From Chloroflexota bacterium (GTDB lineage Bacteria; Chloroflexota; Dehalococcoidia; Tepidiformales; Tepidiformaceae), in assembly GCA_016234445.1 (NCBI GenBank), contig JACRBT010000020.1:1-64000 (forward strand): DNA of 64,000 nucleotides. The letters run 5' to 3'. A program made the position numbers and the translations under genes. Shown piece by piece: positions 1-64,000 of this stretch; positions within the stretch are counted from its first letter, which is position 1, and every line of letters starts with the position of its first letter. Below the pieces are notes generated by a model. The model made no database searches, was not told the origin of the DNA, and worked only from the letters and a program-made list of their open reading frames with translations.

Positions 1-10
1 CCCATGGGAT

Positions 11-56
11 GCCGTTGGGGGAGCCGCCGCTCCTTACCAGTCGCGGTACGGATGGC
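11..56. repeat. Dispersed palindromic element, family A (first copy)
   Basis: This is a GCCGT-GGGGGAG ... CCGCTCC ... GTCGCGGTACGGAT arrangement. The left part (GGGGGAG, GCCGT) can pair with the right part (CGCTCC, TACGG), with a bulge. Near-identical copies lie at 19088-19134, four times within 27493-27830, and in degraded form at 31387-31440 and 41047-41087. It directly precedes the 147-bp tandem array, whose unit carries the GGTACGGATGG end of the element. Confidence 0.7.
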
Positions 57-550
57 GGCGGTTCACCGCAGGCGCCGCGAACGGATCTGGTTTTCCGGCG
101 GGGGCGGCGGTACGGATGAGAGAGCGGTGGAGGCTGGCGCGGGGCGTCGTACCCGGCGATGCGGCCACGGGGGGCCGCGGCTACCAGCCGCGGTACGGAT
201 GGCGGCGGTTCACCGCAGGCGCCGCGAACGGATCTGGTTTTCCGGCGGGGGCGGCGGTACGGATGAGAGAGCGGTGGAAGCTGGCGCGGGGCGTGGTACC
301 CGGCGATGCGGCCACGGGGGGCCGCGGCTACCAGTCGTGGTACGGATGGCGGCCTTTCACCGCAGGCGCCGCGAACGGATCTGGTTTTCCGGCGGGGGCG
401 GCGGTACGGATGAGAGAGCGGTGGAGGCTGGCGCGGGGCGTGGTACCCGGCGCTGCGGCCACGGGGGGCCGCGGCTACCAGTCGTGGTACGGATGGCGGC
501 GTTTCACCGCAGGCGCCGCGAACGGATCTGGTTTTCGGGCGGGGGCGGCC
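44..550. repeat. 147-bp tandem repeat, about 3.4 copies
   Basis: Units begin at 44, 191, 338 and 485 (each at the GGTACGG word), giving an exact 147-bp period with only a few substitutions between copies; the last copy is partial. The unit combines the GGTACGGATGG tail of family A with the GATGCGGCCACGG...GCGGCTACCAG of family B. Because 147 is divisible by three, open frames run through the array in more than one frame; I treat these as artefacts of the repeat and do not call a protein here. Confidence 0.9.
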
Positions 551-562
551 GACTATCCTTAT

Positions 563-832
563 ATGGCGATCTTCTGGGAATGGGGCATCCGCAACCTTTT
601 CGCCGTCGCGGGGGCGCTGGCCGCCGTGGCGGGGCTCACCGCTGTCCTCCCCTGGGGGCTGGCGTTTACGGCGCTGACCGTCTGCTGCCTCTTCGTCCGC
701 GTGGGCAACACCTTCATGGTCCAGGCCCAGCGCCGCGAGCTGGAAGCGTTCCGCCGCGAACAGGCGCGCCTCGCCCTCACGAAACGGCTCCTCAAGGAGT
801 CTCCCACGGAACCGCGGGCGAAAGCGGCCTGA
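563..832 (+). CDS. Small two-helix membrane protein, unknown function
   Basis: This is an 89-residue protein with two adjacent hydrophobic segments (about residues 8-26 and 28-45). A charged, Arg/Glu/Lys-rich tail follows, probably a cytoplasmic helix or coiled coil. I chose the ATG after the end of the tandem repeat rather than upstream starts inside the repeat, because only the part from here has membrane-protein composition. TATCCT lies just upstream but too close to be a convincing leaderless -10. It converges with the FAD oxidoreductase, whose stop is 16 bp away. The family is not recognised. Confidence 0.55.
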   Translation: MAIFWEWGIRNLFAVAGALAAVAGLTAVLPWGLAFTALTVCCLFVRVGNTFMVQAQRRELEAFRREQARLALTKRLLKESPTEPRAKAA

Positions 833-848
833 ACGCCGTCTCCGGGGC

Positions 849-1937
849 CTAGCCTCCGCCAGTCCAGATGCCGATGGCTTCCTGGGGCGGCGGGAACTGC
901 ACGAGCTTCAGCGTCGCTGCCCAGGTGCCGGCCACGAATTCGTCGCGCCGCTGTTCGTAGCGGGCAAGGGCCGCTTCCATGGGCTGGGCGCCCGAGAGCC
1001 CGGCATCGACGGCTTCGGCCAGGTAGTCGGCTTCGTACCATGCGTCCGTAATCCCGGAACCGAGGATCGCGTCGCGGTGGTAGCTGGCGTCGCCGATGAG
1101 CGCCCAGCCCGGACCGAACGTTTGGCGGAACTGGTTCGGGAGTTCGCCAATGCCAATCAGCTTCTCTTCGCGCTTCGCGTTCGCCATCCGGGCGTGGAGT
1201 CCGGGCGCGAGTTCGAGCGTGCGCATGAAATTGCCCTCGACGTCTTCGCGGAAGGCCTTGAATTCGCCCTGGGGCCGCTCCATGGCGATGCACACCTGCC
1301 CGTCGTGGGTCGGGAAGACGAGGATGTAGCAGCCTTCCCGGAAGTAGAACTCGAAGCCCTCACAGGGGACGCCGGAGAAGTAGCCGTAGTAGCCGCAGGT
1401 CGCGTGGTCTGCCTGCTTGACGATGGGCGCCCCGGCGGCCTTCGCAACCTGAGAGTGCAGGCCGTCGGCGCCGATGACGATCCGCGCTTCCTCGGTCACT
1501 TTCTCGCCGCCGCGGGCGTGGCCAACGATCCCGGTCGCCCGGCCGTCTTTCCAGGTGAGGTCGTCGAAGGTGAAGGCTTCGCGCAGTTCGGCCCCTGCTT
1601 CCACCGCCGCGTCGACGAGGATCTTGTCGAGCACGGTCCGCCGGGGGCAGTAGGTGGCGTCGATGTCTTCGAACGGCGGCATCGGCACCGTCATCTGGGC
1701 GACGCCGATGTCGAAGTGCGCCTGCCTGATCGGTGGGCAACCGGAGTTCGCCACCCGGTCCAGCAGGCCCCAGTCCTTCAGCTTCTTGGTCCCCTGGGCG
1801 CGGAGGGCGTGGGTCGACATGGTGTCGCTGGGGAAGGTGGCGCGGTCGACGAGGAGGACGCGGTAGCCCTTCCGGGCGAGGAGCATGGCCGTGGGCGAAC
1901 CAGCGCAGCGCGCCCCCACCACGATTGCGTCGTACAT
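849..1937 (-). CDS. FAD-dependent oxidoreductase (geranylgeranyl reductase/halogenase-like)
   Basis: This 362-residue protein starts with a Rossmann dinucleotide-binding motif, VVGARCAGSPTAMLLARKG, followed by the acidic end of beta-2 (VDR). That is typical of the PHBH/geranylgeranyl-reductase group of flavoproteins. A second FAD motif, IGDASYHRDAILGSGI (near residue 270), matches the GD(A)xxxxxPxxGxG type that binds the FAD ribityl chain. The ATG at 1937 sits directly before the Rossmann strand; the longer open frame upstream runs through intergenic hairpin repeats and is rejected. The substrate cannot be told from sequence. It is monocistronic, convergent with the small membrane protein. 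Confidence 0.85.
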   Translation of the reverse strand: MYDAIVVGARCAGSPTAMLLARKGYRVLLVDRATFPSDTMSTHALRAQGTKKLKDWGLLDRVANSGCPPIRQAHFDIGVAQMTVPMPPFEDIDATYCPRRTVLDKILVDAAVEAGAELREAFTFDDLTWKDGRATGIVGHARGGEKVTEEARIVIGADGLHSQVAKAAGAPIVKQADHATCGYYGYFSGVPCEGFEFYFREGCYILVFPTHDGQVCIAMERPQGEFKAFREDVEGNFMRTLELAPGLHARMANAKREEKLIGIGELPNQFRQTFGPGWALIGDASYHRDAILGSGITDAWYEADYLAEAVDAGLSGAQPMEAALARYEQRRDEFVAGTWAATLKLVQFPPPQEAIGIWTGGG

Positions 1938-2063
1938 TTTCCAGCCTCCTGCGGCGCGCCCGGGCGCGGTATCGGCGGATGATACGCAGGCGATCCCCAT
2001 TGGCGGTAGGGTGTCCGCGACGCTTCTGTGACCTGCTTCACAGGGGGTGAGGAGCGCCGGGGG

Positions 2064-2297
2064 GCCCCTCACCCCCTGCCCCCTCTCCCACTGCGGTGGG
2101 CGAGGGGGAACGCGGGCGTTGAGAGGCTTCATCCAGAAACGAGGTTGGAACGGTCCTGGCGGCGTTTCGTCAGGGTGTGGAAGCTGCTGGCGCCGCGGGC
2201 GGACGCGGAGCTCACGGAAGCCACGCCTCTCACCCCCTGCCCCCGCTCGCACTGCGGTGGGCGAGGGGGAGTGCGGGCGTTGAGGCTTCATCCAGAA
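2064..2297. repeat. Two copies of a CCCTCTCCCAC/GTGGGCGAGGGG hairpin repeat (family C)
   Basis: Copies at about 2064-2140 and 2226-2297 share the order: C-rich CCCCTCACCCCCTGCCCCC, a stem-loop of CCCTCTCCCAC/GTGGGCGAGGGG type around TGCG (in the second copy CCCTCTCCCAC is mutated to CCGCTCGCAC), then GCGGGCGTTGAG and GCTTCATCCAGAA. The arrangement makes a strong hairpin without a T-run. Related hairpins occur after htpX (23084, 23217) and before the histidine kinase (62144-62262). The repeats fill the gap between the oxidoreductase start and the purF promoter. Confidence 0.75.
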
Positions 2298-2323
2298 GCC
2301 AGGTTGGGGCGGTACTGGCTCCT

Positions 2324-2353
2324 TTGGCGCGCCGGGGGCCGGGCCGATATACT
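2324..2353 (+). promoter_or_regulatory. Putative sigma-70 type promoter of purF
   Basis: TTGGCG at 2324-2329 and TATACT at 2348-2353 are separated by 18 bp, 41 bp upstream of the purF start. A purine-rich CTGGAGG at about 2376-2382 serves as ribosome binding site. Judged by eye only. Confidence 0.5.
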
Positions 2354-2394
2354 AGAGGTGCGTTAACGATCCTCGCTGGAGGCGCCACGGCGTA

Positions 2395-3864
2395 GTGATC
2401 CCAGACAGCGACAATCCACGAGAAGCTTGCGGCGTATTCGGGGTGTTCGCCCCCGGAGAAGATGTCGCCCGTCTTACCTTCTACGGTCTTTACGCACTCC
2501 AGCATCGCGGCCAGGAAAGCGCCGGGATCGCCACCAACGACGGCACGAACGAATTCAGCCTGCGCACGGGCATGGGTCTCGTCGCCCAGGTCTTCGACGA
2601 AGAGGACCTTGCCCAGCTTCGCGGCCACATCGCCATCGGCCACACGCGCTACAGCACCGCCGGCGGCTCCGTCATCTGCAACGCCCAGCCGATCATCGTC
2701 CGCGACCGCGAGACCGGCACCCAGATCGCCCTCGCCCACAACGGCAACCTGACGAACGCCGAGATCCTGCGCGAGGACCTCGAAGCGCAGGGGGTCCAGT
2801 TCGAGTCGACGGCCGATTCGGAGCTGATCGCCCACCTCCTCGCCCTCGCCCCGGCCGGCACCTGGGAGGAGCGCTTCCACTACGTCATGCGCCGGATCGA
2901 AGGCGCCTACACCCTCGTCATCATGACCCAGGACACGCTCTTCGCCGTCCGCGACCCGATGGGCGTCCGCCCGCTCTGCATCGGGCAGGTCGACAGCGGC
3001 TGGATCGCCGCCTCCGAATCGTGCGCGCTCGAACACCTGAACGTGCCCCTGCACCGCGAAGTCGCGCCGGGCGAAGTCATCCAGGTCGACGCCTCCGGGA
3101 TGCGGAGTTTCTTCCCGGTAGCCCCGGCCCGAAAGCGCGCCGCCTGCACGTTCGAGTTCACCTATTTCGCCCGGCCCGACAGCAAGTTCCTCGGGCAGCT
3201 GATTTACCCCGCCCGCGAAGAGATGGGCGCCCAGCTCGCGCGTGAGTACCCCGTCGACGCCGACATCGTCATCGGCGTTCCTGACACGGCCATCCCCGCC
3301 GCGATCGGCTATGCGACCGAATCAGGCATCCGCTTCCGCGAAGGGCTGATCAAGAACCGCTACGTCGGCCGGACCTTCATCCAGCCCGACCAGCGCATCC
3401 GCGACGCCGGCGTCAGCCTGAAGTTCAACGCCCTCGCCGACGTCCTTCGCGGCAAGCGCGTCGTGCTCGTCGACGACTCAATCGTCCGGGGGACCACGAC
3501 GCCGCGGGTCATCAGCCTCCTCCGGAAGGCAGGGGCGACCGAGGTCCACATGCGGATCACGACGCCGCCGATCTCGTCACCGTGCTTCTTCGGGGTCGAC
3601 ATGGCGACGAAGTGGGAACTGATCGCGGCGAACAAGTCGGTGGAAGAGATCCGGCAGCACATCGGGGCGGACACGCTCGGGTTCCTTTCGCTCGAAGGGT
3701 TGATCAGGTCCACGGGCCAGACGGACGCCGAGCTCTGCAACGCCTGCTTCACCGGCCGCTACCCGATCGACGTGCAGATGCAGATGGACCGCCTGGACAT
3801 GGTCCCTGGCCGCGCGCGTGAACTCGCCGCGGCCGTGAGCCTCGACCGCGCCGGGGGGCCGTAG
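2395..3864 (+). CDS. purF: Amidophosphoribosyltransferase, [4Fe-4S] Bacillus type
   Basis: It catalyses the first step of purine synthesis, PRPP + glutamine to 5-phosphoribosylamine. The 489-residue protein has an N-terminal class II glutaminase with catalytic Cys12 (EACGVFGVF). The 11 residues before it would be a cleaved propeptide. The PRPP motif VVLVDDSIVRGTT lies near residue 360. Cys251, Cys397, Cys448 and Cys451 match the spacing of the iron-sulfur ligands of the B. subtilis enzyme (known family feature), so this is the cluster-containing, oxygen-sensitive type. It starts at GTG with GGAGG upstream. purM lies 3.5 kb downstream, separated by unrelated genes instead of adjacent. Confidence 0.97.
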   Translation: MIPDSDNPREACGVFGVFAPGEDVARLTFYGLYALQHRGQESAGIATNDGTNEFSLRTGMGLVAQVFDEEDLAQLRGHIAIGHTRYSTAGGSVICNAQPIIVRDRETGTQIALAHNGNLTNAEILREDLEAQGVQFESTADSELIAHLLALAPAGTWEERFHYVMRRIEGAYTLVIMTQDTLFAVRDPMGVRPLCIGQVDSGWIAASESCALEHLNVPLHREVAPGEVIQVDASGMRSFFPVAPARKRAACTFEFTYFARPDSKFLGQLIYPAREEMGAQLAREYPVDADIVIGVPDTAIPAAIGYATESGIRFREGLIKNRYVGRTFIQPDQRIRDAGVSLKFNALADVLRGKRVVLVDDSIVRGTTTPRVISLLRKAGATEVHMRITTPPISSPCFFGVDMATKWELIAANKSVEEIRQHIGADTLGFLSLEGLIRSTGQTDAELCNACFTGRYPIDVQMQMDRLDMVPGRARELAAAVSLDRAGGP

Positions 3865-3906
3865 GGGGCAGGTGCTCCCAGGCTCGTTCCCGTGATGTCG
3901 CTTCCG

Positions 3907-3949
3907 ATAGCAGAGATGCTATGATCGTTGATAGCGCATGTGCTATACT
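3907..3949 (+). promoter_or_regulatory. Twin-palindrome operator overlapping the promoter of the toxin-antitoxin pair
   Basis: Two 16-bp near-palindromes, ATAGCAGAGATGCTAT (3907-3922) and ATAGCGCATGTGCTAT (3931-3946), share ATAGC/GCTAT half-sites and are 24 bp apart centre to centre. The second overlaps TATACT (3944-3949), a -10 element eight bases before the toxin GTG. The arrangement fits autorepression by the downstream HTH antitoxin, which is an inference from family behaviour. Confidence 0.7.
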
Positions 3950-3957
3950 CTCGGCGC

Positions 3958-4317
3958 GTGGCGAAATGGCTGATCCGGACCTTTACGACCGACGCCGGTG
4001 GCAAGCCTGTCGACGACTGGATCAGGTCGTTGGATGCTTCGGCGCGAGCGGAGGTTATCTGGACCGTCGACCTGTTGAAACGACACGGGACGGCGCTCAC
4101 CATGCCGTTCGTGCGGCACCTTGGGGACGGGATCTGGGAGCTGCGGGCCAGCGACCAGGACGGGATCTATCGAGTGGTCTATTTCCACTGGAAAGGGAGA
4201 ACCTTCGGGTTGCTGCACGGATTCACAAAGAAGACGCGGGCGACGCCACGCCAGGACCTGGACCTGGCGAAGTCACGCCGGGCCGCGTGGCTGAACCGCA
4301 CCGCGAAGAGGGGCTGA
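3958..4317 (+). CDS. HigB/Gp49-like (RelE-superfamily) toxin
   Basis: This is a 119-residue protein of the phage-derived Gp49-like/HigB family, whose members are ribosome-associated mRNA interferases. Family features seen are VDDWIRSL near the N-terminus, MPFVRHLGDGIWELR in the middle, and YRVVYFHWKGRTFGLLHGFTKKT near the end, with basic residues (Arg, Lys, His) of the kind used for mRNA cleavage. I prefer GTG 3958 (VAKWL...) over ATG 3928, because homologues begin at this point and the upstream stretch is the operator. It is followed 6 bp later by its antitoxin: toxin first, HTH antitoxin second, the usual HigBA order. Confidence 0.85.
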   Translation: MAKWLIRTFTTDAGGKPVDDWIRSLDASARAEVIWTVDLLKRHGTALTMPFVRHLGDGIWELRASDQDGIYRVVYFHWKGRTFGLLHGFTKKTRATPRQDLDLAKSRRAAWLNRTAKRG

Positions 4318-4323
4318 AGAACG

Positions 4324-4701
4324 ATGGATGACTGGGACAAGCTGAAAGCGGAACTCCTGGACGATGCCGAGACTCGTCGCGCCTACGAGTCCCGCCGGCC
4401 GGCCTATGAGCTTGCCAGCAAGCTGATCGAAATGCGCACCGGCCTGGGGATTTCGCAGCGGCAGTTGGCGTCGAAGGCCCGGATGACGCAGCCCGAAATC
4501 GCGCGCATCGAGTCTGGCGCGGTGCAGCCGACGTGGGAGACTATCTCCCGCGTCCTTGGGGCAGTCGGCGCCGAGGTCGACATCCGCGTCCGGGACGCTC
4601 GCGGCAAGCTGGTGAAGGTGTCCGTGGTGCCGGGCGCGCCTCGCGATGGCACACGGCGGAGACCGGCGGAGGTCGCCAAGACCGGCACGGGCCGCCAGTA
4701 A
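4324..4701 (+). CDS. HTH (XRE) antitoxin, HigA-like
   Basis: In this 125-residue protein an XRE helix-turn-helix spans about residues 32-85 (LIEMRTGLGISQRQLASKAR, MTQPEIARIESG, PTWETISRVLGAVG). This is the normal DNA-binding and antitoxin module of HigA proteins. It is 6 bp after the toxin and so co-transcribed. The twin palindrome at 3907-3946 is the likely binding site for autoregulation. The basic C-terminal tail (residues 100-125) is low complexity. Confidence 0.88.
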   Translation: MDDWDKLKAELLDDAETRRAYESRRPAYELASKLIEMRTGLGISQRQLASKARMTQPEIARIESGAVQPTWETISRVLGAVGAEVDIRVRDARGKLVKVSVVPGAPRDGTRRRPAEVAKTGTGRQ

Positions 4702-4744
4702 GGCCGGGCCGAACGGTGCTTGAGTCCACAAGGGAGCCGGAAGA

Positions 4745-4996
4745 ATGTACAACACCGAGCGAGAAGCTGAGGTTCAACACAGGCTCAGGCTCCCCTATCA
4801 CCGCGTGATTCACGGGGACCCGATTGAGGGCTACATGGGTGAGGTGCCGGAGTTGCCTGGCTGCCTGACGGCCGGCGACACGCCAGCGGAGGCGCTCGCG
4901 AATCTGGAAGAGGCAATGGCGGCCTGGATTGAGTCGTGCCTGATCAGCGGCGACCCGATCCCTGACCCGGCGCGAGCACTGGCCCCGGTCGCCTGA
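4745..4996 (+). CDS. HicB-like antitoxin, no HicA partner
   Basis: This is an 83-residue protein with the partial RNase-H-like HicB fold. YHRVIHGDPIEGYMGEVPELPGCLTAGDTPAEALANLEEAMAAWIES carries the family signature (xxPELPGCxxxGDTxEEAxxNxxEA). A GGGAGCCGG ribosome site precedes ATG 4745. HicB proteins normally neutralise a small HicA RNase encoded next door, but no HicA-sized frame with a dsRBD-like GSHxxW motif is seen on either side. It may therefore be an orphan or act with another toxin. It follows the HigBA pair by 43 bp in the same direction. Confidence 0.8.
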   Translation: MYNTEREAEVQHRLRLPYHRVIHGDPIEGYMGEVPELPGCLTAGDTPAEALANLEEAMAAWIESCLISGDPIPDPARALAPVA

Positions 4997-5032
4997 GGGG
5001 GCGCGGCGCCGCAGACGGGCAGCCGTTGCCGG

Positions 5033-7279
5033 TCACTTGAGCGCCGTGAAGTTCCAGGTCCAGCGGTCGTCGCCGTTTCCGCCGACGCTGCCTGTCAGCT
5101 TCCGGCCATCCGCCGAAACGTGCAGGAGGCCCGTCTCAGAACCCGCGACGAGCCAGAACCATTTGGGCTCGATCACGTCCTCAGGGCCATCGCCGCCGGG
5201 GCAGTTCACGGTCTCCTTCGTGGATCCGATCTGACCTTCTCCGACATAGCCATTTATCCACTCGCCCTCCGGGACGAGGTTGGAGATGAAGATGAAGTTG
5301 AAGATCGTCGACTGTCCCAGGAACTGGAACGTCTTGGAGCCGCTGTGCGTGCAGCCGCTCCCGTCGGTCCCCGACGCCGTCCAGGTGATGGTGCCCTGGA
5401 GCGGCGTGAAGTTCTGGCCAAGGGCGCCGTACTTCGTCCCTGCGGAGGCTGGAATGACGCCGGGGCCGCCCGTGTTGATGCTCGTGGCCTGCCAGGTCAC
5501 GTTGGCGGTGATCTTGTAGACGTTGTCCGAGGAGGTGAAGGTCGCCGTGCCCTGCCAGCGCCAACAACCGACGCTTGAGGTGAACAACTTCGCCTTCAGG
5601 TTACCGGGTTGCAGCGGCGGGCTCGTCCTCTGGTAGTCACTGTCGCTGAAGATGATGACCAGCCGCTCGAGGCGGTTGTTCGGATCGTCGCGGCAGAACA
5701 TCACCGCGGGCTTGTCGCTCCAGTCGGCGACCTGCCAATCCTTGCCGGCGTACTTGAGCAGGGCCTGGACCTTGCCGTGCTTCCGGTTGGGCGCATTTCC
5801 GTCCAGCTCGGTCTGGGTGAAGATCTTCATGTCGTTCATTTGTTCCAACGTAAGGTCGTACGTGAAGCCGTTGAAGAAGGCGATGGTGCTCACGTCTGCG
5901 CCGAAGCTGTAGTCCTCGTAGTAGGAACTGAGATGCTTGAGCGGCGTATCGGGCATGTCATAAATCTTGAACGGCGCTCCGCCGATCGACACGGGGGTGA
6001 CATGCTGGGGCACGACCCTGTCCGTCAGGGCGTCGAGGAGGCGATACCTGTTCAGGGGAGACCAGGTGTCGTTCCAGTTGTATCTCGCGAACTCAGGGAA
6101 GTGCTTGTTGAACCCGTCGGGGATGGAGTCCTCGACCGCTTTGAGGCTGTCGGAATTGGAAGCCGCAGCCTGCCACATCGCCTTGATAACCGGGGGCGCC
6201 GCGCCTATCCGCGTGAGGTAGAAGAAGAAGACATAGGCCCCGTATTCGCGAACGTCGTTCTTGAACTCGAGGGAGATGCGCGGGTCGGCCAGGTACCAGT
6301 CCGCGATCTGCTCGTCCGCGTTGTAGGTCTGGCCGTAGACATAGTCGATCGCCCACTGGGCGGTAGCTTCCTTGAGCCAGCGGTACTCGTCGCAGCCGCC
6401 GAGCTGGGGGAAGGCGTTCTGGAACGAGTGCATCAGCTCGTGCGCGAGTGTGCTGAACTTGTCGGTGGGGTTGAGAAGGATGTAGCTGGTGACCCCGGTA
6501 CAGAGATACGGCGCTTCGCGGAATGTGGCGGAGCGGTCGATGTTCACGAGGTAGATGTCGTAGAGCGAGTCGCCGCCGCGGTCGCCGCAGAGGAGGAGGC
6601 AGTCTGCCGGCGGTTCGCGGCCGAGGAGCGCCTTGAGCTTCGGCCAGACAAGGCTCTCGGTTTCGTTTACCGTCGCCAGCGCTTTGGCGCGGAGGGTCGC
6701 GGTCTGAGGGACCGCGCCCCAGTCGGGATACCAGACGCGGACGAGGGACCCCGACTCGGAGAGCCAGGCGCCCGTGGGCCGGGCAGCCGCGGTGACCTCG
6801 CCGAGCGCTTGCTCCGAATAGCCCGCCTGTGTGGTGTTGACCCAGCTTTCCGGGTTGTCGGGGCGAAGCATGAACGGCCGCAAGAGGTCCTGGGTCGCGG
6901 GCGGGGCCGCGGCGAACTCCTCATCCAGGAGCGGCGCGTCGAAGACGCCGGTGTCGTCGCCACGGTAGGCGGCGGGCAGGCGGGGGTCTTCGAAGACCGC
7001 ATAGAACCGATAGATGGTGGCCTGGTCGGCGCTGATCTTGCCCGTGTCCCGCGCTTCGTTGATGAGGTCGAGCGAGGTGGTTGCGCGCGGCGGGTCCGGG
7101 GTGGGTATGGCCTCCCCCGGTGCATCCCGGGCGAGGAGCGGCACGACGACACGCTCTTGGCCGGCCTCGCCGGCGGTGTGGCCGGGAGTTGGCAGCCCTC
7201 CGGGAAGAAACGGCACCACCGCGGCCGCGGCAACAACCGCGAGGGCGACGAGGGCGAAGGACGCGCGGGTTCGTGTCAT
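5033..7279 (-). CDS. Secreted HExxH zinc metalloprotease
   Basis: This 748-residue protein starts with a signal peptide (MTRTRASFALVALAVVAAAA, residues 1-22) and a Pro/Ala-rich linker. The catalytic region contains HELMH (about residues 280-284) and a downstream Glu in WLKEATAQW (about 304), the gluzincin arrangement HExxH...E. Paired Cys residues on either side suggest an extracytoplasmic disulfide-bonded fold. The last 170 residues look like a beta-rich domain (WQGTATFTSSDNVYKITANVTW) with repeated Cys. ATG 7279 is preferred over the TTG four codons upstream because it begins the signal peptide. The gene lies opposite to purF and purM, between them. Confidence 0.8.
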   Translation of the reverse strand: MTRTRASFALVALAVVAAAAVVPFLPGGLPTPGHTAGEAGQERVVVPLLARDAPGEAIPTPDPPRATTSLDLINEARDTGKISADQATIYRFYAVFEDPRLPAAYRGDDTGVFDAPLLDEEFAAAPPATQDLLRPFMLRPDNPESWVNTTQAGYSEQALGEVTAAARPTGAWLSESGSLVRVWYPDWGAVPQTATLRAKALATVNETESLVWPKLKALLGREPPADCLLLCGDRGGDSLYDIYLVNIDRSATFREAPYLCTGVTSYILLNPTDKFSTLAHELMHSFQNAFPQLGGCDEYRWLKEATAQWAIDYVYGQTYNADEQIADWYLADPRISLEFKNDVREYGAYVFFFYLTRIGAAPPVIKAMWQAAASNSDSLKAVEDSIPDGFNKHFPEFARYNWNDTWSPLNRYRLLDALTDRVVPQHVTPVSIGGAPFKIYDMPDTPLKHLSSYYEDYSFGADVSTIAFFNGFTYDLTLEQMNDMKIFTQTELDGNAPNRKHGKVQALLKYAGKDWQVADWSDKPAVMFCRDDPNNRLERLVIIFSDSDYQRTSPPLQPGNLKAKLFTSSVGCWRWQGTATFTSSDNVYKITANVTWQATSINTGGPGVIPASAGTKYGALGQNFTPLQGTITWTASGTDGSGCTHSGSKTFQFLGQSTIFNFIFISNLVPEGEWINGYVGEGQIGSTKETVNCPGGDGPEDVIEPKWFWLVAGSETGLLHVSADGRKLTGSVGGNGDDRWTWNFTALK

Positions 7280-7398
7280 CGAAGACCTCAACCGGCCGGC
7301 CGCCTGAACCGGGGGGGCAGTCTAGCAGTTGGGAGGGAGCGGTCACAAACGCCCGTGTTGCCGGCGGCGCGCACCGGGGCCTCTGGTACACTGCCCCT

Positions 7399-8448
7399 GT
7401 GACTTCCGAACCGCGCCAGTACGCCGCCGCCGGCGTCGACATCGCCGCCCGCAGCAAGTTCGCCAAGGGCCTCCCGGGCATCCTCGCGAAGGCCCGCCGC
7501 CCCGAAGTCCTGAGCGACGCCGGTCCCTTTAGCGGCCTCTTCCGGCTCGGCGACAAGTACCGCGACCCGGTGCTCGCCGCCAGCGCCGACGGCATCGGGA
7601 CGAAGGTCAAGTTCCAGCTGGCCGCGAACCGCCTCGACCTCTGTGGCCCCGACATCCTCGGCCACAGCGTCAACGACATCCTCACCTGTGGCGCCGAACC
7701 GCTCTTCTTCCTCGACTACATCGCCGGCAACGCCCTCACCAACGACCAGAAGTCGACCCTGGTCGAAGGCGTCGCCCGGGCCTGCGCCGACAACAACTGC
7801 GCCCTCCTCGGCGGGGAAACCGCGGACATGCCCGACCTCTATGCCCCGGGCGACTTCGACCTCGCGGGCTTCATCGTCGGCGTCGTCGAACGCGACCGAA
7901 TCATCGACGGGTCGAAGATCCGCGAGGGCGACGTCCTTCTCGGGCTGCCCAGCACCGGCCTTCACACCAACGGCGCCTCGCTCGCGCGCAAGGTGCTCGG
8001 CATCTGCGACGGCGAGCCGGAAGACGAGACCGGCCGCCGCCTCGAAGAACGGCCCGCGCTCCTCGGTGGCCAGTCCGTCGGCGAGGCGCTGCTGGCGACG
8101 CACCGGCCCTACTACCGCGAGCTTTCGCCCGTGCTCGACCGGCTCCACGGCATCGCCCACATCACCGGTGGCGGCTACACGGAGAACGTCCCCCGCATCC
8201 TCCCGGAGGGCCTGGCCGCCGTCTTCGACACGCGCGCGTGGCCGGTGCTGCCCATCTTCACGCTCATCCAGCAGCGCGGCGAAGTGACGCCGGAAGAGAT
8301 GTACGAAGTCTTCAACATGGGCATCGGCATCGTCGTCATGGTCGCGCCAGACGAGGCCGAAGCGGTGGAGGCCGCAATCCCCGAAGCGCTGCGGGTCGGC
8401 CGGATCGCCGAATCCCGGGGCAAGCGGGTGGAGTTGCGGGGGCTGTAA
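7399..8448 (+). CDS. purM: Phosphoribosylformylglycinamidine cyclo-ligase (AIR synthetase)
   Basis: It converts FGAM and ATP to AIR in purine synthesis. The 349-residue protein begins YAAAGVDIAARSKFAKGL, the family N-terminus. It contains DGIGTKVKFQ, HSVNDILTCGAEPLFFLDYIA, GGETADMP and ITGGGYTENVPRILP, the ATP and substrate loops of PurM. The GTG at 7399 starts exactly there, and TACACT ends six bases upstream, which suggests a leaderless transcript. A 106-codon upward extension of the frame has no family similarity and overlaps the protease start. It is separated from purF by 3.5 kb. Confidence 0.96.
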   Translation: MTSEPRQYAAAGVDIAARSKFAKGLPGILAKARRPEVLSDAGPFSGLFRLGDKYRDPVLAASADGIGTKVKFQLAANRLDLCGPDILGHSVNDILTCGAEPLFFLDYIAGNALTNDQKSTLVEGVARACADNNCALLGGETADMPDLYAPGDFDLAGFIVGVVERDRIIDGSKIREGDVLLGLPSTGLHTNGASLARKVLGICDGEPEDETGRRLEERPALLGGQSVGEALLATHRPYYRELSPVLDRLHGIAHITGGGYTENVPRILPEGLAAVFDTRAWPVLPIFTLIQQRGEVTPEEMYEVFNMGIGIVVMVAPDEAEAVEAAIPEALRVGRIAESRGKRVELRGL

Positions 8449-8520
8449 CCCCGCCCACTCCCGGCCGCTTCCGCCGTGGTACGATCGGGCGCCCCACTCG
8501 TGGGCTCCTGGAGGTATCCG

Positions 8521-9984
8521 TTGGCTGCTGCCGTTTCTGTTGACCCCTTCGCAACTGCTGTCGACTTGCTGCGCGCGCTGCGTGAGAAGCAGGTCTCGGC
8601 CGTCGAGCTGCTCGACCTCTACATCGGCCGGGTCGAACGCTACGACACGGCCGTCAACGCCGTGGTCGAACGCGACTTCGACCGTGCCCGCGAGGCTGCA
8701 CGCGAGGCAGACGCCGCTCGCGCCCGCGGCGACGACGGCCCGCTCCTCGGGCTGCCACTGACCCTGAAGGAGTCGGTCAACGTCGCCGGGCTGCGGACGA
8801 CCGCAGGCAACGAGGAGTGGCGCGACGCCCGGGTCGACTTCGACGCCCCGGTGACGAGGGCGGTGAAGGCCGCCGGCGGTGTCATCTTCGGCAAGACGAA
8901 CGTCCCGCCGATGCTCGCGGACTGGCAGTCGGACAACCCGAACTACGGCCGCACGAACAATCCCTGGGACCTTCGCCGTTCGCCCGGCGGCAGTTCCGGC
9001 GGCAGCGCGGCGGCTCTCGCGGCGGGCATGACCGGCCTCGAATGGGGCAGCGACATCGGCGGCTCGATCCGGGTGCCGGCCGCCTTCTGTGGTGTCTTCG
9101 GACACCGGCCGAGCGACAGCGCCGTCGCCCGCAGCGGCCAGATGCCGATGGTCCCGATGCCGAACCCGTCGACCGCGATGGGCGTCCAGGGGCCGCTCGC
9201 CCGCGGGGCCGAGGACCTCGAACTCTTCTTCGACCTCGCGGCCGGGCCGGACACCGGCGAAGACGTCGGCTGGAGGCTGGTCCTGCCCCCCGCGCGCGCC
9301 GATTCGCTCGCCGGCCTCCGGGTCGCGGTCCTTCCTTCTATAGAGTGGGTGGAGATCGACGCCGAAATCAGCGCCGCGATCGACGGTCTTGCCGCCAACC
9401 TCGCGAAGGCGGGGGCGAAGGTCGAGACGGCCGCGCCGGCGCTCTTCCGCGACTTTCGCGACCATCACCGCAAGTACATGACGCTGCTGAACGCGATCAT
9501 GTCGGCCCGCACGCCGCGCGAGCAGCGGATGATCATCGCGGCGCCGGACCCACACGACGACGAGTTCACGAAGGCCACCCGCGCCGGGGTCATGCTCGAA
9601 GCCGCCGACTACATCGGCCTCTTCACGGAGCGCGAACTCTATCGCCAGAGCTACCGCGACTTCTTCCGCGACTGGGACATCCTGCTCGCGCCGATCACCA
9701 TCGTGCCGTCGTTCGAACACCGCGGCCTCGGTTCGATGGCCCACTGGACGCTCGAAATCAACGGCCGGACGGTGCCCTACACGAGCCAGCTGGTGTACCC
9801 GGGGATCGCGACCTTCAGCGGCCAGCCCGCGACGGCGTTCCCCCTCGGGCTGACGAAGGCGGGCATGCCCATCGGGGCCCAGGCCATCGGCCCCTACCTC
9901 GAAGACCGGACGACGCTGCGATTCGCCCAGCTGGTCGAACGGGAGTTCGGCGGCTTCCAGCGCCCGCCCGGGTACGAGGACTGA
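8521..9984 (+). CDS. Amidase signature family enzyme
   Basis: This is a 487-residue amidase that hydrolyses an amide of unknown identity. The Ser-cisSer-Lys catalytic set is visible: Lys83 in LTLKESVNV, the cis-Ser in SPGGSSGGSAAAL (158/159), and nucleophile Ser182 in GSDIGGSIRVPA. It starts at TTG 8521 with CTGGAGG eight bases before. It is followed two bases later by an alpha/beta-hydrolase gene, so the two are probably one transcription unit. The absence of GatB/GatC-like genes nearby, and a C-terminal region that reads as a stand-alone amidase, argue against GatA. Confidence 0.92.
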   Translation: MAAAVSVDPFATAVDLLRALREKQVSAVELLDLYIGRVERYDTAVNAVVERDFDRAREAAREADAARARGDDGPLLGLPLTLKESVNVAGLRTTAGNEEWRDARVDFDAPVTRAVKAAGGVIFGKTNVPPMLADWQSDNPNYGRTNNPWDLRRSPGGSSGGSAAALAAGMTGLEWGSDIGGSIRVPAAFCGVFGHRPSDSAVARSGQMPMVPMPNPSTAMGVQGPLARGAEDLELFFDLAAGPDTGEDVGWRLVLPPARADSLAGLRVAVLPSIEWVEIDAEISAAIDGLAANLAKAGAKVETAAPALFRDFRDHHRKYMTLLNAIMSARTPREQRMIIAAPDPHDDEFTKATRAGVMLEAADYIGLFTERELYRQSYRDFFRDWDILLAPITIVPSFEHRGLGSMAHWTLEINGRTVPYTSQLVYPGIATFSGQPATAFPLGLTKAGMPIGAQAIGPYLEDRTTLRFAQLVEREFGGFQRPPGYED

Positions 9985-9986
9985 CG

Positions 9987-10769
9987 GTGGTAGCAGAGCC
10001 CGCGCGGTTGCGCATCGAAGCCGGGCCGGCGCGTCTTGTCGCCGTCCTCCGGGGTAGCGGTCCGCTCGTCGTGATGGTGCCGTCGCTGGGGCGGGGAGCC
10101 GGGGACTTCGACCTCCTGGGCGAAGCGCTCGCCGCCGCAGGCTTCCGGGCGGTCGCCATCGAACCGCGGGGCGCCGGCCGGAGCGAAGGCCCGATGGAGG
10201 GGCTCACGCTCCACGACTACGCCGCCGACCTGGCCGCAACGATCGAGGCTCTCCAGGACGGCCCGGCGCACGTCGTCGGCCACGCCTTCGGCAACCGCGT
10301 CGTCCGCTGCTTTGCCACTGATCGCCCGGACCTTGCGCGGAGCGTCACCCTCCTCGGCGCCGGCGGCAAGGTCCCGCCCGACGCCGAGGCCGCGGCGGCC
10401 CTGGGGCGCTGTTTCGAACCGGACGTCTCTTTCGAGGACCGGATGGCGGCCGCGGCCGTCGCCTTCTTCGCCCCCGGGAACGACCCGCGGCTGTGGAGCG
10501 ACGGCTGGTACCCGGAGGTTGCGCGAGCGGAAGGCGCGGCCAGCCGGGTGACCCCGGCGGCGGGATGGTGGGACGGGGGCGTGGCGCCGATGCTCGTGGT
10601 CCAGGGCCTCCAGGACCGCATCGCCCCGCCTGCGAACGGCCGCGCCCTGAAGGAAGCCTTCCCCGCCCGGGTGACGCTGGTCGAGGTCGACCACGCCGGC
10701 CACGCGCTGCTGCCGGAGCAGCCGGCGGCGGTGGCGGAAGCGGTGGTGGGGTGGCTGCGGGGGCGGTAG
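9987..10769 (+). CDS. Alpha/beta-hydrolase-fold protein with Ala at the nucleophile
   Basis: This is a 260-residue alpha/beta-hydrolase fold protein. An oxyanion-type strand is followed by PRGAGRSEGP, then the nucleophile elbow reads GHAFGN (98-103), so the usual Ser/Asp/Cys is Ala100. The acid (Asp210, QDRIAPP) and His239 (DHAGHALLPEQP) of the triad remain. Either the enzyme is non-hydrolytic or binding-only, or it uses another chemistry. The start GTG 9987 is two bases after the amidase stop, so it is co-transcribed and perhaps works on the same substrate class. Confidence 0.8.
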   Translation: MVAEPARLRIEAGPARLVAVLRGSGPLVVMVPSLGRGAGDFDLLGEALAAAGFRAVAIEPRGAGRSEGPMEGLTLHDYAADLAATIEALQDGPAHVVGHAFGNRVVRCFATDRPDLARSVTLLGAGGKVPPDAEAAAALGRCFEPDVSFEDRMAAAAVAFFAPGNDPRLWSDGWYPEVARAEGAASRVTPAAGWWDGGVAPMLVVQGLQDRIAPPANGRALKEAFPARVTLVEVDHAGHALLPEQPAAVAEAVVGWLRGR

Positions 10770-10796
10770 GGGTGGAAAGAATCCTCGCCCGACGGA

Positions 10797-11306
10797 GTGT
10801 TGCTGAGCGCCTTTGACGCCGATCCTCAGGGCATGGGGCCAGAAGGGGAAGCCGCGTTTCGCCGTGTGCGTTGGATGCACGCAGGTGCGGCGCTCTTTGC
10901 GCTGTACCTGCCATTCAGTCTGGGGGTCCTGCAGGGTCGTCCGGGTCCCGATTGGCGGCCTTCCGCTGAGTGGATGTGGATGCTCCGCGTGACTCTGGCT
11001 GCGCTGTCTGTGGCGGGCATTGTCACCGTACGGTACGTGGTGGGTCATCCCCGGAGACAGCGGAGCAACCTCCAGGAATCAATCGCTTGGATCGCCCCTG
11101 GAGGAGGGCTCGCAGAGTCCAGCGCGATTCTCAGGCTGCTCTTCACCGAGGCGATCGCCGTCTACGGAGTGCTGCTGTTCACCCTCGGCGGTCACCTTGC
11201 CGATCTCCTCGGATTTAGCGGCGCTTCGCTCGCTGTGTTCGCGTGGTATGTCCCGACTCGGGCTCGCTGGAACCGCGAGCTTCAAGCGGGCAGGTCCGTG
11301 ACATGA
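10797..11306 (+). CDS. Four-helix membrane protein, unknown
   Basis: This 169-residue protein has four hydrophobic stretches (about 27-45, 60-80, 110-128, 132-150) and short charged loops. No family was recognised. It starts at GTG 10797, 27 bp after the alpha/beta-hydrolase-fold gene; an internal ATG at codon 13 is possible. The C-terminal tail is basic and likely cytoplasmic. Confidence 0.55.
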   Translation: MLLSAFDADPQGMGPEGEAAFRRVRWMHAGAALFALYLPFSLGVLQGRPGPDWRPSAEWMWMLRVTLAALSVAGIVTVRYVVGHPRRQRSNLQESIAWIAPGGGLAESSAILRLLFTEAIAVYGVLLFTLGGHLADLLGFSGASLAVFAWYVPTRARWNRELQAGRSVT

Positions 11307-11393
11307 ATCCGCAGGCCCTTGCGGGGCTTTCCCGGGCCGGCTCGGAGCTTGAGGCGGTCCCCTTGAGTGCCATGCGGGCGCAATGACGCGGCT

Positions 11394-11642
11394 TCACGTT
11401 CGACGAACAGGTCGCTCATACCGCACCATCAGGATTTCTTGCGGCTGAGTTCTATTGAAGAGTCGCAGAATGGGGTAGAGGAGGAGTTGAAGCGCGCCGC
11501 CGCCACCGGCCCACGGTACTTTCCCTGGCCTCGTTCGCTCCTCCACAATGATCCAGCCTGCGGACCACATCTTCTTCCGGCTGCGCTCGAATTCCTCCCG
11601 GCTGAAATAGTCTTTCCACTTTGATTCCAGCCCCGCACTCAT
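11394..11642 (-). CDS. Small conserved-looking protein, unknown
   Basis: This 82-residue protein begins MSAGLESKWKDYFSREEF and has one amphipathic/hydrophobic segment (ALQLLLYPILRLF). ATG 11642 is chosen over a TTG four codons upstream. It follows the 90-residue gene at 11708-11980 on the same strand with a 65-bp gap, so the two may form a small operon. No function can be assigned. Confidence 0.45.
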   Translation of the reverse strand: MSAGLESKWKDYFSREEFERSRKKMWSAGWIIVEERTRPGKVPWAGGGGALQLLLYPILRLFNRTQPQEILMVRYERPVRRT

Positions 11643-11707
11643 CGTTCGTCCCAAACGCTATCTGGCCCACCTCGACCCGGCCCACCGGGCCTTGGCGAGC
11701 GGCCCGC

Positions 11708-11980
11708 CTACGGGGCGCCCAGCGCCGCTGCCGACCCTGCTGCACGAGCCAGCTCGGCGACGGTATGAAAGTATCGCCCATGCGTGCGGCGAATCTGGGC
11801 CTCGGACTCGCTCCCGAGGACAACGACCTCGATGTCCGGGTCGTCGCGCCAGCAGGCTTCCAACTGGAACCGGCGCTGCAAGGCTGCCTTCCGCTCGGAG
11901 TCAGCGAACGTCTCCGGGCCAAGAAGGATCTTGCCCTGCGCTCGACTGTAGACGATCACGAAGTACTGCACGTCAGCCAA
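11708..11980 (-). CDS. Small hypothetical protein (RYF-type)
   Basis: This 90-residue soluble protein has an alternating beta/alpha pattern (YFVIVYSRAQGKIL, ERKAALQRRFQLEA, DIEVVVLGSESEAQIRRTHGRYF). I remember similar short proteins from high-GC bacteria as uncharacterised. The start is TTG 11980, or GTG 11971 (loses three residues). It is likely co-transcribed with the 82-residue gene downstream. Confidence 0.5.
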   Translation of the reverse strand: MADVQYFVIVYSRAQGKILLGPETFADSERKAALQRRFQLEACWRDDPDIEVVVLGSESEAQIRRTHGRYFHTVAELARAAGSAAALGAP

Positions 11981-12051
11981 CCAGATCTTTCAGGCGATTG
12001 AGCGTTCTCGCGGCGGCGGCGAGACCGTCCCTCCGTGAGTCGGTAGGCCGC

Positions 12052-12393
12052 CTAAGTCAGGCGGTGTCGGCGGCGAATGTTGATGTCCAAGAGGTCAGGC
12101 TTTAGGGCTATCTTGGCGTCGAACAGAAGGCACTGCCCCACGCGCGTCGCGCAAAGGGGGTGCAAGAACACATCTGTAGAGAAACTCCATAGCACCATGG
12201 GATAGTTCAAGGGCTCGCCACAGTCGGAACAGAGCTGACCGGCTCTGGCAAGCGGCTCGTAGACGAAAACCTCCTGGACTCGCCGCGATTCTTCCTCGTC
12301 GGAATCAGCTTCGGGATCTTCCGGCCCGAGCGGTCCCCAGATGATCACGATTTCACTCCCGACCTGCAAGCGTTTACGCGACTCTAGCACCAC
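12052..12393 (-). CDS. Cys-containing hypothetical protein, start uncertain or 5' end damaged
   Basis: The open frame carries a CSDCGEPLNYP motif and a downstream HPLC, a possible C-x2-C...H/C metal site, in a soluble protein ending RRRHRLT. Protein-like sequence, also Cys-rich (CPCP, CGEVWGACRC), continues upstream to about 12510 in the same frame. No ATG, GTG or TTG was found in that frame between the tRNA and the tandem GTG codons at 12393/12390. The gene may therefore be truncated at its 5' end, use a rare start, or contain a frameshift. No family recognised. Confidence 0.35.
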   Translation of the reverse strand: MVLESRKRLQVGSEIVIIWGPLGPEDPEADSDEEESRRVQEVFVYEPLARAGQLCSDCGEPLNYPMVLWSFSTDVFLHPLCATRVGQCLLFDAKIALKPDLLDINIRRRHRLT

Positions 12394-12601
12394 GTGTTCG
12401 GCGTGCCTACCCTGAACGCATCGGCAGGCGCCCCAAACCTCGCCACAGTCTCCCTCTACGGGAACAAGCCATCGGCGGCCCGTAGGGCAGGGGCAGAACG
12501 ACTCGAGTCCCCGCCGCCGCCGACCAGGCCGAGGATTTCGGGTGTCGCTGCGTCGTCGCGCCGCCGTCAGCCGGCGTTGGCCGCCGGACGGATTCTCCTG
12601 G

Positions 12602-12675
12602 TCGGGGTGCCCAGATTTGAACTGGGGGCCTCTTCGTCCCGAACGAAGCGCTCTGCCAGGCTGAGCTACACCCCG
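12602..12675 (-). tRNA. tRNA-Pro, anticodon CGG
   Basis: On the minus strand, the acceptor CGGGGTG (from 12675) pairs with CACCCCG before discriminator A at 12602. The D-arm is GCTCAGCCTGGCAGAGC and the anticodon arm is CTTCG-TTCGGGA-CGAAG with CGG at 34-36. The T-arm is CCCAG-TTCAAAT-CTGGG. Total 74 nt; CCA is not encoded. It is downstream of the DUF6941-like gene on the same strand. Confidence 0.95.
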
Positions 12676-12710
12676 GGGAAGGCCTATCGTACCACGGGCG
12701 CTGCTAGCGG

Positions 12711-13142
12711 CTATGGATGCCGCGGTGGCGGCGGCTCGCCTCGCTGTTCCAGCCGGAAGGGGAGGTTCTCTTCGACCGGGCTCGCTTCGCCACCGGCGAC
12801 GATGTGGACGCGGTAGCCCCCGAACGCGGGGAGCGCCACCGGGACGTTCGCCGCCATCTGCGCAAGCTGCGACGACCCCGGCGCGAGGCCAACCGGGCGC
12901 CCGACGTTCACCTGGCCGTCGATCCGGACGAACTCCTGGCCGTCGTCGTTCTCCACGGTCATCCGCACGGGCACGGGCTGGTTCGTCTCTTCCCAGCCAA
13001 CCCGCACCCCGACGACGATCGCCAGGCGGATGGTCGCGGGCGCGGCGGGGGCGTACGACGTTGTCCAGCCGCCCCCCATCAGGTAGAGCTTGCCGGAGAC
13101 GATCTCGGCGTGGTCGGCGAGGAGCGCGAACTGGATGTCCAT
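12711..13142 (-). CDS. Conserved hypothetical protein, DUF6941-like
   Basis: This 143-residue, mostly beta protein begins MDIQFALLADHAEIVSGKLYLMGGGW. That matches my memory of a family of unknown function (DUF6941), with YxMGGGW and WEETNQPVPVRMTVENDDGQE segments. No signal peptide or membrane segment. It is 23 bp downstream of the SulP gene and upstream of the tRNA, so probably read from the SulP transcript. The family name is recalled, not searched. Confidence 0.65.
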   Translation of the reverse strand: MDIQFALLADHAEIVSGKLYLMGGGWTTSYAPAAPATIRLAIVVGVRVGWEETNQPVPVRMTVENDDGQEFVRIDGQVNVGRPVGLAPGSSQLAQMAANVPVALPAFGGYRVHIVAGGEASPVEENLPFRLEQRGEPPPPRHP

Positions 13143-13165
13143 CGCTCGATGGTAACAGGCGCCGG

Positions 13166-14875
13166 TCAGAAGCCGCCGACGAGGGGCATGATCGGATGGG
13201 CGTCGTGGCCGTGGGGCGCATCGATCGAGCGGATGGCGTCGGCGGTGTGTTCGAAGACGTTCTCCGGCCCCAGTGTCTTGATGATCCCGAAACGGTGGAG
13301 CGCCGGGTACACGTCGGGCTGGATCGCGGTCAGGATGATTCGCCCTCCGGACTTCTGGCGGTGTTCGATGATGCCTTCGAGCGTCAGCAGGCCAGAGGCG
13401 TCGACGTGGTGGACGTCCTTCATCCGGAGGATGAGGGGGTTGCGGCCGTGGCCGAGGAGTTCGAATTCGAAGGCCGCGGCGCTGTGGAAGGAGAGCATGC
13501 CCTGAGCCGTGAAGAAGGCGATGTCGGGCCGGTGGCGGATCATCTCGCTGAGGCTTTCCGAAACCTGCTGCACGCGGCCGGTCGCGTCCGGGAGCATCTC
13601 TTCGGCCGCGGGGATGGAGACGAGCCGCCGGATGAGCAGGACCGCCGAGATGATGACGCCGAACCCGATCGCGAAAGAGAGGTCGAAGAAGAGGGTGATG
13701 AGGATGGTCGCGACCAGTACCATGAGGTCTTCGCGTGGCGCCCGGCGCAAGAACCGCATGACTTCCGGCGCCTCGGAGATGTTCCAGGCGACGATGATGA
13801 GGATGGCGGCGAGCGTCGCCATCGGGATGTGGCCGGCGAGGCCGCCGAGGGCCAGCGTCAGCGTCAGCACGGTCGCAGCGTGGAAGACGCCGGTGAGACG
13901 CGAGTCGCCGCCGGCGCGGATGCCGGCCGCCGTCCGGGCGATGGCGGCGGTGGCGGGGATGCCGCCCATGATCGGCGAGACCAGGTTGGCGAACCCGAGA
14001 CCGCGGAGTTCCCGGTCAGGGTCGTGGCGTTCGGGCTTCGTCGACATGCCGTCGGCGACGACCGCGCTCAAGAGCGACTCGATCGCCGCCAGGATCGCCA
14101 CCGCGACGGCCGGCTGGACGAGGTCGAAGGCGAGGCTGGCGTCGAAGAAGTCGAGGGTCGGCTTCGGGAAGTCACGGGGGAGGTCGCCGTAGCGGCTGGC
14201 GACGGTGGGTGTGTCGACCCCGAACTGCCAGGCGATGGCCGTCATCACGACGACGGCGATCAGCGGCCCCGGGATGGCACGTAGCCGGGGCACTTTCGGC
14301 GTCGCGATGAGGAGGGCGAGCGACCCCGCGCCCACGAGCGGCGTCGACCAGCGGACAGTGTCGAGGTGGGTGAAGGTGTCCCAGGTCTTGGCGTGGAAGT
14401 GTTCGAGCGAGGGGTCAATGCCGCTGACGGCGAGGAAGTTGTTGAGTTGGCCGAACGCGATCGAAAGGGCGATGCCGGCGGTGAAGCCGACGATGACCAT
14501 GCCGGGCATGTAGCGGATGAGGCGGCCGAAGCGGAAAACGCTCATCACGACGATGAGTCCGCCCGCCATCAGCCCGACGATTGGCAGCGCCTGGGGGCCA
14601 TGGGCAAGGACCACGCCGGCGAGCAGCGGCACGAGCGCGGCCGTCGGGCCGGTGATGTTGTAGGGCGACCCGCCGAACACGGTCGCGATGCAGCCCGCGA
14701 AGACCGCCGTGTAGAGCCCCGCGATCGGGGGGACGCCCACCGCCACCGCGAGCGCAATCGACAGGGGCAGGGCGATGATCCCGACGACGACGCCGGCGAT
14801 CGCGTTGCGGCGAAGGCCCGCGGGCGACGGCCAGGCAAGTGGCCCGATGGACAGCCAGTTGAGGACTGCGGACAA
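13166..14875 (-). CDS. SulP-family anion transporter with STAS domain
   Basis: This 569-residue inner-membrane SulP/SLC26-type transporter probably moves sulfate, bicarbonate or another anion. The membrane core contains GVPPIAGLYTAVFAG, SPYNITGPTAALVPLLAG, FTAGIALSIAFGQLNNFL and PIMGGIPATAAIARTAAGIRAGGDSRL, which are SulP signatures. A cytoplasmic STAS domain occupies the last 130 residues (LRMKDVHHVDASGLLTLEGII), with the conserved VDASG phosphorylation-loop-like segment. TTG 14875 is the only plausible start near the first hydrophobic region. It is followed by the DUF6941-like gene. Confidence 0.9.
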   Translation of the reverse strand: MSAVLNWLSIGPLAWPSPAGLRRNAIAGVVVGIIALPLSIALAVAVGVPPIAGLYTAVFAGCIATVFGGSPYNITGPTAALVPLLAGVVLAHGPQALPIVGLMAGGLIVVMSVFRFGRLIRYMPGMVIVGFTAGIALSIAFGQLNNFLAVSGIDPSLEHFHAKTWDTFTHLDTVRWSTPLVGAGSLALLIATPKVPRLRAIPGPLIAVVVMTAIAWQFGVDTPTVASRYGDLPRDFPKPTLDFFDASLAFDLVQPAVAVAILAAIESLLSAVVADGMSTKPERHDPDRELRGLGFANLVSPIMGGIPATAAIARTAAGIRAGGDSRLTGVFHAATVLTLTLALGGLAGHIPMATLAAILIIVAWNISEAPEVMRFLRRAPREDLMVLVATILITLFFDLSFAIGFGVIISAVLLIRRLVSIPAAEEMLPDATGRVQQVSESLSEMIRHRPDIAFFTAQGMLSFHSAAAFEFELLGHGRNPLILRMKDVHHVDASGLLTLEGIIEHRQKSGGRIILTAIQPDVYPALHRFGIIKTLGPENVFEHTADAIRSIDAPHGHDAHPIMPLVGGF

Positions 14876-15073
14876 GGGCGCTCCAGTGCCGCCCTGGCGC
14901 CGGAGCGCATAGTTCGGGGGCGTCGAACCATATTCTCTGACCGGAAGGCGGGAGGGGACAGGGCGCGGACGGGTGCATCGACAGGATCGATGGCAGGAAT
15001 CGAACGCACCACGTGCCCGGGTGTGCTCGCCGTGTCCTTCCCACAGTGCACCCGTAAGGGGTAGATTCAGGCT

Positions 15074-16579
15074 ATGCCGTTGATCGGGCCGCCGGGCGAA
15101 AGAATCGGGTACGTCATCCACGAAGGGCCTCCCGGGGCGCCGCCGATCTTCCTTCTCCACGGTTTCACCGCCAGCGCCGCTTCGTTCTCCGGGAACATTG
15201 CCGGGCTGAGCAGGCACTTTCGGGTCGTCACCGTCGACCTCCTTGGGCACGGGGAATCGGATTCGCCCGAAGACGCCGCGCCCTACGCTCCCGGCCCCGC
15301 GATGGACCGGCTGGAGGCGCTCTTCGACCACCTTGGCTACGACCGCGTCCTCCTCTGTGGGCATTCGCTCGGTGGGGCACTGGCGTTGCGGTTCGCGATC
15401 GAACGGCCGGACCGGCTCGAAGGGCTGATCGTCATCAATTCGTCCTCGGCTTCGGGGACGCCGGCCTGGCGGGCGACCGTCGGCCCCCGGATGGCCGAGA
15501 TGGGCGCCCGCGTCCGCGCCGAGGGCACTGACTTCCTCCGCCGGGGTTCGACCTACCCCGCTGCCAGCCGCCGCCTCCCTCCCCTCGCCCGCGACCAGCT
15601 CGCCGGCGACTTCGACCGCCTCGAATGGGCCGGCGTCGCTGGCACCGCGGAAGCCCTGATCCCGAACGTCAACGTCTTCGAACGCATCCCGGAACTGGCG
15701 GTGCCGACGCTGCTCGTCTTCGGCGACCGGGATGCCGACGTGATGAGCTTCGCCGAGGGCTTCATCGACGCCGTGCCTGAAGAGGTGCGCCGGGTGGTGA
15801 CCATCCCCGGGGCCGGGCATGCGGCGAACCTCGAACGGCCGGACGTCTTCGACGCCGCGGTGGTGGGGTTCGCCCGGGAGATCGGCTACCTGCCTCCGGA
15901 TGAGCCCGGGGGCGTGATCGGGAGTTTCCGGCGCTCGATGCTCGCGGTTGTCGGCGGGCTGCTGGTGGCGGGCGGGGTCGCGCTGGTGGCCGCGGCCTTC
16001 TTCCTCGGCGGCGACGACGGCAACGCGAGCGCTGCCCGCGAAGCGACCGCGACGGCCACTGCGACGGCTGTCCCCCCGACGCGGAGGCCGGTGAGCTCCG
16101 TTTCCCCCGTCTCGACCGTGGCGGGGGCGCAGGTCTCGGCGACGGCCTCGGCGGCGACCACGACCCCGGTGGCGACGTCTCGCCCCGCGGCCGCGCCCGC
16201 CGACACCCCGGCCGCAACCTCGACGACCGCGCCGCCCGCCCCGACTCCGACTGCGACGGCGACCCAGCCGCCGGCCGCGACGGCGACGCCCTCGGGTCCC
16301 TACGTGAAGCTGAGCGGGCCTTCGAGCGCGGCCGCGGGGGCGGTGATGATATTCTCGGCGTCCGCCTCGGCGCCGGCTCCGGCCGAGCTCCTGACCTACG
16401 ACTGGAGCTTTTCGGCTGGCGGCGTGCGCAGTGGGGGCATCGTCCAGTCGGCGCTCCAGGTGAGGTTCGACACGCCTGACTGCTACACCGTCACCGTGAC
16501 CGCGTATTTCACGGGAGGGGCGACGGCGACGGCTTCGCAGAACATCTCTGTCGGCGGGGCGAGTTGCGGCCTGGGCTGA
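15074..16579 (+). CDS. Alpha/beta hydrolase fused to a transmembrane anchor and PKD-like domain
   Basis: The 501-residue protein has residues 1-280 as a MenH-like alpha/beta hydrolase with nucleophile GHSLGG (Ser98), the acid region GDRDADVMSF and the histidine GAGHAANLERP. A single hydrophobic helix follows (about 288-313). Then come some 90 residues rich in Ala/Thr/Pro, and a C-terminal beta domain (about 408-501; TYDWSFSAGG, YTVTVTAYFTGG) resembling PKD. There is no N-terminal signal, so the hydrolase should face the cytoplasm and the PKD domain the outside. TAGATT ends six bases before ATG 15074 (leaderless type). It converges with the HAD gene, one base apart. Confidence 0.85.
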   Translation: MPLIGPPGERIGYVIHEGPPGAPPIFLLHGFTASAASFSGNIAGLSRHFRVVTVDLLGHGESDSPEDAAPYAPGPAMDRLEALFDHLGYDRVLLCGHSLGGALALRFAIERPDRLEGLIVINSSSASGTPAWRATVGPRMAEMGARVRAEGTDFLRRGSTYPAASRRLPPLARDQLAGDFDRLEWAGVAGTAEALIPNVNVFERIPELAVPTLLVFGDRDADVMSFAEGFIDAVPEEVRRVVTIPGAGHAANLERPDVFDAAVVGFAREIGYLPPDEPGGVIGSFRRSMLAVVGGLLVAGGVALVAAAFFLGGDDGNASAAREATATATATAVPPTRRPVSSVSPVSTVAGAQVSATASAATTTPVATSRPAAAPADTPAATSTTAPPAPTPTATATQPPAATATPSGPYVKLSGPSSAAAGAVMIFSASASAPAPAELLTYDWSFSAGGVRSGGIVQSALQVRFDTPDCYTVTVTAYFTGGATATASQNISVGGASCGLG

Positions 16580-16580
16580 G

Positions 16581-17366
16581 TCAGGGCCAGAGCCGGTAGA
16601 CGGCCGCCGCGAACCCGCTTTCGTCCGCTGCCGGCGCGACCATCCCCGCCGCCGCCTTCACCTGGTCCGGGGCGCCGCCCATCGCCACCGCCATCCCGGC
16701 CACTTCGAACATCGGCACATCGACGTCGCTGTCGCCGAACGCGACCGCCTCGACCGGCGCGACCCCAAGCGCCCGGCAGAGCGCGCGCAGCCCGTGGCCC
16801 TTGTCGATGCCGAGCCCGGTGATCGTGAGGAGCGACTCGCCGTTGAAGAGCGTCGCCCGGTGCATCGAGACCCGGCCCTCCCAGGCGTCGAGTTCGGCGA
16901 GGAATGGCGCCCCGAGGGGGACGTTCGCGAGCACCGCCAGGACGCCGTCGAGCCCGGCGTCAGCCAGCCGCGTCGTGACGACGATGTCCGTCCGGCTGCT
17001 GGCCCAGGCGGGCATCTCGTTCTCGCGGCGATAGGTGCGGTCGCGGGTCGTGAGCGTCGCGGGCCAGCCGGCGCGGTCGCAGAGGCCGGCGATGAAGGCG
17101 GCGAAGTCGTGGGGCATCGCCGCCTGGTCGACCACCGTGCCGCCTTCGAGACGGACGTCGGCCCCGGCGCAGGCGATGGCGGCGGCGCCCACGTTCGCGG
17201 CTTCGAAGGGGCGCATGGCGGCGAAGTAGGGCCGGGCCGTGGCCGCGGCGACCACGACTCCGCGGCTGGCGAGGTGTCGGAGAGCGCCGGCGTTGGCGTC
17301 GCTGACCTTGCCGTCGGAGGCGATGAGGGTGCCGTCGAGGTCGATGGCGGCGAGGCGGAAAGGCAT
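16581..17366 (-). CDS. HAD-superfamily phosphatase, Cof type
   Basis: This 261-residue protein begins with the nucleophile motif DLDGTL (Asp9/Asp11) and has ATARP as motif II. A long C2-type cap is inserted between motifs II and III (residues 80-180), and GFGDSDVDVPMFEVAG-like motif IV residues lie near 215 (seen as VAFGDSDVDVPMF). This is the Cof/sugar-phosphatase group; the substrate is undetermined. Its stop nearly abuts that of the hydrolase-PKD gene. Confidence 0.9.
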   Translation of the reverse strand: MPFRLAAIDLDGTLIASDGKVSDANAGALRHLASRGVVVAAATARPYFAAMRPFEAANVGAAAIACAGADVRLEGGTVVDQAAMPHDFAAFIAGLCDRAGWPATLTTRDRTYRRENEMPAWASSRTDIVVTTRLADAGLDGVLAVLANVPLGAPFLAELDAWEGRVSMHRATLFNGESLLTITGLGIDKGHGLRALCRALGVAPVEAVAFGDSDVDVPMFEVAGMAVAMGGAPDQVKAAAGMVAPAADESGFAAAVYRLWP

Positions 17367-17509
17367 GGGCGTGGAACGTCCCGGGGGTAAAGTGACCGCT
17401 CACCGCGATGATACGGGCCGTGGCGGCCAGCCGCGCGGGGAAGTGTTCCCGCACCTGCCACCGGGACGAACTCGCACGGCCCGGCGGGTGCGCGCATGAT
17501 GCGGGGAAG

Positions 17510-17761
17510 ATGGCGGGCGCGATTGTAGGATGGTTCGTCGCGGTGCTGATGGGCATCGGGGCGGTGGCGAGTGTCGCGGCGGGCAGGTCGGAGGAAGCGG
17601 ATATGCGGTTCCTCATGGGCGCGTGCGCGACCGTCCTGGCGGTTTGCTCGCTCGGAGTTGCTGCCGGATTGTTGTCCGGCTCCGGAAGTGTCGGATTCGA
17701 TACCGCGGTAACTGCTGTGCCGGTGACCGCAGTGTCCGCCTATGGGGTCCTCCGCCGTTGA
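17510..17761 (+). CDS. Small membrane protein, unknown
   Basis: This 83-residue protein has two hydrophobic segments (about 3-21 and 33-53) separated by an acidic loop (GRSEEADMR), and a third weaker one near the end. ATG 17510 begins the hydrophobic part; the longer frame upstream overlaps the divergent HAD promoter region. No family recognised. Confidence 0.5.
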   Translation: MAGAIVGWFVAVLMGIGAVASVAAGRSEEADMRFLMGACATVLAVCSLGVAAGLLSGSGSVGFDTAVTAVPVTAVSAYGVLRR

Positions 17762-17935
17762 GCACGTTCGGGTCGCAAGCGCCGGCATCCACCCTGGCCG
17801 ACGACCTGGACCGGATGCTGAGCTTCAGCCCCGGGACTCTAGCGGAGCTGGCGCGAGTTCGGGTCACTCTCGGGCTGTTCGTACCATGAGCGCGGACGTG
17901 TGGGCGAAGGGGAAGCATGACAGTAAGGTCGAGCA

Positions 17936-18163
17936 GTGACTGAGCAAGTCGTCGGAGTTGTGCTTGGAGCTCTGTCGATGGGGGTTGGCATTCTCTCGGC
18001 GCGCACGCGGGCCGTTCACTGGCTCGTCGGCGCTTGCGTCGTTGCGGGTCTCGGTTTGACTGCCTGGTATCTTTTCGAAAGGGATAGCGCGAGCGCGGCG
18101 GTCATCGTCCCGAGCGCGTATGTCCTTCTGTTCGGGCTAGGCTACAAGGGATCCACGCCCTGA
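17936..18163 (+). CDS. Small membrane protein, unknown
   Basis: This 75-residue protein has three hydrophobic stretches (residues 5-20, 28-46, 52-68) with short polar loops. It starts at GTG 17936. It lies 175 bp after another small membrane protein and 97 bp before the dienelactone hydrolase. Composition supports a real membrane protein, but no family was recognised. Confidence 0.45.
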   Translation: MTEQVVGVVLGALSMGVGILSARTRAVHWLVGACVVAGLGLTAWYLFERDSASAAVIVPSAYVLLFGLGYKGSTP

Positions 18164-18219
18164 GGTGGACCAAGGGCCGTACGGGGGTCTCGGGGTCACC
18201 GGCCCGCGGCGCTGTCGCC

Positions 18220-18225
18220 TATAAT
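18220..18225 (+). promoter_or_regulatory. Putative -10 (TATAAT) of the dienelactone hydrolase gene
   Basis: A consensus TATAAT stands 35 bp before ATG 18260, in an otherwise GC-rich context. CAGGAG forms the ribosome site just ahead of the start. A good -35 is not evident. Confidence 0.45.
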
Positions 18226-18259
18226 CGCGACACCACCCACCCCCACCCAGGAGTACCGC

Positions 18260-19027
18260 ATGTGTTTCCCCGCTGACGCTGTCCCGCCGATCCAGCCCAT
18301 CGAAGGCGCCGCCATCGACTCCGAGCTCGTTACCCTCACGTCGAAGGACGGCACGCCGTTCGCGGCTTTCGTTGCCCGCGCCGCGAAGGCCGGGGGCGCC
18401 GGGATGGTCATCCTCCCGGACGTCCGCGGGCTCTTCCACTTCTATGAGGAACTCGCGCTGCGCTTCGCCGAGGAAGGCATCACCGCGATCGCCTACGACT
18501 TCTTCGGGCGCACGGCGGGGGTCGGCCGTCGCGACGCCGACTTCCCCTTCATGGAGCACGTCCGCCAGACGAAGATGTCGCAGGTCGCCGAGGATACGGG
18601 TGCGGCGGTCGCGTACCTGCGTTCGGCGGCGGGCGGGAACTGCTCGTCGGTGTTCACCGTCGGGTTCTGCTATGGCGGTTCGAGTTCGTGGCTGCAGGCG
18701 GCGTCGGGCCATGGTCTGGCCGGTTCGATCGGCTTCTACGGCCGCCCGACGCCGAGCTTCGTTGACAACTCCCCCGGGCCGGCCGACCGCGCGAAGGAGA
18801 TGACCTGCCCGATCCTGGCCCTCTTTGGCGGGGCCGACCAAGGGATCCCGCAGGAGGCGGTCGACATGTTCGAGGCGGCGCTGACGGCGGCGGGGGTGAA
18901 GCACGAGGTGGTGGTCTATCCCGGCGCGCCGCACAGCTTCTTCGACCGGGCGTATGAGCAGTATGCGGAAGCGAGTGCGGACGCATGGAAGCGATGTTTG
19001 GGTTTCGTCCGGGACAACGCGAGGTAG
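18260..19027 (+). CDS. Dienelactone hydrolase family protein
   Basis: This 255-residue carboxymethylenebutenolidase-like alpha/beta hydrolase has the characteristic Cys nucleophile elbow GFCYGG (about residue 135), the acid in LFGGADQGIP (about 193) and the histidine in PGAPHSFFDR (about 224). An early VILPDVRGL strand and YDFFGR are typical of the family, which opens dienelactones in chlorocatechol breakdown but has other roles. CAGGAG lies 7 bases before the ATG. Monocistronic by spacing. Confidence 0.92.
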   Translation: MCFPADAVPPIQPIEGAAIDSELVTLTSKDGTPFAAFVARAAKAGGAGMVILPDVRGLFHFYEELALRFAEEGITAIAYDFFGRTAGVGRRDADFPFMEHVRQTKMSQVAEDTGAAVAYLRSAAGGNCSSVFTVGFCYGGSSSWLQAASGHGLAGSIGFYGRPTPSFVDNSPGPADRAKEMTCPILALFGGADQGIPQEAVDMFEAALTAAGVKHEVVVYPGAPHSFFDRAYEQYAEASADAWKRCLGFVRDNAR

Positions 19028-19087
19028 CGAGGCCCGGCGGCGCGGGTGGAGGCGGCGGGCCGGGAGGGGAGTGCCCGGTGGTTGAAA

Positions 19088-19246
19088 GCCGTGGGGGCGT
19101 GCCGACGCCGCTCCCTCGCGGTCGCGGTACGGATGGGCGGTGGGGGCTGACGCGAGGCGGGAGATGCAGGTGATGCGGCCAGGGTCGGCCGCGGCTACGG
19201 GGGGCGGCCGGCAGCCGAGAGCCGACAGCCGACAGCCGACAGCCGG
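19088..19246. repeat. Intergenic repeats: family A, family B and a heptad array
   Basis: Three elements occur in series between the dienelactone hydrolase and the first lipoprotein gene. Family A (19088-19134) includes GACGCCGCTCCCTCGCGG and the GGTACGGAT end. Family B (about 19172-19198) has GATGCGGCCAGGG...GCGGCTAC. A degenerate heptanucleotide array of GCCGACA units (19211-19246) ends exactly at the lipoprotein stop codon. No open frame with protein-like composition is present. Confidence 0.75.
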
Positions 19247-20647
19247 TCAGTATTCGAGGTAGCTGGTGGAGGCCCAGCCGGTGAGGCCGCCGGGGGTGGT
19301 GACCCAGAGCCAGCGGATGCCGTCCTTGCTGGTTTCGACCCGGCGGCTGCTGTAGGTGAGCAGCGTGCCGCCGGGCACGCAGGTGAGGACCGAACCGGCG
19401 AGTTCGGGGAGGTTGCGGAGGTTGAGGCACTCCCCGGCGCCGAGGGTGACTCTCGCGAAGGGGCCTTTCGCGGCGCCGATCGGGAAGGGGCCGCCGGCCT
19501 TGCCGCCGAGGAACCGGACGAAATCGGCGATGGGCGAGACGGTGCCGGTGCCGAAGTCGATGATCGCGGGCACGCCGCGGAACCACTTTTCGGGGGCCGT
19601 GACCGGGTACCGGGACGCTTCGAAGCCGGCCCGGCCGATAGCGATGGTCTCGCTCAGCCACTCGGTCACGATGAGATCAGAGAGGCCGTCCTCCTCGGTG
19701 AAGCTGTAGGCGGCCCGGAACTTGCCGTCGCGCACGTTGAGGAGGCCGAGGTAGCCCGCGCGGGCGGCGTCCGTCCACGGAACGTGGAGTTCGAGCCCCG
19801 TGGAGTGGGGGACCAGCCGCATCTCCCAGGTTCGGACCTGCGCCCCGGCCGAAAGCGGGATGCTTGTGAAGACGGCGCCGGAACCGTCGAGGTTCCAGAG
19901 CGTGCGCGCATCCTTCCCCAGCGCGATGAGCACCAGCTTGCCCTCGATGGTGGCCGCCATGATCGGAGCCCCGGCCGCGACAACGGAGGCGGGGAAGCTC
20001 ACCGTCTGTTGGGGCGCCGTGAGTGGGAGCGTGGCCGTGGATGCGAAGTCGCCCGGCTTCACGCCGCGGACAACGACGCCATCGCCGGAGACCGCGACAA
20101 CCGTGTCCCAGCCGCCCTCCTTGACGGTTCCAACTTCCGTCCAGCTCACGCCGCCGTCGTCCGAGCGGACGATCGTTACCGGTTGAAGTTCGCCGTAACA
20201 GAACCCGTGGCAGAGGGCCACCGCAAGTTGGCGGGCGCCCGGCCCGCTCCTGGCCCCGGTCACGGCGCGGGTTGAGGGGTCGGTGACCGTGAAGTCGGAA
20301 ACGATGAGGTCGTCCGTCCGCATGGCCCCCGAGGGGTCGGCATAGTAGCGGCGGAGGGCCGCGCTCGGGCCTTCCCAGGTGCCATCGATGGCGTAGAGGG
20401 CGACGCCCGCGGGGAAGGGCACGGGCTCACCGGCCCGAAGCCTGATCGGTTGGATGCCCGGGATGCTCGCATCCGGCGTGGCCGTCGCGGTGGGGGACGC
20501 GGTCGCCGGTGCGGTGGCGGTCGCCGATGGCTCGGCGGTCGCGCTCGCGGTGGTGGTCGGGGGCGCGCTCGTTTTTCCCCCGCAGGCGGAGACGAGGACG
20601 AGGACGGCAACGCTGCCGAGAGCGAGGACGCGTGCTGGCACGTTCAT
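19247..20647 (-). CDS. Secreted lipoprotein with C-terminal SH3-like domain
   Basis: The 466-residue lipoprotein has signal LALGSVAVLVLVSAC with the lipobox Cys near 22, then a Thr/Ala/Pro spacer (residues 28-60). A beta-rich central domain follows, with VSWTEVG and DGGVSW-type turns reminiscent of sialidase/BNR repeats. The C-terminal about 65 residues (GAGECLNLR...GLTGWASTSYLEY) look like a bacterial SH3 domain, often wall-binding. The paralogue at 20707-22125 has the same leader, the same upstream 18 bp and the same C-terminus, so the pair arose by duplication. Function unknown; probably surface-exposed. Confidence 0.82.
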   Translation of the reverse strand: MNVPARVLALGSVAVLVLVSACGGKTSAPPTTTASATAEPSATATAPATASPTATATPDASIPGIQPIRLRAGEPVPFPAGVALYAIDGTWEGPSAALRRYYADPSGAMRTDDLIVSDFTVTDPSTRAVTGARSGPGARQLAVALCHGFCYGELQPVTIVRSDDGGVSWTEVGTVKEGGWDTVVAVSGDGVVVRGVKPGDFASTATLPLTAPQQTVSFPASVVAAGAPIMAATIEGKLVLIALGKDARTLWNLDGSGAVFTSIPLSAGAQVRTWEMRLVPHSTGLELHVPWTDAARAGYLGLLNVRDGKFRAAYSFTEEDGLSDLIVTEWLSETIAIGRAGFEASRYPVTAPEKWFRGVPAIIDFGTGTVSPIADFVRFLGGKAGGPFPIGAAKGPFARVTLGAGECLNLRNLPELAGSVLTCVPGGTLLTYSSRRVETSKDGIRWLWVTTPGGLTGWASTSYLEY

Positions 20648-20706
20648 CTCACCTACAGGACGCCGCGAGAGCGATGGTGGTTCCCCTCTCGGCGCATGCG
20701 GCCATC

Positions 20707-22125
20707 TCAGTATTCAAGGTAGCTGGTGGAGGCCCAGCCGGTGAGGCCCGCGGCCGTGGTGACCTCCAGCCACTGGAGGCCGTCGGGGCTGGTCTCGGCC
20801 TGGCGGGTGCGGAAGGTGTAGAGCGTCCCGCCGGCAACGCAGGCGAGGATTCGGCCGGTGAGCGCCGGTGCGTCGCGAAGGTTGAGGCACTCGCCGGCGC
20901 CGAGGACGACCCTCGCAAACGATCCGCGCTGGACCGCCACGACGTAATTGCTGCTCCACTCGTAGGGCGCGGAAAGGGGGCCGTAGGTTTCGATGGGCGT
21001 CACTTCGCCCGTGTTGATGTCGACCAAGGCCGGGAAGCTGAAGGGGTACCCGAGGAACTGCCCGCCGGTCATCGGATAGTCCGGTTCCTTCGCCAGGATC
21101 GCGGCCCGAAGGTCCTGGTAGGCGATGGTGACGTTCGCAACGGCGGTGTGGTCGTTGAACCAGGCCCGGAAGTTGACGAGCGTCGCGTAGGCGATCGGCG
21201 TGCGCCAGAGGGCGGCGAGTTTGCCTTCGCGGTAAACGGCCACGACCTGGCGAGGGTCACTGCCGGGGCGGATTGGGGTGACCAACATCGTCCCGGTGGC
21301 AGGATTGCCGCCAAGCCAGCCGACGCCGTATTGGGGGTCCGTGAGGCCGGTCAGGGTAGTGCTCAGCGCAACCAGCCCGTCGCTCGTAAGGAACCCTGTC
21401 TTGTTGGCGTCGCGCCAGAGCAGGCGGCGGTCATAGGAGAAGACACGCAGCGGGTCTTCAGCCCCGGCCGGCGGCTCCATGAGCTGGCCGCCTGGATACC
21501 GGAGGAGCGCGGACGGCGGCACGTCCCCGGCCAGCGACGGCCGCGAAAGGACATACCCGGTGGCGATGATCCCGGCGAGACCGAGCGGTTCCTCGAAGGC
21601 ATGGACTTCGCTCCAGGTCACGCCGCCATCGGTCGAATGAACGAGCGTGGAGCGGGCCTCGGGCGCTGGCGGAAGCGTCCCCCCGCAGGTCCCGGCCGAG
21701 ACGCAGACCATCGCCGCCATCTCGGTGAAATCCCCGGTGAAGGCCGTTGAGTCGATACTGGAGCCCGCCGGCGCGCGGAACACCTCTTCGACGCGGACCA
21801 TCCCCGAGGCGTCGCGGTAGACCCGTTCGAGGTAGCCAGTCGGCCCCGGGCGGCCCCACGAGCCCTTTTCGATGATGAGGGCAAGCGCTCCTGGCATCGG
21901 TTGTGGCGGGAGCAGGGTCCATTCGCGGATGGGGATGCCGCCCGGGCCGGCGGGCGTGGTCGTGGCGGTGGGCGACGCCGTTACCGATGCGGTGGCGGTC
22001 GCCGATGGCTCGCCTGTCGCGCTCGCGGTGGGGGTCGCGGGTGCGCTCGGCTTTCCCCCGCAGGCCGAGAGGAGGACGAGGACGGCAACGCTGCCGAGTG
22101 CCAGGACGCGTGCTGGCGTAGTCAT
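20707..22125 (-). CDS. Secreted lipoprotein, paralogue of the preceding gene
   Basis: This 472-residue protein has an almost identical lipoprotein signal (LALGSVAVLVLLSAC), a Thr/Ser/Ala spacer and the same SH3-like end (GAGECLNLR...GLTGWASTSYLEY). The middle (residues 65-400) is more diverged but keeps STDGGVTWSEV, matching DDGGVSWTEV of the neighbour. ATG 22125 is selected because it aligns with the paralogue and has the same GTAAGTGAG ribosome site. It is 59 bp upstream of its paralogue on the same strand, probably one operon. Confidence 0.82.
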   Translation of the reverse strand: MTTPARVLALGSVAVLVLLSACGGKPSAPATPTASATGEPSATATASVTASPTATTTPAGPGGIPIREWTLLPPQPMPGALALIIEKGSWGRPGPTGYLERVYRDASGMVRVEEVFRAPAGSSIDSTAFTGDFTEMAAMVCVSAGTCGGTLPPAPEARSTLVHSTDGGVTWSEVHAFEEPLGLAGIIATGYVLSRPSLAGDVPPSALLRYPGGQLMEPPAGAEDPLRVFSYDRRLLWRDANKTGFLTSDGLVALSTTLTGLTDPQYGVGWLGGNPATGTMLVTPIRPGSDPRQVVAVYREGKLAALWRTPIAYATLVNFRAWFNDHTAVANVTIAYQDLRAAILAKEPDYPMTGGQFLGYPFSFPALVDINTGEVTPIETYGPLSAPYEWSSNYVVAVQRGSFARVVLGAGECLNLRDAPALTGRILACVAGGTLYTFRTRQAETSPDGLQWLEVTTAAGLTGWASTSYLEY

Positions 22126-22251
22126 CTCACTTACAGGACGCCGCAACGACCAGAGTAGTTCCCCGGCGCGCCGTCCGCGCGGGCCACACTGAGGGCTTTA
22201 CCGGGAGGGCGGTAGAATAGAGAACGGGATAGGAGGTATCCACCAGTTTCT

Positions 22252-23082
22252 ATGAACACCCTCAAGACCACCATGTTGCTCGCCACCCTCACGGGCATCC
22301 TCGTGGCTATCGGCGGCCTCGTCGGCGGCATCGGCGGGATGGCCGTCTTCCTCGTCTTCGCGGGCGTGATGAACTTCGTCGCCTACTGGTTCAGCGACAA
22401 GATGGCGCTGCGGATGGCGGGCGCCCACGAAGTCACGGAAGCGGAAGAGCCGGCCCTCCACGCGATGGTGCGCGAAGTCGCGGCGCGTTCGAAGATGCCG
22501 ATGCCGAAGGTCTACGTGATCCAGACGGATTCGCCGAACGCCTTCGCGACGGGCCGCAACCCGAATCACGCCGTCGTGGCGGTGACCACAGGCATCCGCC
22601 GGATCCTCACGGACCGCGAACTCCGGGGGGTGATCGGCCACGAAATGGGCCACGTCCGCAACCGCGACATCCTCACCAGCTCGATCGTCGCGACGGTCGC
22701 GGGCGCGATTTCGATGATCGCCCAGGTGATGATGTGGAGCAGCATCTTCGGCCGGCGGGACGAGAACCAGAACCCCCTGCTGATGCTTGTCGCCATCCTG
22801 ATCGCGCCGATCGCGGCGACGCTCATCCAGCTCGGGATCAGCCGCCAGCGCGAATACGCCGCCGACAAGACGGGCGCGGACGTCACCGGCGACCCGGAAG
22901 CCCTCGCCAGCGCGCTCGAGAAGCTCCACCGGGGCGTCGCCCAGCGGCCGATGCAGTCGACGCCGGCGCAGGAGTCGGTCTCGGCGCTCTACATCGTCCA
23001 CCCGTTCGCGGGTGGCGGGATGACCAACCTTTTCAGCACCCACCCGCCGCTGGAGGAACGGATCCGGCGGTTGCGGGGGTAG
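22252..23082 (+). CDS. htpX: Membrane zinc metalloprotease HtpX
   Basis: This is a 276-residue M48 peptidase of membrane-protein quality control. Two N-terminal membrane helices are followed by the zinc site HEMGH (130-134), two more hydrophobic helices (about 148-168, 180-200) and the third ligand Glu201 in QREYAADKTGA. The end carries STHPPLEERIRRLR, the conserved HtpX C-terminus. A strong AGGAGGT sits 15 bp before ATG, slightly far. TAGAAT at 22213 is a possible -10. It is followed by a duplicated terminator region. Confidence 0.95.
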   Translation: MNTLKTTMLLATLTGILVAIGGLVGGIGGMAVFLVFAGVMNFVAYWFSDKMALRMAGAHEVTEAEEPALHAMVREVAARSKMPMPKVYVIQTDSPNAFATGRNPNHAVVAVTTGIRRILTDRELRGVIGHEMGHVRNRDILTSSIVATVAGAISMIAQVMMWSSIFGRRDENQNPLLMLVAILIAPIAATLIQLGISRQREYAADKTGADVTGDPEALASALEKLHRGVAQRPMQSTPAQESVSALYIVHPFAGGGMTNLFSTHPPLEERIRRLRG

Positions 23083-23173
23083 GCCCCTCACCCCCCGGCC
23101 CCCTCTCCACCCTTCGGTGGAGAGGGGGAGTAGAGGTTTCCCGCTTCGTGGGAAATGCGATCCAGTGCGCGCA

Positions 23174-23209
23174 AAGAGAGGCCGGGGGGGTGAACTCCCG
23201 GCCTCTTTC
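23174..23209 (+). terminator. Intrinsic terminator 1 after htpX
   Basis: Inverted repeat AGAGGCCGGG / CCCGGCCTCT separated by about 10 bases, followed by TTTCGTT. It ends transcription from htpX. On the other strand the T-run is replaced by TTTGC, so the structure might also serve the convergent gene weakly. Confidence 0.75.
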
Positions 23210-23307
23210 GTTGTGGCCCCTCACCCCCCGGCCCCCTCTCCACCCTTCGGTGGAGAGGGGGAGGTAGAGGTTTCCCACTTCGTGGGGGAGACGATTGAGG
23301 GCACACA

Positions 23308-23344
23308 AAAGAGAGGCCGGGGGATGAACTCCCGGCCTCTTTCG
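23308..23344 (+). terminator. Intrinsic terminator 2 (duplicate)
   Basis: Second copy of the GAGGCCGGG/CCCGGCCTC stem with TTTCGTT tail, preceded by AAAAG. AAAAGAGAGGCC reads CTCTTTT on the minus strand. This copy could therefore terminate both htpX and the convergent Bax-inhibitor-like gene ending at 23366. Confidence 0.75.
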
Positions 23345-23365
23345 TTGTGCCTCGGGCGCCGCCGT

Positions 23366-24034
23366 TTAGCTGCGGGAGCCGCCAGTCATGATCCGGAGGA
23401 CGAACATGAAGAGGTTCACGATGTCGAGGTAGATGCCGAGGGTGATGACGACGGCGTTGCCCATCGTGTCCTGGGCGTGCTTCGCGCGGTTGACGTCGAG
23501 CACGAGGAGGGCGCTGAAGAGCATGGCCCCGAACCAGCTGATGACGCCGTACATCACGGAGCCGCCGACGAAGATGTTCGCGATCATCGCCGCGAGGAGG
23601 CCCAGGAGGGCGACGAAGAGGATGGGGCGGAGGCCGCTCAGGTCCTGCTTGACGACGAGCGCGAACCCGGAGAGACCGGCGGTCATGACGCCCGTCACGG
23701 CGGCGGCCTGGATGACGACGCCGCCGAAGCCGTCGTTGGTGTAGCGGGCGATGACGGGTCCGAGGGTAAGGCCCGAGACGAAGGCGAAGGCGTAGAGGAG
23801 GACGATGTTGACGCCCTCGCGCTCGCGCAGCCCCTGGACGGCGAAGATGAGCCCGAGTTCGACGATGAAGAGCGGCAGCATCCAGGCGGGGTCGAGGCGG
23901 TAGCCAACGAAGCCGCCGACGGCCGCGAAGGCGAGGGAGAAGGCGAGCAGCCCGAAAACCTTGCCCAGCAGCCCGACGGCAAGCCGTCCTTCGACGGCGA
24001 TGGGCGTGGCGCGTTCGGATGGAAATTGCGACAT
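23366..24034 (-). CDS. Bax inhibitor-1/YccA family membrane protein
   Basis: This 222-residue protein has seven predicted membrane helices and the family pattern: short polar N-terminus, LLGKVFGLLAFSLAFAAVGGFVGY, then LSGFALVVKQDLSGLRPILF and a final helix after LDVNRAKH...ALGIYLDIVNLFMFVLRI-like sequence. Bacterial members (YbhL, YccA) are putative Ca2+/H+ leak channels or FtsH partners. The pairing with HtpX, another membrane quality-control protein (convergent), is suggestive only. ATG 24034 has CACAGGAGTCACCC before it. Confidence 0.9.
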   Translation of the reverse strand: MSQFPSERATPIAVEGRLAVGLLGKVFGLLAFSLAFAAVGGFVGYRLDPAWMLPLFIVELGLIFAVQGLREREGVNIVLLYAFAFVSGLTLGPVIARYTNDGFGGVVIQAAAVTGVMTAGLSGFALVVKQDLSGLRPILFVALLGLLAAMIANIFVGGSVMYGVISWFGAMLFSALLVLDVNRAKHAQDTMGNAVVITLGIYLDIVNLFMFVLRIMTGGSRS

Positions 24035-24142
24035 GGGTGACTCCTGTGCGGCCGGCAAAGGGTGCGCCGCCGCCTGATCATCGTACCACGCGGGGGGAGG
24101 GCCGCCGGTCAAGGGGCCGTCCGCGGGGCGAATCGAACAATG

Positions 24143-24154
24143 TGACGGCCGTCA
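24143..24154. promoter_or_regulatory. 12-bp perfect palindrome upstream of the ThDP enzyme gene
   Basis: TGACGGCCGTCA is a perfect inverted repeat with symmetric A/T flanks (TG...AT), 68 bp before ATG 24222 and 109 bp from the divergent Bax-inhibitor start. It could be a dimeric repressor site. No regulator gene adjoins. Confidence 0.35.
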
Positions 24155-24221
24155 TACCGGGAAGGTGTGCGAGCGCCCATTCTCTCCCGGAAACTCTAGT
24201 TCCCAGAGAGGTGGCTTTGCC

Positions 24222-25991
24222 ATGGCTATGATCCACGGCGGCGAGATGGTCGTCCGCGCACTCGAACAGCAGGGCATCCGCGAGGTGTTCGCACTCTCCG
24301 GCGGCCACATCGACCCGATCTTCCAGGCCTGTTTCGAACACAACATCCGCGTCATCGACACGCGCCACGAAGCCGCCGCCGCGCACATGGCCGACGGCTA
24401 CGCGCGCACCACCGGCAAGCCGGGCGTGGCGATTGTCACCGCCGGGCCGGGGGTCACCAACGCGGTCACGGGCGTGGCCAACGCCTGGATGGACGCTGTC
24501 CCGATGATTTGCATCGGCGGCCGCAGCCCGCTTTCGGACGAAGACCGTCTTTCGCTCCAGACGATGAACCAGATCGCGCTGATGGCGCCGATCACCAAGT
24601 TCGCGCGGACCGTCTACCAGCCGCACCGCATCCCCGAATACATCGCCGCGGCCTGGCGCCACGCCGTCTCCGGCCGCCCGGGGCCAGTCTTCCTCGACAT
24701 CCCGATCGACGTGATCTACTCGCCGACGGAGGAAGACCGGGTGCCGCAGTACCAGCACTTCGCCCCCGAAGGCCGTCCCGCCGCGAGCGCCGAGTCGGTC
24801 GACCGCGCCCTCGACGCCCTTGCGGCAGCCGAACGGCCGGTCATCTTCGCCGGCGGCGGGGTCGCGTTCTCCGGCGCGCAGGACGAACTGCGGGAGTTCG
24901 CGGCGCTGTCGCGGATCCCGGTGTTCGCAAATTCGAAGGCCCGCGGCGCCGTCTCGGAGGCCACGGACCTCGGCTACGGCAGCTTCGGACTCGCGATGCA
25001 CCCGGTAGCCACGGGCGCGGCCGGCGGCCAGCCTGACGTCATCGTGATGCTCGGCGCGCGCGTCGGCATGTTCACGGGCTCGTCCGGGGGGATCGGGACG
25101 CCCAGCTTGCTGCCCCCCGCGGCCACCCTCATCCAGGTCGACATCGAACCCGAAGAGATCGGGCGCATCCGCGACGTCGACGTGGCCCTCGTCGGCGACA
25201 TCCGCGAGACGCTCCGGGTCTTCATCCAGCGGGCGCGCGGCCGCCAGTTCAAGGACCATGAGCGCTGGATCGCCGGGCTCACCGCCGCCAAAGCGTTCCA
25301 CCGCGGGATGTTCGACGAAGCGATGGCCGTGCCCGGGCGCATCGGCATCCACCAGGCGCGGCTCACCCGCGAAATCGCCAACGTCCTCGACGGCGACTCG
25401 ATCCTGGCGGTGGACGGCGGCGAGACCTCGCAGTGGATGGGCGACCAGGCGATCGTGGAGAACGCCGGGCACTACATGAGCCACGGCTACCTCGGCTGCC
25501 TTGGCGTCGGCATCCCCTTTGGGCTCGCGGCGAAGGTCGCCAATCCCGGCAAGAAGGTGCTGACGATCATCGGCGACGGTTCGGCCGGCCTGAACATCGC
25601 CGAGATCGACACGGCCGTCCGCCACAACATCGCGCTGGTGACGGTCGTCAACAACGACCAGGGCTGGGGGATGATCCGGCACGGCCAGCTCGCGCGCTAC
25701 GAACGCACCGTCGGCGCCGAACTCGGGCCCGTCCGCTACGACCTCGTCGGGGCCGGTTTCGGCGCCCACTCGGAGCTCGTGACCGACCCGGAGGAGGTGC
25801 GCCCGGCCCTCGAACGCGCCTTCGCCAGCGGCAAGCCCGCTGTCCTGAACGTGATGACCGACCCGACGCAGCCCTATCGCCTGCCCGGCGCGCCGAAGCA
25901 GGCCGCCCGCCCGAAGGCGGAGGACGAGCACGCGAAGGGCGAGGTCGAAGTGCCCTACTACGGGAAGCGGAAGGCGGCCGCCACCCGCTGA
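24222..25991 (+). CDS. Thiamine-diphosphate-dependent decarboxylase/synthase (acetolactate synthase-like)
   Basis: The 589-residue protein has the three domains of ThDP enzymes: a PYR domain with catalytic Glu50 (DTRHEAAAAHMADGYAR), a central FAD/nucleotide-like domain (ERPVIFAGGGVAFSGAQ) and a C-terminal PP domain. The PP domain carries the ThDP motif GDGSAGLNIAEIDTAVRH...VVNNDQGWG (about 451-485). The acetolactate-synthase or oxalyl-CoA decarboxylase/benzoylformate group is possible; no small regulatory subunit follows. AGAGAGGTGG precedes ATG 24222. The next gene, an exporter, starts 81 bp later. Confidence 0.88.
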   Translation: MAMIHGGEMVVRALEQQGIREVFALSGGHIDPIFQACFEHNIRVIDTRHEAAAAHMADGYARTTGKPGVAIVTAGPGVTNAVTGVANAWMDAVPMICIGGRSPLSDEDRLSLQTMNQIALMAPITKFARTVYQPHRIPEYIAAAWRHAVSGRPGPVFLDIPIDVIYSPTEEDRVPQYQHFAPEGRPAASAESVDRALDALAAAERPVIFAGGGVAFSGAQDELREFAALSRIPVFANSKARGAVSEATDLGYGSFGLAMHPVATGAAGGQPDVIVMLGARVGMFTGSSGGIGTPSLLPPAATLIQVDIEPEEIGRIRDVDVALVGDIRETLRVFIQRARGRQFKDHERWIAGLTAAKAFHRGMFDEAMAVPGRIGIHQARLTREIANVLDGDSILAVDGGETSQWMGDQAIVENAGHYMSHGYLGCLGVGIPFGLAAKVANPGKKVLTIIGDGSAGLNIAEIDTAVRHNIALVTVVNNDQGWGMIRHGQLARYERTVGAELGPVRYDLVGAGFGAHSELVTDPEEVRPALERAFASGKPAVLNVMTDPTQPYRLPGAPKQAARPKAEDEHAKGEVEVPYYGKRKAAATR

Positions 25992-26072
25992 TTCGGGCCA
26001 CACGCCAGCTGCCTTCGCGCGCCTGCCCGCTCCCGGCGCGCGAAGGCTGGGCGACCGGTAGACTTGGCGCCC

Positions 26073-27467
26073 ATGTCCTATAAGTGGCGCGCCCTCATCG
26101 CCGTGTGCTTCGGCAGCTACATGGCGACCATGGACGTGAGCATCGTCAACGTCGCCCTGCCCACGCTTTCGAAGGAGTTCGACCGTTCCCCGGACGTGGT
26201 CGTCTGGGCGACGCTCGTCTCGAACCTCGTCGTAACGGGGCTGACGCTGACCGCCGGGCGGCTGGGCGACCTCTTCGGGCGGAAGCGGGTCTACATCCTT
26301 GGCTGGGTCATCTTCACCACGGGCATGGGGGTCGCCGGGTTCGCCCAGACCATCGCCCAGCTGATCGGTTTCCGGTTCTTCCAGGCGATCGGCGTCTCGC
26401 TGGCGCTGGGAAACGGCAACGCGATCGTCGCCGACGCCTTCCCCGAACACGAACGCGGGATGGCGCTCGGGACGACGGGGTCGGTGGTCGGCGCGGGGCT
26501 GATGACGGGGCCGATCCTCGGCGGATTCCTCCTCAGCGGCTTCGGCTGGGAGTCCATCTTCTGGATGCGGGTGCCCGTCGGACTCCTGGCGATGGCGATG
26601 GCGTTCATCCTCATCCATCCCAGCCAGGCCCTGCCGGGCGGCCAGCGAAAGGTCGACGTGCCCGGCGCGGCGGCCCTCTTCGCGACCCTGAGCACGCTCG
26701 TCCTTGCGGTGAACCGCGGCCAGAAGTGGGGCTGGGGCTCGCCGACGATCCTCGGCCTGTTCGCGATCGCGGCCGTCTCGCTGGCAGCCTTCCTCTGGGT
26801 CGAATCGCGCTCCGCCAGCCCGGTGCTGTCGCTACCGCTGTTCAAGAAGCGGGCATTCACGATCCCGGTGCTAAGCCTCGTGTTGAACTTCTCCGGTCAG
26901 GCGGCGGTGACCTTCCTGATGCCCTTCTATCTCATCAACGCGCGGGGCTATGGCAGCGGGCACGCGGGGCTGATCATCGCGACGGTGCCGGCGATGATGC
27001 TCCTGCTGTCGCCCTTCAGCGGCCGGATCGCGGACCGTTCAGGCTTCCGCCACCAGCCGACACTGGGGCTGGCGATCGTCTGCGTGGGGCTGCTGTCGTT
27101 GGCGACGCTCTCCAGCGACACCCCGACCTACCTGGTGGTGCCGCGGCTGGCGCTGGTGGGGATCGGCGCCGCCATCTTCCAGTCGCCGAACAGCGCGACG
27201 ATCATGGGCGCGGTGCCGCGGACGATGCTGGGCACGGCCGCCGCCGCGGTCGCGACGTCGCGGAACATCGGGAACGCGGCGGGCCTCGCGCTGGCGAGCA
27301 CGATCCTGGTGGCGGTGGCCGAGTCGTCCGCGGGGTTCAGCGCCGTCCGCGCCGACAGGCTGCCGCCGGGGGCGCTGCTCGACGGCGTGCAGGTGGCGTT
27401 CCTCGCGGCGGCGGCGTTCTCGTCGCTGGCAATCGTGGCGTCGCTGTTTCGGGGGCGGCGGGAGTAG
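26073..27467 (+). CDS. MFS drug exporter, DHA2 (14-TM) type
   Basis: This is a 464-residue transporter. Motif D1-like DVSIVNVALPTL (21-32), motif A GRLGDLFGRKR (62-72) and motif C-like GSVVGAGLMTGPILGGFL are those of EmrB/QacA proton-driven multidrug exporters, and the hydrophobicity pattern fits 14 helices. ATG 26073 follows TAGACT (26059-26064) by eight bases, which suggests a near-leaderless transcript separate from the ThDP gene. Substrate unknown. Confidence 0.93.
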   Translation: MSYKWRALIAVCFGSYMATMDVSIVNVALPTLSKEFDRSPDVVVWATLVSNLVVTGLTLTAGRLGDLFGRKRVYILGWVIFTTGMGVAGFAQTIAQLIGFRFFQAIGVSLALGNGNAIVADAFPEHERGMALGTTGSVVGAGLMTGPILGGFLLSGFGWESIFWMRVPVGLLAMAMAFILIHPSQALPGGQRKVDVPGAAALFATLSTLVLAVNRGQKWGWGSPTILGLFAIAAVSLAAFLWVESRSASPVLSLPLFKKRAFTIPVLSLVLNFSGQAAVTFLMPFYLINARGYGSGHAGLIIATVPAMMLLLSPFSGRIADRSGFRHQPTLGLAIVCVGLLSLATLSSDTPTYLVVPRLALVGIGAAIFQSPNSATIMGAVPRTMLGTAAAAVATSRNIGNAAGLALASTILVAVAESSAGFSAVRADRLPPGALLDGVQVAFLAAAAFSSLAIVASLFRGRRE

Positions 27468-27492
27468 GGGACTGGGGGCTGGCGCGGGGGCT

Positions 27493-27830
27493 GCCGTAGG
27501 GGAGAGACGACGCCGCTCCCTGGCGGTCGCGGTACGGATGGCGAGCGGGCTGGCGCAGCGACAGCCGTAGGGGAGCAACGACGCCGCTCCCTGGCGGTCG
27601 CGGTGCGGATGGAAGCGCGGCGGGCAGGTCGCCGTGCCACGACTGTGAAGGAGTGGCCCTCCGCGTGCCCGCCATGCGTCGGCGGCGGCCCGGGGGCTGG
27701 CGGACCGAACGCTGTAGGGGAGCACCGACGCCGCTCCGTGCCCGTCGCGGTGCGGATGGAAGCGGCGGGCTGGCGCGCAGACTGCCGTAGGGGAGCGACG
27801 ACGCCGCTCCCTCGCGGTCGCGGTACGGAT
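27493..27830. repeat. Cluster of four family A palindromic elements
   Basis: Copies occur at 27493-27539, 27564-27610, 27711-27758 and 27784-27830. Each runs from GC(C/T)GTAGGGGAG through (A/C)CGACGCCGCTCC(C/G)TG-like sequence to GTCGCGGT(A/G)CGGAT. In each, CCGTAGGGGAGCG can fold on CGCTCC...GGTACGG. Spacers between copies are also partly alike (GGAAGCG-CGGGC, GGGCTGGCG). This non-coding stretch separates the exporter from the CoA-ligase gene. Confidence 0.8.
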
Positions 27831-27840
27831 GGAGCGCGGC

Positions 27841-27925
27841 CCGACAGCCGACAGCCGACAGCCGACAGCCACCAGCCACCACTAACAGCTAACAGCTAAC
27901 AGCTAACAGCTAACAGCTAACGGCT
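27841..27925. repeat. Heptanucleotide tandem array (CGACAGC then TAACAGC)
   Basis: About four CGACAGC units, two CACCAGC-like units, then five TAACAGC units and a TAACGGC, all in exact 7-bp register. The array ends within the stop codon of the CoA-ligase gene (27924). The reverse complement of TAACAGC (GCTGTTA) makes the array at 41021-41048. Confidence 0.9.
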
Positions 27926-29399
27926 ACACAATCTCCGGCAGGCCTTCGCGGTAGCGGCGCCATTCGAGCACCTGGTTCACCGTCCGCGCCGCCCGGGCGA
28001 CGCTCGGGTAGGCGCCGATGCCCTCCTTGTAGGCGGCTTCGAAGAAGGATTCGGTCGACATGCCCATGCGGCGGGCCATCCGGCCGCTCCGGACGATGCC
28101 GACCACCGGGGTGCCGGTTTCGTCTTCGAGGGCGCGCATCTGGCGGGCGGCTTTCTGGGCCATCTCCTCCTGGGCCTTCGATCGCTCCTCGCGGTCGGGC
28201 TGGGCGTCCGGGCTGCCCTGGTTCCTGGAGGGCCGGTACATCGGGCCCATGAAGACCATGTCGATCCCCTCGGCGCGGGCCACGATCCGGAGCATGTCCT
28301 CCATCCGCTCCTCGGGCGGGTTGGCGTCGATCGGGTTGTTCACGCTGCTGCCCGCGACGGGGATGAACTCGCGCATCTGGCGGACCGCCTCAGCCGGCAT
28401 CCGCGGCACGGTCAGGCCTTCCCGGTCGATGGCGTCGGAGGAGAGCACGGCAAAGCCGCCACCGCCGCCACCGATGAGGGCGACGCCCCGGCCGGTGATG
28501 CGCCGGGTGTTGGTCGAAGCCGCGACGACGAGGTCGTGCAGTTCCTCCATCGTCTCGGCGCGGATGGCGCCGCTCTGGCGGCAGACGGCGTCGAAGATCG
28601 CGGCGGACCCGGCGAGCGATCCCGTGTGCGAATGGGCGGCGCGCGTCCCCGACTGGGTGAGCCCGCCCTTGAGGATGATGGTCCGCTTCACGCGGGCGCA
28701 GCGCTTGAGCGCCTCGTAGAACGCCCGGCCTTCCTGGACGCCTTCGATGTAGGCGGTGACGACGTCTGTCTCGGGGTCGGTCGCGGCGTAGTCGAGGAAG
28801 TCGTGGGCGCGGAGGTCGGCGCCGTTGCCGTAGGAGACGACCTTCGAGAAGCGGACGCCGCGTCCCGTCAGTTCGCCGACGATTTCGCCCGCGTTCGCCC
28901 CGGACTGGGAGAGGAGGAAGACGTTCCCGGGCTCCATGGAGAAGCCCTCCATGAAGGCGAGGCGGCTGGAGGGGACGTAGAGGCCCATGCAGTTGGGGCC
29001 GATGGCGCGGATCCCGGCGGCGCGGAGCTTCGCGATCATCTCGCGTTCGACCGCCGCCAGCCGTTCGTCGCCGGTTTCGCCGAAGCCGGCGGTGAAGAAG
29101 TGGATCGAGCGCACCTTCTTGGCGATGCACTGGTCGACCAGTTGGGGGGCGACGGCTGCGGGCACCTGGGAGATGACGTGGTCGACGGGGTCCGGCGTGT
29201 CGAGCAAGGACGGGTAGCATTTGACCCCGTCGATCTCGTCGACCTTCGGGTTCACGGGGTAGAGGTTGCCAAGCTCGTGGTAGCCGGCTTCGCGGAGCGA
29301 CTGGTAGAAGCTCCCGAAGGCGTCTTTGCGGCTGGAGCGGACGCCGATGACGGCGACGGCGCGGGGGTGGAAGATCGGGTCAAGGGGATGCTCGGGCAC
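27924..29399 (-). CDS. NDP-forming acyl-CoA synthetase-like protein (alpha-type, no ATP-grasp)
   Basis: This 491-residue protein has an N-terminal CoA-binding Rossmann domain (HPRAVAVIGV...GNLYPVNPK...IGPNCMGLY, residues 1-140). A flavodoxin-like succinyl-CoA ligase domain follows (LSQSGANAGEIV), with the likely phospho-His in HSHTGSLAG (about 270), and a further alpha/beta domain. The beta subunit's ATP-grasp domain is absent. It therefore resembles the alpha part of ADP-forming acetyl-CoA synthetase and would need a partner encoded elsewhere. GTG start; the TAG stop runs directly into heptad repeats. Confidence 0.88.
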   Translation of the reverse strand: MPEHPLDPIFHPRAVAVIGVRSSRKDAFGSFYQSLREAGYHELGNLYPVNPKVDEIDGVKCYPSLLDTPDPVDHVISQVPAAVAPQLVDQCIAKKVRSIHFFTAGFGETGDERLAAVEREMIAKLRAAGIRAIGPNCMGLYVPSSRLAFMEGFSMEPGNVFLLSQSGANAGEIVGELTGRGVRFSKVVSYGNGADLRAHDFLDYAATDPETDVVTAYIEGVQEGRAFYEALKRCARVKRTIILKGGLTQSGTRAAHSHTGSLAGSAAIFDAVCRQSGAIRAETMEELHDLVVAASTNTRRITGRGVALIGGGGGGFAVLSSDAIDREGLTVPRMPAEAVRQMREFIPVAGSSVNNPIDANPPEERMEDMLRIVARAEGIDMVFMGPMYRPSRNQGSPDAQPDREERSKAQEEMAQKAARQMRALEDETGTPVVGIVRSGRMARRMGMSTESFFEAAYKEGIGAYPSVARAARTVNQVLEWRRYREGLPEIV

Positions 29400-29530
29400 G
29401 GCGCCTCACAGCCAGGCGCCGCAACGCGCGGGCGTCCTGGGGTTGGGATGGTAGTGGCCTGATTGTAGCGCGAAGCGGGGAGGAGGGGGCGGGGGGAACC
29501 CGCCACTCTGCGACGGACTACACTGGTAGC

Positions 29531-30349
29531 ATGCCCGACCACGTTTACGCTGACGACTCCAGGGTTGCGCACCCATCACGACCGGGGATGGGTCCGCTCG
29601 TGTGCGCCGGCGGAATCTATGTTCCTCACGCTCGCGTGCAACAGTTAGAGAGCCGCATAGACCAACTCGCTCTGCGCGTGGGTTTCCCGCCCGGCGAGGA
29701 GTTCAAGTGGTCGCCACCTCGCAGCTCGTGGATGCGGGAGCATCTCAAAGACCAAGACCGGGAGCGGTTCTTCCTTGCGGTGCTCGGTGAGTGCGCGCGA
29801 TGCGATGTCACAGTGATCGCCTGTGTGAATGACACGACCATGAAAACCGCGACGGGGGCGACCACACATGACATGGACGTGACAACCCTGTTCCTTGAGC
29901 GAGCGGACTGGTGCGCCAGCGCGGGGGCAGGGGCAACGGTGGTCTTCGATAGACCCGGAAGCGACGAGGCGAAGTTCCTCGATGCCTGCGCTTCTACGCT
30001 TCGCGACGGAACCCACTTCAGGAAGTTCACCTCCCTGATGCCGGCGCCTCTCACGGCGGACTCGCATCGACAACGACTCCTTCAGGTCGCGGACCTCGTC
30101 ACCTCCTGCACCGCTAGCGCGGTCGGCGGCGAAGACCGGTTCGCTCCGACCATATTTGCCGGGATCCGACCGCTGCTTCGGAAGGAGGGTGGTCGTTCGG
30201 GCGGCGTGGGGCTAAAGATTCATCCCGATTTTCGTTACGCGAACCTCTACTATTGGCTGCTCGGCGAAGACACCTGGTGGAAGGGCAGCCTCGGCATTCC
30301 CCTCCCCCGCCGCCGACTCTGGTACGCCGACGATGGCATGAAGCCCTGA
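29531..30349 (+). CDS. DUF3800 family protein
   Basis: This 272-residue protein has the DUF3800 pattern: an early acidic YADDS strand, a central VVFDRPGSDEAKFLDA strand with acidic residues, and LLQVADLVTSCTASAV near the C-terminus. The layout is RNase-H-like, so nuclease activity is inferred for the family but unproven. DUF3800 genes are common in mobile and defence islands. TACACT ends six bases before ATG 29531, again a leaderless signature. Its stop is 54 bp from the convergent nuclease-like gene. Confidence 0.8.
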   Translation: MPDHVYADDSRVAHPSRPGMGPLVCAGGIYVPHARVQQLESRIDQLALRVGFPPGEEFKWSPPRSSWMREHLKDQDRERFFLAVLGECARCDVTVIACVNDTTMKTATGATTHDMDVTTLFLERADWCASAGAGATVVFDRPGSDEAKFLDACASTLRDGTHFRKFTSLMPAPLTADSHRQRLLQVADLVTSCTASAVGGEDRFAPTIFAGIRPLLRKEGGRSGGVGLKIHPDFRYANLYYWLLGEDTWWKGSLGIPLPRRRLWYADDGMKP

Positions 30350-30403
30350 CCGCGAGGGAGTCGCTCAAACATTGAACGCAGGTGGCGGTTCTCGGGGGCA
30401 GGT

Positions 30404-31336
30404 TCAACCGCTCGTCAGGTCTCGCGCCCGGAAGAACGGGTCTCCGGTCTGAGCCGCGTGGCTCCTCTTTCGCCGGAGAAGCGTGACAAAGTCAACGAGG
30501 CCCTCCAGGACTGCGGCAAGGTCCTCGCCGTCCATCAGGATGACGAGGAGCTTGCCCGAAGAGAACGCCTTCAGCCCGGGCTCGGCAAATCCGTTGAGAG
30601 AGACGAAGAGCCCAAGGGTGTTTTCGAGCTTCCGCTCGACCTTGCGCGAGAATGCGTCCAGGTCTGCCGCCCCCGTCGGGTCCTTCTCCCATTTCGCCTC
30701 TAGTAGAAAGTCGTTGTTGTCCAGCACGAACGCGCCGTCAATCTGTTCCCCCATGTTCCGGAATGACCCACGTGACTGAAGGTCATGTACGGTAAACAAG
30801 TCGGTGAGGAATCGTTCGAATTGGATGCCACGCTCAGAGTGGTCGGGGTTCGTGGCGAGTCTGGCGAAGTCTGCGCGCAGCCGGGGGAGGTCTGCATTGC
30901 CCGCCGGGGCCCGCCTCGTGGCCTGACGGTTCGGGGCCCCACCACGGGCTGGCTCTTGTCCGGTGACAGCCGCCCTCAGGGCTTCAATCGCGGAACGGGC
31001 TTCCTCCACCAAGTGGGTGCCGCCGTTGAGCTGGCGCAGATGATCCAGATTTGGCAGGTCAAGGAGGGCCTTAGTCAGGTGTCTAAGTGGCCCGACCCCC
31101 TGATCGCCCCGACCTATCAGGGAGTCGACGACCCCCGACGCGATTGTCGACTTGTAAGCGGTGGTCCAGTCGTACGGCTCCAACAACTCCCGACCCACCC
31201 CTGCCGATCTCAAGAAGGTCCGAAGGTCACCTTTGTACCAGTACACCCTCGCAAGAGCGCGTTTCAGCAAGACGACCGCGTGGGGCGGAAACGTGGGTTC
31301 CATGAACGATTCGACTCTATCCGGCTTGGCCACCAT
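30404..31336 (-). CDS. PD-(D/E)XK restriction-endonuclease-like protein with helical N-terminal domain
   Basis: In this 310-residue protein, residues 170-300 form a restriction-endonuclease-like fold: ERGIQFERFLTDLFTVHD, then D-x(8)-FLLEAKW (the D...ExK catalytic set), then LFVSLNGF and LVILMDGEDL. The type fits Mrr-like nucleases. The first 110 residues are helical (LLKRALARVYWYKGDLRTFLRSAGVGRELL) and resemble small death-like effector-associated adaptor domains; that similarity is my impression only. ATG 31336 is chosen over upstream frame that crosses a family A repeat. Possibly a defence nuclease. Confidence 0.7.
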   Translation of the reverse strand: MVAKPDRVESFMEPTFPPHAVVLLKRALARVYWYKGDLRTFLRSAGVGRELLEPYDWTTAYKSTIASGVVDSLIGRGDQGVGPLRHLTKALLDLPNLDHLRQLNGGTHLVEEARSAIEALRAAVTGQEPARGGAPNRQATRRAPAGNADLPRLRADFARLATNPDHSERGIQFERFLTDLFTVHDLQSRGSFRNMGEQIDGAFVLDNNDFLLEAKWEKDPTGAADLDAFSRKVERKLENTLGLFVSLNGFAEPGLKAFSSGKLLVILMDGEDLAAVLEGLVDFVTLLRRKRSHAAQTGDPFFRARDLTSG

Positions 31337-31386
31337 TAGCCAGAGGGTGGCGTTCGGGCCAACCGCTTCCTCACGGGCGCGGCACG

Positions 31387-31440
31387 GCCACCGGGGGGAT
31401 GGGAGCACCAACGCCGCTCCGTGCCCTTCGCGGTACGGAT
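31387..31440. repeat. Family A element, diverged copy
   Basis: GCACCAACGCCGCTCCGTGCCC and CGCGGTACGGAT are retained, while the left arm is degraded to CCGGGGGGATGGGAGC. It lies in the 127-bp gap between the nuclease-like gene start and the end of the beta-lactamase-fold gene. Confidence 0.65.
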
Positions 31441-31463
31441 GGCGCCCGGCGCGACGCGCCCCC

Positions 31464-32939
31464 TCAGTTCCAGGCGGCGGTGACGGCGACGGTGGCGGTG
31501 GTGCTGAAGTCTTCGGCGGCGCGGTAGGCCCACCACGTCGCGGTCCGCTGGATGGGGCCGACAATCACGGAACGGTCGGAGCAGCGGTAGGTGACGCGGT
31601 CGCCGTCTTCGTCGAAGGGGTCTTCCTGGACCAGGGTGCAGGTGGCGCCGCCTTCGAGCAGGAGGAACCAGGCGGCCATGCCCGGCCTCCGCCGCTCGCC
31701 CTCGGGGAGCTGTTCAACGCGGACGGCGAACCCGCCCCCTTCCTCTGTCGGGGTCGCCCCGCAGACGGCGACCGGCACGAGCGGGTCGGGGACGAAGCAG
31801 GGGTCGTACGACTCGCCGTCGACGGTGCAGGCAACGGCGCCTTCGCGGCGGAGGAGCGCGGAAGGCTCATCGCAGGAACCGGCAACCTCGGGGAGCCCCT
31901 CGGCGGTCGGTTCGAAGCGGAGGACGACGGTCGGCGAGTTGTCGGTTACCTCGGCCGGCGCGTAGTCGGGGAGGACGAGGCCGTAGACCGCCATCCCGAT
32001 CCGGGCCGAAACGCCCTCCACCGTCTCGGCGGCGTACTCGAAGGTGTCCTGGTTCCGGGTCATCACGACGAGGACCAGGGGCTCGGGCAAGCCGCCGAGG
32101 CTGACGGCGGCGCTGACCACCCGCCAGCCGGTGAGGGCGGGGTACCAGCCGTTCTTGAGCGCGACGACGCCGGGTTCGCGGCCGTCCGGGAAGGCCGCCG
32201 TCGTCCCCCAGCGCTGCCCTTCGATGACCCCGGCCATGAGCTCCAGGGCGAGGGCGCGCATCGGCTCGTCGAGGATGGCGCCGACGGCGAGCATGCCAAG
32301 GAGGCGGGCGAATCCCTCCGGGGTCGCGGTCGTGTCGCCCCAGCCGGCGCCCGGGGGGAAGGTGAACCCGCGGACGTCGATCGAGTCGAGGAAGCCTTCG
32401 ACAGCGTCGCCGCCGCCGACCTCGAGCCAGAGTTCGTAGCCGGCATCGTTGTCGCTGTAGCCGATCATGCTTTCCAGGAGCCAGCGCTGGTCCTCGGTGA
32501 GCTCGGCGCCGGCGTCGATCGCCTGCTGCATCAGGGTGAGCATGATCGGGACCTTGACCATGCTGGCGAGGGCAAAGGGCTGCTGGGCGTTTTCGACGTA
32601 GGCCTTGCCGCGGCCGGGGAGGATGGCCGCCACGCCCCACTGCGGCGCCCGGCCGCCGAGAAACGCGGAGGCATCGGCGGAGAGCTCGGCGAGGGGCGCG
32701 ACCGAGACGGCGACGCTTTCGGACAACCGGAGCCGCGGCGAGCCCGGTGGGCGTGGTTCGCCGACCACCGCCGGGGACTGCTCTTCGGCCGGCGGCGTTG
32801 CGGTTGCCTCGCGGATGACGACGCCGGCCGCCGGGGACTCGTCGTTGCGGCAGCCCGTCGCGGCGAACGCGGCGGCAACGGCCATGGCGACCAGGACCGG
32901 CGCTGTCAGCCGCGGAGCCGTCCTTGCCTGGGTCGCCAT
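31464..32939 (-). CDS. Class A beta-lactamase-fold lipoprotein with extra C-terminal domain
   Basis: The 491-residue protein has signal peptide AMAVAAAFAATGC with lipobox Cys near 30. A serine beta-lactamase/transpeptidase-like domain carries FALASMVKVPI (SxxK), GYSDNDAG (SDN) and LKNGW (the KTG strand, with Asn in place of Thr). The last 150 residues form an additional Cys-containing beta domain. Having SxxK, SDN and KxG makes an acyl-enzyme mechanism likely, but substrate and antibiotic activity are unknown. GCAGGAGGGCC precedes ATG. The peroxiredoxin gene lies 22 bp upstream on the same strand. Confidence 0.82.
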   Translation of the reverse strand: MATQARTAPRLTAPVLVAMAVAAAFAATGCRNDESPAAGVVIREATATPPAEEQSPAVVGEPRPPGSPRLRLSESVAVSVAPLAELSADASAFLGGRAPQWGVAAILPGRGKAYVENAQQPFALASMVKVPIMLTLMQQAIDAGAELTEDQRWLLESMIGYSDNDAGYELWLEVGGGDAVEGFLDSIDVRGFTFPPGAGWGDTTATPEGFARLLGMLAVGAILDEPMRALALELMAGVIEGQRWGTTAAFPDGREPGVVALKNGWYPALTGWRVVSAAVSLGGLPEPLVLVVMTRNQDTFEYAAETVEGVSARIGMAVYGLVLPDYAPAEVTDNSPTVVLRFEPTAEGLPEVAGSCDEPSALLRREGAVACTVDGESYDPCFVPDPLVPVAVCGATPTEEGGGFAVRVEQLPEGERRRPGMAAWFLLLEGGATCTLVQEDPFDEDGDRVTYRCSDRSVIVGPIQRTATWWAYRAAEDFSTTATVAVTAAWN

Positions 32940-32961
32940 GGCCCTCCTGCCCGGCCCGGTG

Positions 32962-33597
32962 CTATTTCTTCGGGTCGGGGGTGATGCGCAGGTAGGGCTT
33001 CACCTGGCGGTAGCCCTTCGGGAAGAGCTTATCCGCTTCTTCGTTCTTGATCGCCGGGAGCACGACGACGTCGTCACCGGACTCCCAGTTCACCGGGGTG
33101 GCGACGCGGTAGTCGTCGGTCAGCTGGAGGGAGTCGATGACGCGCAGGATCTCGTCGAAGTTGCGGCCGGTCGAAGCCGGGTAGGTGAGCGTCAGGCGGA
33201 TGTTGCCCTTGGGGTCGACGATGAAGACCGAGCGGACGGTGGTGGTGCCGGGGGCGTCGTCCTGGAGCATGTCGTAGAGCTTGGCCACCTTGCGGTCGCC
33301 GTCGGCCAGGAGGGGGTAGTTGAGGGCGTGGCCCTGGGTCTCGGCGATGTCGCCGACCCACCTGACGTGGGATTCGAGGGGGTCGACGCTGAGGCCGATT
33401 GGCTTGACGTTTCGCCTGTCGAATTCGGGCTTGAGCTTCGCGACCATGCCCAGTTCGGTGGTGCAGACGGGCGTGAAGTCGGCCGGGTGGGAAAAGAGGA
33501 TCGCCCAGCTGTTGCCCTTCCATTCGCTGAAGTGGATGGGGCCCTCGGTGGAGTCCTGGGTGAAGTCGGGTGCGGGATCGCCAAGTCGAAGCGTCAT
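32962..33597 (-). CDS. 1-Cys peroxiredoxin (Prx6 type)
   Basis: This 211-residue thiol peroxidase reduces peroxides with Cys in PADFTPVCTTELG (about residue 45). The strictly family-typical Arg is in VRSVFIVDPKGNIR. The 211-residue length and long C-terminal arm (VATPVNWESGDDVVVLPAIKNEEA) are diagnostic of the Prx6 class. There is no Cys pair for a 2-Cys mechanism. ATG 33597 has TACGGAGGACACACCCACG before it. It is first in a pair with the beta-lactamase-fold gene. Confidence 0.95.
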   Translation of the reverse strand: MTLRLGDPAPDFTQDSTEGPIHFSEWKGNSWAILFSHPADFTPVCTTELGMVAKLKPEFDRRNVKPIGLSVDPLESHVRWVGDIAETQGHALNYPLLADGDRKVAKLYDMLQDDAPGTTTVRSVFIVDPKGNIRLTLTYPASTGRNFDEILRVIDSLQLTDDYRVATPVNWESGDDVVVLPAIKNEEADKLFPKGYRQVKPYLRITPDPKK

Positions 33598-33663
33598 CGT
33601 GGGTGTGTCCTCCGTAGACGTGGAAGGATGCCGGAACGCGCGACCGGCGGTCAAGCAAGGAAC

Positions 33664-33799
33664 GAGTGATGAGTGCTGAGTGCTGAGTGCTGAGTGGTGA
33701 GGGCTGAGGACTGGGGGGCTGAGGGCTCCAGACTCGGGACTTAGGACTCGGGACTCGGGACTTGGGACTGAGCACTGAGAACTGAGCACTCAGCACTCG
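33664..33799. repeat. Heptanucleotide tandem array (GAGTGCT / GGGACTC types)
   Basis: Degenerate 7-bp units run through the divergent gap between peroxiredoxin and the MpaB-like operon: GAGTGCT x3, then TGAGGGC/TGAGGAC, ACTCGGG x several, and ACTGAGC/ACTGAGA/ACTCAGC. TATAGT at 33809-33814 just beyond it is a likely -10 for the operon. Confidence 0.85.
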
Positions 33800-33849
33800 C
33801 TGGGCTGCTATAGTCCGTGGAACTTTCGGGCACGGGGGCAAGACCGCGC

Positions 33850-35085
33850 ATGGAGCTTGACGGAAAGTTCCTCGACAGCCGGCGTGAAGTGCCGGATCCG
33901 CCGGCGGATGCCCTGATCGCCTCGGTGTTCGAAGCCGACCCTTCGGCGACGTCGCTCGACCTGATCCGCGAGCTCGTCCGTACTGGGGCCACCAGCCACC
34001 CCGAACTCCAGCCCCGCTGGCAGGCGTTCTGCGACAGCGAAGACATCGGCCCCGTCGACTGGGACAAGGTGGAACGCGCGGAAGCTGTCTTCCGGCGATG
34101 GGGTCCGCAGATCGTCGTCTCGCTCTGTTTCGGTTCGCTGGCCGGGGGGTATGCGGCGACCCACATCGCCCACCTGCTGCTCGGGGTCTCCCGGCTCGAA
34201 AGCGACCCGAAGCGGCGCGTCTTCGAAACCGCCCAGCTGCTCTTCGACGTGCTTGGGCCCGGCGGATTGAAGCCCGGCGGGAAGGGTCGCGAAACGTCCG
34301 AGCGCGTGCGCCTGATGCACGCCGGGGTCCGGCACCTGTTGCAGCAGACACCCCGTTCGGGGCCGGGCCAGAACGAGGTGCGTACGCCCAACGGCGACCT
34401 CGCCTGGGACCTCTCCTGGGGTGTGCCCATCAACCAGGAACTGATGGCGGGGACGATCCTGACGATGTCGGCCCAGGTCCTCGAATGCCTGGCGACCCAG
34501 GGCGTCCGCCTCAGCCCCGAAGACCAGTGGGCCTACGTCTATGCGTGGTTCGTCGTCGGGCGGCTGATGGGCGTGCAGCCCGAGCTGGTCCCGGGGTCGC
34601 TCGACGAAGCGCGGCGGTTCTGGCGGGTGACAAAGGAACGCCAGTTCGCCGAATCGGCCGCCGCCGCCGAGATCGAGCAGCATCTCCTCGACGCGATGGC
34701 CGGCCTCGTCCCGCTTCGGACGATGCGCTTCATCCCCCGGGCGATGGTGATCTGGCTGAACGGGCCCGAAGTGGCGCGGATGGTCGGCCTGGCGCCCCTT
34801 CGCTGGCACGAACGGCTCCGTTTCGCGGGCTGGCGCCTGTTGGAGCGCACCGTCAGCTGGATCGAAGTCCGGAACCGCTTCGTGCGGCGACGGCTTGGTT
34901 CGACGGGGACGAAGATGGTGCAGCGCCTCGACGAGCGGGAACTGCGCGAAACCGCCGCGGACGGCCGTCCCGCCGCCGGTCAGCCGCGGGAGCCGTTTTC
35001 CATCCCGGCGGAACTCGCCGGCGAGTGGGCGCTCGCTTCGGCGGGAACGAAGGGCCGCCGCCGGCCGCCGGAGCCCGATAAGTGA
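33850..35085 (+). CDS. MpaB/DUF2236-family oxygenase-like protein
   Basis: This 411-residue helical protein of the MpaB (rubber oxygenase Lcp-related, DUF2236) family contains SLAGGYAATHIAHLLLG, KRRVFETAQLLFDVLG, ERVRLMHAGVRHLL and VPINQELMAGTILTMS. The last two match the R-x-x-H...Q-E layout of the family, known members of which bind b-type heme. Biological substrate unknown. ATG 33850 is preferred to GTG 33817 because TATAGT ends at 33814, too close to the GTG. Its stop overlaps the next gene by four bases (GTGA). Confidence 0.72.
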   Translation: MELDGKFLDSRREVPDPPADALIASVFEADPSATSLDLIRELVRTGATSHPELQPRWQAFCDSEDIGPVDWDKVERAEAVFRRWGPQIVVSLCFGSLAGGYAATHIAHLLLGVSRLESDPKRRVFETAQLLFDVLGPGGLKPGGKGRETSERVRLMHAGVRHLLQQTPRSGPGQNEVRTPNGDLAWDLSWGVPINQELMAGTILTMSAQVLECLATQGVRLSPEDQWAYVYAWFVVGRLMGVQPELVPGSLDEARRFWRVTKERQFAESAAAAEIEQHLLDAMAGLVPLRTMRFIPRAMVIWLNGPEVARMVGLAPLRWHERLRFAGWRLLERTVSWIEVRNRFVRRRLGSTGTKMVQRLDERELRETAADGRPAAGQPREPFSIPAELAGEWALASAGTKGRRRPPEPDK

Positions 35086-38000
35086 CGAGCGAGCGGGTCC
35101 AGCGCCAGGTCGACCGGCTGCTCACCGAGGCGGAAGACGCGATGGCGAGGGGCGACTGGGAGACCGTGCGCCTGCGGGCGGGCGCCGTGCTCCGCCTCCA
35201 ACCAAGGGACGAGGACGCGCTGACCTACTTGAGTGCCGCGGGCTCCGAACCGGCCGGTGGCAGCACCCTTCCCCCCTCCGCGACGGCCGCCCGCCCGGCC
35301 GAGCGCCGGCACATGGCCGTGATGTTCTGCGACCTCCGGGGTTCGACCGAGCTCTCAGAACGCATGGACCCGGAGGACCTTCGCGACGTCCTTCGCGCCT
35401 ACCACCGGGTGGCCGCCGACGCCGTCGACCGCCTTGGCGGCTACATTTCCCGCTACATGGGTGACGGTCTCCTCGTCTACTTCGGTTACCCGACCGCCCA
35501 CGAGGACGACCCGGACCGCGCCGTCCGCGCCGGGCTGGAGATTGTCGCTGCCGCCGCCGGCCTGCCCCTCTTGCCCCACGGTGGCGTGCCCGAAGTCCGA
35601 GTCGGCATCCACTACGGCCTTGCGGTGATCGCCGAAATGGGCGGTGGCAGCCGGATCGAGCCCAACGACGTGGTCGGCGAAACGGCGAACATCGCGGCCC
35701 GGATCCAGTCGCTGGCGCCGCCCTCGGCCGTTGTCGTCAGCGGCGAACTGGCGGCCCTCCTCCGCCATCCCCCGCAGATGGAGCGGCTCGGCCTGCGGGA
35801 GATCAAGGGCATCAGCCGCCCGATCGAGCTCTTCCGGGTCGCCGCGACCGGGGGCACGAGCGAACGCACCCGCCAGGGTGAGGGGCCGCTCGTCGGCCGT
35901 TCCCGCGAGCTTCGCCTGCTCGAATCAGCCTGGGCGAGCGCGCTGGCGGGCGAAGGCAGCGCCGTCCTCGTCTCGGGCGACGCCGGCCTCGGGAAGACGC
36001 GGCTCGCTTCCGAATTGCGCCGCCGCGCCCGGGCCGATGGCCACACCGTGATCCAGCTCCGGGGCTCTCCGTTCCACCAGAACACGGCCCTCCGCCCGAT
36101 CGTGGACCACCTCGCTCGCGTCCTCGAACTTGACCCGGCGACGCCGGGGGAAGAGATGCTCCGCCGCCTCGAGGAGTCGCTGGCCGGCCTCGGGTTGGAG
36201 CCGCGAGCACTTGTGCCGCCGTTGGCCGCGCTCCTCGGCCTCCCGAACGCGGCGGGCGTCCCAGGCTCCGAGCTCTCCGGCGCGGAACTCAAGGAGGCGA
36301 TCTTCGAGACGCTGGCGGCCTGGCTCCGGGCGGTCGTCCTGCGGGCGCCGACGCTCGTCATCGTCGAAGACCTCCACTGGCTCGACCCCAGCTCGGCGGA
36401 GCTCTTGTTGCGGATCGCCGGGCAGGTTGGGCGGCAGCGAATCCTGATCCTCCTCACGTCGCGGCCCGAACCTGGTGTGGCCCGGGCGACGGGCAAGGGG
36501 ATCGTCCAGATCACGCTCCAGCGGCTCGAACCGGAGACGACGCTGGAGCTCATCACAACGCTCGCGGAAGGCAGCACCCTTGCGGCGGGCGAAATCGAAC
36601 GGCTCGCAGGCCGCTCCGATGGGGTCCCGCTCTTCGCCGAGGAGCTGGTCCGCCTGGCGCTGGAGGGCGGGGCTCCCGCGGAGGCCCCGGGGCGGCAGGC
36701 GCCGCGCGAGTCGAACGTGCCCCCCGCCCTCTTCAGCTCGCTGATGGCCCGGCTCGACCGCATGGGGCCGGTCCGCGAACTCGCCCGGGTTGCGGCCGTC
36801 TGCGGGCGGGAAGTCCCGGTGCCGCTGCTCGCCGCAGCCGCCGGGGTGCCGGAAGCCGAGGCCCGGGCCGGCCTGGAACAGCTCACCGAGGCCGGGATCT
36901 GCATGCCGCTCCCGGGGGCCGGGGTCTACGCCTTCAAACACGCGCTGATCATGGACGTGGCCTACGAGTCGATGCTGCGCGCCGACCGCGTCGGACTGCA
37001 CGGCACGATCGCCGGCGTCATCGAGACGGCTTTCCCCGCCATCAGCGAAAGCGAACCGGAGGTGCTCGCCCACCACCTCGAACGCGCGGGGGCCGGGGCG
37101 CGGGCGATCCCCTACCTGCGGCGGGCGGCGGCGAGGGCGGTCGCCCAATCCGCTAACACCGAGGCGGTGAACCACCTGGGCCGGGCACTCAGCCTGCTGG
37201 ACCCGGCGGCGGGATCGGCTGCGCTGGAACTCGAACTCCGCAACGCCCTCGGCCCGCCGCTGATCGCGACCGTCGGCTATTCCAGCCCCGCGGTCGAAGA
37301 GAACTACGGCCGGGCAACGGAGGTGTCGAGGCTCCTCGCCGACCCCGGCCAGTCCTTCCAGGCGCTCTCCGGGCTGCGGCGCTTCCACCAGGTCCACGGC
37401 GACGTGCCGAGGGCGAGGTCGATCAGCGAAGAGCTGGTGAAGCTGGCGGACGGCATCGGCGAGCCCGTCCTCCGGGGCATCGCCCACCACGCCCTCGGCG
37501 AAGCCTTCTTCCTGGGCGGCGAGCCGGGTCGGGCGCGGACGGAACTCGAAGCGGCCCGCACGATCCTCGACGCCTGCCGGGCCGACGGCGTGGCGGCAGC
37601 ACGGGACCCATCCGTGACGGTCCGGGCTTATCTCGGACTCACGTACTGGGCGCTTGGCCATCCGAACCTCGCGCTCGCCACGGTCTCCGAGGCGGTGGCT
37701 GTGGCCGTGGAAGTCGAATCGCTCTTCGGAACGGCCTATGCGCTCGTGCTTTCGGCCTGGATCCACGAACTTCGGGGCGAGCCTCTCGATGCGATTCGTT
37801 GCGCCGAGGCCGGGCGGGCGGTGGCCCTCGAACACCGCTTCCCTTACTGGGTCCACGGCGCGACCGTCTACGGCGCCTGGGCGAGGGCTGTCCTTGGCGA
37901 CGCGGATGGCCTTGCCGAGTTCATTCGCGGGCTCGAAGGGTTCCGGGCCATCGGCGCCCGGACGACCGAGGCTCACCTCCTCGCCCTGCTCGCCGAGATG

Positions 38001-38408
38001 AAGGCCATCCACGAAGGCCCGGCTTCCGCGATTGAGGCCATCGAAGAGGGCTTCGCCGCCGCCAACGAAAGTGGCGAGCTCCAGTGGCTCCCTGACCTCT
38101 ACCGGCTGCGCGCCGGCTTCAGGCTGCAGCTCGACCCCGCTGACAGGCCGGGCGCCCTGGCCGACATCGAGACAGCCCTGTCCCTCGCCCGCGAATCTGG
38201 CGCCCGTTCGCTGGAACTTCGGGCCGCCGTGACCTTCGCCACCGTGTGCCTGGCGATCGAACCGCCAGGCAGCCGCGGTGTCATCGTCCTGCGAGAGGCG
38301 ATCGACGCCTTCCCCGAGGAGAGCCCCTCCCCCCAGCTGGACGCCGCCCGGGAACTCCTGGTCCGGCTCTCCAGCACTCCCGGCACCGAGAAAGAGGCAA
38401 CCAGATGA
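35082..38408 (+). CDS. Adenylate/guanylate cyclase - AAA ATPase - TPR regulator
   Basis: The 1108-residue protein opens with a short TPR-like hairpin (1-50). A class III nucleotide cyclase domain follows (77-255), with metal Asp84 (FCDLRGST) and Asp128 (MGDGLLVYFG), and Asn203/Arg207 (TANIAARIQ) kept. The usual substrate Lys before MGD is Arg124. Next come an ATPase with Walker A GDAGLGKT (299-306) and Walker B LVIVEDLHWLD, and a long C-terminal helical/TPR array (about 650-1100). The architecture is that of large signalling ATPases. Overlaps with both neighbours show tight translational coupling, so it is likely to control or sense the two enzymes beside it. Confidence 0.88.
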   Translation: MTSERVQRQVDRLLTEAEDAMARGDWETVRLRAGAVLRLQPRDEDALTYLSAAGSEPAGGSTLPPSATAARPAERRHMAVMFCDLRGSTELSERMDPEDLRDVLRAYHRVAADAVDRLGGYISRYMGDGLLVYFGYPTAHEDDPDRAVRAGLEIVAAAAGLPLLPHGGVPEVRVGIHYGLAVIAEMGGGSRIEPNDVVGETANIAARIQSLAPPSAVVVSGELAALLRHPPQMERLGLREIKGISRPIELFRVAATGGTSERTRQGEGPLVGRSRELRLLESAWASALAGEGSAVLVSGDAGLGKTRLASELRRRARADGHTVIQLRGSPFHQNTALRPIVDHLARVLELDPATPGEEMLRRLEESLAGLGLEPRALVPPLAALLGLPNAAGVPGSELSGAELKEAIFETLAAWLRAVVLRAPTLVIVEDLHWLDPSSAELLLRIAGQVGRQRILILLTSRPEPGVARATGKGIVQITLQRLEPETTLELITTLAEGSTLAAGEIERLAGRSDGVPLFAEELVRLALEGGAPAEAPGRQAPRESNVPPALFSSLMARLDRMGPVRELARVAAVCGREVPVPLLAAAAGVPEAEARAGLEQLTEAGICMPLPGAGVYAFKHALIMDVAYESMLRADRVGLHGTIAGVIETAFPAISESEPEVLAHHLERAGAGARAIPYLRRAAARAVAQSANTEAVNHLGRALSLLDPAAGSAALELELRNALGPPLIATVGYSSPAVEENYGRATEVSRLLADPGQSFQALSGLRRFHQVHGDVPRARSISEELVKLADGIGEPVLRGIAHHALGEAFFLGGEPGRARTELEAARTILDACRADGVAAARDPSVTVRAYLGLTYWALGHPNLALATVSEAVAVAVEVESLFGTAYALVLSAWIHELRGEPLDAIRCAEAGRAVALEHRFPYWVHGATVYGAWARAVLGDADGLAEFIRGLEGFRAIGARTTEAHLLALLAEMKAIHEGPASAIEAIEEGFAAANESGELQWLPDLYRLRAGFRLQLDPADRPGALADIETALSLARESGARSLELRAAVTFATVCLAIEPPGSRGVIVLREAIDAFPEESPSPQLDAARELLVRLSSTPGTEKEATR

Positions 38409-39769
38409 ACCCATCAGACCCCGCAGCAGGCCTCGGAACGGCGGCGACCTACCCGTTCGTTTCGGCCCTGACCCAGCGCCGATCGCGCCGCTTCGCCAAG
38501 GGGATGACGCTCAACGGCGGCCCCCTGGCCTACACCAGCACCGAGCCCCCCGAGCCCCTCACGGACGCCGAGGAAGCCGCCCTCGCCTTCGCCGCCGTCG
38601 GCATCACCGGGTACGCGCTCGGGGAACTCGCCTACGACACCGGCAACGTCCCCGACGCCGGCAGCGGCAACGTCATGAGCCAGTTCTACGCGCGGACCGC
38701 CGCCAGCGGCGACAGCATCCACGCCGACTCGCTTTTCGTGATGAACGACACGGGCACCTGGCTGGTGCGCCGGCCCCGCGAGCTCAGCCCGGAGGAGTGC
38801 GCCCGCATGGCCGCCGACGCCGCCAGCGGGGACATCCTGAGCTTCTACGGCGAGGCGCGGGTCCAGATCTCGGACACCCGCATCGACGTCGAGCGGGCGA
38901 TCCCGTTCGTCCCGGCGTTCAACAACTACTCGGCCAACCGGCCCGGCACCACCTATTTCTTGCCCGTCCACCACATGTCGGCCTTCTACATCAACGTCCT
39001 CCTGACCGCGTTCAACGAGGAGTTCGGCTACTACCTGGTGGACGACACGTCGCGCTTCCAGCCGGCCGGGGTCAAGCGGTTCGCACGTTCGAAGGGCGGG
39101 CACCTGTACGACAGCCCCGCTGCCGGGCGCACCATCCCCATCGGCGTCCTCGACACGTGGATGCACGAATTCGCCGCGATCGAACAGGGCGCCATCCTCC
39201 AAAACCTCGGCTTGATGACCCAGGCGCTCGGCCTTGGCGGCTTCGCCCACTTCGCCCACCACCCTGACGCCTGGTTCAAAGCGCTCAACTTCCGGATGCA
39301 GCACGACACCTTCACGAAGAGCGTGGGCATGTCGGCGCCCATGCGGCTGCTGGTGAAGCTGATGCGCCGGGACATGGACGTCGTCGTCCCCGTGGGGCTT
39401 GAGAAGGGTGGAGAGGTGCTCCTTCGCCCCTTTGCGCCGCCCTATTACAAGAACATGGAGGAAGCGGTCCTCGCCTACGTGGACTGGAAATATGGCCCCC
39501 ACGGCACCCTCAAGGACATCGGCGGCCGGAGCGCCTTCAAGGACCCTGCCGGGGTTGCCGCCGGGATCCCGCGGTGCTCGGAGAAGGCGCTGGCGGCGAC
39601 GATCGCCTACTGCACCTATGTCTACGAGCGCTTCGGCCGCTTCCCGGCGACGAACGGGCCATTCCGGACGGTCCTCGCCTACCAGGCCCACCACCTGGAC
39701 CCGGCCTTCTACGCGCGCTTCTATAAGGAAGACGCCCTGAGCGAAACGCAGCGCGCGCACAGCCACTGA
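38405..39769 (+). CDS. Nitroreductase-fold-like protein, third gene of the operon
   Basis: This 454-residue protein lacks a signal or membrane segments. The N-terminal RRSRRFAKGM with helical ALAFAAVGITGYALGE, the strand SLFVMNDTG, and LQNLGLMTQALGLGGFAHFAHH further on resemble the FMN-binding nitroreductase fold (R-rich start; QNLxLxAxALGLG). At 454 residues it is about twice the usual nitroreductase size, with unknown extra regions. ATG 38405 overlaps the cyclase stop (ATGA). Family assignment is by pattern only. Confidence 0.55.
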   Translation: MNPSDPAAGLGTAATYPFVSALTQRRSRRFAKGMTLNGGPLAYTSTEPPEPLTDAEEAALAFAAVGITGYALGELAYDTGNVPDAGSGNVMSQFYARTAASGDSIHADSLFVMNDTGTWLVRRPRELSPEECARMAADAASGDILSFYGEARVQISDTRIDVERAIPFVPAFNNYSANRPGTTYFLPVHHMSAFYINVLLTAFNEEFGYYLVDDTSRFQPAGVKRFARSKGGHLYDSPAAGRTIPIGVLDTWMHEFAAIEQGAILQNLGLMTQALGLGGFAHFAHHPDAWFKALNFRMQHDTFTKSVGMSAPMRLLVKLMRRDMDVVVPVGLEKGGEVLLRPFAPPYYKNMEEAVLAYVDWKYGPHGTLKDIGGRSAFKDPAGVAAGIPRCSEKALAATIAYCTYVYERFGRFPATNGPFRTVLAYQAHHLDPAFYARFYKEDALSETQRAHSH

Positions 39770-39867
39770 GGGCGGAGGACTGAGGACTGAGGGCGGAGGA
39801 CTGAGGACTGAGGACTTGGGACGCGGGACGCGGAACTCGGAACTCGGAACTCGGAACTCGGAACTCA
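39767..39867. repeat. Heptanucleotide tandem array (GAGGACT, GGGACGC, GGAACTC)
   Basis: Starts at the TGA stop of the nitroreductase-like gene and runs as GAGGACT/GAGGGCG units, then GGGACGC x2, then GGAACTC x5 in 7-bp register. It ends at CACCGGGTGTACACGCCG, the sequence that begins the duplicated monooxygenase unit. Confidence 0.9.
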
Positions 39868-39929
39868 CCGGGTGTACACGCCGGGCGGCGCCGGGTAGAC
39901 TCGCCGGCACTTTCAGGGAGGTAGGAGCC

Positions 39930-40280
39930 ATGACCAGCACTGTAAGAATTGTCGGGACGATGTCCATCAACCAGGGCAAGCGGGATGAGTTGACGGCCCT
40001 GATAGACGCCATGCACAAGGTGATGCGCGAGAAGGACCCGGGCACGCTCACGCACGACTGGTACATCGACGAGGCAGGGAGCGAATGCGTGGTCCATGAG
40101 GTCTACGCCAGCTCGGAGGCCGCGCTCGCGCACATGGCGAACGTGAGCGAACAGCTTGGGAGGCTCTTCGAACTGGGGACGATCGTCTCCGCGGTGGTCT
40201 GCGGGGACCCTTCGCCAGAGGCCCGGGCGGCGCTCGCGGGATTCGGCGCGAAGATCCTCCCCACGCTAAAGACGTACTGA
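39930..40280 (+). CDS. Antibiotic-biosynthesis-monooxygenase (ABM) domain protein, copy 1
   Basis: This 116-residue dimeric alpha/beta-barrel (ABM/YgiN-like) protein has KRDELTALIDAMHKVMREKDPGTLTHDWYIDEAGSECVVHEVYASSEAALAHM, the typical ABM strand-helix order. It is likely a small quinol monooxygenase, heme-degrading-like or stress protein; substrate unknown. GGGAGGTAGGAG lies upstream and TAGACT may be the -10. A second copy starts 456 bp on with the same upstream sequence. Confidence 0.85.
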   Translation: MTSTVRIVGTMSINQGKRDELTALIDAMHKVMREKDPGTLTHDWYIDEAGSECVVHEVYASSEAALAHMANVSEQLGRLFELGTIVSAVVCGDPSPEARAALAGFGAKILPTLKTY

Positions 40281-40322
40281 GGGCGGGGGACTCGGGACTC
40301 GGAACTCGGAACTCGGAACTCA
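40278..40322. repeat. Heptanucleotide array between the two ABM genes
   Basis: GGGACTC and GGAACTC units in 7-bp register begin at the stop codon of ABM copy 1. They end at CACCGGGTGTACACGCCG, the same junction sequence as at 39868. Confidence 0.88.
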
Positions 40323-40385
40323 CCGGGTGTACACGCCGCACGGCGCCGGATAGACTCGCGGGCATTTCCAGCGGAGGTAAGAGCC

Positions 40386-40736
40386 ATGAGTGGCAGTTTG
40401 CAATTTGTCGTGACGATGTCCTTGCACCCGGGCAAGCGGGACGAACTGGCGGCCGTGGCGGACGCCATGCAGAAGGTGATGCGCGAAAAGGACCCGGGCA
40501 CCCTCGCGCAAGACTGGTACGTCGACGAAGCCGGCAGCGAATGCGTCATCTTTGAGGCCTACGCCAGCTCCGAGGCCCTCCTCGCCCACATGGCGAATGT
40601 GAGCGAACAGAGTGCGCGGCTCGTGGAACTCGGCTCGATCACCTCCGTGGTTGCCCTCGGCGACCCTTCGCCCGACGCCCGGGCCGCCCTTGCCGGGTGG
40701 GGCGCGAAGATCCTCCCCACGCTGCGAACGTACTGA
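40386..40736 (+). CDS. ABM domain protein, copy 2
   Basis: This 116-residue paralogue of the gene at 39930 has the same length and most residues (KVMREKDPGTLAQDWYVDEAGSECVIFEAYASSEA). Several changes are conservative; the C-terminal AGWGAKILPTLRTY matches AGFGAKILPTLKTY. The upstream GTGTACACGCCG...GGATAGACTCG and GGAGGTAAGAGCC are duplicated too. Coding is therefore maintained after duplication. Confidence 0.85.
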   Translation: MSGSLQFVVTMSLHPGKRDELAAVADAMQKVMREKDPGTLAQDWYVDEAGSECVIFEAYASSEALLAHMANVSEQSARLVELGSITSVVALGDPSPDARAALAGWGAKILPTLRTY

Positions 40737-40793
40737 TGACTCGGGACTCGGGACTCGGAACTCGGAACTCGGAACTCGGAACTCGGAACTCGC
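40736..40793. repeat. Heptanucleotide array between convergent stops
   Basis: ACTCGGG x2 and GGAACTC x5 fill the whole gap between the TGA of ABM copy 2 and the TAA of the 69-residue gene on the other strand. Confidence 0.9.
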
Positions 40794-41003
40794 TTAGGTG
40801 TACAGCGCGGTGATGACGTAGTCGTCGGGGTTGTTGTTGTCGCCGGTGTCGACGATGACGCGGCGGTTGGCGACGTACTCGGCGCTGGCGAAGCGGGAGG
40901 AACGGACGTTTGTGAGGGTCCGGGGCTGGCTGCCGTCCAGGCGGACGACGGAGAGGTAGGTGGCGGCGGTGAAGCTGATCAGGGTGCCGCGGATGAGGGT
41001 CAT
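40794..41003 (-). CDS. Short beta-rich protein at the end of the phage-like region
   Basis: This 69-residue protein has repeated beta strands (GTLISFTAATYLSVVRLDGSQ, YVANRRVIVDTGD, DYVITALYT). The composition recalls small phage tail or neck accessory proteins, but no family is recognised. AGGAGCTCCCCCC lies before ATG 41003. It is 35 bp downstream of the 81-residue gene, with a heptad array between them. Confidence 0.5.
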   Translation of the reverse strand: MTLIRGTLISFTAATYLSVVRLDGSQPRTLTNVRSSRFASAEYVANRRVIVDTGDNNNPDDYVITALYT

Positions 41004-41020
41004 GGGGGGAGCTCCTGGGG

Positions 41021-41087
41021 GCTGTTAGCTGTTAGCTGTTAGCTGTTGGTGGGGACGCCGCTCCTTTCCAGTCGCGGTACGGGATGG
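41021..41087. repeat. Heptad array (GCTGTTA) plus family A end, inside a gene 3' end
   Basis: About three to four GCTGTTA units (41021-41046) are the reverse complement of TAACAGC at 27885. They adjoin a family A remnant GGGGACGCCGCTCC...GTCGCGGTACGGGATGG (41047-41087). Together they encode the last 16 or so residues and the stop codon of the gene ending at 41039. Confidence 0.8.
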
Positions 41088-41284
41088 TGCGCAGCCCAGC
41101 GGTCCAGGCAGCGCCTAAGCTCGGCGTTCTCGGCGCGCAGCTGCTCGTTCTCCGCGGCGAGCGCGGCCGCGCGCTCTGCTGTGGCGGCGAGTTGGCGTGT
41201 GAGCGCGTCGACGCCGTCGGCGATGCGTCGTTGCTGCTCCTCGTCGAGCGTGAGCCAGATCGGTTTGTAGATGGCCATGGTCAC
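41039..41284 (-). CDS. Coiled-coil protein of the phage-like operon, 3' end made of repeat sequence
   Basis: In this 81-residue protein residues 10-60 are a heptad-patterned Ala/Glu/Leu coiled coil (AATAERAAALAAENEQLRAENAELRRCL). The final residues (HHPVPRLERSGVPTNS) are translated from the family A element and the TAACAGC array, so the original C-terminus was probably replaced. It starts at GTG 41284 in GGAGGCATGTGACC, overlapping the upstream stop by four bases. Function unknown; position suggests a phage-tail accessory or spacer protein. Confidence 0.6.
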   Translation of the reverse strand: MTMAIYKPIWLTLDEEQQRRIADGVDALTRQLAATAERAAALAAENEQLRAENAELRRCLDRWAAHHPVPRLERSGVPTNS

Positions 41285-41478
41285 ATGCCTCCGAGGGCGA
41301 GTTGCCCGGACTGGTGGACGCTCCTGAGCGCCCAGTAGAGTATGGCGAGGTCGACGCCAAGGGCGCGCGCGAGCGTGCCGGGGTCGGTGGTGAAGCTGGC
41401 GGGGCCGCCGTCGAGCAGGCGGCGGATGAGGGCGTCGCGTTCACTGCGGTGCTTGTCGGCGTCGTATGCCACGGTCAC
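41281..41478 (-). CDS. Small hypothetical protein of the phage-like operon
   Basis: This 65-residue helical protein (RSERDALIRRLLDGG, DPGTLARALGVDLAILYWALRSVHQSGQL) ends LALGGM. It is preceded by GGAGGAATGTGACC, with GTG overlapping the stop of the 692-residue gene (GTGA). The same motif links it to the next gene, so the three are one operon with re-initiation. Unknown function. Confidence 0.6.
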   Translation of the reverse strand: MTVAYDADKHRSERDALIRRLLDGGPASFTTDPGTLARALGVDLAILYWALRSVHQSGQLALGGM

Positions 41479-43553
41479 ATTCCTCCGAGGGTCAGGGTGA
41501 GGTCGTAGCGGGCGGATTTGGGGCCGCGGGCGTAGTTCATCTCGAGGGCGAGGACGCGGTACTTGACCGCGGAGACGCCGAGGCTGGTGTCGTTGACGGT
41601 GACGACGTCGAGGACCTGGCGGGCGGCGTCGAAGGGCACCGTGAGGGTGCCGTACTCGCGGTCGACGACGTCGCGCCTCGCGGCGGCGGCGGCGTAGCTC
41701 GTCGCCAGCGCCCCGCTGGTGGCGTCGTTGACGCGCTGCTGCCTGAGCCGGGGGCCGTGCTTGTAGACGCTGTCGTAGCTGTAGGCGTCGTCGGCGAAGA
41801 AGGTGGCGCCGGAGGTGGGGCCGGAGAGACGGACCCAGTTTGCCTCCTGTGGCGCGTCCAGGAGGTCAAGGGCGGCGATCGGGTGATTTCCCGAGCCTCC
41901 GTAGGTCACGTCGCTGGCGTCGGCCGCCAGCGTGCCCACGACGCGGAACTCGGCGCGGTCGGGGCGGACGTAGTCGGAGGTCGCGGCGAGGAGCGCCCGG
42001 AGGACGTCGGCGTTGCTCTGCCCGGGGGCGACGGCGAAGGCGGGGGATGTGGCGGTGAAGTCGGTCGAGGGCGCCCGGGGGCTGCCCTGGTTGACGACGC
42101 GGAAACCGGCGCGGGCGGCGAAGCGCTGGAAGAGCCCCGACCGTGTGACCGCGGCCGCGGCGAACTGGTAGACCTGGACGACCTCGGAGCGGGCGGCGAC
42201 CTCCCAGGGGCCGACACCCTCGACGATGGCGACAAGGGAGCCGTCGTTGCGGTGCCGGTAGGTGATGCGCTCGACGGTGAAGTCGACGGTTACGCCGTAC
42301 TCGGCGGCGCCGGCTGTGCCGGAGTAGTAGCCGGGCAGAACGGTGAGGGTGCCCCCGAGCATGAGGCCGTCGTAGGTGCCGTTGGGCGCCCCGTTGAGGG
42401 CGCCGTCGTGGTTGTCGAGCTCGAGCGTGAGCTTGCTCGAGTCCGTGCCGACGCGGTAGCGGCAGCTGAGCACGCGTGAGGAGAGGTCGTCGCTGCCGCC
42501 GGTGGTCGCGTACCAGACGCCGTCGGGGGTGATCATCCAGGCGGCGTTGCTGCGCCAGCAGAGGGCGACGCCGTAGACGCTCGCCGGTTCCACGGGGCTG
42601 CCCCAATCCCAGAGGGCGCCGTCAAAGCCTCCGCTGTAGGCCGGGCGGGTGACCCGCCCCTCGTAGCCGCCGGGGACGGCGACCATGTCGACGTGGGTGT
42701 AGGCGACCTGGGGGTAGCCGTTGACGATGGCGGCGCCGGAAGAGACGACGTAGGGGACGGTGGATGTGCCGGTCGTGATGTCCTCCTCGGCGATGACGGT
42801 GAGGGCGGACCAGGTGCCGGAGGAGTAGAGGCCGCCGTCGCCGAAGGAGCAGGACCAGAGGCGGGGCTCGCCGGTGGAGTTGGTGACGCGGCCGGCGACG
42901 ATGAGGCCGTAGTCGGCGCCGTCGTGGGCGGCGGCGATGGAGAGGGCGTAGGCGGTGTTGGTCCAAACCGTGCCGGCCGTCCCCTCCCAGACGCCGGCGG
43001 TGCGGCGGACGCGAAGGATGGTGTTGGTGCTGGTGACGTGGAAGACGGCGATGTTCCCCGAGGGGTTGTAGGCGATGGCCGAGCCCCAGCCGGAAGAGGC
43101 CGTGCTGATGCGGATGGTCGGCGTCCCCCAGGTGGCCCCGCCGTCGGAGGAGAGGACGACGTAGGTACCCTGGCGGGAGTTGCGGGTGTAGCAGAGGGCG
43201 ATCTCGTTGCTCGTGGGGTTGATGGCCATGCCGATGGAGCAGTTGCCGGTGTTGGTCGCGGTGAGGCCGCCGTCGATGTCGGTCCAGCTGCTGTAGGTGG
43301 ACCCGCTCCCGGGGCTGGTGACGCGGGAGACAAGGACGTTCCCCGAGCCGTCGATCCGGGCGCGGATAAGGGCGCCATCGTTGGCGACGACGACGGCGCT
43401 GGCCCCGGCTGCCTCCGCCCCGGTGTAGTAGCGGGTCCATCTGAGGGTATCGACCTGGTGGCGCTTGGCGGAGGCGGTGACGGAGAGGACGGGCTTACGA
43501 CCGGAAGGGAGCTTCTGGTGAGCGGTGAGCGAGGCGGCGAGGGTGGCGGCCAT
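41475..43553 (-). CDS. Phage tail/baseplate-like protein
   Basis: The 692-residue protein has residues 30-330 with beta-propeller-like repeats (SSDGGATWGTPTIR, YNPSGNIAVFHV, AAHDGADYGLIVAG). Residues 350-690 resemble tail-hub or fibre domains: VGTDSSKLTLELDNHDGAL, VDFTVERITYRHRNDGSLVAIVEGVGPWEV, and a C-terminal VSAVKYRVLALEMNYARGPKSARYDLTLTLGGM. These recall siphophage minor tail/baseplate proteins that carry receptor-binding propellers. No portal, terminase or holin adjoins, so this is a remnant or a domesticated tail module. It is first in a three- or four-gene operon. Confidence 0.6.
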   Translation of the reverse strand: MAATLAASLTAHQKLPSGRKPVLSVTASAKRHQVDTLRWTRYYTGAEAAGASAVVVANDGALIRARIDGSGNVLVSRVTSPGSGSTYSSWTDIDGGLTATNTGNCSIGMAINPTSNEIALCYTRNSRQGTYVVLSSDGGATWGTPTIRISTASSGWGSAIAYNPSGNIAVFHVTSTNTILRVRRTAGVWEGTAGTVWTNTAYALSIAAAHDGADYGLIVAGRVTNSTGEPRLWSCSFGDGGLYSSGTWSALTVIAEEDITTGTSTVPYVVSSGAAIVNGYPQVAYTHVDMVAVPGGYEGRVTRPAYSGGFDGALWDWGSPVEPASVYGVALCWRSNAAWMITPDGVWYATTGGSDDLSSRVLSCRYRVGTDSSKLTLELDNHDGALNGAPNGTYDGLMLGGTLTVLPGYYSGTAGAAEYGVTVDFTVERITYRHRNDGSLVAIVEGVGPWEVAARSEVVQVYQFAAAAVTRSGLFQRFAARAGFRVVNQGSPRAPSTDFTATSPAFAVAPGQSNADVLRALLAATSDYVRPDRAEFRVVGTLAADASDVTYGGSGNHPIAALDLLDAPQEANWVRLSGPTSGATFFADDAYSYDSVYKHGPRLRQQRVNDATSGALATSYAAAAARRDVVDREYGTLTVPFDAARQVLDVVTVNDTSLGVSAVKYRVLALEMNYARGPKSARYDLTLTLGGM

Positions 43554-43686
43554 GGCGGGAAGCGTGGACGCCGGGGGCGGTATCGCAAGCAGGCCGATGT
43601 CACTCCGGCGATGAAGAATTGGGCGGCGCGCTACATTTACGCTCGCGTTAAGGTGTGATACCCTTCCAGACTCAGGGGAGCGTTGC

Positions 43687-45567
43687 GTGCGTCATCTTTT
43701 CCGCCTCACCCACTATCTCGGCCTCCACAAGCTCCAACTCGCGGGGGCGCTGCTCTGCGTGATCCTCTCGGGCGCCTTCGTCATGCTAAGCCCGCTGCTC
43801 GTGCGGCACGCGATCAACTTCGGCCTCAAGCCCGTGTATGGCGCGGACCGCCGGATCACCGGCCTGGATGGCAACGAAAGCCTCCTTATCTATAGCGCCC
43901 TCGGCGTCATCGCCTTCGCCGTCGGCCGCGGCCTCTTCTCCTTCGGCCAGCAGTACCTCGGCGAATCGGTCGGCCAGAAGGTCGCCTACGACATCCGCAA
44001 CGGGATCTACGACAACCTCCAGCGCCTCAGCTACGCCTACCACGACAAGGTCCAGACCGGCCAGATCATGTCGCGCGCGACGCAGGACGTCGAGAACATC
44101 CGGATGTTCATCAACATGGGCCTCCTCCGGCTGGTGTACATCGCCCTCGTCCTCGCCATCTCGATCGTCGGGATGTTCTGGATCAACTGGCAGCTGGCGC
44201 TCGTCAGCCTCTGTTCGATGCCGATCCTCGCCTGGCGCTCGATGGTCGTGAGCAGCCGGATGCGGCCGATCTGGCGCGAAATCCAGGAGAACCAGGCGGT
44301 GATGACGCAGGTCGCCGAAGAGGGCCTCACCGGCATCCGCGTGGTCAAGGCGTTCAGCCGCGAACCGTTCGAAAGCGAAAAGTTCCGCCATGCCGCCCAG
44401 CAGCAGGCCGACCTCAGCTACGCCCAGGCGAGGATGATGGCGACCCACCAGCCGCTCCTCCAGGGCATCTCCGCCGGGCAGGTGGCGCTCACCGTCGGCG
44501 TCGGCTCCTACCTGATCTCGCAGGGCTCGGTGCAGGCCGGCGACCTCCTCCTCTTCACCCTCTGGCTCAACCTCCTCCAGATGCCCGTCCGCATGCTCGG
44601 CTTCATCCTCAACATCGTTGTCCGCTGCATCTCCTCGGCCGAACGCGTCTGGGAACTGCTGGACGCGCAGTCCGCCGTCCAGGAGAAGCCCGGGGCCGTC
44701 CCGCTTGAGGACGTGAGGGGGCACGTCCGCTTTGAAGGCGTCGGCTTCGGCTACGACAACGTCAGCGCCGTCCTCTCGGGCGTCGACATCGACGCGAAGC
44801 CGGGGCAGGTCATCGCCCTCCTCGGGCCCACCGGCAGCGGCAAGTCCACGGTCGTCAACCTCATCCCCCGCTTCTACGACGTCACCGCCGGGCGGATCAC
44901 GATCGACGGCCACGACGTCCGCGACCTGACGCTCGAGTCGCTTCGCCGCCAGATCGGCATCGTCCAGCAGGACGTCTTCCTCTTCATCGGCACGATCCGC
45001 GACAACATCGCCTACGGGAAGCCGGAGGCGACGCAGGAGGACATCGAACGCGCCGCGAAGGCCGCCCGCATCCACGACTTCATCGTCTCGCTGCCTTATG
45101 GCTACGACGAATGGGTGGGCGAACGCGGGGTGACGCTTTCGGGCGGGCAGAAGCAGCGCATCGCCATCGCCCGGACCCTCCTCCTCGACCCCAAGATCCT
45201 CATCTTCGACGACTCGACCGCGAGCGTGGATTCGCAGACCGAGTACCTCATCCAGCAGGCGCTGCAGGAACTGATGCACGGGCGGACGACTTTCGTCATC
45301 GCCCAGCGGCTGCGGACGGTGATGCGGGCCGACGAGATCGTCGTCCTCCAGCGGGGGAAGGTGGTCCAGCGCGGCAAGCACGAGGAACTGCTGGAAGAGG
45401 AGGGCCTCTACCGCCGGATCTTCGACCTCGAACTGAAGGACCAGGAAGAAGCGCTCGGGCACGGGACGCCGGCGATCGCGGCCCGGAACGGGTCCACCAG
45501 CAGGGCGCCTGAGACGCCGCGGCCGCTTTCGCCGCAGCCCACGGGCGCACCCGGGGGTGGCAACTAA
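43687..45567 (+). CDS. ABC exporter half-transporter, degenerate catalytic site
   Basis: This is a 626-residue membrane-ATPase fusion. Six membrane helices lie in residues 15-310. The nucleotide-binding domain has Walker A GPTGSGKST (about 383), Q-loop QQDVF, the canonical signature LSGGQKQR and Walker B ILIFDDST. In the last, the catalytic Glu is Asp, as in the non-catalytic half of heterodimeric exporters such as TM287/288 (known family feature). GTG start with CAGGGGAGCG ribosome site. It overlaps the partner gene by one base. Confidence 0.95.
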   Translation: MRHLFRLTHYLGLHKLQLAGALLCVILSGAFVMLSPLLVRHAINFGLKPVYGADRRITGLDGNESLLIYSALGVIAFAVGRGLFSFGQQYLGESVGQKVAYDIRNGIYDNLQRLSYAYHDKVQTGQIMSRATQDVENIRMFINMGLLRLVYIALVLAISIVGMFWINWQLALVSLCSMPILAWRSMVVSSRMRPIWREIQENQAVMTQVAEEGLTGIRVVKAFSREPFESEKFRHAAQQQADLSYAQARMMATHQPLLQGISAGQVALTVGVGSYLISQGSVQAGDLLLFTLWLNLLQMPVRMLGFILNIVVRCISSAERVWELLDAQSAVQEKPGAVPLEDVRGHVRFEGVGFGYDNVSAVLSGVDIDAKPGQVIALLGPTGSGKSTVVNLIPRFYDVTAGRITIDGHDVRDLTLESLRRQIGIVQQDVFLFIGTIRDNIAYGKPEATQEDIERAAKAARIHDFIVSLPYGYDEWVGERGVTLSGGQKQRIAIARTLLLDPKILIFDDSTASVDSQTEYLIQQALQELMHGRTTFVIAQRLRTVMRADEIVVLQRGKVVQRGKHEELLEEEGLYRRIFDLELKDQEEALGHGTPAIAARNGSTSRAPETPRPLSPQPTGAPGGGN

Positions 45568-47534
45568 TGGGTATGTTTGGCGGTGGCGCGGGCGCGGGCG
45601 GATGGAGCACCGGCATCGGCGGGCAGACGATGGGCCCCGGCCGCACCGGCCGCGGCAGCGACGGCTGGGACGACGAGTACCTGGGCAAGGTCTACGACGC
45701 GAAGGTTGTCCAGCGGCTGATGCCGTACCTCAAGCAATACAAGCTCCAGGCGTCGCTCGCCTTCACCTGCATGGTGCTGTCGGCGGTCACGAGCTTCCTC
45801 CAGCCGCTCCTTATCGGCCTCACCGTGAAAGCCGGGATCCAGCACGACACCCGGCAGGTCTGGCTCTACCTCGGGATCATGATGGGGATGGCCTTCATGG
45901 GCTGGGCCTCGTCCTACATCCAGCTGCTCACCACTTCCTGGATGGGCAACCGGCTGTTGATGCAGCTTCGCACCGAGATGTACGACCACATGCAGGGGCT
46001 GTCGCTCAGCTTCTACGACGAGATGGAAGTGGGCCGCATGATCAGCCGCCTCACGAGCGACGTCACGGTGATGCAGGAACTCCTGACGAGCGGCTCGCTC
46101 ACGTTCATGGCCGACATCGTTGGCCTCGCGATCGTCGTCGTCACGCTCCTCTTCATCGACTGGCAGCTTGCGCTGGTGACCTTCGCGATCGTGCCGCCGC
46201 TGGTCCTGATCATGGTCTGGTGGGCGGGGCACGCGAAGGCCGCGTTCGTCGACGTCCGGATCAAGATCAGCGCGCTCTACGGCACCCTCGCCGAAAACGT
46301 CTCCGGCGTCCGCGCCGTCCAATCCATGTCCCGCGAAGACGAGAACGCGAAGCGGTTCGACTCCCTGAACCAGCAGAACCGGAACGCGAACATCTGGGCC
46401 GGGATGCTGAGCGCCGCGATCATGCCGGTCATCGAACTCGCCGTGGCAGTGGCGACGGCGGCCGTGGTCATCGTCGGCGGGCTCCGGGCGCTCAACGCCA
46501 GCTCGGTCGACGTCGCCAGTCTCTTCCTCGTCCTCACGGCTTTCACCATCTACGTCGGGCGCTTCTTCGACCCGATCCGCGACCTCGTGCTCCAGTACAC
46601 GATGCTCCAGCGGGCGATGGCCGGCGGCGAACGCATCTTCGAAGTGCTCGACACGGCCCCGCGGATCCAGGACAAGCCGGACGCGATGGAGCTGGAGTCC
46701 GTCGAAGGGCGCGTCGACTTCGACCACGTCTTCTTCCACTACATCGAGGGCGTGCCCATCCTCCGTGACGTCGACCTCCACGTGCAGCCGGGCGAGACGA
46801 TCGCCTTCGTCGGGCACACCGGCGCCGGCAAGACGACGATCACCTCGCTTGTCAGCCGCGGCTACGAAGTCACCGACGGCGCCATCCGGATCGACGGCCA
46901 CGACATCCGCGACGTGAAGCGGCGTTCGCTCACCCGGCACATGGGCGTGGTCCTCCAGAACCCCTACCTCTTCAGCGGCACCATCCGCGAGAACATCGCC
47001 TATGGCCGCCCAGAAGCGACGGACGAAGCCGTGCGGGCGGCAGCCGAAGCTGTCGGCGCGGACGAGTTCATCACCCGCCTGGAGCACGGCTACGACACGG
47101 TGCTTCAGCAGCGCGGCCAGAACCTGAGCGTCGGCCAGCGGCAGCTGATCAGCTTTGCCCGCGCCATCCTCGCCTCGCCGCGCATCCTCGTCCTCGACGA
47201 AGCGACCGCGTACGTCGACACCCAGACCGAGGTGATCATCCAGCGGGCACTGCGCCAGCTCCTCAAGAACCGGACGAGCTTCGTCATCGCCCACCGCTTG
47301 AGCACGATCCGGGAAGCAAACCGGATCGTCGTGCTCGACAAGGGGTCGATCGCCGAGATCGGCTCGCACGACGAACTCCTGGCCCAGGGCGGCATCTACG
47401 CGAACCTCTACAAGATGACCTACGAGCAGGAGCGCAAGGCGAACGAAGAGGCGATGGCCGGTGAGGACGTCGCCTTCGCTCGCCGCCGCCAGGGCGAGCT
47501 CGCACCGCAGCCGGCGGCCGGCGGCGGCCAGTAG
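45567..47534 (+). CDS. ABC exporter half-transporter, catalytic subunit
   Basis: This 655-residue partner has a Gly-rich N-terminus, six membrane helices (60-350) and a nucleotide-binding domain. Walker A is GHTGAGKTT, the signature is changed to LSVGQRQ, and Walker B is ILVLDEAT with catalytic Glu. Together with the first subunit this gives one competent and one degenerate ATP site. The pair belongs to the multidrug/lipid exporter class; substrate not deducible. Confidence 0.95.
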   Translation: MGMFGGGAGAGGWSTGIGGQTMGPGRTGRGSDGWDDEYLGKVYDAKVVQRLMPYLKQYKLQASLAFTCMVLSAVTSFLQPLLIGLTVKAGIQHDTRQVWLYLGIMMGMAFMGWASSYIQLLTTSWMGNRLLMQLRTEMYDHMQGLSLSFYDEMEVGRMISRLTSDVTVMQELLTSGSLTFMADIVGLAIVVVTLLFIDWQLALVTFAIVPPLVLIMVWWAGHAKAAFVDVRIKISALYGTLAENVSGVRAVQSMSREDENAKRFDSLNQQNRNANIWAGMLSAAIMPVIELAVAVATAAVVIVGGLRALNASSVDVASLFLVLTAFTIYVGRFFDPIRDLVLQYTMLQRAMAGGERIFEVLDTAPRIQDKPDAMELESVEGRVDFDHVFFHYIEGVPILRDVDLHVQPGETIAFVGHTGAGKTTITSLVSRGYEVTDGAIRIDGHDIRDVKRRSLTRHMGVVLQNPYLFSGTIRENIAYGRPEATDEAVRAAAEAVGADEFITRLEHGYDTVLQQRGQNLSVGQRQLISFARAILASPRILVLDEATAYVDTQTEVIIQRALRQLLKNRTSFVIAHRLSTIREANRIVVLDKGSIAEIGSHDELLAQGGIYANLYKMTYEQERKANEEAMAGEDVAFARRRQGELAPQPAAGGGQ

Positions 47535-47593
47535 CCGGCGGGGCCCCGGATGTCATGGGCGCCGGAGTATACTCAGGGCTGAGGTAGCCTGCC

Positions 47594-48169
47594 GTGGCGA
47601 TCCGCAAACCCGCCCCCCTTCGCATCCCGCGCTTCGAACCGCTGACGGTCGAGGACTGGTACGCGCTGCCCGAAGACGACCCAAACCGGTATGAACTGTA
47701 CGAAGGGATGCTCGTAATGGCCCCTCCACCCGATGGCCGGCACTTCTCCATCTCGTCGTGGCTCCATGGAGTGCTCCACAACTACGCCCGCGCACACGCT
47801 GGGCGTGCCTTCCACGCGCCGGCGGGAGTGGCGCTGTCGCGCGACACCGGGTTCGAACCCGACGTCGTTTACCTCTCGCAGGAGCGAATGGGGCGGTTCG
47901 GGGCCCGGGGCATCGAGGGCGCGCCGGACCTTGTCGTCGAAGTCGCCTCGCCGAGCACGCGGCGCTACGACGTCAACACGAAGTTGCCGGCCTACCTGGC
48001 CGCGGGCGTGCGCGAAGTCTGGATCGTCGACCCGGTGGCGAAGACGGTGACGGTGCACAGCGAGGGGGGCGCGGCGCCGGTAACGGTGGCCTTCGGAGAG
48101 CCGATCCCGTCGCGCGTTGTCGACATCGGCAACGCGGACCTCGACCGCCTGCCGCCGCTCCCGGACTAG
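47594..48169 (+). CDS. Uma2/DUF820 family endonuclease-like protein
   Basis: This 191-residue protein has the Uma2 pattern: an N-terminal LTVEDWYALPEDDPNRYELYEGMLVMAP, a FEPDVVYLSQ strand, and LVVEVASPSTRRYDVNTKLPAYLAAGVREVWIVDP, with Asp/Glu/Lys of a PD-(D/E)XK site. Such genes are multiplied in cyanobacteria and Chloroflexi; function unknown. TATACT (47568-47573) and GAGGTAG precede GTG 47594. Seven bases separate it from the RidA fusion. Confidence 0.9.
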   Translation: MAIRKPAPLRIPRFEPLTVEDWYALPEDDPNRYELYEGMLVMAPPPDGRHFSISSWLHGVLHNYARAHAGRAFHAPAGVALSRDTGFEPDVVYLSQERMGRFGARGIEGAPDLVVEVASPSTRRYDVNTKLPAYLAAGVREVWIVDPVAKTVTVHSEGGAAPVTVAFGEPIPSRVVDIGNADLDRLPPLPD

Positions 48170-48175
48170 GCGCGG

Positions 48176-48904
48176 ATGGAGATCCTTCTCGCGGTGCTGG
48201 GGCTCGCGCTGGTGCTCGTCGTCGCGGAGAACATCTGGAAGCGCACCCACCGCGGCGGCGACGACAGCCGCGACTGGCCCGAATGGGAGGTCCAGGCGCA
48301 GGCGGCGCGGCTGGCGCGGGAAGCCGTGCTCGGGCAGATGACTGACCCGCAGGCGGTGCTGGCGCAGGTCCGGGCCGGAGACAAGCTCGCCGCGATCAGG
48401 GAACTGCGCGCCCAGACCAACTGCTCTCTCCGCGACGCGAAGAACGCCGTCGACGCCCTCACGCTCGAACATGCCCCCGGCCTCGCCGCCGCTGCGCCGC
48501 GACGGGCCGGGCGGCAGAACGTGTCGTCCGGGGGCAAATGGGAACCGGTGATCGGTTATTCGCGAGCGGTGCGGGTGGGCAACCAGGTCTTCGTCGCCGG
48601 GACCACGGCGGCCGGGCCGGACGGCTCCGTCTTCGCCCCCGGTGACGCCTACGGGCAGGCCCGCCGCTGCTTCGAAACCATCGAACAGGCGCTGGCGGAA
48701 GCGGGGGCGACCATGGCCGACGTCGTCCGGACGCGGATGTTCGTGACGGACGCCTCGCGTTGGGAGGAGTTCGGCCGCGCCCACGCGGAGTTCTTCGCGG
48801 AGGTGCGCCCGGCGGCGACGATGGTGGAGGTGCAGGCGCTGATCAGCCCGGAGATGCTGATCGAAGTGGAAGTGGACGCGGTGATCGACCAGGCGGCGAG
48901 TTAG
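48176..48904 (+). CDS. Membrane-anchored L7/L12-like - RidA fusion
   Basis: The 242-residue protein starts with a single N-terminal membrane helix (residues 2-18, ILLAVLGLALVLVVAE). It continues with a segment like the C-terminal domain of ribosomal L7/L12 (about 62-98: VRAGDKLAAIRELRAQTNCSLRDAKNAVDAL). It ends with a complete RidA/YjgF domain (about 118-242) carrying the active Arg in VVRTRMFVTD. RidA deaminates reactive enamines; here it would be attached to the membrane, facing in. The three-part combination is unusual. Confidence 0.85.
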   Translation: MEILLAVLGLALVLVVAENIWKRTHRGGDDSRDWPEWEVQAQAARLAREAVLGQMTDPQAVLAQVRAGDKLAAIRELRAQTNCSLRDAKNAVDALTLEHAPGLAAAAPRRAGRQNVSSGGKWEPVIGYSRAVRVGNQVFVAGTTAAGPDGSVFAPGDAYGQARRCFETIEQALAEAGATMADVVRTRMFVTDASRWEEFGRAHAEFFAEVRPAATMVEVQALISPEMLIEVEVDAVIDQAAS

Positions 48905-48958
48905 CCGCCTGGCGAGGGAACACCGAGCGACGCCCTTACGCGCTTGCCGGCTCGCGCC

Positions 48959-49714
48959 TCAGGCTGCCCAATGGGGCATCAGCCGCGCCCGGATCCTCTC
49001 AACAGCGCGGGCATGGAGCTGCGACACGCGCGACTCGGAGACGTCCAATATCCGGCCGATCTCGGTCGTGGTCAGGCCCTCGTGGTAGCGGAGGGTCAAG
49101 ACCAATCGGTCGCGCTCGGGGAGCGCCTCGAGCGCTTCGGCAAGGTCTTTGAGCAGTTCGCGTCGCTCCATGCTCTCCGTGGGGTTGATTTCCTCGCCGG
49201 GAAGCTCGGTTGGCCCTCCCTCATCCTGGTCGTCGAAGGCTCGCTGGAGCCCGTCGAGCGAAACAGACCTGCGTTCGAGCGCGCACCTCGCTTCCTCCAA
49301 CTGGCTCGGGGTGAGCCCGGTGTTGACCATGACCTCTCCGTTTGTTGCCTCTCGCCCAAGTTTGAAGGCCAGGCAGCTTTGCGAATCCGCAACGAGCCTG
49401 GCACGGTGACGCACCACCCGGCTCTCCGGGTCGAGCTGGCGGAGGGCATCGACGATCGCGCCGCGGATGCGGGTGACGGCATAGCTCCGGAAGGACACCC
49501 CACGACTGGCATCGTACCGATCGACCGCCTGGATCAAGCCGACCGTGCCGAATCCGACCATGTCTTCGTAGTCGGCCACCGCGCCCATCTTCTGGGCGGT
49601 CATCCGCCTCACCACGCCCCGCACCAGGGGGTAGTACTGGGCGATCACCTGTTCGCGGCGCGCCAGGTTCGCAGGGGTTGGGTCGCGGTGGAAGTCGCCG
49701 GGCGCGAGCGCCAT
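48959..49714 (-). CDS. RNA polymerase sigma factor, FliA/WhiG type
   Basis: The 251-residue factor has region 2 (YYPLVRGVVRRMTAQ...YEDMVGFGTVGLIQAVDRYDASRGVSFRSYAVTRIRGAIVDALRQ), region 3 and region 4 (LPERDRLVLTLRYHEGLTTTEIGRILDVSESRVSQLHARAVERIR). The absence of region 1 and the RIRGAIVDALRQ spacing put it with sigma-28/WhiG. No flagellar genes are seen in the window. ATG 49714 is used, with AGGTGA ahead of it. That AGGTGA is the end of the 23-codon ORF upstream, so coupling is likely. Confidence 0.9.
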   Translation of the reverse strand: MALAPGDFHRDPTPANLARREQVIAQYYPLVRGVVRRMTAQKMGAVADYEDMVGFGTVGLIQAVDRYDASRGVSFRSYAVTRIRGAIVDALRQLDPESRVVRHRARLVADSQSCLAFKLGREATNGEVMVNTGLTPSQLEEARCALERRSVSLDGLQRAFDDQDEGGPTELPGEEINPTESMERRELLKDLAEALEALPERDRLVLTLRYHEGLTTTEIGRILDVSESRVSQLHARAVERIRARLMPHWAA

Positions 49715-49722
49715 GTTCGGGG

Positions 49723-49794
49723 TCACCTGGTGCCCCCGAAGCCGGCCGCCACGACGCCGATCACCATGAGGCTGAGGAGGATGCTCTTCTTCAT
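49723..49794 (-). CDS. 23-codon leader-type ORF resembling a SipW-dependent signal sequence
   Basis: ATG 49794 reads MKKSILLSLMVIGVVAAGFGGTR and stops at 49723. This is a basic start followed by a hydrophobic run, strikingly like the start of SipW-type/TasA-like secreted proteins but cut off before FSDTE. It has AGGGA upstream, and its last codons (AGGTGA) are the ribosome site of the sigma gene nine bases on. It may be a regulatory leader, a micro-membrane peptide, or a truncated remnant. Confidence 0.45.
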   Translation of the reverse strand: MKKSILLSLMVIGVVAAGFGGTR

Positions 49795-49962
49795 TTCGGT
49801 TGTTCCCTGCGAGGTTCGTCACCAGCTGGCCACCGCGGATCTCGCGAGTTGCCAACTGGTGGACACCGGGAACTTCGACTGTCACTCACGCGATGGTCAG
49901 GGGTTTCCCCTATAACAAGTCCGGATGTGTGTCTCGCGAGAAGCCGATGCGGGGCAGCCCGG

Positions 49963-51129
49963 TCAGCTGCCCAGTTCCCGCTCCAGTTGCCGTTGCACTT
50001 CCAGGGCCGTAAGGCCGCGGGCCTTCGCCAGCGCCTTCACGTCTTCGAATTCGGGCGACCGCCGCTCGCGCCCCTGCCAGTCGCTCACCTTCACCCGGAC
50101 GGGCCCGAGCGAGGTCGCGACCGTCTCAATCCGTCGCGCCGCTTCGTAGCGGCGGTAGGGCAGGGCGCGCACGCCGAGGGTCGTGGTTTCGGCGAGGAAC
50201 AGCGCCGCGAACCGGCCCTCCTCTGCCGCGGGGACGAGCGCGCAGAGCTTGTGAGCCGCCCGCCCCTTCTTCATCCCGATCGGTTCGAGCCAGGCGTCGA
50301 GGGCGCCTTCCTCCATCAGCCGGTCGCGGGCGTGGGCGAGGAGCGTCGCGGGCATGTCGTCGATGTTCGCCTCCAGCCCCACAACCTCCCGCGAAGGCGC
50401 CACGCCTCCCGCCGCGGCCGTGCCGATGAACACCCGGAGCGCGTTCGGGCGGTTCGGGGGGTCGGAGGTGCCGGCGCCGGCGCCGTGCCGGAGCGGGATG
50501 ATGACCGCCGGCCCCGGCCGCGCCACCGCAGCGAGGATCGCCGCGCCGGTGGGCGTCACCAGTTCGTGCGAGGCCTCGACGAAACGGAGGGCGAACCCCG
50601 CCTCCTGGAGGATGTGGGCCGCCGCCGGGCCGGGCGCGGCCGGGATCGGCCCGTGCTCCGTCCGCGCGATCGTCCCCGCGCCCACGGTCACGACCGGGCA
50701 GCAGGCATCCCCGACGTCGAGGTCTTCGAGCGCCAGCATCGCCCCAACCAGGTCGACCATCGCGTCGACGCCGCCGGCTTCGTGGAGGTGGGGGTCGGGC
50801 GTGTCGTGGGCGAGTGACTCACCCCGGGCGAGCCAGTCGATGGCAGCAGTCGCGCGCGCCTTCACCCGATCCGGCAGGGCCGCCCGGGCGACGAGTTCGC
50901 GCATCTCGGCCGGGCGGTAAGTGCGTTCGCGTTCGACGGTCACGTCGAGGTGGAGGGCGCGGATGCCCCCGCGGGTCACGGCGGTCGTGCCGATCGTGAA
51001 CGGCGGCAGGCCGAGGGTATCGAGCCCGGCGCGGACAGCGTCGAGCGAGGCGCCAGCGTCGACGAGGGCGGCGATGGTCATGTCCCCGGCGATCCCGGAG
51101 AAGCAGTCGAAGACGAGGGTGGAGCTCAC
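49963..51129 (-). CDS. larC: Nickel-pincer-cofactor cyclometallase LarC
   Basis: This 388-residue protein inserts nickel in the synthesis of the pyridinium-dithiocarboxylate (NPN) cofactor of lactate racemase. It begins VFDCFSGIAGDMTIAALVDAG and holds the family blocks HEAGGVDAMVDLVGA, HELVTPTGAAILAA, GLEANIDDMPATLLAHARDRLMEEGALDAWLEPIGMKKGR and TLGVRALPYRRYE. GTG 51129 overlaps larB's stop by four bases (GTGA). larA and larE are not in the window. Confidence 0.95.
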   Translation of the reverse strand: MSSTLVFDCFSGIAGDMTIAALVDAGASLDAVRAGLDTLGLPPFTIGTTAVTRGGIRALHLDVTVERERTYRPAEMRELVARAALPDRVKARATAAIDWLARGESLAHDTPDPHLHEAGGVDAMVDLVGAMLALEDLDVGDACCPVVTVGAGTIARTEHGPIPAAPGPAAAHILQEAGFALRFVEASHELVTPTGAAILAAVARPGPAVIIPLRHGAGAGTSDPPNRPNALRVFIGTAAAGGVAPSREVVGLEANIDDMPATLLAHARDRLMEEGALDAWLEPIGMKKGRAAHKLCALVPAAEEGRFAALFLAETTTLGVRALPYRRYEAARRIETVATSLGPVRVKVSDWQGRERRSPEFEDVKALAKARGLTALEVQRQLERELGS

Positions 51130-51896
51130 TTCGGCGGGCTGCCGGCTGCGACGGCAAGGCGGTTGATCGTCGCCGCGAGGTAGCCTGCGCCGAAGCCGTT
51201 GTCGATGTTGACGACGCTCACGCCGGTCGCGCAGCTGTTGAGCATCCCCAGCAGGGCGGCCAGTCCCCCGAAAGCGGCGCCGTAGCCGACGGAAGTGGGG
51301 ACCGCGATCACCGGGTTCTGGACGAGACCGCCGACGACGCTCGGCAACGCGCCCTCCATCCCCGCGACCACGACGAGGGCGTTGGCTTCGCGGAGGGCGG
51401 TCATGTGGGGGCCGATCCGGTGCAGCCCGGCGACGCCAATGTCGTAGAAACGGTTGACCTTCGCCCCGATCATCGTCGCCGTGATCGCCGCCTCCTCGGC
51501 CACGGGGATGTCGGAGGTCCCAGCGGTGACGACGGCGACGTTGCCGCTGAGGGGCCGGGGGCTGGGGTCGGACCAGGCGAGGCGGGCGTCTTCGTCCCAT
51601 TGGAGCCCTGGGACCTGCGCCCGGAGCGCTTCCAGGTGGGCGGGTTCGACGCGGGTCACGAGGACGCGGCCGGCCCGTTCGTAGACCCGGTGGGCGATGG
51701 CGGCAGTCTGCTTCGGGGTCTTGCCCATCGCCAGGACGACCTCCGGGAGGCCGTCGCGGAGGGCGCGATGGTGGTCGACGTTGGCGAACCCGAGCGCTTC
51801 GAAGGGAGCGGACTCCATCCGGGCGAGGGCGTCGTCGATGGGCATCGCGCCGGCGGCGACGCGGGCCAGCATCTCTCTCAGGGCGTCGCGGTCCAT
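51126..51896 (-). CDS. larB: NPN cofactor biosynthesis carboxylase LarB
   Basis: LarB carboxylates and hydrolyses nicotinic acid adenine dinucleotide, the first step of NPN synthesis. The 256-residue protein has an N-terminal helical part and a PurE-like domain. The PurE-like domain shows VAVVTAGTSDIPVAEEA, YDIGVAGLHRI, VVVAGMEGALPSVVGGLV, PTSVGYGAAFGG and LLGMLNSCATGVSVVNIDNGFGAGY. ATG 51896 stands six bases after TACAAT on the minus strand, a leaderless-type start. It is followed by larC with overlap. Confidence 0.95.
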   Translation of the reverse strand: MDRDALREMLARVAAGAMPIDDALARMESAPFEALGFANVDHHRALRDGLPEVVLAMGKTPKQTAAIAHRVYERAGRVLVTRVEPAHLEALRAQVPGLQWDEDARLAWSDPSPRPLSGNVAVVTAGTSDIPVAEEAAITATMIGAKVNRFYDIGVAGLHRIGPHMTALREANALVVVAGMEGALPSVVGGLVQNPVIAVPTSVGYGAAFGGLAALLGMLNSCATGVSVVNIDNGFGAGYLAATINRLAVAAGSPPK

Positions 51897-51925
51897 CGTC
51901 CCATTGTAGGGGAGCGCGCGGGATT

Positions 51926-51970
51926 GGTAGCCGCGGGTAGGGATTCTGCCCGTGGCCGCATCGCCGGGCA
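51926..51970. repeat. Family B element in the larB upstream region
   Basis: On the minus strand it reads GATGCGGCCACGG, a short hairpin-like spacer, then GCGGCTACCA, as in the 147-bp units at the window start. It lies between the larB promoter and the GNAT gene end. Confidence 0.7.
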
Positions 51971-51995
51971 CGATCTTCGCCTTCGAAGCTGACTC

Positions 51996-52610
51996 TCACG
52001 CCAGCGGCTTCACCATCAGGATGCGCCCCTCTACGCCCGTCAGCGCCACGTACTCGGGATCGGTGGCGGTCTGGACGATGGTGAAGCCGGAGCGCTCGTA
52101 GAGGCGGCGGGCCGGGTTGCTGGTGGTGGTGGTCAGCGACATCTGCGTGAAACCGGCTGCCCGGGCCTGGCGCTCGGCCTCGGCGAGGAGGGCGGCGCCA
52201 ATGCCGGCGTTGCGGCGCCGGGCCGAGACGTGGAGTTCGGCGAGGTGGAAGGCTCCCGCCGGGGCCGGGATGCTCACCCGGGCACGCGCACGGTCCCGGC
52301 GGAGGAACCCGCGGATGCCGAAGGGCCCGAAGATCCGGAGGACGCCCCAGGCCAGCGCGGGCGTGATCCCCTCCCCTCCCTCTGCGCCGGACTGGACGAA
52401 GCCCACGACTTCGCCCTCCGCGACCGCGACCGTCGTCCGCTGGAGACCGCCCTTGCCGGCGATCGCCCCTGCCGCCAGCACCCGGAAGCGGGCCGCCTTC
52501 TCCGCGTCGCCGCCAGCCATGCCAACCTGTTCGTCCGAGGGTTCGCGGCCCATGACCGCGCGGATTGCGGCGGCGTCGGCGGCTATGGCGGCTCGAAAGG
52601 TCAGGTCCAT
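51996..52610 (-). CDS. GNAT-family N-acetyltransferase
   Basis: This 204-residue protein has the acetyl-CoA binding motif A in HLAELHVSARRRNAGIGAALLAEAERQARAAGF (RRxxGIG) followed by LTTTTSNPARRLYERSGF, the standard end of GNAT domains. GGAGGTTTCC precedes ATG 52610. Substrate unknown. Its stop lies 99 bp upstream of larB on the same strand, with a family B repeat between, so separate transcription is likely. Confidence 0.9.
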   Translation of the reverse strand: MDLTFRAAIAADAAAIRAVMGREPSDEQVGMAGGDAEKAARFRVLAAGAIAGKGGLQRTTVAVAEGEVVGFVQSGAEGGEGITPALAWGVLRIFGPFGIRGFLRRDRARARVSIPAPAGAFHLAELHVSARRRNAGIGAALLAEAERQARAAGFTQMSLTTTTSNPARRLYERSGFTIVQTATDPEYVALTGVEGRILMVKPLA

Positions 52611-52628
52611 GGAAACCTCCGCCCTGAA

Positions 52629-52663
52629 TGTAGCCGCGTTCCACCGTGGCCGCATCGGCGGGT
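52629..52663. repeat. Family B element upstream of the GNAT gene
   Basis: On the minus strand CGATGCGGCCACGG, spacer, GCGGCTACA, matching the copy at 51926-51970 and the 147-bp tandem units. Confidence 0.65.
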
Positions 52664-52734
52664 ATCACCCGCCCGGTTCGACACTCCATCCGGTTCGCGT
52701 CGCGGATGGCACGTGAACCGGCCGCGTTCCCGGC

Positions 52735-54396
52735 TCACAGCGACCCGAACCACCATTCCCGGACGAAGCCGTACACCGGGCGGAAGGCCGTCGCGACGAA
52801 GGCGAACGTCGCGGGGAGGGTGACCGCGCCGCTCAAGTCCTTGTCCGTGCCGGCGGTGAAGACGAGGCTCACGCCCTCCTGGAAGCCGCCCCACTTCGCG
52901 AGGAGTACGGAGACGACCGCCACCGCGACGACGAGGCCCAGCCGGACGAGGTCGAGCGAGAGCACCCGCAGCGTCCGGTGGGCGAGGCGATCTCGCGTGA
53001 TCGCGGCGGTCTCGGCGCTGGTTCGGCCCTGCCAGGGGTATTCGCCGCCGTAGATGGCGCGGATCAGGCGGGGGACGACGATGTCGGTGTTCGTGAAGTA
53101 GGCGAAATGGTCGTCGAGGAGGTCGTCGTCGTTGATGACCCGCCGGAGCTTCAACTGGCAGGGGTCGACGCGAGCCATCTGGATAGCCCCGGCGCGCAAC
53201 GGTCCCGCGGGCACGAAGTCCATGCGGGCATGGATGTCGACCCAGTAGAAGTGCGAACGGAGGCGGGTCATCTCTTCCAGCGTCTCGGCGGGGACCACGT
53301 CGCCCCAGCGGTCCGGGGGCACGCCCGTGATGCGGTCGTCGAGCGGCGTCCCCGCGAGGCGGCGGGCATGGCGGCTGGCCTTGCTCTCCGCGGCGAACCC
53401 GAAGTCCCGGTTGATGGCGCTGCCGAGGGTGACGAGGGTCAGCCGCTTCGGCCTGGGGGTCGCGGCAGCGGCGGCGTCGCCCACGCGGCCGCCAAGCCCC
53501 AGGCTCTCGTAGGTGACGGCGCAGCCCGCGGAATGGGCGATGACGGTGATGTCGGCGATCGTGGGATCGGCGTAGAAGGCGATGATCGCGTCTTCGACGG
53601 GGGCGCGCATGGCGACGGCCCAGACGCCGCCTTCGATGAACCGCTCGGTGTCGCCGAGCGTGTCGCGAAGGAAGGGGTTGAGCTTCGCGACGAACTCGGC
53701 GGCCTTGCGGATGTAGGAGAAGAGACCCGTGCCCTTCGTGCCGCCGAGCAGGTAAAGCAGGTAGATGAAGCGGGCGAAGACCCAGGTGAACGCGCGAAGC
53801 AGGGGGAGCAGCGCGAGGACGAGGGAGAGCTGCAACCGGTAGGCCCAACGGACCAACCATGGAGCCCGGTAGGTGGGCTCGGGTTCAGGCTGCCCGTGGA
53901 CGGCGCGGACGAGGTTCTTGGCGGCGAGATGGCGTTCGACGGCGGGGGACTTCACGTCGTCGCCGGGCGACCTGGGGTGCTTTCCCGGCTCGCGCGCCAG
54001 GTCGCCGGGCTCCCAGAGGTCGTTGGCGGGGTTGCCGACCCAATCGCGGCGCATCGCAACCATTTCGCGGGGGCCGCGCTTGAGGATCCAGCGCGCGACC
54101 TCGTCGGCCGACGGTGGCAGGAACGAGTTCGCCCAGTAGCCCTCGGCGAACTCGAACTCCTCGGTGGCGGTCCCGGCCGAAGCCGGGGGCGTGACGACAA
54201 GCCGGGCGCGAGCCTTGCCGTCGACGATCGAGAAGCCGCGGTCGACCGTGCCGCCGGCTTCTTCGAGGACGTTGGCGATGGGGTTGACGACGCTGGCGAG
54301 GAATTCGCCCGGCTCGTGGCTGCCCTGGCCGTGGACGACCACCACCCCGTGGCGGAGGGGCGTGGGGGGTGCGGGGGCGCTGATGGGGCCGCTCAT
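52735..54396 (-). CDS. Membrane-associated alpha/beta-hydrolase-like protein
   Basis: The 553-residue protein has an N-terminal oxyanion strand GVVVVHGQGSHEPGEFL (residues 17-33). A central hydrophobic block follows (about 185-215; LQLSLVLALLPLLRAFTWVFARFIYLLYLLGG), then nucleophile elbow VIAHSAGC (about 290). A candidate acid and His region is SHFYWVDIHARMDFVPAGPL and DDHFAYFTNTDIVVPRL. One to three more hydrophobic segments lie near the C-terminus. The layout suggests a lipase/esterase held at the membrane by helices inserted in the fold. No operon partner; 40 bp from the next hydrolase stop. Confidence 0.75.
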   Translation of the reverse strand: MSGPISAPAPPTPLRHGVVVVHGQGSHEPGEFLASVVNPIANVLEEAGGTVDRGFSIVDGKARARLVVTPPASAGTATEEFEFAEGYWANSFLPPSADEVARWILKRGPREMVAMRRDWVGNPANDLWEPGDLAREPGKHPRSPGDDVKSPAVERHLAAKNLVRAVHGQPEPEPTYRAPWLVRWAYRLQLSLVLALLPLLRAFTWVFARFIYLLYLLGGTKGTGLFSYIRKAAEFVAKLNPFLRDTLGDTERFIEGGVWAVAMRAPVEDAIIAFYADPTIADITVIAHSAGCAVTYESLGLGGRVGDAAAAATPRPKRLTLVTLGSAINRDFGFAAESKASRHARRLAGTPLDDRITGVPPDRWGDVVPAETLEEMTRLRSHFYWVDIHARMDFVPAGPLRAGAIQMARVDPCQLKLRRVINDDDLLDDHFAYFTNTDIVVPRLIRAIYGGEYPWQGRTSAETAAITRDRLAHRTLRVLSLDLVRLGLVVAVAVVSVLLAKWGGFQEGVSLVFTAGTDKDLSGAVTLPATFAFVATAFRPVYGFVREWWFGSL

Positions 54397-54435
54397 GCCG
54401 CCATTATCGCCACCCGCGCAAGGGGCCTGTGTGAA

Positions 54436-55386
54436 TCACGTCACCGAACCAGCCGGGTACTGGAGGAACGACCGGGTCGCCATGGCGGCATGGTCCGCGT
54501 CGTCCATCCACGGTGCGTGGCCGGTGCCGGGCAACAGCTCAAGCCCGGCGTTGGGAAGATGGGCAACGAAGCTCCGGGCGATTTCGGCGCCGCCGAAGGG
54601 GTCTTCCTCCCCCCAGACGAAGTGGACTGGCGCCTGGACCCGGGCCAACAGGCTGGCGGGCAGGAGGATTCGTTCGTTCATCCCCCGGACCGGGTTGAAG
54701 ATGCGCGGACCGGCAGCCACTTCGTTGCGCATGGTGGGGGTGTCGCGCAGGAGTGCGAGGAACCAGTCGAGCGCTTCTTGAGAGATCCGGCCCTGTTCCA
54801 GTGCCTGCCGGAGGCCGATCTGCCGGAAGATGGCGCGCACCGCCCGCGCGTTCGGGGGCACCGACAGGAGGAGGCGACTGAGGACGGGCACACCCGTCAT
54901 CCGCATGACAAGTGGCACCTTGCCGACCGGCGCCCCGATGGACCAGCCGAAGAGCACCATCCGGCCGACGCGCCGGGGCTCCGCGGCGGCGGTGCGCAAG
55001 GCGATGTAGCCGCCGAATGAGGTCGCCACCACGTGGGCTGATTCCAATCCCAGCGCGTCGAGCACGTCGGCAACCAGCCCGTCGGCGAATGCTCCCAGCC
55101 GCTCGACGTCGTCGAAGTTGGCCGCCAGGCGGTCGCTGAGACCGCAGCCGGGACGATCGAGGAGCACGCAGCGGAAGTCCGGGAGCCGGGCGACCAGCGG
55201 CGCCCAGCTCGAACCGGCGTTGGAAGCGCCGTGGACGAACACCACCGCCGGGCCTTCCCCGACTTCCTGGACCCTCAGGGTCACGCCGCTGCGGCGGAGG
55301 TCAAGGCGCTGCTCCCCCGGGACGACCCCGAACGACTCCCACAGCTTCCTCTCGGCTTCCCGGTAGCGGGCTTCGTTCCGGGCCAC
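54436..55386 (-). CDS. Alpha/beta hydrolase
   Basis: This 316-residue protein has HGASNAGSSWAPLV (oxyanion), DRPGCGLSD, nucleophile elbow ATSFGG (Ser near 143, Ala before it), acid in WGEEDPFGG and histidine in GTGHAPWMDD. The full triad is present. GTG 55386 is preferred over TTG two codons upstream because GGGAGG lies six bases before the GTG. Substrate unknown. Confidence 0.88.
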   Translation of the reverse strand: MARNEARYREAERKLWESFGVVPGEQRLDLRRSGVTLRVQEVGEGPAVVFVHGASNAGSSWAPLVARLPDFRCVLLDRPGCGLSDRLAANFDDVERLGAFADGLVADVLDALGLESAHVVATSFGGYIALRTAAAEPRRVGRMVLFGWSIGAPVGKVPLVMRMTGVPVLSRLLLSVPPNARAVRAIFRQIGLRQALEQGRISQEALDWFLALLRDTPTMRNEVAAGPRIFNPVRGMNERILLPASLLARVQAPVHFVWGEEDPFGGAEIARSFVAHLPNAGLELLPGTGHAPWMDDADHAAMATRSFLQYPAGSVT

Positions 55387-55473
55387 GGTCAACCTCCCAC
55401 GGCGGTGCCGAGTCCGGCGGAGCTCACGCGCGGAAGCCTACACCTTTTTCAAGAGCTTGCGTGAGCCCCGCTG

Positions 55474-56418
55474 TCACCCTTTCGCGAGCGAACCCAGCAG
55501 TTCTAGCGTGCGGTCGCGGGCGGTCGTGTCGCCGGGGATGACCAGGATCATCGCGAGGAGTTCGTCGACCCCGAACGAGGGCAGCGCCCGGATGCGGGCG
55601 GCCACCGCCTTTTCGTCGCCATGGACGACGAGGGCGTCGGCCATGCGCGCCGAGAACTCGCCGCCGGCAGCCTCGGGGAAGCCGGCGTCCTGGAACATGC
55701 TGGAATAGAAGGGGAGGCGCGGGTAGAAGCCCATCTGGCGGGTGGCAGCGGCGCGGACGGCCTCGGCGTCAGTCGAAACGACAACCGGGACGTGGCCGAC
55801 GAGCGGCGGCTTCGCGCTCCCGGCGGCCTTCGCCCCCGCGGCCAGCGCCGGCGCGGCGACGTCCCGCAGGTAGGGCTGGGGGCAAACCCAGGAGATCCCC
55901 CCGTCGGCGACTTCGCCGCAGAGGCGGAAGGCGTTCGGGCGGAGGGCGCTGGCCATGACGCGGACCTGTGTGGGCGCGGGCAACTGGGCCTCGGCGTGGA
56001 GGCGCTTGCCGTGGAACGAGACCTTACCCTCCTTGAGGGCGGCGTTGAGGATGGCGAGGTATTCGCGCAGGTGCTCGAGGGGGCGGTCGAAGTTGAGCCC
56101 GAAGGTGCCTTCCATCGCGGGCTTGTGGCTGGGGCCGACGCCAAGCCGCAGCCGCCCCGGCGCGAGTGAGTCGACGACGACGGCGCCCTGGACGAGGGCC
56201 AGCGGGTGGCGGGGGAACGTCGGGATGATGCTCGTCCCGAACTCGATCCGCTCGGTCTGGCCGGCGGCGGCGGCGAACACGGCGAGCGAGTCCGCGGCGA
56301 CGCCCCCGGCGGTCATCCAGGCGACGTCGATGCCGGCGCGCTCGGCGGCGACGATGGCGGCGATGGTGCCCTTCGGGTCCGCGGCGGCACAGTGGACGCC
56401 GATAGTGAGTCCTTGCAT
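55474..56418 (-). CDS. LLM-class (luciferase-like) F420-type oxidoreductase
   Basis: This 314-residue TIM barrel of the luciferase-like family begins LTIGVHCAAADPKGTIAAIVAAERAGIDVAW. IEFGTSIIPTFPRHPLALVQGAVVVDSLAPGRLRLGVGPSH is the cofactor-phosphate binding block usual in F420-dependent members, and FHGKRLHAEAQLP follows. ATG 56418 has GGAGGATACGACC before it; the longer open frame upstream lacks similarity. F420 versus FMN use is inferred. 87 bp from the downstream hydrolase. Confidence 0.9.
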   Translation of the reverse strand: MQGLTIGVHCAAADPKGTIAAIVAAERAGIDVAWMTAGGVAADSLAVFAAAAGQTERIEFGTSIIPTFPRHPLALVQGAVVVDSLAPGRLRLGVGPSHKPAMEGTFGLNFDRPLEHLREYLAILNAALKEGKVSFHGKRLHAEAQLPAPTQVRVMASALRPNAFRLCGEVADGGISWVCPQPYLRDVAAPALAAGAKAAGSAKPPLVGHVPVVVSTDAEAVRAAATRQMGFYPRLPFYSSMFQDAGFPEAAGGEFSARMADALVVHGDEKAVAARIRALPSFGVDELLAMILVIPGDTTARDRTLELLGSLAKG

Positions 56419-56580
56419 GGTCGTATCCTCCAGGTTCGTCCCCGCAGGATAGCGGATGCGGGACGGCGCTGCGGCTGACTTCGTCTCCGTCACCACATGC
56501 CGCCACAGCCCGGGGGTGCTCGTCGCCAACGCGACGTAGAATCTGGCGAAGCAGGCGGGCATCCGCCGAGGAGAACGCTG

Positions 56581-56787
56581 ATGCGATACGCGGTGGTTAT
56601 CGAACGCGCCGAGTCGAATTACTCCGCTTATGTGCCGGATCTGCCCGGGTGCGTGGCCGTTGGGGACACGATCGAGGAAGTCGCCGCGGAGATCCGTGAG
56701 GCTATCCTCTTCCACATCGAAGGGCTGAAGGAGGACGGTCTCCCCGTCCCGGAACCCGTGACTGTGGTGGACTACGTGGCCGCCTGA
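56581..56787 (+). CDS. HicB-like antitoxin, orphan
   Basis: This 68-residue protein has MRYAVVIERAESNYSAYVPDLPGCVAVGDTIEEVAAEIREAILFHIEGLKEDG, the full HicB signature (PDLPGCVAxGDTxEE). GAGGAGAACGCTG precedes ATG. There is no HicA gene on either side. TAGAAT at 56537 may be its -10. It is the second orphan HicB in the window and is not closely similar to the one at 4745. Confidence 0.85.
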   Translation: MRYAVVIERAESNYSAYVPDLPGCVAVGDTIEEVAAEIREAILFHIEGLKEDGLPVPEPVTVVDYVAA

Positions 56788-56799
56788 ATCGGCCCAACG

Positions 56800-56828
56800 A
56801 AAAAGGGGCGCCGCTCCGACGCCCCTCT
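56800..56828 (-). terminator. Intrinsic terminator of the capsid gene
   Basis: On the minus strand GGGGCG / CGCCCC around TCGGAGCGG is followed by TTTTT. This ends the capsid transcript 23 bp after its stop. Read the other way the stem is followed by TCTTC only, so it is a weak terminator for hicB. Confidence 0.8.
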
Positions 56829-56850
56829 TCGTGGACCCGCCTTCCGCTCG

Positions 56851-57738
56851 TTACGGGCGGACGCCGGTCAGTTTCGCCACCTTGAGGGTGTTGAAGAGCG
56901 CCAGGCCGGCGTACCACTTCACCCGGACCCGGCTGGCGTCCTTCGTTTCGAGGCTGCCCACGCGTTCGACCGTGAGGCCGCCGGCGCCGGTCAGCCCGCT
57001 CAGGGCGCCTTCGCCGAACTGCATCGCGTAGATGGTGCTGCAGTCGTTGCTCGTGCCCTGGGTCTTGGCGTCGCTGACGTAGTCGTTGATGCCGATGGGG
57101 ATGCCGTCGTAGAACTGCAGCATCCCGCCGAACTCGTCCCGGTCGGCTTCGAGGAAGGTCCCGACGGTGCGGGCGAGGAGGTTGAGCGAGCGGCGGCTGC
57201 GGCGGCTCATGAGGATGAGGTCGGGCTTGCCGCCACGGACCTTGTCGATCAGCTCGTCGAGCTTGTCGAGCGAAAGGGTGGCGCCGTTCGTGCCCATGCT
57301 CACGGTCTGGCCGGCCACGCAGAGGCGGTCGATGCCGTCGAAACTCTTGGCGTTCGTGCTCTCGTTGCCGTTGACGAAGGTGTCGTCGAAGAGCACCTGG
57401 ACGGCGCGCGCCTTGAGCTGGACGACGGCGGCTTCGAGGTCCTGGATGTTCGACCGGGTGGACTTGAGGAAGTTGTCGACGTCCGCGTCGCCGCCGAGGA
57501 TCTTCAGGTTCGCGGTCACCTGGGTGAAGGTCGGGGTGTCTTCGGACCAGGTGTCGCCGACGTCGTAGAAGGCGGCGTTGGGGCCGGTGTTCTGGCGGTT
57601 GTAGGTGAGGCCGTTGCCGACGATCTCCACGAAGGGGAGACGCTGGAGGACGGGGCTTTCGGTGGCGATGGTTTCGATGACGCCGGCGACGAGGGTGTCG
57701 TTGCTGAGCTTGCTGGCTTCGACGAGGGTGAGCGGCAA
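56851..57738 (-). CDS. Phage major capsid protein, isolated
   Basis: The 295-residue protein begins (TTG) PLTLVEASKLSNDTLVAGVIETIATESPVLQRLPFVEIVGNGLTYNRQN. The central GGDADVDNFLKSTRSNIQDLEAAVVQLKARAV and RSLNLLARTVGTFLEADRDEFGGMLQFYDGIPI are typical of tailed-phage coat proteins with the HK97 fold (family recalled, not searched). The start has GGAGGCATCACC before it, so it is expressed as a normal gene and has its own terminator. No terminase, portal or protease lies next to it. Confidence 0.8.
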   Translation of the reverse strand: MPLTLVEASKLSNDTLVAGVIETIATESPVLQRLPFVEIVGNGLTYNRQNTGPNAAFYDVGDTWSEDTPTFTQVTANLKILGGDADVDNFLKSTRSNIQDLEAAVVQLKARAVQVLFDDTFVNGNESTNAKSFDGIDRLCVAGQTVSMGTNGATLSLDKLDELIDKVRGGKPDLILMSRRSRRSLNLLARTVGTFLEADRDEFGGMLQFYDGIPIGINDYVSDAKTQGTSNDCSTIYAMQFGEGALSGLTGAGGLTVERVGSLETKDASRVRVKWYAGLALFNTLKVAKLTGVRP

Positions 57739-57823
57739 GGTGATGCCTCCTGTGGTGTTGGAGGCGATGGTGGGGCGGCCCCGGGGGTAGCGTGGAGGGG
57801 CGGTTGTCACCGGGGGCCGAGTC

Positions 57824-58246
57824 TCAGTGGTCGAGCGTGACCGTCCGCCCGGCACTCACGGTCAGCACGAAACGGCTGAGCAAGTCACAGCCGAGGAGAG
57901 CCGGGAGCGTCTGCGATCGCATCTCCCCGATGTAGATGGTCGAGTCGATGACCTCCCACTGGCCGTGGTCGTGCAGAAAGGCGTAGCTGGCAGGCAGGGC
58001 GAGATACCGCAGCTGCCCCCCGATCCCGCCCATCGCCCTGGCCGATGGCCACGCCGCAGGATCAAGGCTTGCCGGCGTCATCCCGAACTTCGCGACGGCG
58101 TCCAGCGCGTGGATACAGCTCACAGCGGCCCCGGTGTCGACGACGAACGGCACCGGAATCCAGTCCGGTCGCACGTCTGGGATTCGGAGCACGACGGTCA
58201 CAAGGGGCTGAGGCCGGATGCTCGGGGTGTAGAAACCCGAGATCAC
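57824..58246 (-). CDS. Retropepsin-like aspartic protease domain protein
   Basis: This 140-residue protein has the aspartyl active-site motif FVVDTGAAVSCIHA (Asp near 36). A second strand has IDSTIYIGEMRSQTLPALLGCDLLSRFVL, the ALLGxDxL pattern of clan AA (retropepsin-like) proteases. Only one lobe is present, so a dimer is needed. GTG 58246 overlaps the stop of the small gene upstream (GTGA); the two form an operon. Confidence 0.82.
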   Translation of the reverse strand: MISGFYTPSIRPQPLVTVVLRIPDVRPDWIPVPFVVDTGAAVSCIHALDAVAKFGMTPASLDPAAWPSARAMGGIGGQLRYLALPASYAFLHDHGQWEVIDSTIYIGEMRSQTLPALLGCDLLSRFVLTVSAGRTVTLDH

Positions 58247-58500
58247 AACTGCAGGCTGGCGGAACCGGCCGAGATGAACTGGATCGCCACGTCCGTGCGG
58301 ACATCGATCCCGCGGGCGCGAAGCTCCTCGACGAGCGTCGCCAGGTCGCTGTCGGCGGCGATCACCTTGCCGTCCTTCACGGCGACAAACTGTTCCGGGT
58401 ACTCCTGGAGCAACTCCCTGTAGTGCTTGTCCCAGAACGCCTGTATCGAGGCTGCCTCGGCCAGGCTTGGTTTGGGACTCACGGGGGCATCGGCTGCCAT
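58243..58500 (-). CDS. DUF5678-like small protein paired with the retropepsin-like protease
   Basis: This 85-residue protein contains WDKHYRELLQEYPEQFVAVKDGKVIAADSDLATLVEELRARGI, which I associate with DUF5678 (recalled), a family usually encoded next to retropepsin-like proteases as here. GCAAGGAGGCCTGTTCCC precedes ATG 58500. Function unknown; a substrate, partner or inhibitor of the protease is possible. Confidence 0.72.
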   Translation of the reverse strand: MAADAPVSPKPSLAEAASIQAFWDKHYRELLQEYPEQFVAVKDGKVIAADSDLATLVEELRARGIDVRTDVAIQFISAGSASLQL

Positions 58501-58606
58501 GGGAACAGGCCTCCTTGCGGCGTATGTCCACTATCGGCAACCGGCCGGGGCATGGCAACTCCCGCCTCCGCCCGCGCTGGTATCATTCGCGGCGCGGGAG
58601 GGTGCG

Positions 58607-59482
58607 ATGGCTGCTGTGGGTGTGGTCGAGACGGGGTCCGTGGGGCGCTTCACGATCGCCCGTAGCTGGGAGCTCACGCCCCGGCTGATCAGCGCCTTCG
58701 CCGCCGGCGTCGACGACCCCAACCCATGCTACATGGACGACGTCCGCGACGGCGGCCTCGTCGGCCACCCGGGGATGGCGTTCACGTTCCAGTGGAACAG
58801 CCGCCACATACCGGACGAGACGATGGACCTCGAGACCGGCAGGATGGGCGTCCACGCCTGGGCCGACATCCGCTACGCGCGGCCCTTCCGCCAGGGCGAC
58901 GTGGTCACGGCGCAAGCGCAAACCATCGAGGTGCGCCAGATCCCGCCGGGGGTGCTCCAGGTCCAGCGGGTGACGATGCGCGACTCGCGCGGCGAGGCCA
59001 TCGCCGTCATGGACACGGCCGGGATCATCCGCGGCGCCCGCACCAACGGCCCCGACCGCTCGATCGCATCCCTCGAACCGCAGCCGGAGCCGTCGCCGGA
59101 ACCCGGCAGTCCCGTTTGGGTCGCCAGCATCCTGATCGCGCCCCACGCCGCCCACGTCTACACCGAGTGCGCCGACATCTGGAACCCCATCCACACGGAG
59201 CGCTCGGTGGCCCTGGCGGCGGGGCTCCCGGACATCATCCTCCACGGCAGCGCGACCATGACCATCGCCCTCCGCGAGGTCGTGAACCGCAGCCTCGGCG
59301 GCGACCCGGCGCGCGTCGCCCGGCTGGCCGGCCAGTTCCGGGCGATGGTCATCCCCGGCGAGGAGATCACGGTCCGCAGCCTCGAAGAGCGCGAGACCCC
59401 CGGCGGCCGGGCGATCTTCTTCGACGTCCTCAACGCCGCCGGGCAGCCGGCCATCCACCGCGGCCTCGTCGTCGGGCGATAG
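58607..59482 (+). CDS. Hotdog-fold (MaoC/FAS1-like) dehydratase
   Basis: This 291-residue protein has two hotdog halves. The first (1-140) has FAAGVDDPNPCYMDDVRDGGLVGHPGMAFTF and the second (about 165-290) APHAAHVYTECADIWNPIHTERSVALAAGLPDIILHGSATMTIALREVVN. The D-x-NP(I/L)H...GLPxxILHG pattern is the hydratase active-site helix of MaoC-like enzymes. Likely acyl-CoA hydratase/dehydratase in fatty-acid or terpene metabolism. The start is ATG 58607; TATCAT lies about 20 bp upstream. Confidence 0.85.
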   Translation: MAAVGVVETGSVGRFTIARSWELTPRLISAFAAGVDDPNPCYMDDVRDGGLVGHPGMAFTFQWNSRHIPDETMDLETGRMGVHAWADIRYARPFRQGDVVTAQAQTIEVRQIPPGVLQVQRVTMRDSRGEAIAVMDTAGIIRGARTNGPDRSIASLEPQPEPSPEPGSPVWVASILIAPHAAHVYTECADIWNPIHTERSVALAAGLPDIILHGSATMTIALREVVNRSLGGDPARVARLAGQFRAMVIPGEEITVRSLEERETPGGRAIFFDVLNAAGQPAIHRGLVVGR

Positions 59483-59529
59483 CGCGCGCCTCACATCCTT
59501 CTAGCGGCGGCCTCTGCCACAATGACCCG

Positions 59530-60228
59530 GTGAGCGCGCTCCCCAAACCGGAAGAAAAAGCCCGCGAAGTCCGCCAGATGTTCGACCGGATAGCCCCCGG
59601 CTACGACCGCCTGAACCGCGTCATGACCGGCCGCATGGACCAGCGCTGGCGCCGCGACCTCGTCCGCCGCATGGGGATCGGCCCCGTCGACCGGGTGCTC
59701 GACCTCGCCTGCGGGACGGGCGACTTCGCCGAGATCGCGCGCGAAGCCGGGGCCAGCGTCGTCGGGCTCGACTTCGCCCGGCAGATGCTCCTCGGGGCAC
59801 TCCGCCGCCGCATCGACGGGGTCGCGTTCGTCCAGGGCGACGCCCTCCACCTGCCCTTCGCCGATGGGAGCATGACCGCCGCCGTCTCGGGGTTCGCCCT
59901 GCGCAACTTCGTCGCCATCCCGCCGGTGCTGGCGGAACTGGCCCGCGTCCTCGCCCCGGGCGGCCGGATCGGGCTGCTGGAAGTGGACCGCCCGAGGAAC
60001 ACGCTCGTCCGCGCCGGCCACGGCGTCTACTTCAACCACGCGGTCCCCTTCGTCGGCGGGCTGCTTTCGCGCGACCGCTCCGCTTATCGTTACCTCCCCC
60101 AGTCCGCGATCTACCTCCCCGGGGAGCGCGAATTCGTCGAGATGCTGGTGGCGAACGGGTTCCATCGCGTCCAAAAGCGGTCGCCGATGTTCGGGGCGAT
60201 CCAGTCGGTGACGGCGGTGCGGCGCTGA
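59530..60228 (+). CDS. menG: Demethylmenaquinone methyltransferase
   Basis: This 232-residue SAM methyltransferase performs the last step of menaquinone synthesis. It has VRQMFDRIAPGYDRLNRVMTGRMDQRWRRDLV (UbiE/MenG N-terminus), the SAM motif VLDLACGTGDFAEIAREAG and GFALRNF, a signature of UbiE/COQ5 proteins. CACAAT ends six bases before GTG 59530, again leaderless-type. menA begins 17 bp after it. Confidence 0.94.
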   Translation: MSALPKPEEKAREVRQMFDRIAPGYDRLNRVMTGRMDQRWRRDLVRRMGIGPVDRVLDLACGTGDFAEIAREAGASVVGLDFARQMLLGALRRRIDGVAFVQGDALHLPFADGSMTAAVSGFALRNFVAIPPVLAELARVLAPGGRIGLLEVDRPRNTLVRAGHGVYFNHAVPFVGGLLSRDRSAYRYLPQSAIYLPGEREFVEMLVANGFHRVQKRSPMFGAIQSVTAVRR

Positions 60229-60245
60229 GCGCGGCGGCCGCCCCG

Positions 60246-61136
60246 GTGGCGGTGAGCCGCGCCCGCGCCTGGCGAATGGCGATCCGGCCGCCGACCCTGA
60301 CCGCCGCGGTGGCGCCCGTGCTCGTCGGGAGCGCCGTCGCCATCCGCGAAGACGTTTTCGACCTCCTGCCGGCGCTGGCCGCACTCTTCGGCGCCCTCTG
60401 CCTCCAGATCGGCGCGAACTTCGCCAACGACGTCTTCGACTTCAAGCGCGGCGCCGACACGAAGGATCGCCTCGGGCCACCCCGAGTGACCCAGATGGGC
60501 CTGCTCTCCTCGCGGCAGGTGTTCGCCGGGATGTGGACGTCGTTCGCGCTGGCCTTCGCGGCCGGCGTCTACCTGGTCTTCGTGGGGGGCTGGCCGGTGG
60601 TCGCCGTCGGGCTCAGCAGCATCGCCGCCGCCATCATCTATACAGGCGGGCCCTGGCCGATCGGCTATCACGCGATGGGCGACCTCTTCACCTTCGTCTT
60701 CTTCGGGCTCGTCGCGGTGGTCGGCACCTACTATGTGCAGGCTGACACGACGAGTGGACTCGCCTGGGCAGCGGCGGTGCCCATCGGCTGCACCGTGACC
60801 GCCATCCTCGTCGTCAACAACCTCCGCGACATCCCGACCGACCGCGCCGCCGGCAAGACCACCCTTGGCGTGCTCATGGGCGACCGGGGGACGCGGGCCT
60901 GGTACTTCGCCCAGCTCGCGGGCGCTTACGGGGTCGCTATCGGCACCTGGGTTTTCGGACCGGCGTCGCCCTGGGTGCTGCTCGTGCTCCTGAGCCTGCC
61001 GGCGGCGGCGGGGCCTGTCCGCGTGGTCGCGAAGGGCACGAAAGGCGCGGCCCTGAACCCGGTCCTGAGAGCGACGGCGCGGTTCAACTTCGTCTTCGCC
61101 GCCTGTTTCGCCGTCGGGATCGCGCTCGATTTCTGA
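60246..61136 (+). CDS. menA: 1,4-dihydroxy-2-naphthoate prenyltransferase
   Basis: This 296-residue integral membrane protein attaches the polyprenyl chain to DHNA in menaquinone synthesis. The first Asp-rich motif is [18 protein letters not shown] (about 59-76) and the second [18 protein letters not shown] (about 194-211). Eight or more hydrophobic segments fit the UbiA fold. GTG start. It is 17 bp downstream of menG, so the two terminal steps are co-transcribed. Confidence 0.94.
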
Positions 61137-61242
61137 CCGGGGCGAATGTGAGGCTGGTATCGGGCGCCGGCAGGTGTCTTCCCCGGCGATGATCAGGGTT
61201 CTCCGCATCGATTGGGGCAGGGCCCGGCGCTAGCGTGGACGG

Positions 61243-62142
61243 GTGGAGCTTCCCGGCGACTACCCCGAGGACCTCGCGGCCGGCATTGCCCCGGACGGCG
61301 CCCCCGCCTCGCCGTTGCGCTCGCTGATGCGGCCCCAGATCCTGCTCCCAGGCGCGGTCGTGCTCGGCATGATCGCGGTCGCGTTTGGCGTCCAACCCGG
61401 GAGCGGCAAGCAGCAGGCGGGGAGCGACCTCCCGGCGGTGACGCCCTCGGCCGTCGTCTCGCCCTCGGTTTCGCCCTCCGCCGCGGCGCCCACGCGGACG
61501 GCCCAGCCTTCGCCCACTACGCGCACCGGCACGCCCTCCGCCAGCGACGGCCTCACCATCGCCGCGCCGGAAGCGGCCACGGCCACCGGCGACGTCGCCG
61601 GCGCGCGCGCGACCCCCTCGCCCACGCCCGGGACGGACTTCTCTCGCGAGGCCACCGAGTGCGGCGCCATCCAGGAAGGCTCGTTCCCGATCGTCATCGA
61701 ACAGACCCTCGGCGGGCTCTCGGTCCGGGTCGTCCGGGTAACCGTCTTCCCGATCGAATACTTCCGCTGCATCCTCCTCGCGACCGGGGGGAGGGAGGCC
61801 GTCACCCTCGCCGAGTCCGTCGGCAAGGCCGGGCGCGCAGGCAGCACCCACGCCGTCCTCGTGGACCTCTGGCTGACGAACCCGGGCAAGGACTTCGGCC
61901 AGCTGAACCTGCGGACGGCGTCGCTCGCCGTCGCGAGCCAGGTGTTCGCGCCGCTGGCGACCCTCGGCGGCAGGTCCGAATCCGTCGTCGCGAGCGGCCA
62001 GGGGCGGACGGTCACGCTCGTCGTCGCCATCCAGAACGGGGTCGGGCCCACAACCGGGCCGATGACGCTAACGGTGGAAGCGCCCCTCTACGGCGGCAAG
62101 CAGACGGCCGGCAAGTACCAGCTCTTCCTGCCGACGCCCTGA
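61243..62142 (+). CDS. Single-pass membrane-anchored protein with extracellular beta domain
   Basis: In this 299-residue protein a short cytoplasmic tail, one hydrophobic helix (about 33-51) and a Pro/Ser/Thr/Ala-rich linker (65-130) are followed by a beta-rich domain (140-299). That domain has one Cys pair (ECGAIQ and YFRCILL) and resembles DUF4352-type immunoprotective folds; the similarity is loose. TAGCGT ends six bases before GTG 61243. No function assigned. Confidence 0.6.
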   Translation: MELPGDYPEDLAAGIAPDGAPASPLRSLMRPQILLPGAVVLGMIAVAFGVQPGSGKQQAGSDLPAVTPSAVVSPSVSPSAAAPTRTAQPSPTTRTGTPSASDGLTIAAPEAATATGDVAGARATPSPTPGTDFSREATECGAIQEGSFPIVIEQTLGGLSVRVVRVTVFPIEYFRCILLATGGREAVTLAESVGKAGRAGSTHAVLVDLWLTNPGKDFGQLNLRTASLAVASQVFAPLATLGGRSESVVASGQGRTVTLVVAIQNGVGPTTGPMTLTVEAPLYGGKQTAGKYQLFLPTP

Positions 62143-62143
62143 G

Positions 62144-62262
62144 CCCCTCACCCCTAGCCCCTCTCCCACTTCGTGGGCGAGGGGAATGCTGACTCTCCCA
62201 CCTGCGGTGGGCGAGGGGAACGATGGCTCCCGCCTACGGCGGGTGAGGGGGATGCGGGCGTG
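62144..62262. repeat. Three hairpins of the GTGGGCGAGGGG type (family C)
   Basis: CCCCTCTCCCACTTCGTGGGCGAGGGG, then CTCCCACCTGCGGTGGGCGAGGGG, then CTCCCGCCTACGGCGGGTGAGGGG are consecutive stem-loops with different loops but related stems. They lie between the convergent genes and may serve as bidirectional terminator or mRNA-end structures. Confidence 0.75.
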
Positions 62263-62271
62263 GAGGGGCTG

Positions 62272-64000
62272 CTAGCGGCGGACGACTTCGGACAGCACGG
62301 CTTCGATGTCTTCGCGGCCGAAGGGCTTCACCATCACGCGGAGACTGTGCGCGGCCACCAGCGCCTGGACGTCGGGTGGGGTCGCATCGCCGGTGCAGAG
62401 GACGATGCTGGGCACGATCCCCGGGGAGACGGCGGCGAGCGCATCCACCACGTCGACCCCGGTTTCGCCGAGGAGACGGTAGTCGCAGAAGACGGCGTCG
62501 TAGCTGCCGCCGGCGGCGAGCGCCGCTGCTTCGGCGGATGTCGCCGCCGCGTCACACTCATGCCCGAGCGACCGCAGGAGGCGCTGCGCGACCAGGCGGA
62601 TCGCGGCTTCGTCGTCGACGACGAGGACGCGGAGCGAGGCCCCCCTGGGTTCCGGGGAGCTTCCCGTCGCGGCGACGCCGGAATGGCAGACGGGGAAGGT
62701 CACCCGGAAGCGGGCGCCTTCGCCGGGCTTCGACGACACCTCAATGTGGCCGGCATGGGCCGTCACGATGGTGTGGGAGATGCTGAGGCCGAGGCCCGTG
62801 CCGCGGTCCTTGCCGGTGCTGAAGAAGGGTTCGAAGATCCGCGCCTGGACGGTGGCATCCATCCCCTTGCCGTTGTCCTCGACTTCGAACCCGCCGGCCA
62901 CTTCGCGCACGGTGATCCGCGGTGACGCGACGCCCCGGACCGCCCGCTCGGCGTTCGTCACCAGGTTGAGGAGCACCTGTGTCAGTTGCTGCGGGTCCGC
63001 CTCGACGATCGTCCCCTCCGCGGCAACGGCGAAGCTGACGTCGATCCCGAGCTTCAGCCACTCCGGCCGCCGCACGCGCTCCACATAGGCGAAGATGTCG
63101 CCGAAGTCCACGGTCGATCGCGCGCCCTCCGGCGGGCGGGCGATGAAGAGGAGGTCGCGGACGATGTCGCGTGCCCGGAGCGCCTCCCGCCTGATAATGC
63201 CGGCTTCTTCGCTGAGCCCCCCGATCGCCGGCGAGGATTCGAGCAGTTCCGAGAACCCGAGGATCGCCGTGAGGGGGTTGTTCAGTTCGTGGGCGACGCC
63301 CGAGATCATGGCGCCGAGGGCCGCCAGGCGCGCCGAGCGTTCGACCTCTTCGCGGCTACGTTCCCGCTCCGCTTCGTGCCGCACGACCTCCGTCACGTCG
63401 GTTGCCACCACCAGGAGCCGGTAGGAAGGATGGTCGAGCGGCACCATCTCGAAGTCCATCCAGCGCTGTTCGCCGTCGATGAGGATGTCCGAGCGGCCCG
63501 GCACCGTCTTCCCTTCGCGCACGGCGGAGGAGTAGGCGGCCCGGGCCAGTTCCGGGAGCGCGCCCTCGGTGTCGCCGCTGGCCGCGCGCTGCCAGGTCGG
63601 GGCCAGCGCCTGGACGATCTGTTCGCCGCACTCGTTGGCGTAGACGCGGACAAAGTCGCGGTCCAGGAGGATGACTGCATCTGAAAGCGTCCGGAGGAGG
63701 AGGTCGTAGAGCGCGCTTTCCCGGGCCGTCCGCTGGGCGTTGCGGATGTTTTCCATGGCCGGACCGAGGATCCGGGCGAGGACCTGGAAGAGCTGGAGCT
63801 CGCGGTCGCTGAAGGCGAAGCCTGCCTGCGTGGAACCGATGAGGACGAAGCCAATGTCGCCGCCACCGGAACGCGCGGCCGTCAGGCTGATCGCGTGGAT
63901 CCCCATGGCGGTCATCAGCGGGGTCGTGCCGTCGGAGGGCGCCTCGACCGCGGCCACCTGGCCATGCTTGAGGGCCGCCAGTTCGTGCTCGCGAGGGGTG
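62272..64000 (-). CDS. Hybrid sensor histidine kinase/response regulator, 5' end outside the window
   Basis: The frame is open to the window edge, so the N-terminus is missing (576 codons seen). Domains in order are a GAF-like domain (RELQLFQVLARILGPAMENI), a PAS-like region, and HisKA with phospho-His in GVAHELNNPLTAILGFSELL. HATPase_c follows with VLLNLVTNAERAV, GKGMD and GTGLGLSI. Last is a receiver with VLVVDDE, phospho-Asp in FCDYRLLGETG, and KPFG. The kinase and receiver in one chain make a phosphorelay likely. The GTG at 63957 is unlikely to be the real start because the frame continues upstream. Confidence 0.92.
   Translation of the reverse strand, partial: TPREHELAALKHGQVAAVEAPSDGTTPLMTAMGIHAISLTAARSGGGDIGFVLIGSTQAGFAFSDRELQLFQVLARILGPAMENIRNAQRTARESALYDLLLRTLSDAVILLDRDFVRVYANECGEQIVQALAPTWQRAASGDTEGALPELARAAYSSAVREGKTVPGRSDILIDGEQRWMDFEMVPLDHPSYRLLVVATDVTEVVRHEAERERSREEVERSARLAALGAMISGVAHELNNPLTAILGFSELLESSPAIGGLSEEAGIIRREALRARDIVRDLLFIARPPEGARSTVDFGDIFAYVERVRRPEWLKLGIDVSFAVAAEGTIVEADPQQLTQVLLNLVTNAERAVRGVASPRITVREVAGGFEVEDNGKGMDATVQARIFEPFFSTGKDRGTGLGLSISHTIVTAHAGHIEVSSKPGEGARFRVTFPVCHSGVAATGSSPEPRGASLRVLVVDDEAAIRLVAQRLLRSLGHECDAAATSAEAAALAAGGSYDAVFCDYRLLGETGVDVVDALAAVSPGIVPSIVLCTGDATPPDVQALVAAHSLRVMVKPFGREDIEAVLSEVVRR

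Follow-up and report, generated by a model that had tools for sequence, protein, structure and literature searches.

Genes for MpaB/Lcp-type oxygenases of the kind described here (P0001 type, that of gene 1) are paired with signalling genes more often than expected by chance across distant bacteria. This recurrent pairing suggests that oxygenase chemistry is tied to cell signalling. Our reference case lies in the window, a stretch of 64,000 nucleotides belonging to a 3.54 Mb genome of 20 contigs, where an MpaB/Lcp-type gene is followed by genes for a nucleotide cyclase-ATPase-TPR protein and a divergent nitroreductase-fold protein (Table 1). The component families are known; the recurrent pairing of oxygenase and signalling genes appears undescribed in the literature searched, where no report was found of MpaB/DUF2236 linked with cyclases. 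The first-pass annotation had remarked that it knew of no described pathway with this set.

The three genes had been said to be joined by four-base overlaps, and inspection of the open reading frames confirmed this: genes 1 and 2 share GTGA (35082-35085), and genes 2 and 3 share ATGA (38405-38408). A four-base overlap is a frequent form of translational coupling and by itself nothing unusual. The ATG of gene 1 fits the N-termini of its homologs, and the GTG of gene 2 fits a paralog in the same genome that starts MVSERIQRRID. A scan for sigma-70-like promoters between the divergent peroxiredoxin gene and gene 1 found none, and promoter and terminator scans at the operon gave no useful result. 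Just 3' of the operon, two genes with an ABM domain (antibiotic biosynthesis monooxygenase; 39930-40280 and 40386-40736) follow in tandem on its strand, both within a 456-bp tandem duplication (39826-40777); they could form one unit with the operon. Short repeats of 7 bp (ACTGAGG, CGGAACT and CCGACAG among others) recur between genes, including both operon flanks (33664-33797, 39765-39866, 40290-40321, 40739-40792, 27841-27926 and 19207-19245). A separate 147-bp unit is present in 3.5 copies of 97% identity at 35-549 of the window.

Table 1. Coordinates of the operon, its domains and flanks, and of a probable related gene run
Feature	Position	Strand	Basis
Gene 1, MpaB/Lcp-type heme oxygenase, 411 aa	33850..35085	+	PF09995, phmmer, model, invariant residues
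Gene 2, class III nucleotide cyclase - AAA_16 (STAND) ATPase - TPR, 1108 aa, GTG start	35082..38408	+	Pfam; NCBIfam
Gene 2 cyclase domain (Guanylate_cyc), residues 77-243: D84, D128, R124, D196, N203, R207	35310..35810	+	Pfam
Gene 2 AAA_16/STAND ATPase domain, residues 269-456	35886..36449	+	Pfam
Gene 3, divergent nitroreductase-fold, probably FMN-dependent oxidoreductase, 454 aa, ATG start	38405..39769	+	AlphaFold, Foldseek/VIA, alignment
Upstream intergenic region with 7-bp repeats, divergent peroxiredoxin gene to gene 1	33598..33849		
Downstream intergenic region with 7-bp repeats	39770..39929		
Probable five-gene run of G240, split by contig end	L043 1-4383 and L096 1-4710		

P0001-type MpaB genes were gathered by several searches, genes were called, and eight kinds of signalling domain were marked with locally built profiles; 37 windows of 14-20 kb picked regardless of content (627 genes) served as controls. 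Within two genes on either side of MpaB (±2), 6 of 39 genes in a first set of eleven lineages were signalling genes. A second set of six lineages, some of them related on the tree, gave 4 of 23 (p 0.018). This set was examined after the hypothesis had been fixed, the hypothesis being entered together with the last search while the result was still unseen. Combined, and as counted with a home-made gene caller and profiles seeded partly from the test proteins, signalling genes made up 10 of 62 neighbours against 26 of 627 random genes (p 6.6e-4, with categories partly picked after the first set), and 10 of the 17 lineages had one within ±2. Cyclase/STAND genes alone, a subset that like the ±3 range was not stated beforehand, accounted for 7/62 against 3/627 (p 3.3e-6). 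Twenty MPAB genes belonging to other subtypes, taken as a negative control, had 3 signalling genes among 79 neighbours and no cyclase/STAND gene; the P0001 type differed from them at p 0.013 for signalling and p 0.0026 for cyclase/STAND.

The partners are of several kinds. Pfam confirmed cyclase-AAA-TPR proteins beside MpaB in G080, G798 and G1214, and identified cyclase-AAA (G1095), cyclase-NB-ARC (G1111), kinase-AAA-TPR (G240) and BTAD-AAA (SARP-AAA; G1158) partners, together with a PAS-GGDEF-EAL gene adjoining MpaB in G804 and a cNMP-binding methyltransferase gene overlapping it in G608. Weaker AAA_16 partners occur in G1212 (above the Pfam cut-off) and G1215 (below it). The signalling partners in G1214 and G1215 sit three genes away (+3) and were not counted within ±2. 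In G350, GGDEF-EAL was called with the local profiles only. In Actinomycetota, a family of about 360 residues that has no Pfam match is also found near MpaB (L225 1546-2622, L226 14642-15730, L170 6065-7225 and L227 6542-8926), apparently fused N-terminal to it in L227.

The assignment of gene 1 as an MpaB oxygenase was borne out by family and by fold. Residues 90-336 match MPAB_Lcp_cat (PF09995) at 5.6e-24, with 85.9 bits against a cut-off of 23 (Pfam), and phmmer matched the protein to latex-clearing protein at 5.5e-13. Its AlphaFold model (pLDDT 83; one plasmid-record row was left out of the folding alignment) superposes on LcpK30 (5o1l) at Z 28.9 over 331-339 residues and on t-anethole oxygenase (8s1j) at Z 18.4, followed by protoglobin at Z 7.7. 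Gene 1 residues R123, E126, T127, R154, H157 and R161 correspond to LcpK30 R164, K167, T168, R195, H198 and R202. In LcpK30, the heme is bound proximally by His198, the distal site has Arg164 and Thr168 as essential residues, Arg195 and Arg202 have a stabilising role, and the distal Lys167 is only 59% conserved (PMC5522427). Among 13 diverse gene 1 homologs, R123, R154, H157 and R161 are invariant and T127 and E126 nearly so; heme-pocket residues are all kept in gene 1 save the variable distal Lys, which is Glu here. As these residues are invariant or nearly so, gene 1 is very probably a heme-binding oxygenase with a different distal ligand, judging from sequence and model, and probably breaks carbon-carbon double bonds. 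With PF09995 above the gathering score, the proximal His and the conserved Arg/Thr, it belongs to the MpaB/Lcp family; with Glu126 at the Lys167 position and the Glu148 position not kept in the phmmer alignment, it falls outside latex-clearing protein in the strict sense.

Terpenoid genes adjoin several relatives of gene 1. A Pyr4-like terpene cyclase gene overlaps MpaB in G882 and G1111 and is adjacent to it in G080, and a polyprenyl synthase gene lies upstream of MpaB in Streptomyces. The cleavage target of MpaB itself is a farnesyl chain, and alkenes and rubber are cleaved by family members from bacteria (PMC12724181). Because of these neighbours and the known C=C cleavage by the family, our leading guess for the substrate of gene 1 is an isoprenoid or similar alkene. 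No homolog of terpene cyclase or polyprenyl synthase was detected within the 64-kb window.

The features first noticed in gene 2, namely both metal Asp residues of a cyclase, an ATPase and TPRs, were recovered, the TPRs being weak and below the Pfam cut-off. The metal pair (D84 and D128) and the transition-state Asn and Arg (N203 and R207) give the cyclase domain the residues of a class III enzyme. The Arg said to replace the usual base-specifying Lys (ATP) was seen as R124, a position occupied by K, R, D or E in related cyclases. The ATPase has a Walker A motif (GDAGLGKT at 299) and a Walker B-like motif (VIVEDLHWLD at 426). Gene 2 has an ordinary, widespread architecture: 175 plasmid records, mostly rhizobial, match it at E<=1e-40, the best at 35-37% identity, and the rhizobial relatives stand apart from enzyme genes in 4/4 loci opened. 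Over its full length gene 2 also matches, at 35%, the cyclase protein encoded near MpaB in G798, but this was dismissed as not special, since rhizobial proteins match gene 2 equally. The window's genome also encodes a paralog with kinase, STAND and cyclase parts (L198 6935-11254, contig C1); it shares the N-terminal segment of about 70 residues of gene 2, which recurs in several proteins of the genome.

Pfam found no family for gene 3 at E<=1, including PF00881 (Nitroreductase). Its AlphaFold model (pLDDT 79, from 16 sequences) nevertheless resembles nitroreductases: the 50 of 108 Foldseek matches listed were all nitroreductase-fold, and VIA aligned it with BT_0217 at Z 12.0 (167 residues, 3.1 A). 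Since the model matches FMN nitroreductases, a flavin fold is supported for gene 3 at the level of modelling, and its first description as nitroreductase-like was right; the protein may accordingly be expected to bind FMN. It carries RRSRR near residue 26 and QNLGLMTQALGLGG near residue 266. Families and folds together support the proposal that two likely redox enzymes are coupled to a signalling protein. That the coupling is stoichiometric and the system a self-contained one that senses and modifies, as first suggested, would go beyond these results.

Relatives of gene 3 have a wide but patchy distribution (Nocardia, Planctomycetales, Haladaptatus, Rhizobium plasmids and further genomes from the phylum of the window). 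They are called 'hypothetical protein' wherever plasmid records annotate them, and none was confirmed in viral contigs. Members of one gene 3 subfamily are accompanied by a true nitroreductase and by a small protein of about 120 residues (L049 7818-13493, L051 1678-5695 and L018 1335-3900), possibly a separate conserved cluster; L049 and L051 also have thiolase-like and AMP-ligase-like genes. In L051, an 817-aa frame joins the gene 3 homolog to the true nitroreductase; it seems to reflect read-through of a linker made of repeats and was not relied on. Rhizobial plasmid homologs adjoin heme 'peroxidase family' genes (L064 798-7314 and L062 3086-7348), with a cytochrome c in L064 as well, which is another heme-oxidase context for this family. 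The genome's second gene 3 homolog (C20:399076-400251, in L041 8984-18399) has molybdopterin oxidoreductase-like genes (by eye), a CopD-like gene and an AMP-ligase gene as neighbours. A Nocardia vaccinii homolog adjoining a HAMP-cyclase was discounted, the arrangement not being kept in a 56%-identical relative.

Among the loci examined, the exact trio is complete in the window alone, and it is nearly private to the window's genome. Searching 23 gene 3 loci by tblastn with P0001, P0002 and P0003 detected no MpaB and gave one AAA match (L049); this was rejected as a fusion, being a separate LuxR/MalT-like gene. Signalling genes were 2 of 56 neighbours of gene 3 homologs, which is the base rate, and genes 1 and 3 were absent from the sampled genomes of the same family. 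A probable second case is split by a contig end in the distant genome G240. There, contig C184 ends within an MpaB gene preceded at 37 bp by the kinase-AAA-TPR gene. Contig C45 starts within a gene for a Pyr4-like terpene cyclase (phmmer 5.6e-8; Pfam 0.0029, under the cut-off), after which come, in the same orientation, a histidine kinase gene and then a gene 3 homolog (43% identity). The contigs have G+C of 0.456 and 0.450, respectively, and a tetranucleotide correlation of 0.92; no end overlap was found between them. As the parts lacking from the two contigs add up to a few hundred bases, the most likely order in G240, read across the contig gap, is kinase-AAA-TPR, MpaB, terpene cyclase, histidine kinase and gene 3 homolog, all co-directional. 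Thus, from the three-family adjacency that the first-pass annotation proposed to look for, the MpaB-signalling pair stood (10/17 lineages), and the trio did not extend beyond the window and this one probable case. The trio is probably functional; gene 3 may possibly have joined it by chance assembly.

With slightly less than even confidence, we favour the view that the three genes are an operon, coupled in translation, that oxidises a hydrophobic alkene (most likely an isoprenoid) under regulation, the cyclase protein either sensing this chemistry or being gated by it. The model builds on what is established: the gene structure, the families and folds of the products, the conserved residues of the heme pocket and the recurrent MpaB-signalling association. 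Gene 1 would bind b-type heme and cleave or oxygenate a C=C bond, and gene 3, as an FMN oxidoreductase, would reduce or dehydrogenate the product or precursor. Gene 2 would be the regulator: a ligand or protein at its AAA-TPR part could gate an active cyclase and so let it sense the pathway, and the cyclic nucleotide would tune expression or activity. Several observations speak against this operon model: gene 3 relatives lie mostly away from MpaB or signalling genes, the very common kind of protein to which gene 2 belongs stands alone in the rhizobial loci opened, genes 1 and 3 are missing from the sampled genomes of the same family, and the search of the window for terpene cyclase or polyprenyl synthase homologs detected none. 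A broader idea, speculative and on balance doubtful, is that an MpaB/Lcp clade of Actinomycetota and the window's phylum is dedicated to signalling, making or removing an isoprenoid-derived ligand, or sensing O2 or redox, for the adjoining signalling proteins.

The main rival, which we consider rather unlikely, casts gene 1 as a heme-based sensor of O2, NO or redox, with the Lcp-type 3/3 globin fold, that signals to the cyclase output of gene 2; in relatives, the heme protein would drive kinases, GGDEF-EAL or cNMP-binding partners. Sensor-output pairs usually show such a pattern, in which the MpaB-type protein stays constant and the signalling outputs vary, and Lcp has been likened to globin-coupled sensors (PMC5522427). 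The nearly invariant Glu at the distal-ligand position of gene 1 also favours a sensor, as does the protoglobin match, although its Z is at background level. However, the catalytic Arg and Thr are retained, terpene cyclase or polyprenyl synthase genes adjoin gene 1 relatives, and a second redox enzyme lies within the operon. It is also conceivable, though not probable, that a recent rearrangement or horizontal transfer placed common families side by side and that they share no function. The unconserved trio, the abundance of gene 2's kind, the scatter of gene 3 relatives and the repeats on both flanks fit such an accident; the two four-base overlaps, the signalling excess beside the P0001-type clade with its specific negative control, and the probable second trio in G240 argue against it.

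We give very little credence to two further readings. Peptide modification of RiPP/TOMM type, with gene 2 akin to a TOMM kinase/cyclase and gene 3 to azoline oxidases, is brought to mind by the closest NCBIfam model to gene 2, TOMM_kin_cyc (TIGR03903; 523 bits, cut-off 705.75), by McbC and BmdC among the gene 3 fold matches, and by a faint match of gene 3 to the SagB model TIGR03605 (12.7 bits, cut-off 78.4). Both scores are nonetheless below curated cut-offs, ordinary nitroreductases outrank McbC, and the TOMM_kin_cyc match starts at profile position 279, the kinase domain being absent (Pfam, NCBIfam). Moreover, since MpaB-linked STAND proteins at other loci score on TOMM_kin_cyc as well, the score reflects shared domains. 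Anti-phage signalling, in which a Pycsar-like cyclase or a STAND sensor would act with effector enzymes, seems just as improbable. PADLOC PycC profiles match the cyclase domain of gene 2 (best 1.8e-18) and a gene for an Mrr-like nuclease is found about 2.5 kb upstream, but the match is limited to the domain common to all class III cyclases, genes 1 and 3 have no PADLOC match, and no Pycsar effector was recognised.

To our knowledge, few ligands have been described for cyclase-AAA-TPR proteins, very common as these are, and their recurrent pairing with one oxygenase clade suggests something specific and testable that some of them may sense. The pairing also gives a physiological context to the heme oxygenases of bacteria that cleave C=C bonds, known mostly from rubber degradation or in vitro screens. 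If a signalling-dedicated MpaB/Lcp clade did exist, it would constitute a new class of oxygenase-coupled second-messenger circuit, with STAND-cyclase, STAND-kinase, SARP, GGDEF-EAL or cNMP-binding proteins as adjoining partners.

Compared with known systems, gene 1 is closest to LcpK30 (5o1l/5o1m) in its whole fold, its proximal His and its equivalents of Arg164, Thr168, Arg195 and Arg202. It differs from LcpK30 in sequence (20-21% identity), in Glu126 for the distal Lys167, at the Glu148 position and in its coupling to a cyclase regulator. With the MpaB-type C=C-cleaving oxygenases, t-anethole oxygenase (8s1j) and Nro1 (PMC12724181), it shares the PF09995 family and the fold, and a b-type heme would be expected in gene 1 too, whereas identity to 8s1j is 9% over the aligned part. 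Gene 3 has its core fold in common with the FMN nitroreductases BT_0217 and BF3017 and the azoline oxidases McbC and BmdC (Z 9-12), but it has no Pfam or NCBIfam membership and large insertions within its 454 residues. Gene 2 shares the cyclase-AAA-TPR body of TOMM kinase/cyclase and of the rhizobial proteins. It differs from the former in having no kinase domain; by contrast with the four rhizobial relatives examined, which are alone, gene 2 overlaps enzyme genes.
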